From: Asterias amurensis
Taxonomy: Eukaryota > Echinodermata > Asteroidea > Forcipulatida > Asteriidae
DNA length: 64,000 nucleotides
Assembly (NCBI RefSeq): GCF_032118995.1
Contig: NC_092651.1
Span: 27,928,938 to 27,992,937 of the forward strand
Direction of reading: 5' to 3'
Shown: positions 1-64,000 of the stretch, piece after piece
How positions within the stretch are numbered: position 1 is the first letter of the stretch
How the letters are laid out: each line of letters opens with the position of its first letter
The notes under the pieces: model-generated
The model's input: the letters and a program-made list of their open reading frames with translations, nothing else
What the model was told of the DNA's origin: nothing
Database searches by the model: none
Translations under genes and position numbers: made by a program

Positions 1-756
1 GTAAACAAAACAGTAAGTCGCTGGAAATCAGTGGTGTATAATTTGCAACACAACTACAGAAACTTTCAACAAAATATAACAACCGCGTTTAATGCATCAA
101 TCATGGGTTTAGAAATAGAAGGAAGAACATTAGAACATGTGAAATGTGTTTGAGAAAGGTTAAAAAAGTATCCAGATGTCATGAGTTTCCGGCAAGATGG
201 CTACTTGGTAAGAATTCTTAGGTGTTGGGCATATGACAGTACAACACACCCCATCCCCTTGAAGCACAAGATGAGATAAGAAACCCAGCTGTTTATTTTG
301 TCTTAATGTAGACATATATTATTTATTACGTTTCTCGCGGTAAATCAAAGTTGGGGATCGAAAATATGTGTTGTCGAAAACATACCAGACGGTAGAAGAT
401 GGCGTGTGGCTGAACAACAACTACAAGTAAAGTTCAATTTCATAAACTAACTCTTGCCATACTACTAGTACTACACTACAACGTTACACTTATCGTACAG
501 CAGCTTTCAATTCAGGGACAAATCTACCAGCTACGTTGTAATTATGATGCTAGTCCTCGTGTTATAATGAAACGCAAGACAACGGAAGTTGTTCGAAGTT
601 GTTCAACACCATTACCGACCGGGCGAGTCTTGTCCGGCTCACCCGTCCGGCAACGCATTCAGACCCCTTACAATCATAGCTAATATACACACCACGCTCC
701 CGACACTGCTATAAAAAGCACGTATTACAGTACATGTCCATACAGCTAGCGTACAG
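1..756. other. unassigned non-coding DNA
   Basis: No recognisable coding exon, RNA or element end was seen on either strand. A TATA-like word (TATAAAAAG) lies near 710 but no credible gene starts downstream of it, so I do not call a promoter. Confidence 0.4.

Positions 757-791
<35 letters not shown>
757..791. repeat. (CA)n microsatellite
   Basis: About 17 CA dinucleotide units in a row. The small open frame that runs through it on the minus strand, ending in alternating Cys and Val, is a product of the repeat and not a gene. Confidence 0.95.
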
Positions 792-793
<2 letters not shown>

Positions 794-1670
794 ATGCATG
801 CATGGACGTGGCATGATTGCTTGCAGTAGTACGTCATTCTCAATCGCGCCTGTGATTGGCCAATGTTTAGAATGACACGCCCACATCATGAATACCCTTT
901 TATCGGAATTCCGATAAAGCTTTACAAACCCATCAAGGCTGTTGTTTGAGCCACATGTGCGAGGTTGAAAGTAGAAAGACACGACCGTACTCACGACTAC
1001 GCTATACTGTTCTCGCTGTACAATGTATGGTAATGTACATTTGTGTATGCACTGCATGCGTGTGCAGCGAACCGGGCCGGGGAACAGTACGTCAACAGCC
1101 TTGATCAAGGCTATTTTGATGATTGTCTCTGGAAGAAATCTTGATTCAAAAAATGGAAAACGCCGACAAAAATAGGTTTTTATAGTAAAAGCTATGCGAC
1201 TAGCTGTACGATGTGCGGAATTTTATCGGCTACACGATGATGTAATCGTTATCTCATTTTGTGTAAACATGTGCTCCCGCATCGCAAAAAACCGTCTTCG
1301 GGCTTCTTCGGCGCTTTCCGAAGATTTCCGAAATCCGTTGTCCACGGGGTTCAAAGTTGACGTCATGCACAAACGAATGGGCGCTGCACGCCAGGCCAAG
1401 CCTCTGTTTTTTGTCGTTGCTCTCTTTTTTTTACAATATCTCCGAAACTATTCATCCGATTTCGAATATTTTTTAAAATGTAAGCACGAGGAGAGAATGC
1501 TCCTGCCTGCTGTCAAGTCTCATAGTTGTGAGTTGTACAAAATGTGAGTTATGATTTAATATATTTGGTTCTTTTTTTTCGGGGCTGTGTGTGTGTGTGT
1601 TTTGGTACACGTAAAATCAACTTGATGAAACTGCCTACTTGAAGTAGGTGGGATTGTTTTCTGACTGAAT
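792..1670. other. unassigned non-coding DNA
   Basis: Short open frames exist on both strands (for example 1194-1547 plus) but show no known domain, start context or splice signals. Nothing else recognised. Confidence 0.4.
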
Positions 1671-1676
1671 GGAAAA

Positions 1677-1796
1677 GTTTCCGTATGGCGCCACCACTTT
1701 TTCATTCGGAATAAAATAATATAGTATCTAGTTTACCTGATTGATATATCCCTTTTTGTAAAAATTAGTGAAAAAGTGGTGGCGCCATGCGGAAAG
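1677..1796. mobile_element. small palindromic MITE-like element
   Basis: The left arm at 1677-1704 and the right arm at 1769-1796 are inverted copies that agree at about 26 of 28 positions, sharing the core GGCGCCACCACTTTTTCA. They are separated by a 64-base AT-rich centre. No transposase is encoded. No clear target-site duplication was found, so the outer limits are approximate. Confidence 0.6.
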
Positions 1797-2027
1797 TTAT
1801 CCCAACTATGGAATGCATTCGAAGCAATGACTGTGCCTCCACGGAGACGGAGTCGCGGTCACACTACAATCACACAAATCGCAACGTACAAATATTTGGC
1901 AACCTAGGGGGTACTCCTAGTTCTCCACAGCGCCCTCTTTGGCACTCCCCCTCTTTAATCATGCACAACTTCATCGGACAATGACATCTTTTCTCTGAGG
2001 ATGATGCACAACAGCGCCCTCTTAATT
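1797..2027. other. unassigned; contains 'ACAGCGCCCTCTT' repeats
   Basis: The word ACAGCGCCCTCTT occurs twice about 100 bases apart (near 1926 and 2010), which suggests a small duplicated repeat. No gene seen. Confidence 0.35.
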
Positions 2028-2210
2028 AGTTGCGATAACGTAACCCTCCTGCCGATGGCGTAGCCGGAGGGTTACGAAGCAAACGCAATGTGAGCAGGGC
2101 GAAATGGTTAAAAACGTACAATTTCGACAGCTAGTCCGCAGATTTGCTCAATTTTTACCACTTTTGAAAATCCTGACACAAATTCTAGAAACACGAACTT
2201 GATCCTCAAT
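2028..2210 (+). repeat. dispersed repeat with 10-bp hairpin (copy 1)
   Basis: This stretch is homologous to 33720-33860. Both begin GTTGCGATAACGTAACCCTCC, contain a hairpin (here GTAACCCTCC at 2040-2049 pairing with GGAGGGTTAC at 2066-2075) and later share ATTTTTACCACTTTT and GACACAAATTCTA. It is probably the end of a non-autonomous mobile element; the class is unknown. Confidence 0.6.
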
Positions 2211-2780
2211 GTCTAATGAATCCTACAATATCACTCAAAACATCATTGGAGAAATAATTTGAAGAAAAGGCACAAATTCCCGAGTGAAAGACCCAGGTTG
2301 AAAATTTGAACCTGAGGGGGGGCGGAGCTTCAGCCGTGTGTGCACGTCACCGGGGTCAACGATTCAGCGCTGCGTGTGGTGCATTGTGTATCCCGGTAAC
2401 TGTGTAGTGGAAGTCTTGATCCAAAACCATTGATGTTGCGCGGTCACACACAACCAACGTTCCGATCTATGCACGGTAAAAACTGTACACGCTTGTTATA
2501 ATCGAACGTTAGCGGGCGCTGTTTCTCTGATTTCCGCATCTCAGGGCGTGCACAAGACTACGGCTGCACAGTTGCAGGGGATACAGAATGCACCCCACAC
2601 GCGCAACGCTGAGTACGTGACGATTGTACAATGTCCGCCTCAGTCTCAATTATTATTATTATTATTAATTCTATTTAAAATCTATATTTTTCATTCTTAT
2701 ATCACAACAAACTCCCTTCACCCATGCCATCAATCTAATATAAATATATTACAAACTGTACCTAATAAATATTTCATTTT
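2211..2780. other. unassigned non-coding DNA
   Basis: Contains a short ATT run near 2650. The 2548-2808 open frame is largely low complexity and has no recognisable domain. Confidence 0.35.
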
Positions 2781-2989
2781 TACCGGCATACATGTACTTT
2801 TATTATAACTGTCACAATCATTTATAAACTCAATCAATTTGACATGACATCATCATCACAAAACATATCTTATTCTCTTATCAATCATCACATATTTTTT
2901 TCTTTTAACAATCATTAACATTGACATGCCCCTTAAAATATTTGTACTAACTACATGTATAATACTCATTTACGTAATTGGCTTTTTAC

Positions 2990-3520
2990 CTGTATACATG
3001 CCCATTTACTTTTATAACTGTCACAATCTATTGTCATCTCAATCAAGTGTACATCAAATCATTATCACTTCAACATATTTTATTATGTTACCAATCATTA
3101 AAAGCATCTCTTTCGCCAAAAATAGGCTAAAGATAGTCTTCATGTTTACGTAGAATCTAAAATGTGTACAAATTTCAAAAACATGCCTATTTACAAATTG
3201 AACTTGGACACAAAATCACTTGATCTAAATCACTTGGTTTTTAATCAAAACAATTACTTAGACATTATCCAATTACGTTTCACCAACAATCAATTGTACA
3301 TCAAATCATCATCACAACAACATATTTTGTTATGTTACCAATCATTAAAAGCATCTGTTTCACCACAAATAGGCTAAAGACAGTCTTCAGGTTTACATCA
3401 AATCTAAAATGTGTAAAAATTTCAAAAACATGCCTATTTACAAATTGAACTTTGACACCAAATCAGTTGACCTAAATCACTTGACTTAAACATTCTCCAT
3501 TTACGTTGACCAATTAATGG
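2990..3520. repeat. tandem repeat, about 249-bp unit
   Basis: Two good copies and a partial third follow each other with a period of about 249 bases. For instance, the words ACCAATCATTAAAAGCATCT and AACATGCCTATTTACAAATT each recur at that spacing. A weaker copy may extend left to about 2800. The several short frames open here are by-products of the AT-rich repeat. Confidence 0.65.
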
Positions 3521-3983
3521 CGATCTTTCAGTTCACGCCAAACAACATGTCTTCACACTTACATCAAATCAAACAACGGTTCACAATGGTTTCCAATAAC
3601 ATTGCTTTTTACCATGTTTACATAATTGACAACAAATCATTTGATCAAAATCATTTTCAATTTAACCAGTCCAAACATTTACTTTTCAATAACCCATTTC
3701 AGATTCACGAACAAATAAGGAGACAGTCTCAGTTCACAAAACATGGCTTTACGTATTCATCTCCTCATGTTCACAATTTCTCAATCAACTGCCAATTTTC
3801 ATCTTGCAAGGTTAACAACAAATACAATGATACACTATGTCATGGACAATAATCATAACTTATAGCACACTTCTATTCAAAGATAACATTCCAACTACTT
3901 GTAAAACCCTATTCACAATATTTTTAGGCCAATTTGTTATACTTGTCATTCTCTACTCAATAATCACATCACTATTTTCACAT
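3521..3983. other. unassigned AT-rich DNA
   Basis: Frames at 3517-3852 and 3837-4112 (plus) are AT-rich with no domain. The region probably belongs to the 3' side of the Merlin element that follows on the minus strand. Confidence 0.3.
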
Positions 3984-4818
3984 TCATTTGGGTGGGTATA
4001 TAATGGCCACATCCTTCATGAATGTACTGAACATATCCTCACCTCTGTGCATGTATCGGTACAAAAATTCGGCCGAATAAGAACTATAATATTCCTTCTT
4101 ACGACCATGTGATGGTAGACTTGATTTCGTTTGCCTCCAATGACCTTCAATCCTGTTGGTATGAAAACCCTCAGCGTTCACAAATTCCTTAGAATGGTTA
4201 ACAGTTTGATGAATATACCCCAACGCAGCCAGTGAGGATTATTACTTCCAACAGTCCAAAACAATCAGACTGCCTGGCTTGATCCACTTTTGAATTTAAG
4301 TGGAATAAGTGTGTTTTGATCCCGACGCTCAACACATTGAATGAAGCACTTTCTGGACCCTTCTTCAATGCCACCAAACACCCACTGGCCTTCAACCTGA
4401 TGACCTCTATGGTACTTTCGTTTTCCTATTTTCGACTCGTCGATCTGTACCATCACACCTGGTTCGCCAATTTGACTTGACTCTTTTGACACCATAACGT
4501 CGCAGCATTCACGGCAAGTTAATCCCAATCGACGGCTGTGTTAGAACTTAGACGAAGCTGTTCTTTAATTTGTTGTTGTGTTAAGTTCAAACATTACAAG
4601 TATTTAAACTTAATGGTCTCTTTAATTGAAAAGTTACTCTGTTCGAACCATGAATGCTTCCGTATGGAGATGCTGGTTTTGTGGCGTTTACAGATAAGAA
4701 CATCAAAAGTCATCATATGATTTCTCGACGGGATAACAATATAGAACCACAGCCAGGGCTGTAACTTAGCAACAAACGCCATGAACAGAGCAACTTCAAC
4801 CTGGCCAAATAAAGTCAT
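3984..4818 (-). pseudogene. Merlin (IS1016/ISXO2-like) DDE transposase, decayed
   Basis: Cut-and-paste transposase of the Merlin superfamily. Reading from 4818 downward, a short N-terminal part (SIRKHSWFEQSNF, then a helix-turn-helix-like segment) leads into the catalytic domain. The three acidic residues of the triad are all visible in their family contexts: VQIDESK near 4443, VLDCWK near 4263 and NRIEGHWRQ near 4150, followed by the typical C-terminal AEFLYRYMHRGEDMF. The pieces lie in different frames, with at least two frame changes, so this copy does not encode a whole protein. Host intron removal cannot be excluded for one of the changes. Terminal inverted repeats were not located. The family call is firm because the signature motifs occur in the right order. 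Confidence 0.85.
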
Positions 4819-6090
4819 TCAATCGCAACAGGCAAGTGTGAACTCACCATGTTAATCCCTTGGATTTCTAGAAAAGTGGATAACAAAGCTACCTTTCTTC
4901 TTGTTCACACTGGTTAAAACCCCATAGAACTAACCAAAACTCACAAATTGATCAAGGTGTTACCGCAAAGTGTTAACAACTGTCTTTTTCATGCCACAAG
5001 ATAATCCTTCAATTACATGGTACAAATTAATCCGGCCTGGATTTACTTTTCCTTTTCAATCCAACCGGCCGTATATTTGCTATTGATATTGCCTTTTGTC
5101 TGTAAACATTGTCCGCCCTATCATGATTGTGTCCAATCGATTTGTTCAACAAGCAACAATGGCTGACACATTGGCAACAACCAGGCCAAACACAATACCT
5201 TGTACTCTATAGCCCAATAAAATCTTTCCATTCATCTGAACAAGTGTCAAACTCTCCTTATTCGTCACACGTTTAATTATAATGGCCCTTTAAGAATGCT
5301 TAATGCAGGATAAAGGAAGACCAACCCAAACACCGCTTAACACAATACTTTACTCCTAGAAGCGAAATAAAGCCCCAGTTCCGTGTGAATCATAATATTA
5401 CCTAAATATTCATTACCCCAGTAAGAGGTTCATTTCAAGAAAGAAATAACGCCTACTTCCATGTAAGTCATTGTGGGCATTTCCATGGTTAGTTTCGTTA
5501 CACTTTTAGCTGTTTAACACAGCTCTATAATCTCTAATATTAACATGAAAGCCTATCAAGTCTCCATTTTTGTACCATGGCTACATCTTGGCTAGACCTA
5601 ATATACACAAAAATTACAAACTTCTAGACACATTTATTCGGTTATTTAATTTTGGTTAGTTACGTTACAAAAAAGGGACATGGAAAAAAATTGCATGTCT
5701 TTGAACAAAAAGTTACCTCAAACAGGGTACAGCTGAAACAAACCTTACTATTTCTATAACTACAAGGGTACTTGCAAGTGTTTTGGTAGGGACAAAAATA
5801 AAATAACTCTTATCAGTTCCAGGCATTGCCCCCAAATCATGGTTAGTTACGTTACAGTTAGTTACGTTACACTTTGTCTGTGACTAAAATTATTTGTGAT
5901 ACACCCTATGTACTTCACTCACAGCTCTAATCTGGTCTATATTAGTAACTAGTATGCAATACTACACAATATACAAATCAATTAAGCAAAAAACAATGGA
6001 ATAAAGTAATATTTTGTAATATAATTGCAAAAAAGTATAAAAAGCCATTACCTCGCCATATCATTAACCCGTGTCACATATATTACAAAA
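4819..6090. other. AT-rich stretch with repeated GTTACGTTACA motif
   Basis: No gene recognised. It probably includes the 5' end of the Merlin copy and the 3' flank of the Academ-like copy A. Four copies of GGTTAGTTACGTTACA-type words lie within it and are listed separately. Confidence 0.4.
5487..5871 (+). repeat. four copies of GGTTAGTTACGTTACA
   Basis: Copies lie at 5487-5502 (one base different), 5654-5669, 5841-5856 and 5857-5871 (missing one G), the last two being adjacent. They sit just past the 3' end of the transposase C-terminal segment on the minus strand, a position where DNA transposons often carry subterminal repeats; that role is inference. A related word occurs in inverse orientation at 40.4-40.7 kb. 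Confidence 0.6.
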
Positions 6091-6093
6091 TGT

Positions 6094-7372
6094 TTATGTC
6101 TGTAACATATAAACTTGTTCCTTTACATTCATAAGCCATGCTAATTCAAATTGACCTGCTTTTGTGTATGATATTTTCCTCAGAGCCTGGCAGCCCAACA
6201 TATCTAACCGAAATCGTATTTGAGACTTAGATATTGCAATTGCTCTGGTCTTTGAAAGCCCTTCAACTCCTGTATGAATATCTTCTTCTGTCTCCCAGAA
6301 TCCATGCTCTATTACTGCCTCTAGGGTCTTTTCTTTAAAGTCTCTTTTACTTCCCTCTCTCTTTTCAATCAACTGTCTTAACTCTTCAAACCATTTCTTC
6401 ATTTCATTCACAAGTATGCATCCTTTCAACATGCCTTTTTTCCTGTCTATTGCTGCCTGTTTTGTGGCCTCTTTGATAATGATGTCTTTCTCTGTGCTGG
6501 TTTTTCCAGCTAGGTACATTTCCCGAACTTTGTTGGTTTGAAATAATGTTTTGCATGACACTTTCATTGTACGTAAGTTGTATGGGCGCTAAGTTTTTTT
6601 GCATCCCATACAGCAAAGACACGTTCACCCGAGATATTGTCACTTGTGCATGATGCTGCTTGTTTCTCCAAGTCTGGTGATGGTTCGTGAAATATGCCAC
6701 CTGGGAGATGGTCTGCCAGCTGGCGCTTCATGATGCATTTCACTTCCTCTACGAGGAATCCTCTAGGATGTAACTTGTAGAGCTGTCAAAGGGTGTTGGC
6801 AGGATGAGGGCGGCGTACTTGTCATCTTTTTTGACAATGCTCCAGAACACGGTTGTATCCAACCCATGGATGGCTGTGTTAGAATTAAAATTCTCCAAAT
6901 TTTCTACCACTGACGAGAAAACTTAACTCGTCTCAAGGAATGTGTGGCCTTCTCCTAACCATCTCTTCCATGGCCCAGTTATATATTTGTCTACTAGACC
7001 TAATGCCCGTAGGCCTGGCATCAGACTTTCGTTATTCAGGGCATTGTTGACAGCCATGTGTAAACCGTTGCGTGGCTTCATTATCTTTGAAAAGAATTCT
7101 TTGACGGCATTTCTATATAAATATAATAATCCAGCATTTATTAATAATATGTTCAACCTATTTCCCAGCCATCTAGGATATAAAGTACATTGTTCTCCCC
7201 CTTTAAAACCCTTCTCTTTCATTAATAGTGGTAGATCTTTTGGCAAACTAGATGCACTACAGTGAAATAGACTATCTACCGCTCGAATCAAAGCTTGAGT
7301 GTTACTTTCACCCCTATGTGTGTACGGCATCTTATGGCACAATTTGTTTAATGGTGATGCCAGAGAGTCCAC
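6094..7372 (-). pseudogene. Academ-like DDE transposase, C-terminal part (copy A)
   Basis: C-terminal portion of a large RNase H-fold transposase that resembles the Academ superfamily (name from memory). From 7372 downward it shows a GESN block that may hold the catalytic glutamate, then the family signature WLGNRLNILL near 7150, followed by GLRALGLVDKYITGPWKRWL. Further on, in other frames, come RQLADHLPGG near 6710, SDNISGERVFA near 6650 and a charged C-terminal tail ending at 6094. The same blocks recur in copies B, C and D. At least two frame changes are visible between 6923 and 6567. The segment lies directly after the helicase and overlaps its last codons in a different frame. Confidence 0.7.
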
Positions 7373-9496
7373 AAGTCAGGTCCGCACCAGAATATAGATG
7401 GCTACTACTACTGTCAGCAAGTAATGTTCTCTTGTACACTTGAAGTTGTTCATTGAGCTCTAATGTAGCACTCTCATCTACTTTGCAAACTTTGCACTCT
7501 GACGATGAAGCAGATGTTCCATGGAGCAAAAAATCCATTGTTTGTTGTTCTGCGAAGCATCGTGGAACAACACATTTATCACCAGCACAGGTACACATGT
7601 CAGCGCAAATGTCACAGCAGTTGTGCTTTTCTATACGTGTGCTACTGTCTCCACTGGAAGGAAAACTCCTCGTGATGACTTCTCTCCTACATGAAGCTCC
7701 CTTCATGAAGTCTTTCATGTCTTCACTGGTTTTTAGGCCAATTCCAGCACCAGGATACCTAAACAGAATAGCAACACTCTGAATGCCATCCCGACCTGCT
7801 CGTCCACTTAGTTGCATTACGTCATACAAGTCAGTAGGATGGCCAACCATTATGACAGTGTGTACACCGCGTACATTGATGCCCAGACCAAATGCTATGG
7901 TGGCGAACAAAACTCGAATCTCCCCATCTGTTTGTGCAAAGCTATTGATGATTCTTTTTTGAACATCACATTCAGTGTTGGTTTGGTACATATCAAAAAA
8001 GCAATGTGACTCTTGAGGAAGCACAGAACAGAAGATAGTAAAGTTCGATGACATGTTAACGTGACTGAGAGTACAAGATTTTTCTGTCAGTTGAAACACC
8101 TTTCTCAGCAACTTCATTGCAAATCCACTCAAAGCAGTGTTTAAAGTTCTTCTCTGCAGATTTCACAACAACATACTTGATGTTGGAGCGTTCAGGGCTT
8201 TCTTTGATCAGGCAGTAGTTCCTCAGGGCCAGACTATCCACAACTGTTTGCCTCACATTCTTGGTTGCAGGTGCTGTCAATGCAATGATGCTGGTAGTTG
8301 TTTTCAACACTGAGCGCAACTCACCAAGCTGTCCGTAGCACTTACGAAATGCAGCGCTCTGTCCAGATGAATGTCCCCTGAGAAGATAAAACATTTGAAA
8401 CATTAAAATCAATACCACAAAGACAGCGAAATAGAATAATTTAGAGATTAGCTTGACTTCTCTCATCCTTATGCATTGCAATAAAACATTTTCAACCCAC
8501 TGTCTTAACAAACTCAAATTAAACAGTGATCCCCAACAAATTATTTAAAGTACACGTACTTTGTACATACATTCAATTAAAGGCTTCTGAGTGAAAGGGG
8601 ATATGTGCATGCGAAAAGAAGAGACACCAACAAAAGCTTCTCAGTATTCCAGTAAACAAGGTAATAATAGAACTCTCCTGAATAGAAACAGTGATTGCAA
8701 TGAAATTTTTGTCTATTTTTGTCTGATGTTGTTGTATTATTAAGCTTACGTCGTATGTGTATGTGGTTTTTTTACCCTACAACATGACACGAGTCATGAC
8801 TGACAAAATTATAATTTTGATAGGAAATAGTTTTTGTCTGATTTTTGTGTGAATGAAAAGGCATTACATACAAAATTATTTCAAATTAAATATGAAACAA
8901 AGGTTAACTTTTCATTTCACATTCTGTTTCAAATTACGCAATGACTCTCATCAACAAAAAGTCTATAACATCTGCTTCTGACTGACTTAAGAAGCTCCCT
9001 TCCATTCGTTGAGCACAGAGACTCGGGGCTGGCAAACAAGATTGAAAACTTCTCCGCTTCTTCCAAAATACAATCTGGAGTGTGAGAAGTTATGTTGGCA
9101 GCTTTTATGCCAACTTGTCGCTCACGATCTAACTGATCCACAGCCAAAGCTTTCGATGATCACGATGATCACGAGAGCTTTATTGCCTCCATCATCTGCA
9201 TTCAAAAAATCTAACACTACTGTTGCCGCTTGGAAAATAACACTCTTTCCTAAGCCAGTCGGTAGATTGATAAATATATCATGGCCACTTACAAACTTTT
9301 GAAGGGCACAGACTTGCTGCTCTTTCAGCTTTCCAAGACCTAACTTCTTCGCTGCAAAATCAATCGCTTCGTCTATATTTGTAACACGGGCAGCCATTTC
9401 TTTGATAATGAAACGCTTCCTTAGATACCGAAAATCATGGAGAGCCACTCTATTCAGCCCATTGTGTATCGCATCGCAGCTTCTTAGTCTACGCAT
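7332..9496 (-). pseudogene. RecQ-type superfamily 2 helicase, transposon-associated
   Basis: ATP-dependent 3'-5' DNA helicase of RecQ type, by motifs in order. A Q-like region (LKEQQVCALQKF) and Walker A LPTGLGKS lie near 9260. Motif II is DESH near 8945 and motif III is ALTAPAT near 8270. Motif V FATIAFGLGINVRGV lies near 7880 and motif VI QLSGRAGRDG near 7800. A RecQ zinc cluster follows, HNCCDICADMCTC near 7620. A probable intron separates the DESH exon (ending about 8932) from the next exon, which starts at 8377 after a pyrimidine-rich ...CTTCTCAG acceptor; the donor side is not canonical. One frame change lies near 9150 and another near 8070, so this copy is decayed. It sits between the N- and C-terminal parts of an Academ-like transposase in the same orientation. 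Established knowledge: one branch of Academ elements carries a helicase. Confidence 0.85.
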
Positions 9497-9571
9497 ACAT
9501 TGTGAACTAAATCATGCAGACGTGCAGGTACTAGACTCATGACTTGAATGATTCATCGCACGCGATACAAG

Positions 9572-10195
9572 CTATGTCATAATGTATGCATACGCACACT
9601 GAATTCTGCTCGGAATTTCCCGAGCAGAATTCACAAGATTCCCAAGACGTTCCTGTGATAGCTGTTCGTGGGTGATAGCGGTTGGTGGAGTGATAGGGCC
9701 CGCTATGGGCGGCGGAAATAATTTGTGGAAATACAAAACAGGGCCGTCTTGCACCAAGACTAATTTGTCAGCCATGTGTCTCATTCCAAGGAGGAATGAG
9801 TTACCACTGTCACCATCGGCAATAAAAGCTTCATAACTTTCGCCAAACTTGTGCGTTTCATCGCTTTGTAATAAGAGGTTGCCTGCTTGTGCCAAGTTTT
9901 CCAGGTGAAGTTGTGTTGTATTGCTAGGTAACTTGTCTATATTTGCTTTGGTAAGGGTTAGAACACTTTCTATTACTTTGGGAACTTTGTCTTGTGCCAC
10001 ATGGCACCCCAACAGCTCATAAACACACTTTCGCAAATTGTCTGTGAAAGAGCAATTGGCTAAAAGTAACAGTACCTGATTCTGTTCTTCTGCTAATTTT
10101 GTTCTCCACATTAAAGCGGCATCCATTAGTATGGCATTTACCTCTTTACACTGAAGTAGCTCTTCCTTTAAGTCATCTATCTTCCATTCTGCTGA
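9572..10195 (-). pseudogene. Academ-like DDE transposase, N-terminal part (copy A)
   Basis: An open frame of over 200 residues, beginning after a likely splice acceptor (TTTATAG near 10196). It has a charged helical start (LKEELLQCKEVNAILMD), a CVYELLGCHVA block shared with copy C (CVYELLSLHIS) and copy D (MLVYDAVVNHV), then LLLQSDETHKFGESY near 9860. That last block aligns with GFDATTQEG of copy D, so its Asp is the likely first catalytic residue. The frame ends with IPSRIQCAYAYIMT about 75 bases before the helicase frame. The block with the second Asp (MTDRAAVN in copy D) was not found in this copy; it appears to be lost or replaced where the helicase sits. Confidence 0.65.
9601..9632. repeat. 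near-perfect 32-bp palindrome
   Basis: GAATTCTGCTCGG followed by a short centre and CCGAGCAGAATTC gives a stem of about 15 pairs with one unpaired base. It lies inside the last codons of the transposase N-terminal frame, just before the helicase. Role unknown. Confidence 0.8.
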
Positions 10196-10199
10196 AACT

Positions 10200-10700
10200 A
10201 TAAACTGTTTACAAAAAGTAAGGAAACTTTTTTCAATCCAGTTTATTTGTTATTATTTAAAACTGTAGGGTTACATGTACATACCAGCCTGTGTATAGCC
10301 TATAGGGAAATACGCAACTACATGTAATCTTATCTTTAAAACTACTTGAGGGATTTCAACCAAACTTCTGGTCATCGTCCATGTTAAGTATTGCCTAAGA
10401 AAAGGATCTTGAGCCACGCTTCATTGGATTCATTAAACATGCAAAATGGCCGCTATTTTTATTCAAAATAGCTGACACATTTACATAAAATGGCTGCCTA
10501 TTTAATGATATAGGGCTCTGCACCTTTAAATGGAAATGACGGCTTTCGACCAAATTTGTCATCGTCTGAGATAAGACAAAACTTATGTCATGCTTAATTG
10601 AGCTCATTAAATAAACAAAATGCCTGCCATTTATATTCAAAACAGCGGCCTGTGTAATGATAAAGGGAAAATAAACTTAAAATGGCTGCATAATTTGCAG
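10200..10700. repeat. degenerate tandem duplication, about 180-bp unit
   Basis: Two related stretches, around 10410-10480 and 10590-10660, share the pattern ATGTCATGCTTAATTGA-like, TTCATTAAA, CAAAATG, CC-GC-ATTT, ATTCAAAA. The repeated AAAATGGC words fit an old tandem duplication. No gene. Confidence 0.45.
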
Positions 10701-11383
10701 ATGAAATTGAGTGTGACCAGCTCTATCAAAATGAGGCATTAATCCCCGCTTTTGTCAATTTTGGTTGGGAAATTCATATTAAGTTAAAATGCAACCCCTC
10801 ATAATTTTAAAATTATGATCAAACAACAATCCTTTCCAAAATTACGAGAATTACAACAACCTGTTTTGAAAAATGTTGCATGAGACAAAGTCATTTTTAA
10901 AATTGTTTGTCGCATCAGCACACAAACTGTTATTTCCAAATATATCAATCTTTTGGCAAACAAAAGAAGTAAGAACACACCAAGAAAAATAAAGATTTAG
11001 GCAACATAAAAATAAAATCTAAACAGTAAACTGTTTAGCATGGTTTAACTTCTTTGTCAAATTCTTCCTTCTTTGGGGACAATGCCACATTTTGACAGAG
11101 CTTTTAAGCAAGAGTGTGCATGTACCTTAACAAAGAAAAACAGGTCGCCAACAACCATATTTGCCAGGACTTCAGCAACAGATTAGACTGTGTCTTCATC
11201 ATCTCCTTCAAATTTACAAACATATTCCACGTCTTTCCCTGGATCTTGTTGAGTCGCCTTTGTGTACAAGATCTTTCTTGGAGGATGACATCCTAACATG
11301 TCATATCATTACGAAATCTGATTTGTTGTGTCAGTATGGCACATGCCTGTGTTTTGGACTTTCCTTTACCTCCGGTGTGTATA
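10701..11383. other. unassigned AT-rich DNA
   Basis: Nothing recognised. Short frames at 11114-11412 show no domain. Confidence 0.35.
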
Positions 11384-11615
11384 TTGTGGCGGGTTTCCAG
11401 GAGACTAATTAAAATTTAGGAGTCCAGGGATTAGTCCAACCTCTTGGCTGAAAGTTCCCCTTATCCTGAATCCAAATTGTACCTAAGACCCGGGGAATAC
11501 GAGCAATCTTGGGCTAAGGATGCAGGCTCGTTTGGGTGGAAATCTACCGCCCGATCGGTTTCTGTTTGTCTGTTGCACTGGGACAGGGTTGGATATATTT
11601 CTACTGGGGGTGGAA
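11384..11615. repeat. dispersed repeat, copy 1 (pairs with 33862-34100)
   Basis: About 230 bases are closely similar to 33862-34100 in the same orientation. Both start GTGGCGGGTTTCC and GAGACTAATTAAAATT and end ATATTTCTACTGGGGGTGG. The class is unknown; no coding capacity or terminal repeats were recognised. Confidence 0.8.
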
Positions 11616-12102
11616 GAAAGTAATAATAATGTGACTATAAAACAGTTCCGAACTCTTACATTGCCCTTGGGCAATCTTCTTTAATGCCTCCTGGGCGACT
11701 CACTTTCTCATGATTAAATAGTTGAAGTTACAGTTCTTCTTGTTCTATCCTTTATAAACGAGGCCTTTAACAAATCATGTTTTCCCAAGTGTCTTCCTCG
11801 CAAGTCCATCAAAAATGCAGTCGCAAATTCAGCAATCAAAATGCATGCGCAAGTACGCCGACTATTTTGCTGTGTCTCTATTCGAGTCTCCAAATTAGCT
11901 ACTAGCGGCTAGACTACTCAACCGATAATGAACGGCTACTCGTCAACCTAGAGGGTCAACTCAAGGTCAATCTCTGTGGTCAACGCTGGGCCATCCAAGT
12001 TCTCTGCGAACTCAACTACCAGCTGCCACTTCATCACAACTATTCTGAAAAGGATACTCAAAATCTTAGCAACACAATCGTAAGCAAACAATTCACACAG
12101 CA
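11616..12102. other. unassigned non-coding DNA
   Basis: Nothing recognised apart from short repeats. Confidence 0.3.
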
Positions 12103-12932
12103 ATTAAATAAATACTGACACGATATACTTGACTGCAACGGAACAATGCACTCAAGAAGATACACAATAAATTAAAAACGGAACCCAGACATAAGATCGG
12201 TCGAAGACAGCACGCAATGAGAGTTTTGTTGGATAAAAATAGCAAGTAAACTTACCAAAATTCTGGCTGGAAATATCTAGCGTCCAAACACAAAGATTCA
12301 AGCAATTTGCCTACAATTTAAAGACGCACTTTCTTAGTTAGACTAATTTAAAAAGACACTTGGCTATTTCAATGCTAACCCAAATTCACACTTGTTACTT
12401 GATCACTTGCCAAAACACTCCAAAATAACACTTGTTGCTTGATCGCTTGCCAAAAACACTCTGCCGGATTTCCAAGTCGCTACCCTGAAAAACCATGCCG
12501 TGGTGCGAGCATGATTGATTAAATAAATACTGACACGATATACTTGACTGCAACGGAACAATGCACTCAAGAAGATACACAATAAATTAAAAACGGAACC
12601 CAGACATAAGATCGGTCGAAGACAGCACGCAATGAGAGTTTTGTTGGATAAAAATAGCAAGTAAACTTACCAAAATTCTGGCTGGAAATATCTAGCGTCC
12701 AAACACAAAGATTCAAGCAATTTGCCTACAATTTAAAGACGCACTTTCTTAGTTAGACTAATTTAAAAAGACACTTGGCTATTTCAATGCTAACCCAAAT
12801 TCACACTTGTTACTTGATCGCTTGCCAAAACACTCCAAAATAACACTTGTTGCTTGATCGCTTGCCAAAAACACTCTGCCGGATTTCCAAGTCGCTACCC
12901 TGAAAAACCATGCCGTGGTGCGAGCATGATTG
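12103..12932. repeat. 415-bp direct tandem duplication
   Basis: Copy 1 (12103-12517) and copy 2 (12518-12932) are almost identical and adjoin exactly; the offset is 415 at every landmark checked (for example CGAGCATGAT at 12506 and 12921). One seen difference is TTGATCACTT against TTGATCGCTT. Within each unit the phrase CTTGATCGCTTGCCAAAA is itself doubled. The near identity suggests a recent duplication, or an assembly artefact. Confidence 0.9.
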
Positions 12933-12992
12933 CCCCGCATGGACACTCGGACCCCGCCCAACCACCCCGTGAATGGCCGTTGCCCGCGTGTC

Positions 12993-13190
12993 CAAGGTTG
13001 TAGCTAGGGCAAATTGAATGCCAGCTAATTTTGTCGGTCAAGGGGCAGAGCCTCGGAATTTGAAGGGTATAGTTTTTGATTATTATTGGTTTGATGATTT
13101 ATATGAGGTCCCAAAGCTGTCTTCTACCCATTTAGTGACAGAGTCATTGCCAGAGGCAAAAACATTAGCAGGAGAGCCACATAGCATGTA
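12993..13190 (+). mobile_element. isolated end of the CAAGGTTGTAGCTA transposon family
   Basis: Begins CAAGGTTGTAGCTAGGGCAAATTG and continues ATGCC-GCTAATTTTGTCG, matching the inverted end at 35779-35819. No partner end was found to the right; the foldback element at 13201 lies immediately downstream and may have inserted into it. Confidence 0.5.
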
Positions 13191-13200
13191 TAGAGAAAAC

Positions 13201-14095
13201 TATGGTGGCCCCGAAGGGACATTGCATAACGCAAACGTGTGCGCACACATATGCAATGTCGTGAAACAAATCGCGAATATATGCGCACACATATACAATA
13301 TCGTGAAACAATTCGCGAATATGTGCGCACACGTATGCAATGTCGTGAAACAATTCGCGAATATGTGCGCACACGTATGCAATGTCGTGAAACAAATCGC
13401 GAATATGTGCGCACACGTATGCAATCTCGTGAACCAAATCGTGAATATGTGCGCACACGTATGCAATTTCGTGAACCAAATCGTGAATATGTGCGCACAC
13501 GAGTGCGATTTGTTTTGCAATGTCGTGAATTTTATTGCATACCATGTTGCATACCATTAGGATGATGTCATAGTTGTGGATAATTTGTTACTGATCTAGG
13601 GAGTACTGTGGCGCTACAGCAGGCTCCCTCTGTAAAGCATGTGTATACCCAGGAACTTGGCACCAGGCCAAGGACGACCACACGCCTCGCTTGCCTCACA
13701 ACAAAGACTTCTGCTGCAATGACTACCGCTTATCTCACTGTTGGAAAGAAACCCCCCAGATCATTAGACATTTTATTCAAAGGTATGCAACATGGTATGC
13801 AATAAAATTCACGACATCGCAAATAATATTCGCAGACGTGTGCGCACATATTCGCAAATTGTTTCACGACATTGCATACGTGTGCGCACATATTCGCGAA
13901 TTGTTTCACGACATTGCATACGTGTGCGCACGTATTTGCGAATTGTTTCACGACATTGCATACGTGTGCGCACATATTCGCGAATTGTTTCACGACATTG
14001 CATTCGTGTGCGCACATATTTGCGAATTGTTTCACGACATTGCATACGTATGCGCACACGTTTGCGATATGCGATGTCCCTTCAGGGCCACCATA
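13201..14095. mobile_element. complete 895-bp foldback element with 42-bp repeat arms
   Basis: The ends TATGGTGGCCC (13201) and GGGCCACCATA (to 14095) are inverted repeats. The host word GAAAAC stands on both sides (13195-13200 and 14096-14101) as a 6-bp target-site duplication. Each arm is a tandem array of a 42-bp unit containing TGCGCACACGTATGCAATG and TCGTGAAACAATTCGCGAAT, about seven units on the left (13230-13520) and about six on the right in inverse orientation (13830-14070). The arms end inward with matching sequences (TGCATACCATGTTGCATACC at 13537). A unique centre of about 220 bases (13560-13780) carries no clear gene. The arms are open in several frames because 42 is a multiple of three; those frames are not genes. 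This architecture is that of foldback-type DNA elements. Confidence 0.88.
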
Positions 14096-14201
14096 GAAAA
14101 CACTTGTATATAAGGGCCAAATAATTGAAATATCTGGACTTTAGCTTTTAAGGGGCAAGGCAGTTTTGCCTTTGCAAGACTTATTCCACGCACCATTAAA
14201 G

Positions 14202-14510
14202 CTAACACATGAGATGCTTCATTAGAATTTCACTCACCTTGACAACACCGCTCAAGAAAAGACATCTCAAACAAGACATTACAGCTGGGTGCCAGCACAT
14301 CTGCTTACCCTTCAGATCAGACTCCTTCTGCTGTTCCCACATAAGCCAGAAAGGAGAATCTATTGGAAAGGTTGCCATCATCTCCTCATCAAAACCCATC
14401 ATTGCCTCCTTTCTGGTTGACTCTTGCTCAAGCTCAAGAGAAACACTTTCCTTCTCCAACAAGGCAGAAATATTTGCTTTTGTAAAGCAGTATTGGATTG
14501 TCTGATGGCT
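14202..14510 (-). pseudogene. P-element-like transposase fragment 1
   Basis: A fragment with a heptad-type charged stretch (LEKESVSLELEQES) followed by DSPFWLMWEQQK and MCWHPAV. The order coiled coil, FW-EQ, then RWHP followed by a hydrophobic helix is typical of the N-terminal part of P-element/THAP9-type transposases, as I recall them. The remainder of the protein is missing or unrecognisable toward lower coordinates, where the foldback element lies. A second relative is at 17.2-17.6 kb. Confidence 0.55.
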
Positions 14511-15344
14511 GTTCTTTCGACAGAAAGTTTACATATATGCCTTTTTGTACAGCTGCAATCACTGACATACTGCAGTTTGGAATCTTCGGTGATGTAGTAA
14601 TGATAATGTAACTCCTTCCCTTCGCCTTAACTCGATACATTAATGGCAGAAAGATCACTCTGTAGGGGCGAGTCGCGCACTGTTAATTCCCAAGCGGGGG
14701 TGGAACACACTCAATAAAGAGAGGCAGGCACTCACGTTGAAATCAGGAACACGACTGACTCATGCAGCGGCTCCTGCCCATTATTTCTTGTCTTTGATAG
14801 CACTAGCTTTTGGAAGTTGCTATTCCCTTAACAAATGACCCCACTCTATATCGCAGAGCAAAGTCGCTCTCAGTTATCTTTCCTCAACATTTCTGGAAGT
14901 TGAAGTGGGATACATATAGAATCCTCCTGGTATTTTCAGTTTCCAAGAGAAATCCGAAAACACTCTCAGATACACAGCTACATAGCCGTCAGACCCCCTC
15001 TTCATAATCTGAAGAAAATCTTTCCCGAACCAACAGAGCCTTGATCTCTGGGCTGCAGCCTTATGATCACTGAGCAAAGATTTTATAGATGGAGATTTTG
15101 CTCTGCAGCGGTCACATTTAGTTGATTCAAAAACAGCTATCGATGTTGCATTGGGCCGTACCTGTTGTTCTTCTTACTAAAACTGTGCCACCACTGCCTC
15201 ACCTTTACTTCACATTTGCAGATATACAGAGGATAGATATCTGCATTCACTGACCAGTATCCCAAAAGCACAATGAAGTTGTCTACTAAACTTCTCTTTC
15301 TGAATGGGATGACGACCCTCAACAATAAAATGTTTCTTCCCACA
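14511..15344. other. decayed transposon DNA, unassigned
   Basis: Minus-strand frames at 14874-15077 and 15137-15343 look like former coding sequence but carry no motif I can name. They lie downstream of the Merlin fragment and may include its 3' part. Confidence 0.3.
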
Positions 15345-15536
15345 AATTGCCCGAATGTGTCTGTCCTTGTGAGTATATCTTTACAATAATTCTCAAAGAT
15401 TAGATGTTAAATGGTGCTTCCGCCTTCCGTTCCCGTGAGTCAGAAGACTAACCTTCATTTGGCGCCAATGACCTTCTATCTTATTTGTGTTGGCACCTTG
15501 GTCTTTAACAAATTCTGTTGAGTGGTTCACAGTCAC
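15345..15536 (-). pseudogene. Merlin transposase C-terminal fragment
   Basis: Reading down from 15536, the frame gives TVNHSTEFV, GANTNKIEGHWRQMKVSL and THGNGRRK, which are the last part of a Merlin DDE domain including the catalytic Glu (KIEGHW). It is the same block as NRIEGHWRQTKSSL in the copy at 4 kb but clearly diverged, so the two are different insertions. The upstream Asp blocks are absent; a LINE fragment begins at 15540. Confidence 0.75.
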
Positions 15537-15539
15537 ACT

Positions 15540-16700
15540 TTTAAACTTTTAAACTAGTCAAGCGCTATTCCTCGGACACCATAATGTTCTAATTTACGCA
15601 TCAAGATAGCATGGTTAACTGTATCAAATGCTTAAAATAAATCCAAAAAAATACTTACTGAAAAATCTCGATCATTATACAATTTATTAACAACAGAAGA
15701 TGTAGCTAGATCAGTCGAAGGGGTTACGTCTAAAGCCAAACTGTGATTCTGTTAAAAGGTCATTTTTGAAAACAAACAAAATCAATAATTCCAATTGTAA
15801 CATTAGATTTATTGGAGTGAACAAGCTTAATAAAAAATGTTTCCGTTTCAGAGTTACCAATACACAAACTTTACGTATTTTATACACAAGATCCTGCTTT
15901 ATACAAAATACAACCCCACCACCTCTTCTGTTTAGCCTGCATGAACCTTCTACCATACACAAGATCCTGCTTTATATAAAATACAACCCCACCACCTCTT
16001 CTGTTTAGCCTGCATGAATCTTCTACCATACACAAGATCCTGCTTTATATAAAATACAACCCCACCACCTCTTCTGTTTAGCCTGCATGAACCTTCTACC
16101 ATACACAAGATCCTGCTTTATATAAAATACAACCCCACCACCTCTTCTGTTTAGCCTGCATGAATCTTCTACCATACACAAGATCCTGCTTTATATAAAA
16201 TACAACCCCACCACCTCTTCTGTTTAGCCTGCATGAATCTTCTACCATACACAAGATCCTGCTTTATATAAAGTACAACCCCACCACCTCTTCTGTTTAG
16301 CCTGCATGAACCTTCTACCATACACAAGATCCTGCTTCATATAAAATACAACCCCACCACCTCTTCTGTTTAGCCTGCATGAATCTTCTACCATACACAA
16401 GATCCTGCTTCATATAAAGTACAACCCCACCACCTCTTCTGTTTAGCCTGCATGAACCTTCTACTTTGTAATTTGGAATCTAAATCAACGGATCACAGAC
16501 GTCCTCTAACTAGGATTCCGAGACCCCTAAGATTGAAAAGCTTGTTTGTAGCAACTTCAAATTATGAACAATACTTGATATATTTTCAGGCAAACTGCGT
16601 GCATTGATATGCAGCAGTTCGGTATTAGTATTGAATTAAAACAATTCATAAACTCATCTTGGTCATAGAACTGATACTGGATATCCGCTGCTAAAAAAAT
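15540..16700 (-). pseudogene. LINE ORF2 remains (endonuclease and RT), CR1/Jockey type
   Basis: From high to low coordinates: traces of an endonuclease N-terminus near 16600 (IPNCCISMHA), an endonuclease segment RRGGGVVFCIKQDLVY near 15930 that is multiplied in the 73-bp array, then an abrupt passage to an RT block, LTESQFGFR near 15740. This is followed by a FLDL...FDTVNHAIL-like stretch and a GVRGIALDWFK-like stretch near 15570. The RT palm (YADD) is absent, and several stops interrupt the frames. Together with the ORF1-like segment at 16950-17240 it makes one LINE in the minus orientation, internally deleted and truncated at its 3' end. Confidence 0.6.
15878..16464. repeat. 73-bp tandem array, about 8 copies
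   Basis: The unit begins at 15951, 16024, 16097, 16170, 16243, 16316 and 16389, always 73 bases apart, with a partial copy before 15951. Copies differ by only one or two bases (such as GAATCTTC or GAACCTTC, TTTATATA or TTCATATA). Read on the minus strand the unit is part of a LINE endonuclease domain, so the array arose from coding sequence of the surrounding LINE. Because 73 is not a multiple of three, the frame rotates from copy to copy. Confidence 0.95.
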
Positions 16701-16949
16701 TTAAATCTGGATCTATATTATAATAAAAAGAACTGGGAGTTGTATCACCCATTTAAACAATAATTAAGAAAACTGAAATCCAAAAGGGTAAAATATGTAA
16801 AGAACTCAAAAATAACAAACAAATAAACATTGTGATATGCTGTCTTACACCAGGGCATTAAACAACACTGAAACAACATAACATCTTAAACAAAAGTGGA
16901 AAGGTAAATATAATCACGAAATATGTGATGGAATGACAAGAATGGCTGA
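16701..16949. other. unassigned, between LINE ORF1 and ORF2
   Basis: AT-rich with no motif; fits an inter-ORF or decayed part of the same LINE. Confidence 0.3.
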
Positions 16950-17240
16950 GCTCTGATATCCAAGGGTTTGGTGCACTTAGCTGGGGGCTTGGTACTTATT
17001 CCCCTGAATAAAGAGCCCGCCATTACGGAATACGGGATGGTGGCCAGCGTCGTATGCCCGCTTTATGACGTCTCGTAGTGCTCGCTTTTTCTAAACATTG
17101 GCTGCTGGAAGATCGGGTAGGACAAAACCATCAAAGTTAGTGAGGGCTTTTTTGGCGTTCACCAAAACTGAGTGGCGCTCATGGCGGAAAATGAACCTGG
17201 CAATGATGGGGCTGGGTTTGTCGCTAGGAGACTTAGGCGT
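16950..17240 (-). pseudogene. LINE ORF1-like fragment (nucleic-acid chaperone type)
   Basis: The minus-strand translation gives SPIIARFIFRHERHSVLVNAKKAL, then FVLPDLPAANV, RRALRDVIKRAYDAG-like text and NGGLFIQGNKYQAP. The order 'P-I-ARF, R..VL..AKK, DLP, R..L......A, F..G.LFI.G' is that of the RRM plus C-terminal domain of L1/CR1-type ORF1 proteins. One stop is visible. It lies upstream, in transcription order, of the ORF2 remains at 15.5-16.7 kb. Confidence 0.5.
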
Positions 17241-17620
17241 CAAACCAGAAACCCCATTTTTTTGTCCACAAGTTTGTATAGATCCTTAAAACGTACAACA
17301 CTTCCAGAATGCACTGAATAAACAAGATCAGACTTAATCTTCACCTCATCAAATACGATTGAAATATTACGCTGATGAGCTTGCACGTTATACACATTGT
17401 TGTCTGCTAGTGTCTGCAACATCAAATCTGAATTGAGACCGGGTTTTCAAAGTGAGTGTACCCATGTTGAGTGTTTGGATGCAGTAGTTTAACAAAAAAC
17501 AGTCTGTCTGAGCAAATTACATGTGGCTGTTGACTTTGTCTGCAACGCAATGCAGAATTGAACTACAGCTGAATGCCACCACTTTCTCTTTACTACCTGG
17601 ATGGCCTGTTTTTGTTGTTG
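17241..17620 (-). pseudogene. P-element-like transposase fragment 2
   Basis: From 17620 down: WWHSAVVQFCIALQTKST (family RWHP block with the Arg-Trp altered), then in another frame LMLQTLADNNVYNVQ and SIVFDEVKIKSDLVY near 17350. The last block is the 'DEM-I--DLVY' motif with the first catalytic Asp of this P-element/THAP9-like family. Downstream the protein is cut and LINE ORF1 sequence begins at about 17240. A short charged stretch upstream (17700-17790) may be its coiled coil. Confidence 0.55.
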
Positions 17621-18370
17621 CCAGGGGATTCCTCAGGAGCAATGGCTGTGAATTTGTCATCACTCTCCATCTTGGCTTGTTGATTGATGGCATCATGTTC
17701 TTTGGTCAAGCGGTCACTTTCCTCATGTTTCATGCCATCAATCTTGTCAAGTAGCTTCATATTTCTTTTCTTCAGGCACTGGTTTTCTTCTTTAACTACA
17801 TGTATTTTGACATGATGGAGGAGTTGGATGTGTGTGAGAGCATCATTTCGGGTGGGTTGGGCTGTTTCCCGAAACCACTGACTACTACTCTGTCTTTGCA
17901 GTCAATGGCCATGAAGTAAGGTTTATAGTTTGAACTGAAACAGTGTCAATGAGTGAACCATCACTAGATCTGTGTTTAGTTATAACTAACCTCCTCACAT
18001 CCCTTATGTCACATGCACGTTACAAAGGAGACATCGGAGACCTTTGTGAGCTTCCTTCCCATTTATTTGCACTCAGTGTCAGTGTACAAACTTACACAGG
18101 TGAAACTATAAATAACAAATACATGAATGGCTCATTAAATAACACGAAAATGCACATAAACAATAAGAGCAGAGAGACAGTCTAATGAACAGTCTAATAA
18201 AAACAACTTTAAATGCAAGATGAAATGCAGCAATATAACAAGTAATGGCTGAGGACTGATATAGAGTGAAACTTGAACATTAAGACACTATAAAGACAAA
18301 TCCGGCGTTTAAATACAACACTGAAATAACTAATATATATAAATAAACTTGCATCATTGCCGGGAGAAAC
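17621..18370. other. unassigned, probably decayed transposon DNA
   Basis: Nothing with a motif apart from the possible coiled-coil stretch near 17750 on the minus strand. The 3' end of transposase copy B is probably near 18300. Confidence 0.3.
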
Positions 18371-19440
18371 TCAAATATTTCGTCCGTGCACATGAGAAAT
18401 GATACAGCAGTGTTCTGCATGGGGCATACAGCCGTTTTCGGCGGTCTTATTCTGTGTCCATAGAAGTACACCTTGCATGGCAAGGGCTGTCATGTTCGGG
18501 CTCTTTTGGTTAAGGTAGTCAAGCCCAGCGAAAACATGCTCTGCTGCGACATTGTCCTTAGGGCAGGTGGAAGTAGCCTGGCGGAGGTCTTCTCCTGGAA
18601 TACGGTACTTACCTCCAGGAAGATGGTCCTCTAATTGCCTTCTAATACAAACATACATGTTATGTAGAATAATGCTGATAGCTTGTTTGGTATTAAATTC
18701 TATATCTTTGTACCACTGCATAGAGGGCTTTGTGAACTGCATCTCCAAAAGAAACAAAATCTGGAAACTTGATGGCACTGTCATCTACAAGCTCTTGTGG
18801 GTCAACCATCCACTTCTTCACTGCATCATGTAACTGTGTAGTAGACACTAGTGTCCATTACAGAAATTTCCCTCTTATCTAACATTGTCATTAGTGGCTG
18901 CGTAATGTGGGAATTTATCATTCCCATAGCGCGTATTCCTCCGATGATAATTTGATCATCCAAATCAAACATTACAGAGCGGATGAGTTGATTCTTTTGT
19001 TTGGCTTGTGGAAGTGATTCATAAGCATTCCGAATATGTCCTTGATGAAAATGGTAATATACAGCAGAGGCGTTTTCAAATGGTATATTAAAGCGGTTTC
19101 CTCGGTATGCTTTAAGCTTACTTTTTTCACCAACACGATCCAAGGAGTTGAGAAATTCAACAGGAGCACTGGCTTTAGTATTCGCATCTGGGCCAAACGC
19201 CTCGCACACAGTTCTAACTGCTAGAAGTGTAGCTGACTCTTTACCTCTTTATCCTGCATACTCCTGTAAATTCAAGAAAACATACTTGCCACAGTACAAG
19301 TCATTGATTGCAGCCATTATTTTCTTTTGTTTCACTGCTTAAAGTATCCCAACTGTCAACCAGCATAGGTAGTGCCTTTGCACACCATTCTTCCAAAAGA
19401 AGGACAAACTTTTTTTTCATGATACCTCTTTAAGGATCGT
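18371..19440 (-). pseudogene. Academ-like DDE transposase (copy B), partial
   Basis: Starts near 19430 with LVDSWDTLSSE, which corresponds to the stretch after the second catalytic Asp. The long frame 19209-18826 follows, with YRGNRFNIPFENASAVYYH near 19090 (family signature) and GIRAMGMINSHITQPL near 18930. Finally 18680-18371 carries RRQLEDHLPGGKY, CPKDNVAAEHVFAGLD and LAMQGVLLWTQNKT, the C-terminal block. The N-terminal half with the first Asp is absent: sequence above 19440 is unrelated. Several stops lie between the blocks near 18700. It is the best example in this window of the complete C-terminal region of the family. Confidence 0.7.
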
Positions 19441-21640
19441 GTTTGGGCCTAAAGATTTAAATATGGGCTTGAGAAGTTCATACAATAACTCACCACAATA
19501 CGGCAATCTGGGTTCGGATCGGTGCTCTGTTCGGGATCTGATTACGTGAAGTGAAACGGAACTCCGCAGGACAATCCTTGGCCGGCGGTCGCGGTCGGCG
19601 TAGTGGAGTTATATAGTTCCGATGCGGTAAAAATAGTGTTCACACAAGGACAGACGACTGACGATGAAGAATACTCAAAACAGTTAACAATAAAAACTCC
19701 AACGACTCCTCTGTAAGGTATAAAACTGGTTGTCAAAACTGCGAGGACTTAAAACAAGCGTGTCCGGAAACGGGGCAAACTAACCGAAGAAGGAATTTAC
19801 ATGTGCCAAACAGCAACCAGCGAAATATCAACGTTAAACGATGCAAAAGCCGTGCACCAACAGGAACACAAAACGGGCGTTGATTGGTGGATGGAAACAC
19901 GTGATATCAATATTATAAACAGGTACATGTAGTCACCACACAGCGATCAGTCATGGTGTTTTTCATTTCGAGCTTTCGAGCAACAAAACATTTATTTTTT
20001 GTTAGTTTTTTGCAAATTCGCTTAGAGTCAACAGTTCTTGGAGAGAGCTGATCATTTCCTCTAAAAGAATAACGACATTCTCAATTTGAACCTCTTGATT
20101 TGTGTCACATCGATTTACAAAGAAAGTAATATACATAGTGACATACGCATCAAATGAACTCAAGTAAATTGACAGGATGAACACTATTCTTCTTCTTGAA
20201 ATAAACCATGTTCTTTAACAAGAGAAGGGGGATTAATATTTACAGAAATTTCCGGAAAATGTAGTACAGTTTGTTAGGTCGTAACCTCAAGGGGTGTTTT
20301 CTTACGCCCTTGTTGGCTGAGGAAACCAATGAATTAATTAAATCACTTATAATATACAACTTTCTTCTTGGATACTTAAGGGTGCTTCTTTCAAGCCTTG
20401 GTTGAAACAATAAACAATTACAAGTCACAGCTCTTCTTGTTCACGTTTAACTCAAAGGTACAAATTATTTACAACTTCCTTGGATTGAACTCAAGGGTTC
20501 GTCCACTCGATTAACTCAATAAATCAGAGCACATCTTTGGCCAGCTTGCATTAAAACATATAACAAAATTAATCTAAAATAAACTAAAATGTGTTTTCGG
20601 TTGCCACGACATACGGCCTCAGTTTTAGCCCGGGGTTTGGTGGCCATCTACAGTAAAATAATTAATCAAAAACGTCCAACTATCTTGCCAATAATACACA
20701 ATTTTAAAGGCAATGCATCATCGTGAAATACTGAAAACACTTTAAACTGATTCTACTTGCAACTTCAAAAAGAAAATAACCAATTGAAACTTCATTGAAC
20801 ATCACTAAACGGAAAACTTTGTTTGCTCGATAGCTTCGCTCTTTAACAAATCAAATTCAACAATTGGGCATACTGCACTTAGCTTTGCTTAGATAAAAAT
20901 TACAAATTAACTATTTTACGCACGATATTTACGGTGTAGGAGGACACGGTTCCAGGCTGTGGGCGCCGGTGGAAATCGGTCATTGAAGACTTTCCCAAAA
21001 TCACAAAATTCTGCCGTAGACTTTCGGTCTCACGGAACTCTTAGAACGGTGGAGTCTGCCCTATAACCTGCGAGGGCTGAACCCACTCGCCGGGTGGTTC
21101 CAGTGATCCACTCTCACTCACTCTCTCAATCTCTCTACCATTACAAGCGACCCTGCTCCGTCGGAGTCATCGTCGATACTACTCTACATTAACTATATCC
21201 CTACCCACGAAACCTTCCCACGATTGCCCCACCTACATTCCACATACCATGTTCATAATGTGCCCATTCACAAAACCAAAACCAAATATCATGACCAAAT
21301 AGGGAATTCTCTCGACCCCAGAACAATAAACGAACTTTTACTACCCGTGACACAATACAACTTAAAACGGACCATGGGCTGCTTGACCATCTATCCGCGA
21401 ACTGAAAAGACTAAAGAATTCCGCGCCACAAAACTAAATACTTTACAAAGTTCCACAAAAATGGAAACACTTTGACAATTTGTGTCCTGAAATATCTGCA
21501 TACATATCTATGCAGGCATAATATTCTTCCCTCTTTATTCTGACTTTCAATTTATTTGCCCTCGGGTAACATAAAAAAAAACTCTCATTGAATAATCTAA
21601 ACAGTCAACTGTTGTACTTACTGAAATGTTCCTACTGTCT
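19441..21640. other. unassigned non-coding DNA
   Basis: No recognisable gene, RNA or element end in 2.2 kb. A GC-richer patch lies at 20940-21130. Short frames (for example 21224-21475) have no domain. Confidence 0.4.
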
Positions 21641-21659
21641 ATATAACATGTATTCTAGT

Positions 21660-22770
21660 GGTGTGCTATTTTGGCTAGATGTAGCCAACTGAGTGTACCA
21701 TAACTATTTGATGGACACCAAAGCACACTCACTATAGGCACCTGTACCTGTCATTGAGAATATCTGCCCAACTGAGAATGGTTTAATATTTTAGCCACAT
21801 GTAGACAGATTAGCACTTAAGTTTTAGTTTAGTTTCAGTAGACTTTACACTAGCATAAAAATATAGAAATACAAATCGATACATAAAGAAATAAAGAATC
21901 GAAATAGCTACAAAATACCAAGCCATTCATGCCAGTGAGTGGCGAGGAGGAACAGGTGACCAGCACCTCTACAAAGCTTTCCTGCCACAAGAAATGTCCC
22001 CTGAAAATGTCCCACTTGAAAATAAAAAGTGGGGGAAAAAAAAGAGATGGGGCGCTTTAAGGCGGGACTGACAATTTCCTTTAAAGCTATATGTCATTAA
22101 AGAATGCATGTACCGTAACTGTGGGATAATAAAGAACTTAACCAATCCAGCAAGCAATCCAAAAGTTTAGGAACAAATGAGAATGTTCAACTTATCTTCT
22201 TATCAGCAAAAGGGACACATCCCTGGTAAGCTATTTTGGTTAGATGTAGCCAATTGAGTTTACCGGAAGTAAGATACCGAATTCCACTTAAGACCCATTA
22301 CACCTGCACCAATAATGCTGTACTGTCATGACTGTAGTGGTAGTTCTAATTCAGCTAGATGTAGCTGGTTGAGACTGCCATGCTTATTTCAGCCAACCTA
22401 GTCATAAGGATGTGTAGTTTCACAATAACTTCCTGAAATGGCAGGCCGGGTCTGAATATGAGGCTTAATCAGCATTCAGAAGTAAAGGTTGCCATAGCAA
22501 CACCAAAAGCCACTACATAGCCGCAGCCATCAACTCAGACATGCATGTATTGCATGTTTTGTTGCAGAATATGTACATGTTACCTCCTAAAAATGAGGAC
22601 ACCACTGTCTTCCTTTCTGCTATGTTGTGGTATACTAAGTTGGCCAGGTGTGGCTGAATGAGAATTCCAAAAATGTATGCAAAGAAATTGCTTGCTGGAT
22701 CATTTGGATGTTAGACTTGTGAAGTATCTATGACAGACAAGCTAGTTTGGCTAGATGTAGCTACCTGAGC
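21660..22770 (+). repeat. irregular repeats around a GGCTAGATGTAGCC hairpin
   Basis: A motif close to TTTGGCTAGATGTAGCCAACTGAG occurs near 21668, 22230, 22355 and 22742, with weaker forms near 21790 and 22637. Spacing in neighbouring pairs is about 110-125 bases. The core is a short hairpin (GGCTA, GATG loop, TAGCC). Sequence between copies is diverged, so this is either an old tandem repeat or a set of similar binding sites. Confidence 0.55.
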
Positions 22771-22799
22771 GTGTCAATAAAGATAAGGAAATCAATGTC

Positions 22800-23610
22800 C
22801 ATTAATTTGAATCATTTAAGATTAATGAAGGTACAGGTGCAAAAACCAATTATCACTTAAATAAAATCATTTTTGGGACCAGATGAAATTGGGTTTGATT
22901 TCCTCGTACTTAAATCATGACTTGCTGGACATGTTTTCATTAGGGTACAAATTTTAGGTGCAAACTCCTGGAATTGCCTTTCAACCTCATTTTACCTGAA
23001 GGTGATCAGAAATATTTTGGTGATATTCACATTTGCACGCACTTACAAAATGCGAGTAAGGACATCGTACGTGGCCAGCACGTGTAAGTACGGCCTCCAT
23101 ACGATAACGTGACAATCGCAAGATTAACGTACGTTGCAAGCACGAACATGTACAACTCACTTACCATGTGCGCAACGTACGATGCATACAACCGCTCACA
23201 ACCAGGTGTGGTGCGCAGGCCATGTGCTTACACCTTGTGCAAATAGTCTGAGTGACATTCGTTGAGGTACTCCCTCCCTGCTCTTGCCACTCCCCACGTT
23301 TTCTGAAAAACGTGGTTGCCGTGGCCTCCCAAAAAACATACGGACAAGAAACACGCACGGTGGGTTGTGACCGAGGCTTAAAGGGCGAGTTTCATTGTCA
23401 GACTCGTCAATATAGAAATCCTGTAACTGAAAAACTGACACAAAATAACGTTCGCTCGACACGAAGTAAACTTCAAATATTCTTATTAAATAAATCTTAG
23501 GGGTATTTACAATATTTACAACATAGTCAAGGTATAAACTGAAATGATGGCTTCCGGACTTTCGGTTTGCCAGTAACTATTGGTTGTATTAGCTCACAAC
23601 ATCAAATACA
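22800..23610. other. unassigned; possible MITE end near 23380
   Basis: No gene. The stretch ending near 23383 reads on the minus strand TTTAAGCCTCGGTCACAACC, which resembles the end of a palindromic MITE, but no partner end was found. Confidence 0.3.
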
Positions 23611-23616
23611 CTTGCT

Positions 23617-24175
<559 letters not shown>

Positions 24176-24179
24176 AACG

Positions 24180-25215
24180 CAAGATCTTTATCGGGGAGTC
24201 CATACAGAAGTGAATTGCAGGAGTCAAGTCTAGTAGTGACGAATGCATGAAAAAGACGAAGAGTAGTTGCTTCATCCAGGTAGCGGCGAATTTGTGATAT
24301 TTTGCTAATAGCCATGAGAGCTCCTTTGCAAACATTATCAACATGTCTACTCATGCACAATGATGAATCCATAATAAAACTGAGGTTACGGGCAAATTCA
24401 GATGGTTCAATGACAGACTGGGCAATTTGTACTGTAGGCGGAGAAATCTTTTTTGCGAAACGAGATCTCAAAAATAAAATCTCAGTTTTTGAGTCATTCG
24501 AAGCAAGTTTATTTGACAATGCCCAAGATTTGACATCTTGAATGCACACTTCAACTTTTGCAATGGCAGAAGCTATAGCTGGATCAAATGTAATGTAAAG
24601 CTGGTTTCGTCAGCGTAAGCAACACTGGAAATACCATGGGCAGCAATGAGGTCTTGCAAGGGTGCACTGAACAATATAAATGATGAGAACATGCTGGGTT
24701 CTGTTGTTCAGATAAGAAGAGAACCAGTTAAGGGCAGTACCAGTAATTCCATAGCGTGTAGATAAACGTTGGATGAGATGCTCATGGTTGATAGTGTCAA
24801 ATGCAGTTGAAAAATCTAACAGCACGAGGATTGCTTCCTTATGGTTGTCCAGTGCACGTAAGTTTTCGTCCTGCACACGAACAAGAGCAGTCTCAGTACT
24901 GTGGAAAGGACGATAAGCAGACTGCATTTTAGCATAGAGGTTATTTTCATGGAGATAGTCATGAAGTTGACTAACAACAGCACGCTCAATCAATTTGGAG
25001 ATGAATCTCAAATAAGAGATAGGACGATAATTTGACAAACACTCTGGGTCCAAATGTTGCTTTTTCAGAAGTGGCAGGATGCAAGCCTCCTTAAGATGGT
25101 CGGGGAAATGAACAAAAGACAAATATCTATTAATAATCTCTGTGAAGACTGGAAGCAATTCAGAATAACACTCCTTAAAAACAGATAATGGTTGAAGGTC
25201 CAGCTTGCAGGAGCT
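24180..25215 (-). pseudogene. L2-type LINE, RT domain fragment
   Basis: Reverse transcriptase of an L2/Crack-type non-LTR retrotransposon. From 25215: LKEACILPLLKK, LSNYRPISYLRFISKLIER, QSAYRPFHSTETALVR, then the first catalytic block LVLLDFSTAFDTINHEHL near 24800. The palm motif reads AYADET near 24575, where YADD is expected, so the second Asp is Glu in this copy. The thumb follows (WALSNKLASNDSKTEILFL) down to LLYGLPDKDLA near 24190, at which point the frame runs into the microsatellite. The endonuclease part and the last 100 or so residues are missing, and there are frame changes near 24610. The 5' side ends near 25215 in unrelated DNA. Confidence 0.85.
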
Positions 25216-26930
25216 TTACAGAATGGTTCTTGTGCTCCTTCTCGTATCAAGGTCTAATTATCGCACAACAGTTACAATAAATAATCAATGTATAATAGTC
25301 TCTCTTTGGGCGTCACTTCTCAACTTATAGGCAACGTAAAACAAATAACCTACGAATCAGGTTCTACCAATCTGCCCAAAGCCTTAAGTTTCACTAACTG
25401 GAACAACTTAAGCTTTCATAAATTAACAATGTTCAAAATAATCGTAGCGTCGTTAAGAACCTTCACCGGCGGCGGACCTCCGTCTTGCGGGTGAATCCCA
25501 ATTAGCGCCAAACTCTGTGTCCCTGCCGTGGTCGTCCTTGCCATCCAGACTTGGGGTGCGGTAAGAGGGGTAGCTGATTCCAAGGGTTAAATGGTCATCT
25601 ATAAACGAAATTAACCAAACTGTCTAATACTGGGCTTTCCAAACCAAAAGCACATCAGATAAATACATTCTTGATACAACATAATTTTGTTAACCACTTC
25701 CAACACGTTTGTTGATGTTTTTCATCACGTCTAAACTTAGGCAAATTCTCCCTATCACTGAAACTGTTAGCACAACAAATTAATTGACTAAATCATCACG
25801 CACTTGAATGATATTAATAAACCAGTTCATCATCGTAACTTTGTAAACTTCCTAGCCGTTTCGACATTTCCAAGTAAGTAATATACTTATTAAAACGCAT
25901 TTCAGTTCTCAACTTTCGTTAAAACTACTCAACTTCAGTAATTAGTTGGAGAGGAGTCTTTGGCGTCACACTGCCGTTGCTGTAGAGATTGGTCAACTCT
26001 TGGCGTACATGAAGGTGGCTCTTGGCCAGAACTTTGGCTGACCTGCCCAATACCGATACGGTGGCTGTATCCACTCGCCTGCTGGTTTGGTCGGCAACCC
26101 TAACATTCACATTCAACACGTCCTCTGTCCTCAAGCTCACATTGCTTTTTAACTTTCACAACACATTCTCACACGCCACATTAACTTTCCTTTATCCAAC
26201 TGTTTCAATGCAAAAATACAAAGGCATTTGCCAAAAAAGGAAGGGGGGTTCTTAATTACCATGACCAAATTAACTAAGGGTGGCATGCAAGGTGTGCCTA
26301 CATAACATAGCTTAACAGGGCGTTTCTTGCGCAGTCGACGCATATGACGTGACAGAAATGCAGCACTGCGCGAAATATTTACAAACCGCAGGTTTGGGGA
26401 ATTTACACTATGTCAGATCGAGAGAAGTAACAATAAAACAATTAAAAACAAATTATCAACAATCGACTCTGACATTCATCCGAAATCGTTATTTTAAATA
26501 TTTTTCAGCATGAGACATTAGGTGGTCCATCTTGTCAGAAAGCCTTCAATATGTTGGTTACACTTTCACTATGATTGTGCAGTCTGCGGCCAGTTTCTTC
26601 TTTTTGGCGTTTAACCATTGCTTTTGCATGTTAAACTGGTTAAGCTCCAGTGAACGGTAAAGGAGGAGGCAAATCGTGTGGCGTTTATGTCTTGTCATCG
26701 GATTATAGTTAACATTTATTGGATTATCGTTATGTTGTCTTTTGATGCGGCAAATAAAAATAGACCCGCGGCCTCTTCTTTTCAATTTCTTCTAATCCTC
26801 CAGCTTCGTTCCGCATCCTACATGCACCAACACAAAAAAAAACCAATAAGATAAAACAACACTACAACTGTTAGATAAAATAATAAGATTCAATCAACAC
26901 TATCACCCCACAAGAAAAAGCCTACAAACC
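25216..26930. other. unassigned non-coding DNA
   Basis: No gene recognised. A minus frame at 25925-26140 has balanced composition but no motif. Nothing else was seen in 1.7 kb. Confidence 0.35.
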
Positions 26931-26933
26931 CAA

Positions 26934-27006
26934 AACACAATAGTTGTACAAAACACAATAGTTGTACAAAACACAATAGTTGTACAGAACACAATAGTTG
27001 TACAAA
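26934..27006. repeat. 18-bp tandem repeat, 4 copies
   Basis: AAAACACAATAGTTGTAC is repeated four times with one base change in the last copy. The frame crossing it has a six-residue periodicity as a consequence. Confidence 0.95.
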
Positions 27007-27625
27007 CCTTTTGTAAGATGGCACTTGAGTGATACGACTGTGTGATTGCAGGGCTGGTCAAGGTGGCTTCCGGCGGACCAGTTGCATCTTTATGATTTCT
27101 TAACACATACATTGTAGCATCAAGAAGATGTACTGTGTGTTCACTGCCAAACATTGTCCATTCCAGACAAATAGGGGATAGTGGATAGATTTTGTACAAG
27201 TTAAACATTCACTATTGAACAAATAAATATCCAATCAGGATGCAAGTTCAACTGATGAGTCATGAATTTGACGAAAGGTCAATTAGCAGCATTCAAGGTA
27301 AATTCAAAAAGACGTTTTGTGGCATTCTTGCTTTATTTTTCAAAGTAAAAACAAATACCACTTTCTAATAAGTGTGTAGAATTTGAAGAAATTGTAGCAG
27401 CCCCTAATATAAAAGGGCTTACCAGCTGCTGATTGGCCTCTTGAACAGTGTATACTCATGTTCAATTCATTTGTTTATCAATGTGAATAAAAAAGCTTAT
27501 AATAGTAGTTTTTTTAACCAAACAAAGGATTGCAAGCTAAGGCCGCTGAGGAAACCTAGCTCTTGCCCAGTACAGTGGATGTAGTATCTAGTTGCCCACT
27601 TCTTGTAAGGAAAGGAAAGTTTAAG
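27007..27625. other. unassigned non-coding DNA
   Basis: The minus frame 26903-27208 ends at a donor-like AAAAGGTTTGTAC also seen at the exon end of transposase copy D, but its protein carries no recognisable block. No firm call. Confidence 0.3.
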
Positions 27626-28015
27626 TTAAAGGCAGTGGTGGACACTATTGGTAATTGTCAAAGACTATAGCCTTCATAGTTGGTGTGTCTCAACATATGC
27701 ATAAAATAACAAACCTGTGAAAATTTGAGCTCAATTGGTCATCATACTTGCGAGATATGAATGAAAGAAAAAACACTCTTGTCACATGAAGGTGTGTCCT
27801 TTAGATGGTTGATTTCAAGACCTCAAGTTCTAAATCTGAGGTCTCGAAATCAAATTCGTGGAAAATCACTTCTTTCTCGGAAACTATGGCACTTCAGACG
27901 GTGCCGTTTCTCATTATGTCTTATACAATCAACCTCTCCCTATTACTTGTCACCAAGAAAGGTTTTATGCTAATAATTATTTTGAGTCATTACTAATAGT
28001 GTCCACTGCCTTTAA
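27626..28015. mobile_element. TTAA-flanked palindromic MITE, 390 bp
   Basis: The left end TTAAAGGCAGTGG(TGG)ACACTATTGGTAAT and the right end ATTACTAATAGTGTCCACTGCCTTTAA are inverted copies; the left carries three extra bases. TTAA stands at both borders, as piggyBac and Kolobok elements duplicate it. An inner palindrome (GAGACCTCA... and AATCTGAGGTCTCGAAATC near 27815-27855) is typical of the family. No coding capacity. Confidence 0.85.
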
Positions 28016-29149
28016 ATAGACTAAAATCTTACCTAAAAACAAATGTGTCAGGAATATGTGTACCTTTTGCCCGTGCTGTTTCTCATTCATTTCCATGATG
28101 TATTGGGAATGTTTTCATGACCTGTCTGAAGAACATTCATGCTTTTAAGTAACATTTTGCAAAAGCTTGGTTGGGATCAACTCCAAGACAGGTTCAAAGG
28201 TGAAGAAGACCTAGAGAGGTTTCATCAATCCAAAGGTGCTGTCACTCATCAAGGACTTTAAATCAGATTGGAGCAATTAGACCAAGGGGATAATCAATCC
28301 AGACCCAAACATGGACATTTTACCATGCATTTGAAAAGTTAGAATTGTTATAATTATTGTTTTTCTTTTTTTCTTTTTTTTCTTTTTTACCTATATCCTA
28401 AAAAGAATAACACAACTTGCAATTTTTTTTAAAAGATGTTATGGGGCAACCTTATTCCTTAATCAAATAACTTATTTTCAGCTGGTTTGTCCCACATACA
28501 TATTTCTTTTTGCCCTCTTCAGTTCCAATGTTGTTTCTTATGTTGTTACATTTTTTATCTTGGAAGTATAGGTATTGCATTAACAAATTGTGGCATATTG
28601 AAATTATTTAAATGTGCTTTTACAGACAAAGCTTATAAAAGCTGTTGGTTCCTGGTTGTTGCCACAGATATGTTTAAAAGGGACCCGTATCCGGGATCTA
28701 ATCACATCAACAAAAGTAAGTCCCCCAAAAACAATTCGCCATAACATCGTAAGTTAAAGCATTTTACCAATACAACTAATTAAGAAATAGTTCTATGACA
28801 TGTTTCCTAAGTGGTGTATGAAAATGAAAGATGTCCATGAATTCATGGCTGAATGAGCTCAATGCAAAAAATGCTCTTCTCAAAAGTCACAACTATTTTA
28901 TGCCAATAATTGGCAAAGTTCATTAGGTGTTCGGAGTGCTGAAAACACCTCTTGATTTTAGAGGAACCTATAAATAGTCAATTTGAGAGTACAATCTTGC
29001 GTAAATCTCATTTGTTGGAGTGTTGGTTCTGAAATGAGCTAGTGTGGTCTGGACGTTTCGAACAGTATACTCTGCTCGTCTTGACTTATTTGTATTACAA
29101 TAGCATGCAAAAAATAAGCATGTTTTCCTTTTTTCTTCATGTTGCACCT
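28016..29149. other. unassigned non-coding DNA
   Basis: Nothing recognised. Contains poly-T tracts near 28370. Confidence 0.35.
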
Positions 29150-29620
29150 CTTTAATAATACTGTGTGGACAATGAGCGTCAGCTTGAAGATGATTCTTGA
29201 GAAATGGGGGGGGGGGGGTGAGCCAGTGTAGTTGTTTCAGAATGGGGGTGATGGAACAGGATTTCTTAGACACAGGGTGAGAGTCATTACTAACCAAAAA
29301 AGTCTGAAACTTGGATACAAATTCAAAGGTTTGTTGAAATATTGGCATTTCTACCGTTTGGTAACCCCTGGGGGTATATGTTCAAAGGCGCTTTTGGAAA
29401 CTATTCAAAGTACCAGAGAAGTAGACAAATGAGCAGGATTTCTTTATTTGAAGAAAAAATGTTGTCTGATTTTCTTCACAAGGCCAACATAAAAAGACTG
29501 AATTCAGCCAAAAGACTGAACAATCCCTGTAGATAGTGTCACAATGCGGGCAGCACTATTTTGGAGACATTGAAGACGGGAAATCTGGTTGTTAAGACCA
29601 TGGAGGTAGGATCCTCCATG
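29150..29620 (-). pseudogene. L2-type LINE 3' fragment with a nested insertion
   Basis: The minus-strand pieces LNNQISRLQCLQNSAARIVTLS (29610-29530), KKSCSITPILKQLHWL (29270-29225) and RIIFKLTLIVHTV (29195-29152) match consecutive text in the LINE at 44.4-46.3 kb. The join between the first two is interrupted by about 255 bases (29272-29528) whose ends are CAGGG and CCCTG, with a possible short target duplication (TATCTA and TGTCTA). That insert looks like a small hAT-type non-autonomous element. Confidence 0.7.
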
Positions 29621-29910
29621 TTAAGACCATGGAGGAATAATGTTAAGACTGTGTAGAGAATGACATCCCCAACATAAGTAACTGCCTATCTTGGTTTGTC
29701 TTCATTCTCCCGATTTGTTTTTTATTATTACTTTATTTAATGGTCATTGTATGCCTGTCTTTATTCTATAACAGTGTGCTTTAAATTGTAAATAAAAAAC
29801 CCTCTGAATTGAATTGATTTTCTGAGAAGATCATGATCACCATGTAAACCATGGAGGAATCCAGTCTTACACAATGTAAATAGTGCACAACCTTTTTGTT
29901 TCCATTTTAT
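29621..29910. other. unassigned non-coding DNA
   Basis: Contains short duplicated phrases around CCATGGAGG (29600-29640 and 29850) but no gene. Confidence 0.3.
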
Positions 29911-29916
29911 TATTTA

Positions 29917-30230
29917 CTAGCGGGATGCCGCGCTTCGCGCGGCACCCCGCTAGGATATAAAAATCCTTTACACAAATATTTCGAAATGTGGGTGAGGGTG
30001 TTATACGCCTCTCTCAATATTTATGCATGGCGTCATAATTCTAACCCAAAAAGAAGCTATTTCGCACGTCCACCACTACTTGCAGTGGCTGTACCCACCT
30101 CGTTTTGGGTTAGACAACGTACCTTATGCATCTAGAAACTATAAGGCTCCCCGTGATCCTTATAGGGGTCTAATATGTTGGGCCTCCCTAACGTTACACG
30201 TTTTTCAAATCAGCGTTGATAGGTGAAACT
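29917..30230 (+). mobile_element. hairpin-headed dispersed module 1
   Basis: Starts with a 37-base hairpin, CTAGCGGGATGCCGCGC, loop TTC, GCGCGGCACCCCGCTAG, with one mismatch in 17 pairs. Next comes GATATAAAAATCCTTTACA, which resembles the text following a different hairpin at 33593 (GGTATAAAGGTTCTTTACA). Likely a non-autonomous element whose end is structural; the right limit is a guess. Confidence 0.5.
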
Positions 30231-32085
30231 GACCGTTAGCCAGCAATAACTAAAGTTTCTTTTGTACTACACTACCAAAACTTTCTCCACACACTCAATA
30301 TACATTCATAATGCTTGCATTTCCTTTTTAAAAAACATCGTCAAAAATGACATTTTTACGTCCCACGATACATAGCGTTGCTACAGCACTATAAGTAAAG
30401 CGAGTTTTTGGAACATGCTGTGTGCCACAAATCTTATTTATCTACTGTTTTTGTTTTCGGGGGGGGGGGTGGTAAGAGCGTAGGCCTCTTTTTAGTTTAC
30501 TCTCATCTGAATTGGTCTTGTAAACTTTCTGGTCAATAGGCTGCATGTATAACGGGAGCACTTAACGTGAACGTCAAAAAAGTGTTTTGCAGGCCGAGAT
30601 GCCAAGTCCAGAGGCTAGCTATGTGTGAGATTTTTCAAAGCTCAACCCCCATCCCCCCGGAAAAAAAATTGCCAGTTTAAGAAGGCCTTTTTAAATCGCC
30701 GCTCAACCTTTTTTTTTTTTTTTTTATAAATAAATAAAACAATGTGAAATTTAATTGTGGACAAAAAGTGTTTCAAAATGCATCAAAAGCCTCCTCAGAA
30801 TAATTAAAACTCACTTGAGGTACACAGGAGATGTTGATGGTTAATGTGGAGGTTCGATTGTGTCAGATTTTATCCTTCCAAACTTGAAAAAAATAGACTA
30901 AAAATGATGTCCAAAATCAATCGCTCACTTCTTCTGCCTGTTGTGTCTTCGCTAGTGGAGCGCATTTCAACGAATTTGCTAAAAGAATCGGAACAAACTT
31001 GTGCGCAATAAGCGTTTTGCGCTCTGCCGAATTTGAGCTGAACCTACTGGATGAGCAAAAGCGTGCGCAATCTGCAAATTTGCGCTCTGTTTGTACAAAT
31101 TTTGTACAAAAAATGTCGTTAATTTTTTTCCCGATCTCGCCCCAATAATGGTTGATGTGCGTGTGAGCGTGAGACAGAGCCCAAATGCGTGAGTCTCACG
31201 CCTAATGCGTGAAACTTGGCATGTCTGGTTTTGTTTTATTGTCACTTTGGGCTTATTGCATCTCGCGAAATTTGAACGACAAACGACACAATTTCTGACC
31301 GCGTTCATGTTCACGCTGCTCTAGGAACAAACTTCCATACATCCCAGATCTCTGGAACCCTATATCGTACAAACTAAATAAAAACGATAAACTCGTCCCC
31401 ACTCCTTAATTTTCTCTAACTTATTTCACTTTCAGAAAGCATGTCAAGTCATGTTTAGGGTTTGTTACGTCCAGTTTGGGTCAATAGACAAACTCCTAAA
31501 AATGTACCCCATTCAGCCGCACGAGGTCTCTTTTGTTAATATTATCTCCATGAGTAACCAACCCGACGGGCCGATGGCTAAATTAGGCTTCAAAATGGAT
31601 TTGGCAAAATTTACATTCTGAGACCTGACCGACACACTGCTCTGACCAATTTTGTGAATGGACTTATTCAAAAGGAAACTTAATGTCGTTTTGCTTAACA
31701 ATTTTGACCAAATGCAAAGCAAAGTTCTGTTTTTTACAGCTTCAAAACAGCCTTTGACGTGTGTGTATAAGTTTCACCATGAGTAAGGAATGGTTTCACA
31801 ATTCTACCGCCATGGTTAAACTCTGAAACTGCAACATTATACCTCCATGAACAGACCGTATTCTAAAACGGTATTCATGTACCCATTTGAGTTTACTGGC
31901 AAAAGGTCCAAGGTCGCCACCCACTGTCAACCTAAAGTGGTCCCACGGCGACCTTCTTCACCAAGCAACAGGTGGCCTGTCTCAAACCAGACAACACACC
32001 ACTCACAATACACTGACCAGAATGGCTCTTTGTGTAAGGCCCCCCCCCCCCCCCAAAAAAAAATGTTATTAATTGTAAAGTTCCC
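30231..32085. other. unassigned non-coding DNA
   Basis: Holds homopolymer tracts (G near 30464, A near 30661, T near 30710, C near 32041) and no recognisable gene. Frames such as 30979-31314 and 31513-31722 lack any motif. Confidence 0.4.
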
Positions 32086-32243
32086 TTAGACACCTTCCAA
32101 CCTATAGCCGGCCCTACCCAATGTTTCCAAATTATTAAGCTTCCGTTTGATCCCATCCTTGTTCATCATGATAATTCTCATGCCGTTTGGAAGTGAATGC
32201 TTTTTTATAAATATTCTCCATTTAATCTTTTCAACAAATGAGT

Positions 32244-32660
32244 CACCCGCAGAAGGATTTCTAGGAAGTCTGATAACAACGTCGACCAGTGGTTGACACA
32301 TGGTCACCTGCGAAACATCAATCTACGGTACTTAATCCATTCAATGCAAATTCGGTCAAATTCGTGAGATTGGTTTCGGATTTGTCCTGGCACCCAGCCT
32401 CTTCGACCCTTTCGACCCTGCGCGGCAATGAATGGACCAGTCCGGAGAAGCATGCTTAGTACAACACGAAAGTAACCTGACCAAAAAGGGCGGATCGAAT
32501 GGCGGGTGGGCGTTCAAGGGGCAATGAATGAACCAATCCGGAGCACCATCTGCGAAACACTGTCCAATGAGTCGCCTGTCAGAAAGATTTCTAGGAAGTC
32601 TGGTAACAACATCGACCAATGGTTGACGCACGGTCGCCGCCCAAACTTCCTCCAATCACA
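32244..32660. repeat. duplicated segments about 330 and 99 bases apart
   Basis: GATTTCTAGGAAGTCTG-TAACAAC-TCGACCA and the following TGGTTGAC occur near 32257 and 32585 in the same orientation. Separately, TGAATG-ACCA-TCCGGAG occurs near 32427 and 32526. This suggests an old local duplication; no gene. Confidence 0.6.
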
Positions 32661-33590
32661 TGACTTGTAAGTGCGAGTTTGGATCCGGGTTTTGCAGACT
32701 TGCAACCCGACGTCTGAAACCACACAAACGTATTAAATTCCACACAAACAACCGTGTTGGATTTCACAAGGATGCCATACCACTGGACCTTCTAATTTTC
32801 AATCCAAGATGGCGCAGGTTACGCTTTTAATAGTATAGATTCTCTCCGCACCTTGCACCGTCTACCAATGGCGCCACCAACGCACCATCCCAGTTTAGCT
32901 TCCTACGTGAGCTGTTTAGGGATTAAACTACTCAAGACTCAAGACTAAACATGTCTAGCGCCCTCATACTGTCGGTGGCCGCCCTCATCAACAACAAACT
33001 GACAGGTTGGTTTCCAGACGTCTAGAGAGTAATTTTCCTCGCAAACTAACCATGGATTTTGGAGGCACCCGACTAAAGCTAATGCCGAGCGCCATGTGTG
33101 CATTTCTTGATGGTTGCAGAGTTGGTTCGGTACGACGAACTTCAACTCTCCGTTCTAAATAAAGCCTCAAAACACGATGTGGACTTCTGAAATGACTGCT
33201 TTCTCTTCATGACAAAGTGAGGGATGACGAACTGGTACCTGGAGTCTGGGAGTCCCAGTGGGAACTTCCAGTGGGACCTACCTGGGACTAGAAAAGATTC
33301 ACACAGACCAGACGAGAAGCAGCATGATCATGAAGAGGGGAGAAGCGGCGACGTTCGGCCTTCGTGCCAGGATTCCTCAATGTTGCTGCATTTTGTGATA
33401 TCCGCGAAGGGGAATTTCTGACACATTGACCTCCAGCTACTAGGTGACCACCAAACAATGCAATTGCAAGGTAGGTTTGTTACTGAATGAATTTCCATCT
33501 TACCAGTGACTGATGTTTTCCTCCTTCCTAGCTCCTGTCCTTCTATTAAAAAAGCATATTAATCAATAATTAAGGGCCCCCCTAGCCCTG
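32661..33590. other. unassigned non-coding DNA
   Basis: Moderate GC and several short frames, none with a domain. An AATAAAG word near 33158 made me consider a terminal repeat, which I rejected. Confidence 0.35.
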
Positions 33591-33592
33591 GT

Positions 33593-33860
33593 AGGACGTC
33601 AGTCAGTGCCACTGGACTGACGTCCTGGGTATAAAGGTTCTTTACAATGCGAACACGAGTTTGACTACAATTTTTATTTTTTTTTACTTGATTTGAGAAG
33701 CTGAAATTTGTTCATATATAGTTGCGATAACGTAACCCTCCTGCCAACGGCGTAGCCGGAGGGTAACGAGTCGCTTCAATCGAAAAAACGGCGGAATATT
33801 TTAGTCAACAGATTTGTTCATTTTTTACCACTTTAAAAAATAATGACACAAATTCTATGA
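33593..33860 (+). mobile_element. hairpin module 2 joined to the 2028-type repeat
   Basis: 33593-33626 is a hairpin (AGGACGTCAGTC-AGTG, then CACTGGACTGACGTCCT) followed by GGTATAAAGGTTCTTTACA, parallel to module 1. From 33720 it continues with the repeat seen at 2028-2210, including the hairpin GTAACCCTCC with GGAGGGTAAC. So two hairpin-bearing repeats stand side by side here, perhaps one element with a hairpin near each end. Confidence 0.5.
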
Positions 33861-33861
33861 A

Positions 33862-34100
33862 TACTGTGGCGGGTTTCCCGCGAGACTAATTAAAATTCAG
33901 GAGTCCAGGGAGAAGTCCAACCTCTTGGCCGAAAATTCCCCTTATCCCGAATCCAAATTGTACCTAAGACCCGAGGAATACTTCGCGAGCAGTCTCGGGC
34001 TAAGGATGCAGGCTCGTTTGGGTGGAAATCTACCGCCCGATCGGTTTCTGTTTGTCTGTTGCACTGGGACAGGGTTGGATATATTTCTACTGGGGGTGGG
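33862..34100. repeat. dispersed repeat, copy 2 (pairs with 11384-11615)
   Basis: Same repeat as at 11384, about 90 per cent alike by eye, including GCCCGATCGGTTTCTGTTTG and ATATTTCTACTGGGGGTGG. Immediately followed by the CAAGGTTGTAGCTA transposon end. Confidence 0.8.
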
Positions 34101-34108
34101 AGAACATA

Positions 34109-35819
34109 CAAGGTTGTAGCTACCACGGTCGGAGCCGGTCGGCTATCACCGACCCCAGCTTTTGCCGACCGGGATCCAACAAAAAATATCAAACTCTGAC
34201 CGGCATAAATTTATGTAAAACTGTTTTAAATGCCATTGAAATAAGTGAAAAATAAAGAAAACAATCCTGTAAAACTCCTAATTAGGTGTGTAGTTTATTT
34301 CTGTAAAAACAATCAAAACAATTTTCTCTCCAAAACCGCGATGTTCTCCGTGATTGTTGCTTAAAAATAAGCCGCTTGAATGCTGCGAGTTCATAGAGTA
34401 CTAAAAAAAGCAGGCACAATCTCCGGCGTGCGTGTAGCCTTGCTCAAGGCAGTCGCATAGTATCCATGATGCTCAAAACCACATGGTTATACTCACACGG
34501 TCACCCACTGGTTCATGCAGCATGCACAGCACATAACACACACAGTCCGAAGTCCATCTTAACCAAGATTCCGCACGCTGTGATTGGCCATTGATGGCTG
34601 TTAATAAATCCATATTCATGATCTTCTTGGCTAGCCTTCTTCACAACACACGCTCACGAACGGAGTAAAGAATTGGCGAACGTTGTGCATCACGCCTGCA
34701 GACTGTATGCACAATGCACAGCCTTGGAGGAGTTCTAGTAACATGGACAACTTTTGCCAACAGAGGGCGTTGCGGGCCAAAGTTCATTGAATTATTTCTC
34801 AATGTGTGTTGTTGACCGATCGTTGATTCACAAAGATTTTGTTGCAAACGGAGATCAGAACATGTTCAAAACAAACAATTCTCAAACAACAAGTTCATTC
34901 AAATGGTTGTTGATAATTTAGGGCATAAATTAAGAGATAAAGTCGTCCAATTTTAGGGACTTCACTTCCGTGTTTTTTTAAATATTTTTTTTTAGTTTCA
35001 ATTTTTTTTTGTACCATACATGCAGCAGGCTAGTGAAAAAAACCTGCGGGCGATCAAGAATTTTGGTTGACTCGCCCGGCGGGCGGTTGAAAACAAAGTT
35101 ATTCTGATGGGCGGACCATGTTGGTGGAGTCGTCGAAGTTGCATTAAATTTTTATTTAGAATTTTATTTAGATGATTTTCCTGTCTATTAATACTTGTTG
35201 GAAAAAAAATGAAAAGACAAGAATCAATTTTTGAGTTTATTGAATGCACTTCGTTGAGAAATTGTCAATGAATACAACTCAGTGAAACATGGCTTTTCTA
35301 TTTTACTAATGTGCTCCTTTTTGAAATGGAATAGTCTAGATTTTGCGGCAGTGATCGGACATGTGTCCCGTCATCCTGTGTTTCTGAACTTGTCTCTCCA
35401 CTCTGCATTGCCTTCTGATGAATATATGCAACTGCAAGCTTTTCAATTGATAAATTCAACACTCAAAGTCTACCTACCCTATTTTGAGATGGGATTTAAA
35501 TCGTAAACAGAATATTAATTTTATTTATTTTACCCTAACATTTTACTTTAAAACTTAATAAGTATTTATTTTCTATGGCTCCCTGGACATGTTTTTTCCT
35601 TTGACAATGGCTATGTCAAGGCACAAATAGGCAAGAGAGAGCCTGGGGAACCCATCAAAGCTTAAACAAAACCTAAAAATCTTCAGCTTCCAAAGACGCT
35701 GCCCCTGTTGATCCCACCGAGTTGTGAGGCGCTACGCTGCCCCTACATGTACACCCACCCTCTCGACTATGCTCTCGACAAAATTAGCCGGCATCCAATT
35801 TGCCCTAGCTACAACCTTG
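34109..35819. mobile_element. TIR transposon, 1.7 kb, CAAGGTTGTAGCTA family
   Basis: CAAGGTTGTAGCTA at 34109-34122 and its exact inverse at 35806-35819 form 14-base terminal repeats. Inside them the two ends differ (CCACGGTCGG on the left, GGGCAAATTGG on the right). The right end abuts LINE sequence, so it inserted into that LINE. No transposase motif was seen inside, so it is non-autonomous or decayed. Flanking bases do not show an obvious target duplication. Confidence 0.55.
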
Positions 35820-35827
35820 ATTCAAAC

Positions 35828-36760
35828 TTAAACATGAGGACCCCAAGATGATATTTATACAGTTTAAAAATATTGAGTGTTTTAAATTGCTTGAAAATGG
35901 GTGCAGTGTGCTCTCTAAAGCTAGAATTGGGTATAACTCTGTACGATTAATAGCTTGTTCAGGTAAGAAGCATGAGTATTTCCCCAGGCTAGAATTCCGT
36001 ATTGAAAGTGGGGCAATGCCAGCGTATTATAAATAGAGAAAAGCACATTTCTAGGCAGAATATGTTGAAGTTTACGTAAAACACCCAAAATTTGGGAAAC
36101 TGATGTGTAAATCTTTTGGCAGTGAGACTTCCATGTAAGGTTGTTGTCAATTATAACACCTAGAAATCTAAAAGAATTAACTTGGCTTATTTTAGAGTTG
36201 TTTATATAAATATTGATGTTGTCATCTTTATATATATTTGAAAATAACATAAAGCAAGTTTTCTTTTCATTAATTGATAGTTTGTTACATTTAAACCACA
36301 ATGAAACCTTATGCAGTTCTGAGTTCATTACTGAAACTGCCTCCTTTAAGTTACTATGACTAAAGAAAACATTGGTGTCATCAGCAAAAAGAATAAAGGA
36401 TAACAATTTCGAAGAATTACAGATATCGTTTATATATAAGAGAAAGAGTATTGGACCTAGAATTGAGCCTTGAGGTACGCCACATTTAATAGTTTTAGAT
36501 GTAGAGTCATAATCTTTCCAATGAACGAATTGTTTCCTATCAAAGAAATAGCTTTTGAACCAGTCCAAGGCCTTTCCCCTAATTCCATACCTCTCAAGCT
36601 TTGAAAGTAAGATAACATGATCAATAGTGTCGAATGCCTTTGAAAGGTCCAAGAACAATCCTACATGTACATGTATAGTGTGGTTACATTTATCAATAGA
36701 CGAACTGATTTTGTCAACAAGGTCTATAAGCACCATTTGGGTTGAGAAGTTAGTTATGCA
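35828..36760 (-). pseudogene. LINE RT domain fragment, CR1/Jockey type
   Basis: A 271-residue open frame (36736-35921) holds most of a reverse transcriptase: GLFLDLSKAFDTIDHVIL near 36640, GIRGKALDWFKSYF, GVPQGSILGPILFLLYIND near 36450, FADDTNVF near 36375 (catalytic pair of the FADD box) and LWFKCNKLSINEKKTCFM. It ends in the connection region (FLGVIIDNNLTWKSH, LRKLQHILP). After one frame change the reading continues HTAPIFKQFKTLNIFKLYKYH down to about 35830, where the TIR transposon begins. The upstream endonuclease part is missing beyond 36760. The RT core itself is uninterrupted. It is of the same general type as the remains at 15.5 kb. Confidence 0.85.
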
Positions 36761-37090
36761 GAATATTATACTTAGTTATAAAGGTATTAAAGGGTTTAAA
36801 CGCTAGGTGGAAAAAACATCTTAATTACTACGTTTTGCGTTCTTTTCCAAGCTTTTGTTTTACTTAACTCGTGTTGTTGAATAATTTGACACACAAAAAA
36901 GAGAAAAAAGGTAGTTTTGCTGATCATTTTTGATTTCTTTGTCAAGTAAAATTGATAGATGAATGTGCAAAGAGAATGATTATCCCCCCCCCAAAAAAAA
37001 ATTTGACGATTCCAACCTGAATTCACTTTGCACGTCGTTTACTCGAAATTAAGAGATGCGACTTTGTCCGGGTTTCGTGGGAACAGGTCA
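36761..37090. other. unassigned AT-rich DNA
   Basis: Nothing recognised. Confidence 0.3.
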
Positions 37091-37420
37091 CAAATGTACT
37101 TGAATAAAGAGGTCTGAAGCAGTGCTTGCATCTTTTAAACATGAAAATATAAACAACCAGGTCCCAGTGATTGGTCCACTCTTATGTAACAACTCCCCAA
37201 ACTTGCTGCTACAAATGTACTTGAATAAAGAGGTCTGAAGCAGTGCTTGCATCTTTTAAATATGAAAATATAAACAACCAGGTAGTCCACTCTTATATAA
37301 CAACTCCCCAAACCTGCTGCTACAAATGTACTTTAGTATAGAGGTCTGAAGCAGTATTGATCCTTTAGAAATGAAAATATTAACAACCAGGTCCTAGTTG
37401 ATATGGAACTGCCTATATGG
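37091..37420. repeat. tandem repeat, about 120-bp unit, 3 copies
   Basis: Units begin near 37091, 37212 and 37323 with ACAAATGTACTT, and share AGAGGTCTGAAGCAGT, AACAACCAGGTC and AACTCCCCAAAC. Spacing is 121 and 111 bases; the third copy is the most diverged. Confidence 0.85.
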
Positions 37421-37478
37421 ATGCACAGAGCTTACGCTATATACCCCCAAACTTCAAATTTTTGCACTCAAAATGGCC

Positions 37479-37925
37479 TTACATGTGACTCTGTAGAAGA
37501 TGATTCATAAGGCACACAACCAACAATCCAATTTCTAATGGAATTTTGATTTGGGGATCAAGCAGGACAAGAATGGATATTCCCTGCTTTTCCATTGCCC
37601 AAAGGATGTCTTTATGAAGGAGTAGAAGAGATGTCTGAGTGCTATGAAAGCGCTTGAAGGCTGACTGAAGGGGCTCTTGAAGATTGTGCTCGCACATGTA
37701 GTTTGTCAACTGCTTAGCAACAACTCTTTTCAAAACCTTGGAGAGGAAAGAGAGATTGCTCACAAGGTGGTAATTCTTTAAGCTACATGTATTGTGATCT
37801 AGGGTTGGCTTCTTCAGGACAGGTGAAATTATGTCTGACTTTTTAGGGATGCATTCACAAGAGAGGTGATGGATGGGATGAGATTATCTAAGAACTGTTT
37901 GATCATCCATTAAGGTAGTGGGTCA
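37479..37925 (-). pseudogene. L2-type LINE RT fragment
   Basis: Minus-strand reading gives SDIISPVLKKPTL near 37840, KNYHLVSNLSFLSKVLKRVV near 37750, then LQEPLQSAFKRFHSTQTSLLLLHKDIL and ISILVLLD near 37560. These are the RT fingers of an L2-type LINE. At the point where the first catalytic Asp block (LDLSAAFDTVDH) should follow, the sequence changes to PQIKIPLEIGLL, which resembles a position just before a loop region, so about 35 residues have been deleted. Both ends are truncated. Confidence 0.75.
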
Positions 37926-39090
37926 CGGTTTGAAATTATAGTTTGTTTATAACAAAAGCTACCCAATATGTAGGCTTCATTTTTCAACCAGGACACAATT
38001 TAGGATACCCTGGATGGACAGAAAGATTATTTTACTGTATAATGTAAGTTTTGTTTTGTCTTGATTTTGTTTTGATTTCCAAGCAAAAAGACGTTTATGT
38101 GTGTGTGTGTTTAAAATGCTAACCACGAGTTTCTGGTGCCGATGACGTCAAGGGGTCAATGCATATCATTATCATAGATAAACAGGCTTAGACTGTCGGC
38201 TGAAAAAGTTGCACGGCGAGGTGCATTTTTGACTTGAATTACTTATTACTATTATATGCTAATTTTAAGCGTAAAAAAACCAGTATCTACGATGTCTATT
38301 TGGCCATAAGAGGGTAATAGTTAAAATATTGGTTGCTGAAATAAGTTTATTCCTAAGAGCTGGGTGGGTCGACCAATCAGAGACATCGGGATCATTCCCA
38401 TCTTCATCACCCCAATAATCCTGGCCAGGATCATCACCGTCATCACCATTACTTTCTTCTTCATCCTCATCATGAGTTCCAAACCAGTCGGTCACAACAC
38501 TGCTATCAGTGATGAATGAATGAATGATTTATTTATTCAGCCAACGTTAAAAAGTTAAAAACCTAAAACATCTGAAATTGTAGTGCACCTCGAGCTCTCT
38601 AGATTAACAATCACAAAATATATTTAAAAACATTGCGAAGAAAATACTAAAATAAAAATATTAACAAAAATATAAGCTACAAAAAGCAGAAAACAAACTA
38701 GTTATCTATATAGGATTTGAGGCATTGCATGGTGGGGTATCAATACATATTTGGTTTGCGGTAACACCATGTGTGTATCTACTTGCCAGGTAGAGTTGTT
38801 CTTAGGGAACTGTCTTGCTTTATTCTACTGCCGTGGAGTAGAAAATCGGAGGTTCGGGAGACTTCTCAGTTCTGAAAAGAACTGTCCTGCTTTTTAACTA
38901 TTACCAGGGCGGATGGTTTAGAAATTGACTGGACTACTACTTTAGCTATAGGATTTAGTTTATACGATCCACTTGGTTATTACATAATTCTTCAATGATA
39001 TTAAAATCACATAAACTTTCATATTGTTGATACCCATTGACCTATGTACCTCACTGAATTTGGCTTATTGATATTGAAATCAATTGATAA
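37926..39090. other. unassigned non-coding DNA
   Basis: A minus frame at 38265-38495 is strongly acidic (runs of Asp, Glu and Gly), with no domain. AT-rich remainder; a TGAATGAATGAATGA stretch lies near 38515. No other signal. Confidence 0.35.
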
Positions 39091-39168
39091 TTTTACATAA
39101 TATTACCCTCAATCAAATGGAAGTGCCCAGCTGTATTATGGCTAGGACAATGCCCTTGAGAATGCCCT

Positions 39169-40131
39169 CTACAGTGGCAGAGAAGTCTGGTTTCCCGACC
39201 CTGTGCTTTGTGCATCTCCAATAGCCTGCCCTTGCCCCTCATTCGCTTTTTCGTGAGCCATATGAAGTTTACACTCATGCTTCATGTGACCTGGGCGTTT
39301 ACAATAAAAACAGCGAATCGGGGGCCTGTCCTGCCGCCTTCCTGAGCCTTCATATATGCCCTGGCTAGTTACCGTCCCACCTTGTTTCACCACTGCTTGC
39401 ATAAGCAAAGTTATCTGTTCCTGCTGTTTGCAAAGAGTTTCTTGCTGTGCTTGCATACATTTAAGAATCTCTTGTTGCTGTTGCAACACTGTTTGCAACT
39501 GTGTATCCCCTTGGGACTTGTTAACTACATGGTTAATGCTAACATTAGCATCAGCCACTGGCTTGTCACTATTCAGATCATTTTCTGTACCTAGGTGATG
39601 CAAGTGCACACTTGCACCACGTCGAGAACCCCAAGGGTACTCCTCTAGATCTCTGAACAACTCGCGAGCTGAATCGCTCATTTCGGTAAAATCCTGATCC
39701 GGTTCAGCCAAATCTAAGCGCCTCAGCTCAAGCCTGACACCTTGATTTCTTGCGCCCGCCACAAACTGCCCAATCAAAACCCTATCTCTCAAACCCTTCA
39801 ATGCATCTTTCTCTGTTTCTGTAGCAACCTCTAAAATCTGAGCATGCATTCGCATGAGCGAGCGGAAAAAATCCATAAGGGATTCGTCTTCCCTTTGCCG
39901 TCTTTCAAAAAGGGCTTTCTGAAGGGCCTGTACTGACTCCTCTGCCCCAAACTGACGCCGAAGGAGTTTTTTTAGCGCTGCATAATCACCTGTTACATTC
40001 TCATTGTGGCATTTGATCTCATCAAGAGCAACACCCGCGAGATGGTGGACAACCACTTTAGCCCTATCTACCTCAGGGATACGACATTGTTGCAGATAAA
40101 CCTCTGGGCGATTCCAAGCAAACATGGACAT
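39169..40131 (-). mobile_element. Gag-like fossil of an LTR-type retroelement
   Basis: A stretch with a capsid-like helical region followed by a Gln-rich coiled segment and one CCHC zinc knuckle (CFYCKRPGHMKHEC), the hallmark of Gag proteins of Ty3/gypsy-like elements. It stands alone: no protease, RT or integrase was recognised on either side, and no flanking long terminal repeats were seen. It is therefore an isolated relic, or less likely a host-adopted Gag-derived gene. Age cannot be judged from one copy. Confidence 0.75.
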
Positions 40132-40878
40132 GACACCAAAAAATCTAAATTGTGTAACAACTTTCTTTCCACGTAAAAGTTATAACATATGAAAGGAAAC
40201 AGACATTTACTTTTTTTACACACTCTGTACCATTTTGTACAAATTCAGCTCATGTTTGCACAAGCTGTGAACAGACCCTAAAAAGTGAGCACATTAAGGT
40301 GATTTCTTCAAAGTTAAATTATTTTCCCCCACAAGGGTTTTTCCAGCAAAACTTTATTAGTTGTGATTAGCAGCAGGTACAACTATTTAAAATCCAGAAT
40401 GAATTTTAATTTGTGTTTCTCTTTTAAGCAATATGTGAGTGTACTTGTGGGAGCTTCGCGACTAACCGAGAGATGAAGTTATTTCAATTGCACGAAAAAT
40501 CCACTGACTATCTTCATGGCAATTCAAAATATGCTTCTACCCTTATTACCAAGTCTGAAATGAGTAAAGAAATCAACACTCTAGTTGGTGTATTTTAATA
40601 ACGAGTCATCAAAAAGTGTAATGCGACTAACCGGTAATGCGACTAACCATGCAATGTAATGCGACTAACCAAATCTTTTTTCAAGAGGACGCTGCTAAGA
40701 GGTCAGCAAAGCTTGACATCTTGGTTTTGACTTACTAGAGGACAATATTACATGAATCAAGAGATCTGGGGCTCTGCAGGTGCCACTCATGCCCTACCCA
40801 CAATGCATTTCCCATGCTGAAAACTATAACATGTGTTGTACATCATGTACCACTCCAATCTAGTTTCATCATTAACAT
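40132..40878. other. unassigned; holds GCGACTAACC repeats
   Basis: No gene. Four copies of a CGACTAACC motif are listed separately. Confidence 0.35.
40458..40672 (+). repeat. four copies of (TAATG)CGACTAACC
   Basis: GCGACTAACC occurs near 40458, 40623, 40639 and 40660, the last three preceded by AATG or TAATG and within 50 bases. The reverse complement, GGTTAGTCGCATTAC, is close to the GGTTAGTTACGTTAC motif repeated at 5487-5871. Confidence 0.6.
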
Positions 40879-41870
40879 ATGAAACAAAATAAAGAAAAGC
40901 AACCTTTCTTGGGAGTTGGAAACTTTCCTTGCTTGATAGATAAAGAGTTTCCTAGCTTGACTGTTGCAGAGGCTCGTATCTTAATGGATGGAGATCTTTC
41001 TTGCTCGATAGATGGAGAATGTCTTTGCTCCATATGTTTCTGGATATGTGGAGAGTTTCCTTGCTTGACTGATGGAGAACTTAGTGGCTGAATAGAAGAT
41101 GAATTTTGTTACTGTTGATCAAATGATGGAGACTTTACATTGCTCAATAGATGGAGAACTTCCTCGCTTGACTGATGGAGAATTTCCTTACTCAACTTAT
41201 AGAGAGGTTCCTTGCTCAATATTTGAAGAATTTCCTCGCTGACCTGATGAAGAATTTCCTCGCTGACACGAAGAAGAATTTCCTCGCTGACCTGATGGAG
41301 ATTGACCTTGCTTGACTGAATGAGAGGTTCCTTGCTTGATAGGTGGAGAATTTCCTCGCTTGACTGATGGAGAATTTCCTTACTCAACTGATAGAGAGGT
41401 TCCTTGCTCAATATTTGAAGAATTTCCTCGCTGACCTGATGAAGAATTTCCTTGCTGACCTGATGAAGAATTTCCTCGCTGACCTGATGGAGAATTTCCT
41501 CGCTGACCTGATGGAGAATTTCCTCGCTGACCTGATGGAGAATTTCCTCGCTAACCTGATGGAGATTGACCTTGCTTGACTGAATGAGAGGTTCCTTGCT
41601 TGATAGGTGGAGAATTTCCTCGCTGGCCTACCGTAGAATTCCCTCACTGACCTGTCGGAGAATTCCCTCGCTGGCCTGGCGGAGAATTCCCTCGCTGGCC
41701 TGATGAAGAATGACCTTGCTTGACTGATGGAGAGGTTCCTTGCTTGATAGATGGACAGTTTCGTCGCTGGCCTGATGGAGAATTCCCTCGCTGGCCTGAT
41801 GGAGAATTCCTGTGATGGCCTGATGAAGAATGACCTTGCTTGACTGATGGAGAGGTTCCTGACTCTTGGC
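40879..41870. repeat. minisatellite with 24-bp unit
   Basis: Built from variants of GAGAATTTCCTCGCTGACCTGATG (24 bases split as GAGAATTTCCTCGCT plus GACCTGATG). Longer blocks containing GATTGACCTTGCTTGACTGA and GAGAGGTTCCTTGCTTGATA recur. Since the unit is a multiple of three, frames on both strands stay open (for example Asn-Phe-Leu-Ala-Asp-Leu-Met-Glu repeats); I regard them as by-products. Confidence 0.9.
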
Positions 41871-42184
41871 ATTACACACTATTGGTCAAGTGTCTGTAAT
41901 GGCTTCCACCTTACAAGAATCAACAATAAAAACCAGCTTGTACAAATGTCTAAATCACAAAGAATGTTGTTAATTACTAAGTTGGGCAGAGTGACTGACC
42001 CTCTCCACACTTTTGTGACTGATGTTCCCTCTCAGTCAGTGCTTTACAGTGCATCTTAACACTCTAATATTATCTTTGATTGTTCCTGTTTTGTTAACAA
42101 ATCGATTCCATGTTAGGCTGTGGGCCAATCATGGTGAAAGGAACCAGTTGACTTGTGCTAGCAGTCTCTGACAGGGTAACTATA
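41871..42184. other. unassigned non-coding DNA
   Basis: Nothing recognised. Confidence 0.3.
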
Positions 42185-42574
42185 TTAAAGGAACACGTTG
42201 CCTTGGATCGGACGAGTCGGTCAAAACAAAAGCGTTTGTAACCGTTTTTTATAAAATGCATATGGTTGGAAAGATGTTGTAAAAGTAGAATACAATGATC
42301 CACACAAGTTTGCCTCGAAATTGCGTGGTTTTCCTTCTACTGTGCGAACTAACATGGTCGGCCATTTATGGGAGTCAAAATTTTGACCCCCATAAATGGC
42401 CGACGTGTTAGTCGACAAGGTAAAAGGAAAACCACGCAATTTCGAGGCATGTTTGTGTGGATCATTGTATTCTACTTTTACAACATCTTTCTACCCATAT
42501 GCATTTTATAAAAAACGGTTACAAACGCTTTTCAAAGACCAACTAGACCGATCCAAGGCAACGTGTTCCTTTAA
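42185..42574. mobile_element. TTAA-flanked palindromic MITE, 390 bp
   Basis: TTAAAGGAACACGTTGCC at 42185 and its inverse GGCAACGTGTTCCTTTAA ending at 42574 are the ends of an almost full-length palindrome: each half (about 190 bases) is the inverse of the other around a centre near 42380 (GGGAGTCAAAATTTTGACCCCC). TTAA at both borders points to a piggyBac- or Kolobok-mobilised MITE. Open frames on both strands mirror each other and are not genes. Confidence 0.92.
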
Positions 42575-42798
42575 GGTTTTCCACCTGCTTTGAAGTGGAG
42601 AAGTAAGTGCTTGTAGATGATCATTAGTTGCTCACCATCACCCAGTCTTCTTGCATCAGTAAAATCTAAAGCAAGTAGCCCAATACAATTAAGGCATTCC
42701 ACACATCTTGTATAAATACATGGTCCTCCTGGTCATTAGATGAATGTAGTGATTTGGTGACAGTGATCCTGGCCGACTTGATTGTATCATGTTGGTAG
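42575..42798. other. unassigned non-coding DNA
   Basis: Nothing recognised in this short interval. Confidence 0.3.
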
Positions 42799-44097
42799 TC
42801 TTTAGCCCTTTTCACACGAGAGCCGAAGACCAACGTCCCTTGTTGTGGGCGCCAGTCGTCTGTCACAAAGGTTGTTTGCGATTTCATGACCAACATTCAC
42901 ACGACCACGCACATTGCGTTCCCGACGTCCCTTGTTTATGCGAGATCGCACTGTGGGTTGTTTATCAGTTCGCTGGTGCTCTGTCAGTGTCCCGTGCAAT
43001 GTCATGTGTTTGCTTTAGGTTACCATCGATCATTTTTTGGCGCAGCAATGTGTTTTCCAGGCATAAGAATCTTCCGGATTTTTCACCTTAAAATAATGTG
43101 TTCTCCGAGTTCATTCAGTGTAAATTTAAATTAAAAAACGATAGATAAGCGAGAGGGTTTGCGTCCACACCACTATTTTTTGCGTGCGTTAAAAGACGCT
43201 CAGAGTGTTTCTCGATCGGATTCAACCCTTGCTAGATGTTGACGTCGGCAGAGTATGCATGTGTGGAGAATTAGCGGCGAAATACATGTACTTCAATTGT
43301 ACAGCGATTGATCACAACCAAATTCTTACTACCTCCTGTAATAGAGTAAGGAAAAGTCCTACTTGTGTTTTGTATGTGCAGTGCGCGCAATGTGTATGCT
43401 TTCGTTGAACATCAAAAGGACTGACTGTCAAGTCTATCTGCACACGTGTGTTTACAGATTTTCTTTCCCGTTTTTGATGCAATCAAAATGACACTGGGTA
43501 GTCGTTACATGTTTTGCAACGTCAAGCCGTTTGGATATCAAAGAAATTGACAAAATGATAACAAATAAACGATTTCTCAGCGTCCCGACTCCAAAGATGA
43601 ATGTATCCGAAAGCATTTTATTTGAAATTGCAAGCGGAAAGGCCAGATTCAAGGCTTTCTTGATCGGAAGCTTCTTGGTCATAGAAACAAACTTTGACTT
43701 TGAGGAAAGCATAAAATAAACTAATTTTCAATTTGTGCTGCCGACACCATTTTGTTGGATGTGGAATATACGAACTTTCTCCATCAGGTAATGACGTGTA
43801 CTGCTTAAAAGTTTGTGCGTAAAGAAACCCCATGGTTTGTGCATGCATGATCGTTGTGCGATCACCGAGGACCTTTGTAATCTACTGTGTGTCGTTTCAC
43901 ACGAGTGACTCGGCGATTCTAAACAGGGTTGCAATTTTTTGGAGGAGGTCTTGATCCCGGTTGTTTATTACGCGGGTCCCTGGCGATTTCATCACTCGGA
44001 TTCATTTCACACGACGCAAATTTGTGATTATATAACGGGAATGCGATTTCGTTCCCAACGACCATGGTTTAGAAAGCTCGTGTGAAACGGGCTCTAG
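42799..44097. mobile_element. non-autonomous TIR element, about 1.3 kb
   Basis: The left end TTTAGCCCTTTTCACACGAG and the right end, read inversely, TCTAGAGCCCGTTTCACACGAG form imperfect terminal repeats. Subterminal phrases (CACACGAC, ATCGCA, TTCCCGACG or TTCCCAACGACC) also occur near both ends in inverse orientation. No transposase motif inside; several 60-100 residue frames lack any domain. Target duplication not evident. Confidence 0.55.
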
Positions 44098-44376
44098 AGG
44101 ACCTTTCTTTGTATTTGTATGACTTTTTTGTTGTTCACATTGGAACGGGATTCTTCTTGAATAAGTGTGAAAATGACAAAGTGTCAGATAGAATACATGG
44201 TATAGGTTCTCTTTCCCTAGTTTAAATACGCTTTCTTTTGTTACGTGCGCCTAATTCATTACAATGTTAAAAAGGAACTAAGGCACGATAGAGACATTTG
44301 ACAAGGAAGAGTGAAACCTAACCAGCGATTATATTCACAAAGATAATTTATTTTATACTCGAACAACAATATTTAA
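44098..44376. other. unassigned non-coding DNA
   Basis: Ordinary AT-rich flank between the TIR element and the LINE. Confidence 0.3.
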
Positions 44377-46305
44377 AGCAATAGAACAATTAATAATGTA
44401 CATGGCAAATTGGCAATACAACGACAAGAATATCGCAACCAATGTAAAGTAGTTAGGAATTTGATCAACCAGGCAAAGATCATCCATTATTCATCTCAAG
44501 TACAAGAATCCTCAGGAGATCAAAAGAAGCTCTTCAAGATAATTGGTAAGTTGCTGCTCAAACCCAAAACCCCTGTCCTTCCATCCACCTACAATGACCA
44601 GGACTTAGCAAATGAGTTCCAGAAATTCTTTGTCACCAAGATTTCAGACATCCGCTCATCATTTTCATCAGTCCCTTACAACGTGCCGCAGACATTGCCA
44701 CAACTTCAACCAGAGTGTAGACTATCTGTGTTTGAGCCTGCCACTGTTGATGAGATTCAAAGGGTTATTATGAAATCTCCTTCAAAATCCTGTGAGCTGG
44801 ATCCAGTATCAACATCCATGATAAAGCAAAACATTGATATATTTGTACCCTACATCACTAAGCTTGTAAATGAATCTCTCAGTTCCGGTTGTTTCCCCGA
44901 TAGCCTCAAAGTTTCCTACATCAGGCCGCTCATCAAGAAACCAAACCTGGACAAGGAGATATTCAAAAACTACAGACCGGTTGCAAACTTAAAATATCTT
45001 GGAAAAGTCATCGAACGAGTAGTGTCATCACGTATTTCTGATCACATTCATACTTTCAACCTGTCCGACGTGTTCCAGTCAGCATACAAACCTTTCCATG
45101 GGACCGAGGCTGCACTAGTCCGTGTGAGCAACGATATTCTCTCTTCTATGGACAATGGTAACCTTACAGCACTAGTCCTGCTAGACTTGAGTGCTGCTTT
45201 TGACACTGTTGATCATAACATCCTTCTCTCTCGGCTCCAGAATCACCTTGGCATAGAGGACACAGCCCTAGCATGGTGCAAATCGTATCTCCACAACAGA
45301 ACTCAGCATGTATGTATTGGCACTGCGATATCCGACCCTGTTGTTTTGAACTACTCTGTGCCACAGGGGTCGGTACTCGGCCCGCAGTGGTTTACGCTGT
45401 ACACTTTACCGATTCGTGACATCATCCTCAAATTTAATCTGAATTACCATGTGTACGCAGACGACACTCAGCTATACATCACGTTTAAATCTTCTCAAGA
45501 AAACGCCAATGCATCTATTGCAAGACTTGAGAAATGCATCCAAGAGATTCGACGTTGGACACAACAAAACTTCCTGAAGTTAAATGATGATAAGACAGAG
45601 TTCCTTTTATTTGGGTCACGTCAACAGTTAACTAAGGTTTCAGTGCCATACATCTCCATCGGTGATGCTCGGATAGCTCCCTCGCTGAAAGCTCGGAACT
45701 TAGGGGTTATTTTTGATTCATCGATGACACTTCAGCCACACATCAACAACATTGTTCGTTTATCATCATATCACATCAGGAATATAGGTAAGATTCGCAA
45801 GTACTTGGACAAAAGTGCCACTGAAAAGGTCATTCACGCATTTGTTACTTCTCGTCTTGACAACGGCAATGCTCTTCTCTACAGTCTTCCTAACAACCAG
45901 ATTTCCCGACTTCAACGGCTCCAAAATACTGCTGCCCGCATTGTGACACTGTCTAAAAAATCCTGTTCTATCACCCCCATTCTGAAACAACTACACTGGC
46001 TCCCTATCTCTCAACGAATCATCTTCAAGCTGATGCTCATTGTCCACAAAGCTCTAAATGGCAAGGCTCCCCACTATATTTCTGAACTGCTTCAAGTTTA
46101 CACTCCATCAAGGAATCTTCGATCAAGTTCCATGCTTCTCCTCATTGAACCCAAGTCTCGACACTCATGGGGTGACAGGTCTTTTTCTGTAGCCGCGCCA
46201 CGCATCTGGAACTCTCTACCACTTAATCTTCGATCTTGTCTTTGTACCGCAAAATTCAAGTCTCTTCTCAAAACTTATCTTATGTCACAGGTTTTCAATG
46301 ACTAA
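44377..46305 (+). CDS. LINE reverse transcriptase (L2/Crack type), 5' truncated but open
   Basis: ORF2 C-terminal part of a non-LTR retrotransposon that copies RNA into DNA at a nicked target. The frame is open for over 630 codons. In order it shows the pre-RT region (NLINQAKIIHY near 44470), FQSAYKPFHGTEAALVR near 45075, LVLLDLSAAFDTVDHNILL near 45170 with the first catalytic Asp, VPQGSVLGP near 45360, YADDTQLY near 45450 with the catalytic pair intact, and the thumb NFLKLNDDKTEFLLFG. The conserved C-terminus (SITPILKQLHWLPI, GDRSFSVAAPRIWNSLPLNLR) ends at a stop at 46303. The endonuclease domain is absent because the copy is truncated on the 5' side near 44377; the first ATG-like start is not biologically meaningful. 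Intact catalytic residues and lack of stops suggest a fairly young insertion. The 3' end carries a TAT microsatellite tail. Confidence 0.93.
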   Translation, partial: SNRTINNVHGKLAIQRQEYRNQCKVVRNLINQAKIIHYSSQVQESSGDQKKLFKIIGKLLLKPKTPVLPSTYNDQDLANEFQKFFVTKISDIRSSFSSVPYNVPQTLPQLQPECRLSVFEPATVDEIQRVIMKSPSKSCELDPVSTSMIKQNIDIFVPYITKLVNESLSSGCFPDSLKVSYIRPLIKKPNLDKEIFKNYRPVANLKYLGKVIERVVSSRISDHIHTFNLSDVFQSAYKPFHGTEAALVRVSNDILSSMDNGNLTALVLLDLSAAFDTVDHNILLSRLQNHLGIEDTALAWCKSYLHNRTQHVCIGTAISDPVVLNYSVPQGSVLGPQWFTLYTLPIRDIILKFNLNYHVYADDTQLYITFKSSQENANASIARLEKCIQEIRRWTQQNFLKLNDDKTEFLLFGSRQQLTKVSVPYISIGDARIAPSLKARNLGVIFDSSMTLQPHINNIVRLSSYHIRNIGKIRKYLDKSATEKVIHAFVTSRLDNGNALLYSLPNNQISRLQRLQNTAARIVTLSKKSCSITPILKQLHWLPISQRIIFKLMLIVHKALNGKAPHYISELLQVYTPSRNLRSSSMLLLIEPKSRHSWGDRSFSVAAPRIWNSLPLNLRSCLCTAKFKSLLKTYLMSQVFND

Positions 46306-46433
46306 TTTTGTTGTGTCTGTTTTTCTTTGTGTTGTGTTTTTGTTTTGTTTTGTTTTGGTTTACTGCGCCTTGAACACCCAGCAGGGTGGATATGTGCGCA
46401 TTACAAGTCTTATTATTATTATTATTATTATTA
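46306..46433 (+). mobile_element. LINE 3' UTR and (ATT)n tail
   Basis: About 100 bases of T- and G-rich 3' UTR (containing GCGCCTTGAACACCCAGCAGG) end in a TTATTATTA run of about eight units at 46408-46433. Short microsatellite tails instead of poly-A are usual for L2/CR1-type LINEs, so this marks the insertion's 3' border. Confidence 0.85.
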
Positions 46434-46559
46434 TGGCAGATTTAATACAATTCAAATAAAAAACCCTAAGATTATAGCTACCGGAAGTTTGATGACTGGG
46501 TTTGATGTGCTGGTTACACAGTGTCTCTTCTAAATTGACGTCTGGCACTAGATTGGTAT

Positions 46560-46785
46560 ATCTGGGGAGAGCCTCAAACCTGGCATGGGTTTAGGCCATC
46601 TAGGAAGAGCCTCAAAACCGGGCGTGGGTTTTAGGCCATCGGAGCGCAAGAACCGGGTGGTTCAAACCATCAACTTGAAGGAGAAAGAGCACAGTTTTGA
46701 CTGACTGTCTCTGTGCAAGAACTGGTTGGTTTAAACCATCAACTTGAAGGAGAAAGAGCACAGTTTTGACTGACTGTCTCTATAA
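46560..46785. repeat. tandem duplications (about 45 bp x2 and 69 bp x2)
   Basis: GAGCCTCAAA-C-GGC-TGGGTTT-AGGCCATC is repeated twice (46569, 46610). Next is a 69-base unit with AACCATCAACTTGAAGGAG at 46665 and 46734. The second pair is nearly identical. Confidence 0.85.
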
Positions 46786-48639
46786 CTGGAATATGGCTGA
46801 AACACCAATACTGGACAATGGTGTGGCCGACAGTTGGAGTGGTGACACCCATCAATGTATGAGTTGGGCAGAGCCCCTGGCTGACTCAGTGGTGGCGGAG
46901 TGATGAGTGTAACCCAGCAAGAGGCATACCCAGTATTTTATAGGCTAGAAACATCACACAATGCAGTGGGCAATTATACTAAACATTGTGTCCACTGCAC
47001 ATTAACAATAAGTCTGGAGTGTCAACACATTAAAGACACAATGTTACATTATGACCGTTGCATAACATCTAACAATACACATTGTGAAATAGAGTGACCT
47101 GTTTTGCCAAATACCACAGATGTTCTTAAAGACCAACAAATATGTCATAACAAAAGGAACAGGATAAGGGGGAGAGAAAGCCCATCTGTAACACTTTGTT
47201 CAGAAATGTCATTCTCGCAATGTTTTCTTTGTTTCTTCATCTCTTCATTTCATCCTCTAGTTTGCTGTTAGCTTCCCCCAGCCTTAAATAAGACAAGCTG
47301 ATTGCCACGATGTACATGTCTTTTAACAAGTTGCTTCTTGACAACTGAGTATGTCTGAAGTGTCCTAAGTGTCAAAATTACAGTGTCAACGTTTACTCTG
47401 GCGTGGTCACCTGCATCGTTGGTTATGCATAACCACCAATTTACTTCCATGATCTGATTAATGATCTAAGCATTCTTGGTCATTAACACAACAATTTTTA
47501 CTTTTTTCTTCACTTTTTGCTGACCATGGAGCGACTCCTTAATGTTTGTTTTTAGTTGCTTGGTGAGGACTGCTTCAATTTCTGAAGTACTTGCTATGAA
47601 CATGAAGCATGAACATGAAGCACTTTTATCAATTACTGAGCAATTTACAGATGGCTTCTTAAATCTGACTGGATTGAGCATTGCCAGGGGCTTACTCAGT
47701 AGCTGGCTGACACTCCTCCACTTCATCTTCCCACTCTTGGTAAGGACAGAATCCAAAAATTTCAAATTGCTCACATCAAGTTACTTATAAGCTCATTCAA
47801 AGCAGATAACTGTTACGAGTAAGATGCCACCTCAATCATCAAATTCGGCCAAGGGAAAGATGAGATATGGATTTTTAAGTAATAACGGTTTACTGGATCG
47901 AAGCAATTTTTTCTAATAGGGAACATCGTCCTTTTAAGGGTACATTATCTTGTATAAAGCACTAGTAAACACACAAACAAAAAAGTAAACAAATTAAACC
48001 AACAATAATTCAGTATGTACAATTCAGCTTTATTTCCAAATTTCACCCGACTATAGCAGATCCATGTACAAAGCTGATCACATGGTTTGTTTTTGTGATT
48101 TGATATTCGAAACAATGCTGTTGCCATGGAAACAAAGGTAAATATCAATTTAATTAAAATGTTGTTTATTTATGATTTACAGGGTACATTGAAATGTAAG
48201 AACCTGGTCAGTGGATTTTAATACAATTAGACAACATGTTTACAAAATACCAACTTCTCAACCCTACAAATATCCGAGAAATAGTGCATTGAATTTGTTT
48301 ACTACTTTTTTACAGAACTTTTTCAACAGTAAATAATGTTGTAAACAAATTGAAGTGGTTGTATAAACAAAAGTGTTTAAGGTATAAACCTGAGATTTCA
48401 CAAACTTATCAATCAAAGCACTAGCAGTTTAATAAAGTAAATAAATCATGGTTTTGTAAATTTGAACAATGTATGGTTGCCATGGAAACAAACGAACCAA
48501 ATTATGTAAACAAACTTGTATAAATTTTCATCAACAATTATGGTTTTACTAATTTGTTATAGCCATGTGGTTACAAATGTTACAGGAAACAACATGTGTT
48601 CATATAAAGATCGAATCCCACCACAATTTAAAGTTATCT
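46786..48639. other. unassigned non-coding DNA
   Basis: A minus frame at 47466-47774 (about 100 residues, basic C-terminal part) and another at 47268-47450 might be exon relics but show no recognisable block. Otherwise AT-rich with GTTTACAAAATAC-like phrases repeated around 48230-48520. Confidence 0.35.
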
Positions 48640-49958
48640 CAGGTTTATACCTTAAAGACTCATCGAAACAAGAGACCTCACAAGATAAAAATCTGGACAA
48701 TTTGTCCGCATGGTCATCTGTAGTTAGTTCTTCCAAAAATGAATTAAGATGGGTGAAGTGTCAGCACATATCAAGGATGTGACCAGGTTTTTCAATCAGT
48801 CGTCGGAGTGGAGCAGTTGTTAGTTTGTTCAAGATACATAAACCTTACAGCCAGCAAGAAAGGTAGGAACTTGAACATCAGCATAAACTGCTTTCATAAG
48901 ACCATTTGGTTGTCCATGTGTGTTTTCCCAAAAATCAAAAACCTGGTTATAGAAAAAAGGTACATCCACCTAATAAGAACACAATATTAAATCTGTTTCC
49001 CCGAAAGTTCTGAAGATACCGTTTGGTGTAGTTTAAATTGGTTAAATACGTATTCCAGGAACGGTAGCAACCAGACTTTTCATCTGCTCCTTTGGCTAGA
49101 GCTTTGCACATGGTGCATACCAAACGAATTGACCCACTTTCATTCCCAAAAACATTATCCCCTGGTACTTCACATGCTCCAACTTTTCTATCTCCTAAAT
49201 GGGAACTTTCAAACTTCTTGAATGATTTGGTAATTGTTTCTGCCATGGATATTAAGAGGTGCAAACCGCAAAAAAATTATTCATTGTTATTAACTTGTCT
49301 TTTGCCTACTGAGAAAAACTTTCCCACCCGTCTTTATATTTTGGGAGGCATTCGTCCCTAAAGTCTTTAAGAATATTGTTAAATTTAGTTTCGGTAGCTG
49401 TTCTGTCGCTCATTGTATTCTTTATCTGACAGAGGATTTTCATGCCAGGTTCCTCATGTGTGTTAGCTGGTGTGAGATTATTACAAACTGTTGTGATGTC
49501 ATTAAAAGTATGTCTTTGAATGTGGTGATTGTGTCGTCTGCTGATTCAGAAACCATTTCCCTTAAACCCAAAACGTATGAATCATTATTTTTGTCTGTAA
49601 CGGTGTATGTCATGTAGTTGTTGCCCACTCTGGGGGTTTCATTGGTGGCCAGGGTCAAATTTTTGCTGGTCCTTACACCCTTTAGTTGGGACTGGGCCAA
49701 GATGAGGCGCTCCTCGTTCATGTGGGCCACAGTTCTCCCACATGGCACCTTTTCTGCTGTTAAATTAATAATACCCAAAACAGATTTCATGGCGGGACCA
49801 ATATTTTCGAACGAAATATGGAGCGAAAGCAGTTCATACACACATAGCCTGGCTTTATCTGTGTAGGTCCAGTGACCACTTTTCAACTCCATTAACTCTA
49901 CTACAGTCTTTTTGTGCTTTGACTCCTCCAGTTCTTCTTTTAGCTTGGCATTTGCCAC
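48640..49958 (-). pseudogene. Academ-like DDE transposase (copy C), catalytic part
   Basis: From 49958: helical start LKEELEESKHKK, CVYELLSLHISFENIG near 49840, NLTLATNETPRVG near 49660 (the position of the first catalytic Asp is Asn here) and YVLGLREMVSESADDTITT. In other frames follow ILCQIKNTMSDRTATETKFN near 49420, which holds the second catalytic Asp, and FFCGLHLLISMAET near 49260. The frame then opens again: GNESGSIRLVCTMCKAL near 49130 (candidate catalytic Glu), FRGNRFNIVFLLGGCTFFLY near 49000, and finally, after a frame change, LMKAVYADVQVPTFLAGCK and RRLIEKPGHILDM to about 48640. The last C-terminal block seen in copies A and B is missing. Several stops and frame changes make it a pseudogene, but it is the most complete copy of the catalytic core in this window. 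Confidence 0.75.
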
Positions 49959-49989
49959 GTGTAACTCAAGAATGTGTTATTTCTGTTCC

Positions 49990-51008
49990 TTAATCTTTAG
50001 CTAAGGTCTTCTGTTCTCGACTGCTCCAAATCATGCTGCACTTGTAATTCAACTCTTTATATTCCCCCTCCAGCGACCTTTTGCCCATTTTGGCCTTCTC
50101 CAATTGAGTATCCCTTTTGTCCACAAGTTTGTTTAGATCCTTAACTTCCTGCTTTTTCTTCTCAAGTGATTTGACATGATCCCGCTCTCTACGCTTATTG
50201 ACACGTTGCTTATGGGGAGTCGGCCTGCATGTCAGTGTGGCATTCTCTTCCTTTAAAGTTTCATTTTCCAATTTAAGTTGGCCGTATAAAAATTTGGATG
50301 TTGTGTCAGAAGTCCATGCTCTTGGTCCAGTTGGCTTTTTATGAGTTGGTAAATTACATTGTTCATTGTTCCAATTTTCAAGCAATGACTTGTCGCGGTG
50401 GCTGTCCTGAACCATATCTCGTCTCACCTTCGCTAGTTTTGTCCACTGTGAAGTTAAGGCTGCATTGCTAGGTTTTTCGACAACTTCCATCAGCAGTGCT
50501 AACCACTCCTGAACTTGAGACCAAGTTGATGATGTTTCCCGTTTGAGTTGTTTGAGTTGCTGCTCATGTTGGTTGAGTAGTGCATCAGGTTTTTCATTGA
50601 GTCGTCCTGCTTGTAGATCCTTCAACTGGCTTTCAGATAACAGTGCAGGTCCAGGGTTGCTTTCAATATCACCACACTGCATCAATACATCTATCGGCAA
50701 TGTACAATACACAGTGAAGTAGAGTTGAAAAGCATTAAGACTTACTGATGATGGATGGCACTGACAGTCTTGGTAACCAGACGGTGATGGCGCTTGGATA
50801 GGAGGCGTTTGGGCAGCAGGGATGTTGCATGCCATGATCAGCACAAAGCAAGCAATCAGCAAAGTCGGAAGAAATGTGGGTGTATCATCACTCCATTCCT
50901 CATAAGACCTTATCTGTTTCGATGCTTTAGACGATGGCATAGAAAAAGTACCAATACGCTGTCTCCATACTTCTACTGATACTCCCATGGTTGGGTGAAG
51001 AATCCTGG
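49990..51008 (-). pseudogene. Transposase copy C, first coding exon: hydrophobic leader, 2A motif, coiled coil
   Basis: A 332-residue open frame starts at an ATG at 50988 in good context (ACCATGG), just after a pyrimidine-rich TTTTTTCCAG acceptor at 51008. Residues 37-58 (FLPTLLIACFVLIMACNIPA) are a strong hydrophobic segment. Residues 106-114 are GDIESNPGP, an exact match to the D-(V/I)-E-x-N-P-G-P core of 2A peptides, at which ribosomes fail to join Gly and Pro, so two products arise. Downstream residues 115-332 are charged and helical, with a basic patch (KQRVNKRRERDHVKSLEKKK) and heptad-like spacing up to the stop at 49990. The transposase core frame opens 32 bases further on in a different frame. 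I infer that the second 2A product was the transposase. In this copy the link to the core is broken by about one frame change and one stop. Confidence 0.75.
50647..50673 (-). promoter_or_regulatory. 2A-type ribosome-skipping motif (GDIESNPGP)
   Basis: Nine codons in the open frame that starts at 50988 read Gly-Asp-Ile-Glu-Ser-Asn-Pro-Gly-Pro, the consensus core of 2A and 2A-like sequences. The preceding residues (PIDVLMQC) are hydrophobic and helical, as usual for 2A. Separation would fall between Gly113 and Pro114. Activity is inferred from sequence only. Confidence 0.85.
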
Positions 51009-52530
51009 AAAAAAATAAAGGAAAGATTTGAAGTCAAAATATTGAAACAATAACTTATGTCAAAATTATAATTAATCACAAGAAATTAATGTTACGGGGA
51101 CGTCAAATGGAGAACTGTAATCTGAAGGTTTATTCTGAAGACACAGAAACTGATGTTGACAGCGTCTTCGATGAAAAATAATAATGACAAACCCCGTGAA
51201 AAATAGGCAGTATTTCAGGGCGAGGAACCACTAAAAAGAGCTATGTCATAGGTAAATACTATGTCATTATCGCTACATCAATAAAGTAAAGGCAAATGAA
51301 TTTTTTTTTTTTTTGGGGGGGGGGGGTATGCATGTACTTTTCACATTAGAATGAGACGCAATTAAAAGGTTTCGCAGAAATAAACAGCCCGTAAACATGG
51401 AAACAATAAATGTAATAGGGGACTAATTACTTTTTAAAAAATGGGCGTGGCTTCCCGGAAATTTAAAAACAGTGTTCAAACAAAACTAAGTTCAACTATG
51501 AAATTATTAAATATGAACTATGAAAATAATAAACATTGTAGGTCCCTAAAAACATTTTTAAAACAGAGCTTAACTTTGAACATGGCATGGTCACCTTTTT
51601 TTGAGAGAAAAAAATTCTAACAACTTTAGGATTGAGTTGAGATAATGATGGATCATGGAGCATAAAAAATTGATAATTTAATTGTTAATAAAAAATTAAA
51701 TTAAACTAATTTACTAATAATGAATACCCTGCTATCTATTTTTAATAACTGAATTCCAATTAAAGCACATATCTAACCCCCCTGAGGAAGGCCTAACCCA
51801 TCCAACCTCCATCAAACACCGGGCTTCGAGGGCCTTCCGGCCGGCCACGCAGGCCGTCCGGCCGGTCTCAGGCCCGGCCGCTGTCACCTGGCATCAAACT
51901 CTCCCACTGTCACTCGGCGTCACTTAATCAAAAAGTCTTATGATGTTTCTCTTAATAATTTTGACCTGATCTTTCGATTAAACACAGTTACAGGCCTGTA
52001 TTACGATGCCTGATACCCTTAAAATACAATTTAATGTACTCACCTTTTTACAAACGGAAGAATTCGGCGAAAATTTAGTCGATTTTTTGTCAGGTTTTCG
52101 TTGTATCGTTAGAAAAAATCTCGTTGATGATCGCGACGCGGCTTGGTTACAATATTACCCACAATTCATAGCTCTAAGGGGCTTTCCCGCCTGCTCTTCC
52201 AATCATGCGCCGACGTTGCGATGTTATGAATGGGAAAAACGATCAGCTTGGCGCGCATGCACAGTTCGTGGATTCTGTCCCTACTCTTGGCAATAGTTTT
52301 TTGTCCATGCTTCACAGAAGTTGTGGAGAGCCACACATGCCCCAACTATATGTGGGATAGTTTAAGTTTCACTCACATTCTTCCTCAGAAGGCATCTCCA
52401 TCTGTTTTTCAGTCTACCAAACCCATTTTCCACTACCATATGACTTCTACTGTGGACATAATTATACGTTTGTTGCTGATCAGAGGCAACCAGACTAGGG
52501 GGAATCCCCCTCCCCTTACAAACAAATTCT
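51009..52530. other. unassigned non-coding DNA with a GC-rich patch
   Basis: Probably the 5' part of the copy C element and its flank. A T15/G12 homopolymer pair lies near 51301-51327. A GC-rich patch at 51780-51905 (CGGCCGGCC and CCGGCCGG words) stands out from the AT-rich surroundings. No gene recognised. Confidence 0.35.
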
Positions 52531-52539
52531 ACAGAATTC

Positions 52540-53220
52540 TATAAAAAAAAATCTACAGAACTTCTGTAGAGGATTCTATAAAAATTTCACAGAACTGTTT
52601 TATAGAGTTTTTATAGAGTTTTTATAGAGTTTTTATAGAAATATATTTTTAGAAATTTTGCAGAAACTTCGTAGAGTTTTTGTAGAAAAGTGTGGCACTT
52701 TTTTATGCTTTCTTTATAGGTGTTTGTATAGAGGTTGTAACGAGTTTCTTTAGAAAACTTGTCATTCTTCTATGTTTTTCTATAGAATTCCATTGGTTTT
52801 TGTATACAGGTTATAATTATAGAGTTTCTTAAGAAAAATTGTCACTCTTCTATGGTTTTTCTATAGAGTTCTATTGGTTTTTGTATACAGGTTATAATTA
52901 TAGAGTTTCTTAAGAAAAATTGTCACTCTTCTATGGTTTTTCTATAGAATTCTATTGGTTTTTGTATAGAGTTTATATAGTTTCTTTGGTCACTATTCTA
53001 TGATTTTCCACAGAATTCTATGGTTTTTGGAAAGAGGTTGTAAAGAGTTTCTTTAAAAAAACGGTCACTTGCTATGTTCTTTTTTAGAATTTTACTGGTC
53101 TCGAGTAGAGGTTACATAGAGTTTCTTTAGAAAACTTTTCACTTTTCTATAGTTCTTCTATAGAATTATATTGGTTTTTGTACACAGGTATAGAGCATCT
53201 TTAGAAAAATGACCAATCTT
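52540..53220. repeat. satellite of about 81-bp units rich in TATAGAATTCTAT
   Basis: Clear copies at about 52730, 52811 and 52892 (offset 81), each containing GAGTTTCTT, GAAAA-TTGTCACTCTTCTATG, TTTTTCTATAGAATTCTATTGG and TTTTTGTATA. More diverged copies continue to about 53220. The left part (52540-52680) is built of shorter TTTTTATAGAG repeats. Confidence 0.85.
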
Positions 53221-53599
53221 TCCTTGGAAAACTATTTCTCGAAATTGTTTGAAGAGATTACAATACAAATTTCTATGGAGTTCAAATAATAATATTGGCA
53301 CAAACTTGAGTCCAGAAATTGCTGTTTGAGAATGGGCCTTCATGGCTTTTATTAGAGTTAGCGATCGACATGCAATGTTATTAAAATCAACAGATTTACA
53401 GGAAAGAATGGAAACGACATCTGTTCAAAGCGCTGAAGGAAGGAATGAGTATACAATGAGAGTGCTTGTTGTACCATTGCGGGTCAAGACAATACATAAC
53501 TACATGTATGGAAGTGCAAGAGACGTACCGTTCTATAACCAAAATAAAAAACTTTCAAAATCAAAAAGTTTGAGTTTCAAACTATTGGACGTCAAGTTC
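53221..53599. other. unassigned non-coding DNA
   Basis: Nothing recognised. Confidence 0.3.
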
Positions 53600-55736
53600 C
53601 AGTCGTGTCAATTTTGCTTTGTCCTTGAGGTTCATTTTATATTTCTCAACTCTGTCCATGACTTGCCCTCAACAAGTGCTCCCCCTCTTTTCAAAAGGAC
53701 CAAGCGCAGAGTCTTTCCGGGCACTCTTTTTTACCTTAACAATGTCCGCACCTCCTTTTTACCATAAATTGTTCTTGTTTTTTGTCCATTTGCAATATTT
53801 TCTGATCTTTTTTGAAATCGATGCCTGAGGTTTTAGACAGGTTTTTTTTCATTGGTTGTCCACGTCCATGTGAGTGTCTACTATTGTCATCTTCCATTTC
53901 CTGATCTATACAGTCCAGTTCACCTTCCATTGCATCGTCTTCATGGTCCGATTCATCTTCACTGTTGAGGTAGTGACTCGTCCTTTGATAGACTCACCTC
54001 TTCAAGTGTCTTACCCTTAAATTGAGATGTTTTTCCTTCCTGAGCAAGGTTCAAAAACTTGCTCATTTTGGCAAGAAGGAGTGTTTCCATCGGAAGTCGA
54101 TAATATTCACGATGAACTGTCACATCATGGCCCATGTGGTTAGCCAGTTGCTCAAGTTCATTGTCTTTGAGGTCAAGTAGTTGGGAAAGTGTGGCGAGTT
54201 GCTGTCCTAGATTAGTGCACCTGACATTTTCTGGGTGTTTTAGGTGTTGCCACAGACGCAAGTTGGGCCATAACCTGGTATGCCCTGATGGGAGTGGAGG
54301 CACTGTCACTCTCTCTTGAAAACAATTACAGTTTGCCTGCATTGTGCTCGGCAAGAAGGTCCATACTCTCCTGTAAGTGGGGAGTAGTATTGGAACTCCT
54401 CTTCCTCTTTTGCCCCTTACTATAATGAGGGTAAGTCTCTTGAGAGCTATTCTCTCAGGGGCAGTGAGGGACTTCCTTACTTCATCATGGATTGTTTTTT
54501 TGTTTGCAATACTGCCCATGTAGTGTTTAACAGTAAGGAGTTCAACTCTTCCTTTGGACGTCTCCTGTTGTACAGAATGACCTGAGCTAATGTGACTCTT
54601 GCCAGGTCTGTGTACGTAGCATCGGAGAATCCTGCTGCTTTCAAGCTTTCTTCGCTATGCTTTAAGAAAGCATTGAATTTAACGCAGTCCTCAGATAGAG
54701 GGAGAATCTTGGGAGATTTCCAGGATCTCTCTTGCTGTTGACGACGAGCCCCTACAGATACATGAACTTTCCACTCTGTTCTTAACAGATGCAAAAAGTC
54801 ATCTACCATGGACACATTATCACGACTTTGTTGTCAAATATAGTTATTCTTAACAACAGTAGCCAAGTCTTTCAAGGCAAAACCAACCCTTAAAGCGGTA
54901 GAGTACGCATGATAGAATTGGTTACTTTCGTCATAACCAGACAAAGTGAGAGCCGCTTTGACAACATTATCAATGCAGGATGGCACCACTAAGTCCTTTG
55001 CCTGCTCATTGTGCTGCTTGTCTCCTAGAAATTTTAAGCACCTTGGCTAATTTCCTCATCTTTTCCCTGGCCTTATCCCCCCTTCTAACCGAGTTACACT
55101 TGGAAAAGATCCCTATCACTCCTTACAATTAGTGACACCTGATCTCTTTTCATGTCATGGAGGATATTACTTACCTGGAATGTAACATTGAATTTGGTTG
55201 GGATAAGCAACGTCCATTCCTAATGGGGTTATTCCTAAATTGGATGTGTATCTTTGACACATGGACAACTTGATTTGTGCTTCCAGAGGGAAAGGCAGTG
55301 AAAATATCCAAGACACTGGCTGCAGGGCAAATAATCATAACTGTATGCTTCCCCACTCTATTTTCAAGAGGCCTTTTTTGTACTACTAGATCTTGTTTTT
55401 CACACTGATGTACTTCAATGTTATGTGCGTGGTTGCCAAGGTTTGTTATATGTTGCCACTTGCGCCGCCTTTGTTTCAATTCCTCATTTGGGATGGCTAT
55501 AGAGCCTCTACTACAAGAGTCTCTTTGGAATGGAAACGTGTGCAATGGTGCGCAAGTTTTCTTTGTTTGATTTCGCAGTAACAGCAATAATTGCCCTTAC
55601 AAGTATTTACATCAGCAACATACATTTCAGCTGCGTTTGCTGATTTGTTTTTTGTGGGGTGGTTGGTTGACGTGCCGGGCCTGTTTGGGTGTTTACTACA
55701 TGTAGGTTGATTTATCTTTATATAAAAACAAAACAA
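53600..55736 (-). pseudogene. Zinc-finger/tyrosine-recombinase-like gene 1 (Crypton-like), decayed
   Basis: A protein family known to me from fish, coral and echinoderm genomes, related to tyrosine recombinases of Crypton type. From 55736 downward it shows a CCHH finger (NYCCYCEIKQRKLAHHCTRFH) near 55570, RRRKWQHITNLGNHAHN near 55460, a Lys/Arg-rich KMRKLAKVLKISR near 55040 and an α-helical core domain (AALTLSGYDESNQFYH). Then come the stretch LARVTLAQVILYNRRRPKEEL near 54570, VRGKRGRGVPILL near 54400, and the recombinase C-terminal box NLGQQLATLSQLL near 54200 with NHMGHDVTVHREYYRLP near 54100 (candidate GH and nucleophilic Tyr). An acidic tail and a Myb-like end follow to about 53600. In the box the usual Arg before the 'LR' turn is Asn. 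Several frame changes make it a pseudogene. Its neighbour at 57.2-58.8 kb is a relative on the same strand. Confidence 0.7.
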
Positions 55737-57213
55737 AAAACAAAGAGGAAATAAATAAAACTAAAATGTCCCTGTTTCCTTTAAATGATAGGTTTCTTAA
55801 TTAAGGAGTTTTGCCATGCAAGAGGTGTCTTCATTTTGCACTAATTAGGCTTCCTGGAGATAAGAAGTGATTGCATTTTCAAGAGTTTGCAAGATGCTGT
55901 AGGCGCCAATACATCCAAGCAGCCATTCAAGCTGAACAATTAGCGCTTTGTATTTTTCATTCAGCTCTGCAATAAAGAATTAAAACAATTAAATTGAATG
56001 GCACACAAATAATCAGTACAACAAATATTTTCAAAATATCATAAATTTCCTTTGCATTAATCATCGCTACGCTTGGATGATACTGCTAAAGCTTGTGATT
56101 TGAGTCTCAACAACTCCCATGTCAATTTTTATGAGGATAGTGTTATGGTGGTTCTAGATCTAAATAATATTATTCATATGGTAGAACGAAACAAAGAAAT
56201 GAGTTTATGACATTTTTTGATTGAGTGGCATTACATTCTTAGCAAAAATTACATTTTCAAATTTGTAGGGAGCCACGCAGGAACTTGTTGCTCATTACCT
56301 TTAAATTTGCTGCCTGAAAATGCATCTTCTGAGTGACCTCTGACAGGTAGATGATCAGACTTTTGACCTCCGATGGAAAGTTCAACACATCAGGAGTGTT
56401 CACTGGAGTTGCCCCCACACAATAACATGAATAAAAGCAGATTTTTTGCATCACCTGGGTGAACAAGTTAAAGTATCTCAACATTGTACAAGCCATTGAC
56501 GTGCCAGTTGGTTAGAAATGTTAACTTGATTGTTTACATTACTCATTAGAATCGTTGTTGAAATAGAACATTTCATGATCACATTAATGAACGAAATAAT
56601 TAATTGCAAACATAAAAAAAAAGTAGTTAGGTACATGTACATGTACGGGATGATATCATATATACATTGTAATACTACATTTAAAGTTTACCTCTAGCAG
56701 TGTTTACAGATTGGCCCTTTAGCAGTATGGTGCACCTGTCCCTAACCTAGCACGCTCGGGACCCAGTGTTTTTCCATTGATGGCATCGCCTTTAACCTCG
56801 TAGTCGACCTCTGGGAGAAGAAATCTTACTTTCAATGAAGCTGTCACCCCTGTTAAAAATAACTGACAATGTAGAAGACATACATTGCGGGTTAAAAATG
56901 ATCAAATGATTTGCAAAAACAAAAATGCTGTTTAAATTTAAATAAAATAAAGTGATATTTATGAAATAGTTAAATCGTTTTGTAATAACCAATATTGTTA
57001 AAGTCAAAAAGTGCACAATTTAAAGGCAAGGACTACATTTAGGGATAGCCGTCGGTGCAAACGTATTTTTGCCTCATGGCAATCGGGGGGGGGGGGGGGA
57101 GGGGGCTAAAAAAAAAAAACTATGGCAAACTCCTTTCTTATGGGAACATCCTGCTGGTTTCAACTTAAGTAAATATTAATTGATGAATTTAGATAAGTTT
57201 AATCATAATTACC
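55737..57213. other. unassigned non-coding DNA
   Basis: Could hold the missing 3' exons of the recombinase gene 2, but no box with His-x-x-Arg or a terminal Tyr was recognised. G- and A-homopolymers lie at 57086-57118. A minus frame at 56257-56496 has no domain. Confidence 0.35.
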
Positions 57214-58841
57214 TAGGAGTACCATCGAGGTTCTCACGCCGAAGCAGAGTGGTAACAGATCGTCTAATATTCGTTGCAAAGCTTGGAGGGGGTCAGCAAC
57301 CGAGCTACTTGTCAGGGGCTTCCCCTCAGTATTGAAGAAAACCTCCCCACCTTCGAGTTCTCTTGGGGCCTTCGGCCGAATGTACCTGAGATACCTGCGC
57401 ATGATTTTCTTTCCTGTGTCTGATAGCACAATCCTGTGGTAAGAAGGAGCAGAAAGAAATCATTTACCATTACGTTTTTGCACCATTACGTAAGTGTATT
57501 TAATAAATTGAAACCAACAAATTACGTTTTTAGGATGACATTTTTTAAAAGGTACAACCTGCTCTGCATGATTGGAGTTAGTCTTATAGGGAGGCCTTGT
57601 TTTGGTTTTAGTGATTAAAAAGTATTTTTACAAAAGTCGGATTCGTTCAGTTTACTGGCCGTACCTTAAAGCTCCCCTTGAAGCTGATGTCTTATGGACT
57701 GTGTTTGTTATGACTACTTCACGAGAACCCTTCCAGCAACCCTGATGAAGATCAATGACATCGTCCATAACCAGGGTGAAGACACCGGATGGCCTTGAGG
57801 CTACACTTAAAATAGTATAGATAAAGCAAGTCTCAGCCCAAAAAGGAAACCATTGAGCGGAATTGAACCGGACACCTTGGTTCTTATCATGTAGAACTTT
57901 TTCGTTAAACTCTTTGAAGTTTATGACGCCAGCTGAACGCTTTTCATCTGCCCTTGTGAGGGACTCTGCTTTCCGTTGTTTCCTAAGGTACCTCATCTTG
58001 GTGTTCATATATGTTTCAAAGCCAACCGGAAACGCCATCTTTTTGACCATGTTGACGAAATTTGCCACCTTCTGGATGTATGTTTACTTGTTGCACACCG
58101 TCGATGGGGCTACACCCAGTATTGTGTACTCCGTGAGCCAACTTTGTATAATGTTGACATCATATAGCATTTCCCATGGAATCTGGGTGTCGTCATGGAT
58201 TCTGCGTCTGTGATTTGCAAAATAAATGAACTTTGACACCACTTGACAAACTTCATTAGGGTATTTGCTGTTTGTTAAGCAAGAGCTGAAACTCTTTTGA
58301 AATTCCGTAAAGAGGGATGCGGGGTAAGAGGAATTCAGCCCCTTTGATTCTGCTTTGGTTCTGGATAGACTTCTTTTTTGTTGGCGTTGTCACTTTTGTC
58401 ATTTTCCTCTTCACTGGTGATGATGGCACTGTGTCTTCCCTCCCGTTATCATCATCTTCGAAGCTTCCCTCATCAGATTCCAGGAGATCAGAGTTGGATT
58501 CTTGGCTGGCTCCTTTTTCTGTCCTTTTCCTCTTCACTGGTGATGATGGTGGTGATGGCACTGTGTCTTCCCTCCCGATATTATCATCTTCGAAGCTTCC
58601 CTCATCAGATTCCAGGAGATCAGAGTTGGATTCTTGGCTGGCTCCTTTTTCTGAAGGGCTGGCTTTCGGGGTGCGTCGATTGCAATTGGTCTTTGCTTCA
58701 ACCATGGTGCTTTTGTGAACTCTTGCCAAGTGTGTGTACACTTTACTGTATAAGGCGCTATTTCTGCAACCAAATGGGCACATTCGACCTTTGTGGATAG
58801 GATTTTGGCTTCCGGTTGGTGGGCTAGTTCTGTCGTTCTAG
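57214..58841 (-). pseudogene. Zinc-finger/tyrosine-recombinase-like gene 2 (Crypton-like), spliced
   Basis: The first exon seen begins after TTCTATCTAG at 58841 and encodes a C2HH-type finger (MCPFGCRNSALY...HLARVH) near 58770. An acidic Ser-rich linker follows that contains a 40-residue duplication (ASQESNSDLLESDEGSFEDD occurs twice). A core-binding-like region comes next, KYPNEVCQVVSKFIYFAN near 58230 and AESLTRADEK near 57970. The catalytic domain starts with SRPSGVFTLVMDDV near 57800 (first catalytic Arg) and VVITNTVHKTSASRG near 57690 (the β-strand Lys). The exon ends AG|GTACGG at about 57666 and resumes after TTACCACAG near 57430, giving a seamless GALR-IVLSDTGKKIMRRYLRYIRP. A further donor, AG|GTAATT, lies at 57214. 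The 3' exons with the remaining catalytic residues were not found. About two interruptions in the long exon suggest it is broken. Confidence 0.65.
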
Positions 58842-59924
58842 ATAGAAGTAGAGAAAAAAATTATATCAAATCATCAAGTGAACGGATGAAAGTCTTAAGG
58901 CCCCGTTACGTCCTTTTGTCGGGAGCTATCGTAAATCAATCATCCCGGCAGAAAGTTGTAAGTAATACAATATAGATTTGTATCATCATTGAGAGCATAA
59001 AAAGTACATGTTGGTCATTCGTGAGCCGAAATTAGATTCCATACTTTAAAGGTGTGAGAAGCAATCAAACTTTTAAAAATTGACTTGTTAAAAATACGAG
59101 TTTGCATGTTTGTTTAGTTGGGTATTGGGCTTTCACTTGCATGCCTTAAAACGGTTACTTACTTTTTTTGCTTTCTCGTCCGAAATAATTGTCACGTCTT
59201 CTTCGAGTTCTTGTTCGTTCCATGGTATGCGGCTTTTTTGCAATAAAAGAAGAAAAACAGTAAATTTTGATATAAGTCAAGCTGGCCGCCATATGTGACA
59301 CCTATTTTTAATTCACACAATGCATTTAACACTGTAGAGCTTCCTTTTACAAATTCACTGATTGGCAAAAAGCATGCACAAGTATTGAAGGCCATCAGGC
59401 AAAACACATTAGAAAAAATCAAATTTTCATGAAATTTTTAGTAAATTTTGAAAACAGTACTCGATATATAAGGAGCAAACAAAACAGTAAAAATATGTGT
59501 CTATGAACCTGCATTTGGGTAAAAGATTATTTGAAAAAAAATAGAACATTATTGTAATTTCGGCCGACCATGCAAATCAAGCGGGTTGTTTATCAACAAT
59601 GGAAAGGTCTATAACGTCAGTTGTCACTTTAATTTTTCGAGAAAAATAATCACAAACAAGTGGAAAATATCTTCGAAAAGAAACAAAATTCAACGTCAAA
59701 TAACTAGTTGCCATGGCAACAACCTTTTTTAACATTGGTTTTTCTCAAAATGACACTAGAAACATTTTGCGAAAATGTCAGACAATTTCACGATGATCGG
59801 CCAAGGCGTACACAAATTACGTGGACAAATTTGTTACGGGCACATTGTGCCACCTCTCCGGGTCCTGATAGGGTTAACATACCAGATTAAAGGAAAACTT
59901 AGGTATGTACAAAGGTTTGACAAA
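58842..59924. other. intron or flank of recombinase gene 2; possible 5' exon
   Basis: On the minus strand an ATG at 59223 opens MERTRTRRRRDNYFGRESKK, followed by a consensus donor GTAAGTAA at 59162. Its phase does not fit the exon at 58841 directly, so I do not join them. The rest is AT-rich with no signal. Confidence 0.3.
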
Positions 59925-59925
59925 G

Positions 59926-60467
59926 GGTATCCTTAGGACAAACCCTTAGTAAATAGACAATATTGATTGCAAGCCATTTGTGGTTCTGTCTGTGCAGAAT
60001 TGGACCACAAAACTTGTTCAAACCTTGTCTAGGCCTTGTCTGGCACCTCTGCCGTGGGAAAAACCAAAAACTAAAAAGAAACGTGACATCAGGCAAACCC
60101 TTAGAAAAACTGCATCATCTTAGGTATGTTAAGGGCCATCGTATTTTACAAAATTTACCTTCAGGGCAAACCCTTAGTAAAAACGGCTATAACAAAGGTA
60201 TCGTTAGGGAACACCCTTATTAGAATGGCTCCGTCAAGTGTAATTTTCGTTAAAACCTTTACTAAAAACGATTAACCCTTTTCCAAAAATGACTCTTGGA
60301 GAACAACTACGAACCTCCCTTTCCTCTTAGGATCAGCCTTAGTAACAGGGCTACTTAAAAAGAACAAGGACTGAAACTTAGTTAAATACTACACCACAGA
60401 AAACTGTTCGCGGTATCTCTTAATAAAGAGTCTACTTCAAAGGTATCCTTAGGGCAAACGGTTAAAA
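59926..60467 (+). repeat. five irregular copies of GGTATCCTTAGGGCAAACCC
   Basis: Copies at 59926-59953, 60090-60108 (partial), 60158-60180, 60198-60224 and 60442-60467 follow the pattern GGTATCCTTAGGGCAAACCCTTAGTAAA. They lie just beyond the 3' side of transposase copy D and could be subterminal repeats of that element (inference). Confidence 0.6.
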
Positions 60468-60501
60468 AACAAGCAACATTAAAATTATTGTGCTGTCAAC
60501 A

Positions 60502-62060
60502 CTACGAATACTCTTCTTGTACAAACCTTTTGTCAAATGGCGTGTGTGACATTATGTAGAGGCGGTTCCCCCTATATCTTGGAATGAGTCCTCTTGGAAG
60601 CCCGGCATTATCCAAGTAGGTTTTAAAACCTTTTGGGTCCCCGCGACCGTCTTTATAACGTAGTTTGTTGACTGCGAGAACAAGTTGGTGACTCAAGGAC
60701 TCGGTCCCCCGTAACTTTTTACCACCATCAGCAGGTTCCATAATTTTTAGCGCTGATCTTGTCTTACTGGCGATGGTATCTAAGGGATGGAGGTGACAGT
60801 TGAGCTCGTCGAGGGATTTTCTCCAGGACAGTTCAAGTCGTTGGTTGGTAGCATGGTTAACTGCAGCTCTGTCAGTCATTGTATTTGATATGTTATTAAG
60901 TATTTTTTTCTGATTTTCTGAGAAGTTGGTTGAGTAGAACTGGCAGTAAACATCGTTGATGCGTTGAATACTTGCTTCGATGTGTAGTGCGTGGGCGAAT
61001 AGTGAAATTTTGTTATGCGGATACCGCTGACCAACTATCCAAAATCTTGTTTTTTTGCCACTAGAGGACGCTGTTCGCCTGTGAATGAGATCTTATAGAC
61101 CTTTTTGCAAATACCGGGGCGCGGGCATAAAGCTTGGAATTAGGTGCATTGTGGTCTAGCTGGTATCAAAATTTGATGCATATCTATCCCACAATGCACC
61201 TCATTCAACAGTCTGCGCTTGCGCATTGGTATTTGCGATAAGGTCTATGGGCGGATTGATATTAGTTTTAGACAGTGTCACTCGGTTCATTCATAAAAAT
61301 GACCGGATCTAATTTAAAGATGGTGATTTGCTTTTTCCTTTGATCGTGATTAACTCTAAGTGAAGGAAACCTTTGTAATCTTTGAACAAATTACGTCATA
61401 ATAAATGAATAATTCGCCCAGGCCTAGTGCGTAATCCTCTGATGTACCACCAACCAATTGGTCAATATGAAGTATGTGGCAGGTTGTCTGGGTAGTGATA
61501 TGAACACTATTGACGTGGACACCTTCTTGAGTCGTTGCATCAAAACCAAGAGTGATATTTTGATATTGAAGAAGAATTTCAGCAGCTTGAAAATCAGAAA
61601 TGACTCCTAACTCCCTGGTCATCATCTCTACAGTGTTTCGGTGTAGAACTTTGTCAAGAATAACTCCAGACCGTCTTGCAAACTGTTGAATCAGAGTTGG
61701 TACGTTTTTTGTTGGAACATGATTAACTACTGCATCATACACCAACATCCTAATTTCTGGGGAATACACTTTGCCTTCCTTCTGTAATTTACTTTCCCCA
61801 AGCTGCAATGACTCGACTGTCTCTTGTAAAAAAAGGTTTTCGTTCTCAAAGGCTATTATAGTTGAAGTTTTCACATTGACTTCATCCTACAGTTTCTGGA
61901 ATTCGACATCATCAGTAGCTTCAGAGGCGCATCTCTTCTTGTTCACGTTTTTGTTGTTTCGCCTTGAATTTTTTAGTTTTTTTCTTTGTTTCAGCCAGCT
62001 CCTTTGCCAACACCGTCTTTGAAAATGTACTCTGATGCATTTTATTTTGTTGTCCTTCTT
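60502..62060 (-). pseudogene. Academ-like DDE transposase (copy D)
   Basis: From 62060: a basic helical leader (TKKKTKKFKAKQQKREQEE) in broken frames. Then the open frame 61874-61356 carries MLVYDAVVNHVPTKNVP near 61730 and the cleanest first catalytic block of the family, ITLGFDATTQEGVHVNSVHI near 61550, followed by GGTSEDYALGLGEL. After an interval containing a MITE, reading resumes near 61020 (ALHIEASIQRINDVYCQFY) and continues without a break into MTDRAAVNHATNQRL at 60879 (second catalytic Asp), LNCHLHPLDTIASKTR and RGTESLSHQLVLAVNKL near 60700 (candidate Glu). It ends at RYRGNRLYIMSHTPFDKR, stopping at a donor-like AAAAGGTTTGT near 60530. The C-terminal blocks are absent. Catalytic residues look intact although the gene is incomplete. 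Confidence 0.7.
61094..61248. mobile_element. small palindromic MITE inside transposase copy D
   Basis: TATAGACCTTTTTGCAAATACC at the left and its near inverse GGTATTTGCGATAAGGTCTA at the right are terminal repeats. An inner pair (TTAGGTGCATTGTGG and CCACAATGCACCTCATT) extends the palindrome. About 155 bases, with TA at the borders, which fits a Tc1/mariner-type MITE. It lies in the gap between two coding blocks of copy D, so either in an intron or as a later insertion. Confidence 0.7.
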
Positions 62061-62222
62061 TTTTAGTGAAAGGTCTTTGCGGGTTATTACCTGCTTTAGA
62101 TATTTTTCTTTATGCAGACTTTGGTAGTTGATTTCACATCGCCGTTATTACTGCATATGGATCGTCTATCCGCTACTGAGGTTTGTAAAATTCATAATCA
62201 AATGTAAAATTCTTATTTAAAG

Positions 62223-62340
62223 TCGTGGGTTCGAATCCCACCGGAGTAACATGGCTGCGATATCTTTTCACAGGACTCGGGAAAGTACCGAGTATACAGT
62301 GCTAACACACATCTGTGTACAGGTAAAAACCAAAATTAAT
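62223..62340 (+). mobile_element. tRNA-derived SINE, 5' truncated
   Basis: Starts within a tRNA-like part: B box GGTTCGAATCC at 62228-62238. Then comes a body with GAAAGTACCGAGTATACAGTG and the end AGGTAAAAACCAAAATTAAT. The same body is repeated 260 bases downstream. No A box is recognisable. Confidence 0.75.
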
Positions 62341-62429
62341 ATTCTTTGTCTGCGATGCAAATTTAACATCTATTATATCGTTGCGGTACCTGCTGCCAAA
62401 ACATAGGATTTGAACTGCCTCTAGCTGCC

Positions 62430-62600
62430 GGGCAACCTTGGTAGGCCAGTTGATAAGACACTGCTCTAGAATTGCAAGGGTCGTGGGTTTGAATCCCACC
62501 CGAGTAACATGCCTGTGATATTTTTTCAGGAAAGTACAGGAAAGTACTGAGTATACAGTGCTAACACACACCGGTGTACAGGTAAAAACCAAAATTAATA
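62430..62600 (+). mobile_element. tRNA-derived SINE, fuller copy
   Basis: A box-like TAGGCCAGTTGATAAG near 62442, B box GGTTTGAATCC at 62486-62496 at usual tRNA spacing, the same body AAAGTACTGAGTATACAGTG and tail AGGTAAAAACCAAAATTAATA. The tRNA head has no proper acceptor stem, so it is a SINE and not a working tRNA gene. The minus-strand frame across it is a by-product. Confidence 0.8.
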
Positions 62601-62744
62601 AAGTGTAAAATTGTTATTTGCTGAAAATTGTGTTACTGATATGGTTGTTTTTTTTTGTTTTTCTAATCATAAGGGTTAGTCGAGCAACACAAAATACTGA
62701 TGCTTTTATGTTACACCTTAAAATATTATAATGAATAGGGTAGA
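62601..62744. other. short unassigned flank
   Basis: AT-rich; the 3' border of the Penelope-like element is near 62740. Confidence 0.3.
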
Positions 62745-62752
62745 TGGCCTTA

Positions 62753-62781
62753 GCTTCCGATCCAACCCGGACCTTCTTCAG
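62753..62781 (-). ncRNA. decayed hammerhead-ribozyme-like core in the Penelope 3' region
   Basis: The minus strand reads CTGAAGA, A, stem GGTCC, loop GGGTT, stem GGATC, then GGAAGC. A hammerhead core needs CUGAUGA, stem II and GAAA; here the order and stem II (five pairs including one G-U) are right, but two core positions differ. Penelope-like elements are known to carry hammerhead motifs. This copy is probably inactive. Confidence 0.4.
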
Positions 62782-63287
62782 AGGCATAAAACAAGTACAA
62801 ACAAATACATATCCATTTATAGAAAAAGAGAGGGGGGAAAGGGATTAAGGAAAGGATCCAGAAAGAGGCGGGAAAATAACAGCCAATCAAAGTTTCTATT
62901 TCAGAGACAAAATAGGTGGCTATGAACCAATAGGAGTGAAGTGGCGAGGACAAAGGATGTTTAGAATGAAAAGATGGGTTACTGGACCATAAAAGTGTGA
63001 AAGTATTGTTCTACAACAATGCAGGGAGACATGAAAGGGTAGGATTAGAGAGCAAGTTGCATCATGATGTAACTAACAATGGTCAATTAATAAGAATAGC
63101 AAGATCAAAGGTATGATTAAAAATAGGTATGAGGGACCTGTGGAAAAAAAGGGGGGGGTTACTTACATCAGATAGGTACAGTGATGAATTTAAAAAGACT
63201 TAAAACTAGAATAATTTTTACTTTATGTACAGAATATATACAACATATAAGTTATTAGGCAAAAGTGAAGTGGAGGGTAATGAGAAG

Positions 63288-63950
63288 TTATTTAACACCA
63301 GTGTTGATGTTAAGTCCAAAGGGTTTGACTGTCTTGAGTTGGTGAATCCAGTGTGATTCTCTATTCTTGCGGTTTGTGTCATCACCATTGCAAGCTTCAA
63401 TCACAAGAAGTTCAACATCAATGACACTATGATTGGGGCTGTTGAAGTGGATAGAGACTGGGTACGGTTTCTTAGTCTTTATGGAAGAGACATGATTCAC
63501 AAAGCGAATACTAAGTTTGGTCTTAGTCTCTCCCACATATTGTAGCCCACATCTCTTACATGATATGACATAGACTACATTAGACGTGCTGCATTCAGAG
63601 TCGGTCTTGATGTTGTATGAAGAGCCAGTGGTATGGCTCTTCACCTTAAGTGAGGGCTTAATGTGCAGACTCGTTTTGCATTTGGAACGGGTACATTTGT
63701 GACAGCCCAGTATATCTGTCAGGGGTTGTGTTTGGACTGTACCTGGGGGAAGTTTGGCCCTGACTAGTATGTCACCAAGGTTCTTAGGGCGGTGGAATGC
63801 AACCATGGGAACCTTAGGGATTGCTGAGTGTAACCTGCTGGAGGAGTGAAGTATAGGCATGTTATTATTGAGAATTGAGGGAAGTTTGGGTAGTTTGGGG
63901 TGGAAGGTGGTGACCAAAGCAACTCTATTGGTCGGAGCTTTTTTAGCTCC
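63288..63950 (-). CDS. Penelope-like ORF C-terminus with GIY-YIG endonuclease
   Basis: The open frame of more than 200 residues contains the linker after the RT (TNRVALVTTFHPKLPKL near 63910; FHRPKNLGDILVRAKLP near 63780) and a small Cys cluster (LGCHKCTRSKCKT near 63700). The GIY-YIG domain follows. Its first strand is NVVYVISCKRCGLQYVGETKTKL near 63560, where VYVI and QYVGET correspond to the two halves of the GIY-YIG motif. Then come the catalytic Arg helix (LSIRFVNHVSSIK), HFNSPNHS and the catalytic Glu region RKNRESHWIHQLKT near 63360, ending PFGLNINTGVK. The domain makes the nick that primes reverse transcription. The frame is intact from about 63950 to its stop; an upstream stop lies close to the window edge, so I cannot judge the rest. 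Confidence 0.9.
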   Translation of the reverse strand, partial: GAKKAPTNRVALVTTFHPKLPKLPSILNNNMPILHSSSRLHSAIPKVPMVAFHRPKNLGDILVRAKLPPGTVQTQPLTDILGCHKCTRSKCKTSLHIKPSLKVKSHTTGSSYNIKTDSECSTSNVVYVISCKRCGLQYVGETKTKLSIRFVNHVSSIKTKKPYPVSIHFNSPNHSVIDVELLVIEACNGDDTNRKNRESHWIHQLKTVKPFGLNINTGVK

Positions 63951-64000
63951 CGTGTTAGTCCTTAAAATATCATATATTGTTCAGTTGGAAACAATCTGCT

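Follow-up and report, generated by a model that had tools for sequence, protein, structure and literature searches.

A 2A-like sequence ahead of the transposase core in a decayed DNA transposon of the sea star Asterias amurensis

Mobile elements that bear 2A sequences reportedly include non-LTR retrotransposons of the APE type, described by Odon in 2013, and a systematic survey of eukaryotic 2A sequences is said to have been carried out by Rao in 2025. We know of no DNA transposon with a 2A sequence, and in the available text of the literature on 2A together with transposases or transposons no report of the combination was recognised; an earlier report is possible. Viruses, non-LTR retrotransposons and NLRs are the 2A carriers named in the available portion of PMC11512398. 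In the NLR proteins of sea urchins, a 2A-like signal sequence divides the products between the secretory pathway and the cytosol, according to the excerpt available of PMC4981915. The StopGo consensus is given as (D/G/C/N)(V/I)ExNPGP, and its L-rich upstream classes have (A/S/C)G ending before p12 = D, together with p15 = S (PMC12846837, in the portion accessible).

A 2A motif was identified in a 64,000-nucleotide stretch of the A. amurensis genome (the window) within a transposase-bearing element designated copy C. Like the 2A-bearing APE-type LINEs, which are also present in the same genome, copy C is a mobile element with an N-terminal leader that ends in D(V/I)ExNPGP ahead of an enzymatic ORF, but its enzyme is a presumed DDE-type DNA transposase lying between terminal inverted repeats (TIRs) with a 7-bp target site duplication (TSD), and its leader has no detectable sequence similarity to the LINE leaders outside the core. 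As in the sea urchin NLR proteins, 2A lies near the N-terminus in company with a hydrophobic segment, here putatively targeting; the urchin carriers are host genes with a 26-aa leader, whereas copy C is a transposon with a 113-aa leader (PMC4981915, excerpt). The core octapeptide is shared with viral StopGo/2A as set out in the accessible part of PMC12846837, and the upstream (A/S/C)G-D context agrees by eye, the carriers there being RNA viruses and the carrier here a DNA transposon. The features of copy C and its immediate surroundings are as follows; copy 2 denotes a second copy of the element.

47741..52283, minus strand: whole transposon copy C, 4543 bp, delimited by TIRs and a 7-bp TSD
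52284..52290, minus strand: TSD CCAAGAG, 5' side
47734..47740, minus strand: TSD CCAAGAG, 3' side
52269..52283, minus strand: 5' TIR, TAGGGACAGAATCCA, matching the other end at 14 of 15 positions as read from the alignment (13 of 14 counted)
47741..47755, minus strand: 3' TIR, reverse complement TAAGGACAGAATCCA
52291..52500, minus strand: remnant of a Harbinger-like transposase entered by the element, with a frame across the joined flanks and a stop further upstream
52044..52283, minus strand: putative untranslated exon 1, with an AAAAAG end before the donor GTGAGT
51005..52043, minus strand: putative 5' intron, from GTGAGT to TTTTTTTCCAG
49990..50988, minus strand: 332-codon ORF with 2A, comprising a 113-aa leader and then a product that would start from Pro114
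50821..50877, minus strand: signal-anchor-like hydrophobic segment of the leader, TFLPTLLIACFVLIMACNI, 19 aa, mean Kyte-Doolittle value 2.24
50647..50673, minus strand: 2A/StopGo core GDIESNPGP, identical in copy 2
49990..50649, minus strand: post-2A region, coiled-coil-like, ahead of the transposase core, with a weak Rabaptin-like Pfam match below cut-off
49440..49976, minus strand: transposase core, first part, placed by matches to relatives and alignment
48844..49509, minus strand: further transposase core in broken frames (MSDR, NNFF/FFCGLH, RGNRFNI), placed by tblastn with the L009 core

According to the initial annotation, GDIESNPGP lies in a 332-codon frame that begins at ATG 50988. Translation confirmed this reading: the nonapeptide is encoded by GGTGATATTGAAAGCAACCCTGGACCT at 50673..50647, in an ORF running from ATG 50988 to the TAA at 49992-49990, and the coordinates given were right, the strand (minus) having been left unstated. 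The octapeptide DIESNPGP satisfies the consensus core in both copies, and the preceding VLMQCG, with Asp at p12 and Ser at p15, matches the L-rich class in a by-eye comparison (consensus and classes from the accessible portion of PMC12846837). Across the six frames of the window, the copy C motif is the sole match to [DGCN][VI]ExNPGP and also the sole ExNPGP. Based upon six-frame composition, about 0.00025 canonical octapeptides are expected in the window, and about 2 are expected by chance in the six frames of the genome.

The inverted repeats TA(G/A)GGACAGAATCCA and the TSD CCAAGAG enclose both the 2A ORF and the transposase remains. An 8.5-kb scan (46000-54500), which combined an 11-base inverted-repeat seed with an exact flanking direct repeat of 6 to 10 bp, yielded just one such place, 52283 with 47741. 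With the direct repeat required to be at least 7 bp, one of 200 Markov-shuffled versions of this region contained any such pair. Position 47741 is also, independently of the TIR scan, the exact end of similarity to copy 2 (position 5992 of L011). When the flanks are joined without the element, an open frame runs through the junction and resembles the C-terminus of a transposase, a remnant which we take to be of Harbinger. A genome search for an empty paralogous site with the joined flanks matched just the two flanks themselves and a weak 78% piece elsewhere. Because of the TIRs and TSD, the end of homology with copy 2 and the frame across the joined flanks, copy C is regarded as a minus-strand DNA transposon that holds the 2A ORF. 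The assignment of the motif to a DNA transposon was thereby upheld, the ORF lying within the TIRs and the 7-bp TSD and, in copy 2, in frame with the opening of the transposase.

Upstream of the 2A ORF, a consensus-like donor, AAAAAG/GTGAGT (52043), together with the acceptor at 51005 suggests an untranslated first exon. The putative exon contains three short upstream ATG frames (30, 10 and 4 codons) that precede ATG 50988. That ATG had been described as well placed, which is borne out in copy C by its ACCATGG context but not by copy 2, where it is not conserved; the first ATG in the 2A frame common to both copies is at 50835. The hydrophobic segment starts 69 residues before the core Asp in copy C and 68 in copy 2. 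Downstream, the motif frame does lie upstream of and collinear with the transposase of copy C as had been proposed, although here a net frameshift puts the transposase ORF (49976-49440) in a frame different from that of the 2A ORF. Copy C is broken by a frameshift and stops, and the alignment places an Asn at the position of the first Asp of the presumed catalytic triad of its relatives. Neither the 2A ORF nor the first core ORF gave a Pfam match to a PHD finger, an endonuclease or a reverse transcriptase.

Copy 2 (L011, G000:C6:10174483-10175448) is situated on another contig. Its 2A frame is open through the coiled-coil-like region into HILELQEANAKL, which is aligned with the start of the copy C transposase frame, and its HILELQEANAKLRKELEVSKSKHK aligns with HILELHVANAKLKEELEESKHKK, the opening of that frame. 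Given this continuity, a single ORF most likely ran in the ancestor from the leader through 2A and the coiled-coil-like region to the transposase core. Copy 2 is itself broken by stops and a deletion of the core; beyond the lost core, the 3' part is kept in the same order at 80% identity. The 3' end of the element is retained and the 5' part is absent. In genome searches, which score the best candidates only and make copy counts lower bounds, the 5' part (51580-52283) retrieved its self-match alone, and the 3' stretch retrieved copy C, copy 2 and one 90-base piece outside the element, with no further copies.

Comparison of copy C with copy 2 over 266 gap-free codons gave dN/dS values of 0.47 (NG86) and 0.75 (YN00), a weak indication of purifying selection between the two copies. 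By NG86 the ratio was 0.98 for the codons through NPG and 0.35 for those downstream of it, the leader thus drifting neutrally between the two. The 18 codons of LPIDVLMQCGDIESNPGP hold 0 differences in 54 nt compared with 56 in 798 overall (permutation p 0.017, for a stretch picked post hoc), and the longest identical run, 93 nt, spans both LPIDVLMQCGDIESNPGP and the motif (p 0.042). These values come from a single pair and are modest evidence of selection; since just two loci carry 2A, its conservation rests on one comparison.

Searches with the copy C core found relatives in the same genome, the nearest set comprising L008, L009 and L010. The set of window copy D, L057-L060, consists of four open frames of approximately 972-983 codons, and the near-identity of L057-L059 (>99% over long stretches) suggests recent transposition. 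The two sets are homologous across 447 columns (hhalign probability 98.6, E 5e-16), in a comparison of few sequences with one row assembled from two frames. Relatives share SDET/FDAT, MSDR and HNxxxE motifs, residues of which may fill the D, D and E roles. The transposase had no Pfam family above cut-off and no relative in PDB sequence searches. Among viral and non-animal genome contigs, a single query with the L009 core, which reaches close relatives only, confirmed no relative beyond this genome. Neither hhalign nor blastp supported homology between the post-2A region and the N-terminal portions of L008-L010, a relationship that would have located the Pro close to the start of those proteins. 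Window copy D (62142-60543) is about 95.6% identical to L057, and the ORFs of its family (L057-L059) open with PQPGTSQQLD-like decapeptide repeats whose run length varies between copies.

The 2A motif is present in both loci found of the copy C lineage (2 of 2) and in none of the 13 further loci found for the family, namely copies A, B and D of the window, L008-L010 and L057-L063, 9-10 kb having been read at each of the ten that lie outside the window. Conservation of the DxExNPGP core among copies, raised as a check in the initial annotation, therefore extends to copy 2 but not to the remaining family loci found, and to the extent surveyed 2A is confined to a single low-copy lineage.

Element ends were also compared across the family. 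L057-L059 have the ends TAGGTACGTGACA...TGTCACATACCTA, and two of these elements are flanked by an exact duplication of 7 bp (CATAATT, GCCAAGA). L060 has the ends TAGGTATGTGACA with the TSD TATGATG. An exact 7-bp TSD is thus present in four of five elements (copy C, L057, L058 and L060), that of L059 being inexact. A scan of 14 other stretches for TIRs with an exact 7-bp TSD, using a 10-base seed, gave matches in two, L060 and L061. The L061 pair (GCGGGCTAGTGG with TAGCCCG, 7.7 kb apart) is of other make-up and is suspected to be a chance match, its repeat and flank being near-palindromic. No TIR/TSD pair was found for window copies A, B and D in a relaxed scan.

The transposase had been called Academ-like. 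Academ elements, which are eukaryotic DDD/E transposons as copy C is presumed to be, encode a nuclease or a helicase. Neither an XPG nor a helicase Pfam match was present in the two scanned pieces of copy C, whose decay keeps such an absence from being decisive, or in the scanned ORFs of L008, L009, L010, L057, L060 and L061. The name is contradicted by the one cleanly tested feature, the 7-bp TSD of copy C and of three of its four open relatives, as the accessible text of PMC10045372 gives Academ TSDs of 3-4 bp (AcademX) or 9-10 bp (AcademH). One relative, window copy A (10249-6094, minus strand), does have helicase pieces between the first and second parts of its core (DEAD, E 2.7e-5, below cut-off, 9511-9125; Helicase_C, E 5e-13, 8162-7335), as if a helicase gene lay inside the transposase gene, and these leave the rejection of Academ in some doubt. 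Members of the Dada superfamily have a TSD of 6-7 bp and insert in multicopy RNA genes; the TSD length of copy C would fit, and the target sites observed here differ from one another. With its TA(R)GG-type ends and 7-bp duplications, copy C was matched to no named superfamily.

Other sequences in the window include an ORF with a GIY-YIG domain (63980-63288, minus strand; Pfam E 2e-5), which we take to be probably the end of a Penelope-like element. At 40179-39169 on the minus strand lies a gag-like open frame, 336 codons long, that encodes a CCHC zinc knuckle (Retrotrans_gag, E 1e-6; PNMA, E 1.5e-5, just below cut-off), and a repeat array at 13018-14140, with units such as CAHVCNVVKQFANM, is open in several frames on both strands.

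To place the motif among the 2A sequences of the genome, a D-x-E-x-NPGP codon pattern was searched genome-wide, giving 22 matches, and its reversal gave none. When the pattern was broadened by leaving out the Asp, 61 matches were obtained and 31 in controls, and enrichment is therefore clear for the full core only. According to their contexts, judged by eye, 2 of the 22 matches represent the copy C/copy 2 element, 19 represent LINE-type leaders (L024 being classed by its leader alone), and the remaining match, L015, lies in polar surroundings and probably arose by chance. Pfam was run on 10 of the 22, and a PHD-finger match was obtained in 7 at E up to 0.01, 2 of which fall below the curated cut-off and 3 of which also have an endonuclease domain; L019, L020 and L034 had no Pfam match. 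In the LINE-type leader L019 (G000:C6:20631652), the nonapeptide GDIESNPGP recurs unchanged; some of its codons differ, as does the sequence upstream. The layout of the transposon leader (hydrophobic segment, spacer, 2A) is the same as in many of the LINE leaders. Outside the core no similarity to them was detectable in an ungapped BLOSUM62 comparison of the 16 residues before p10 with 12 LINE-type tails (shuffle p 0.34-0.39). Common descent of the transposon leader and the LINE 2A leaders of this genome is thus unsupported, the likeness being one of layout only.

These matches raise the question of whether the 2A exon is part of an adjacent element, such as a LINE whose 5' leader lies next to copy C by chance. 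LINE fragments are common in the window, and such an origin would agree with the preponderance of LINE-type contexts among the genome-wide matches (19 of 22, many with a hydrophobic segment) and with the PHD and endonuclease domains in those scanned (7 and 3 of 10). However, the ORF lies inside the TIR and TSD bounds, occurs with the 3' part of the element in both copies and, in copy 2, shares a frame with the start of the transposase; it also has no PHD or endonuclease match, and its leader is unlike the LINE leaders outside the core. A stray LINE leader is largely refuted by the element bounds and the frame continuity, and we consider this origin very improbable. Alternatively, the octapeptide may be a chance or non-functional feature of a coiled-coil extension, with the transposase made as a single protein. 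The absence of 2A from all 13 other family loci, with two copies known, would be consistent with this, as would the roughly two canonical octapeptides expected genome-wide and the lack of conservation of the start ATG. A chance origin is at odds with the very low expectation for the window, the full consensus and an upstream context that appears suitable by eye, the identity of the motif in a diverged copy 2, and the resemblance of the hydrophobic leader to that of other 2A carriers, and we judge it unlikely.

A further reading is that 2A was mainly a dual-targeting switch as in the sea urchin NLR proteins, unskipped chains entering the secretory pathway and skipped ones being directed to the cytosol and nucleus. 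This is a refinement of the explanation preferred here, namely that 2A belongs to the transposase ORF and functioned there, and is compatible with it. The switch would agree with the position of the hydrophobic segment relative to the core Asp in both copies and with the urchin precedent (PMC4981915, excerpt); nevertheless, the segment stands away from 2A, unlike in the 26-aa urchin leaders, and the leader drifts neutrally between the copies. We therefore regard such a switch as a possibility that is rather doubtful.

That 2A is part of the transposase ORF and acted as 2A in the ancestor is in our view fairly probable; the lack of conservation of ATG 50988 in copy 2, and the weaker selection estimated by YN00 than by NG86, make it somewhat less so. 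The locus would then represent a decayed cut-and-paste transposon of 4.5 kb, bounded by 15-bp TIRs and a 7-bp TSD, in which a leader ending in 2A had been added at the N-terminus of the transposase ORF. In the intact ancestor, a spliced message would have been read from an upstream ATG, represented by 50988 in copy C, and the ribosome would have released the leader (113 residues in copy C), with its hydrophobic and perhaps membrane-targeting segment, at NPG. Translation would have resumed at Pro, and the coiled-coil region with the DDE transposase would have formed a second, unattached protein able to reach the nucleus. The two products proposed in the initial annotation, a leader and a transposase starting with Pro, are the natural reading of the ORF as predicted. 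Chains that failed to skip would stay tethered to the leader, and the efficiency of skipping could in this way set the transposase dose. By analogy with the sea urchin NLR proteins, skipping may also have spared the transposase from being carried to a membrane by the leader. Roles in dosing or targeting are less likely than 2A function in the transposase ORF as such. The broader proposal that a DNA transposon lineage evolved skipping independently of retrotransposons, with the transposase as the second 2A product and a leader that restrains or doses the enzyme, is offered tentatively, its likelihood being somewhat below even.

If 2A did function in this element, 2A recoding would have reached one more class of genetic parasite, either by spreading to it or by arising there. 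A 2A sequence placed before a DNA transposase suggests a translational way of limiting or aiming the enzyme, and the transposon would provide a natural precedent for the artificial vectors in which a transposase is linked through 2A.
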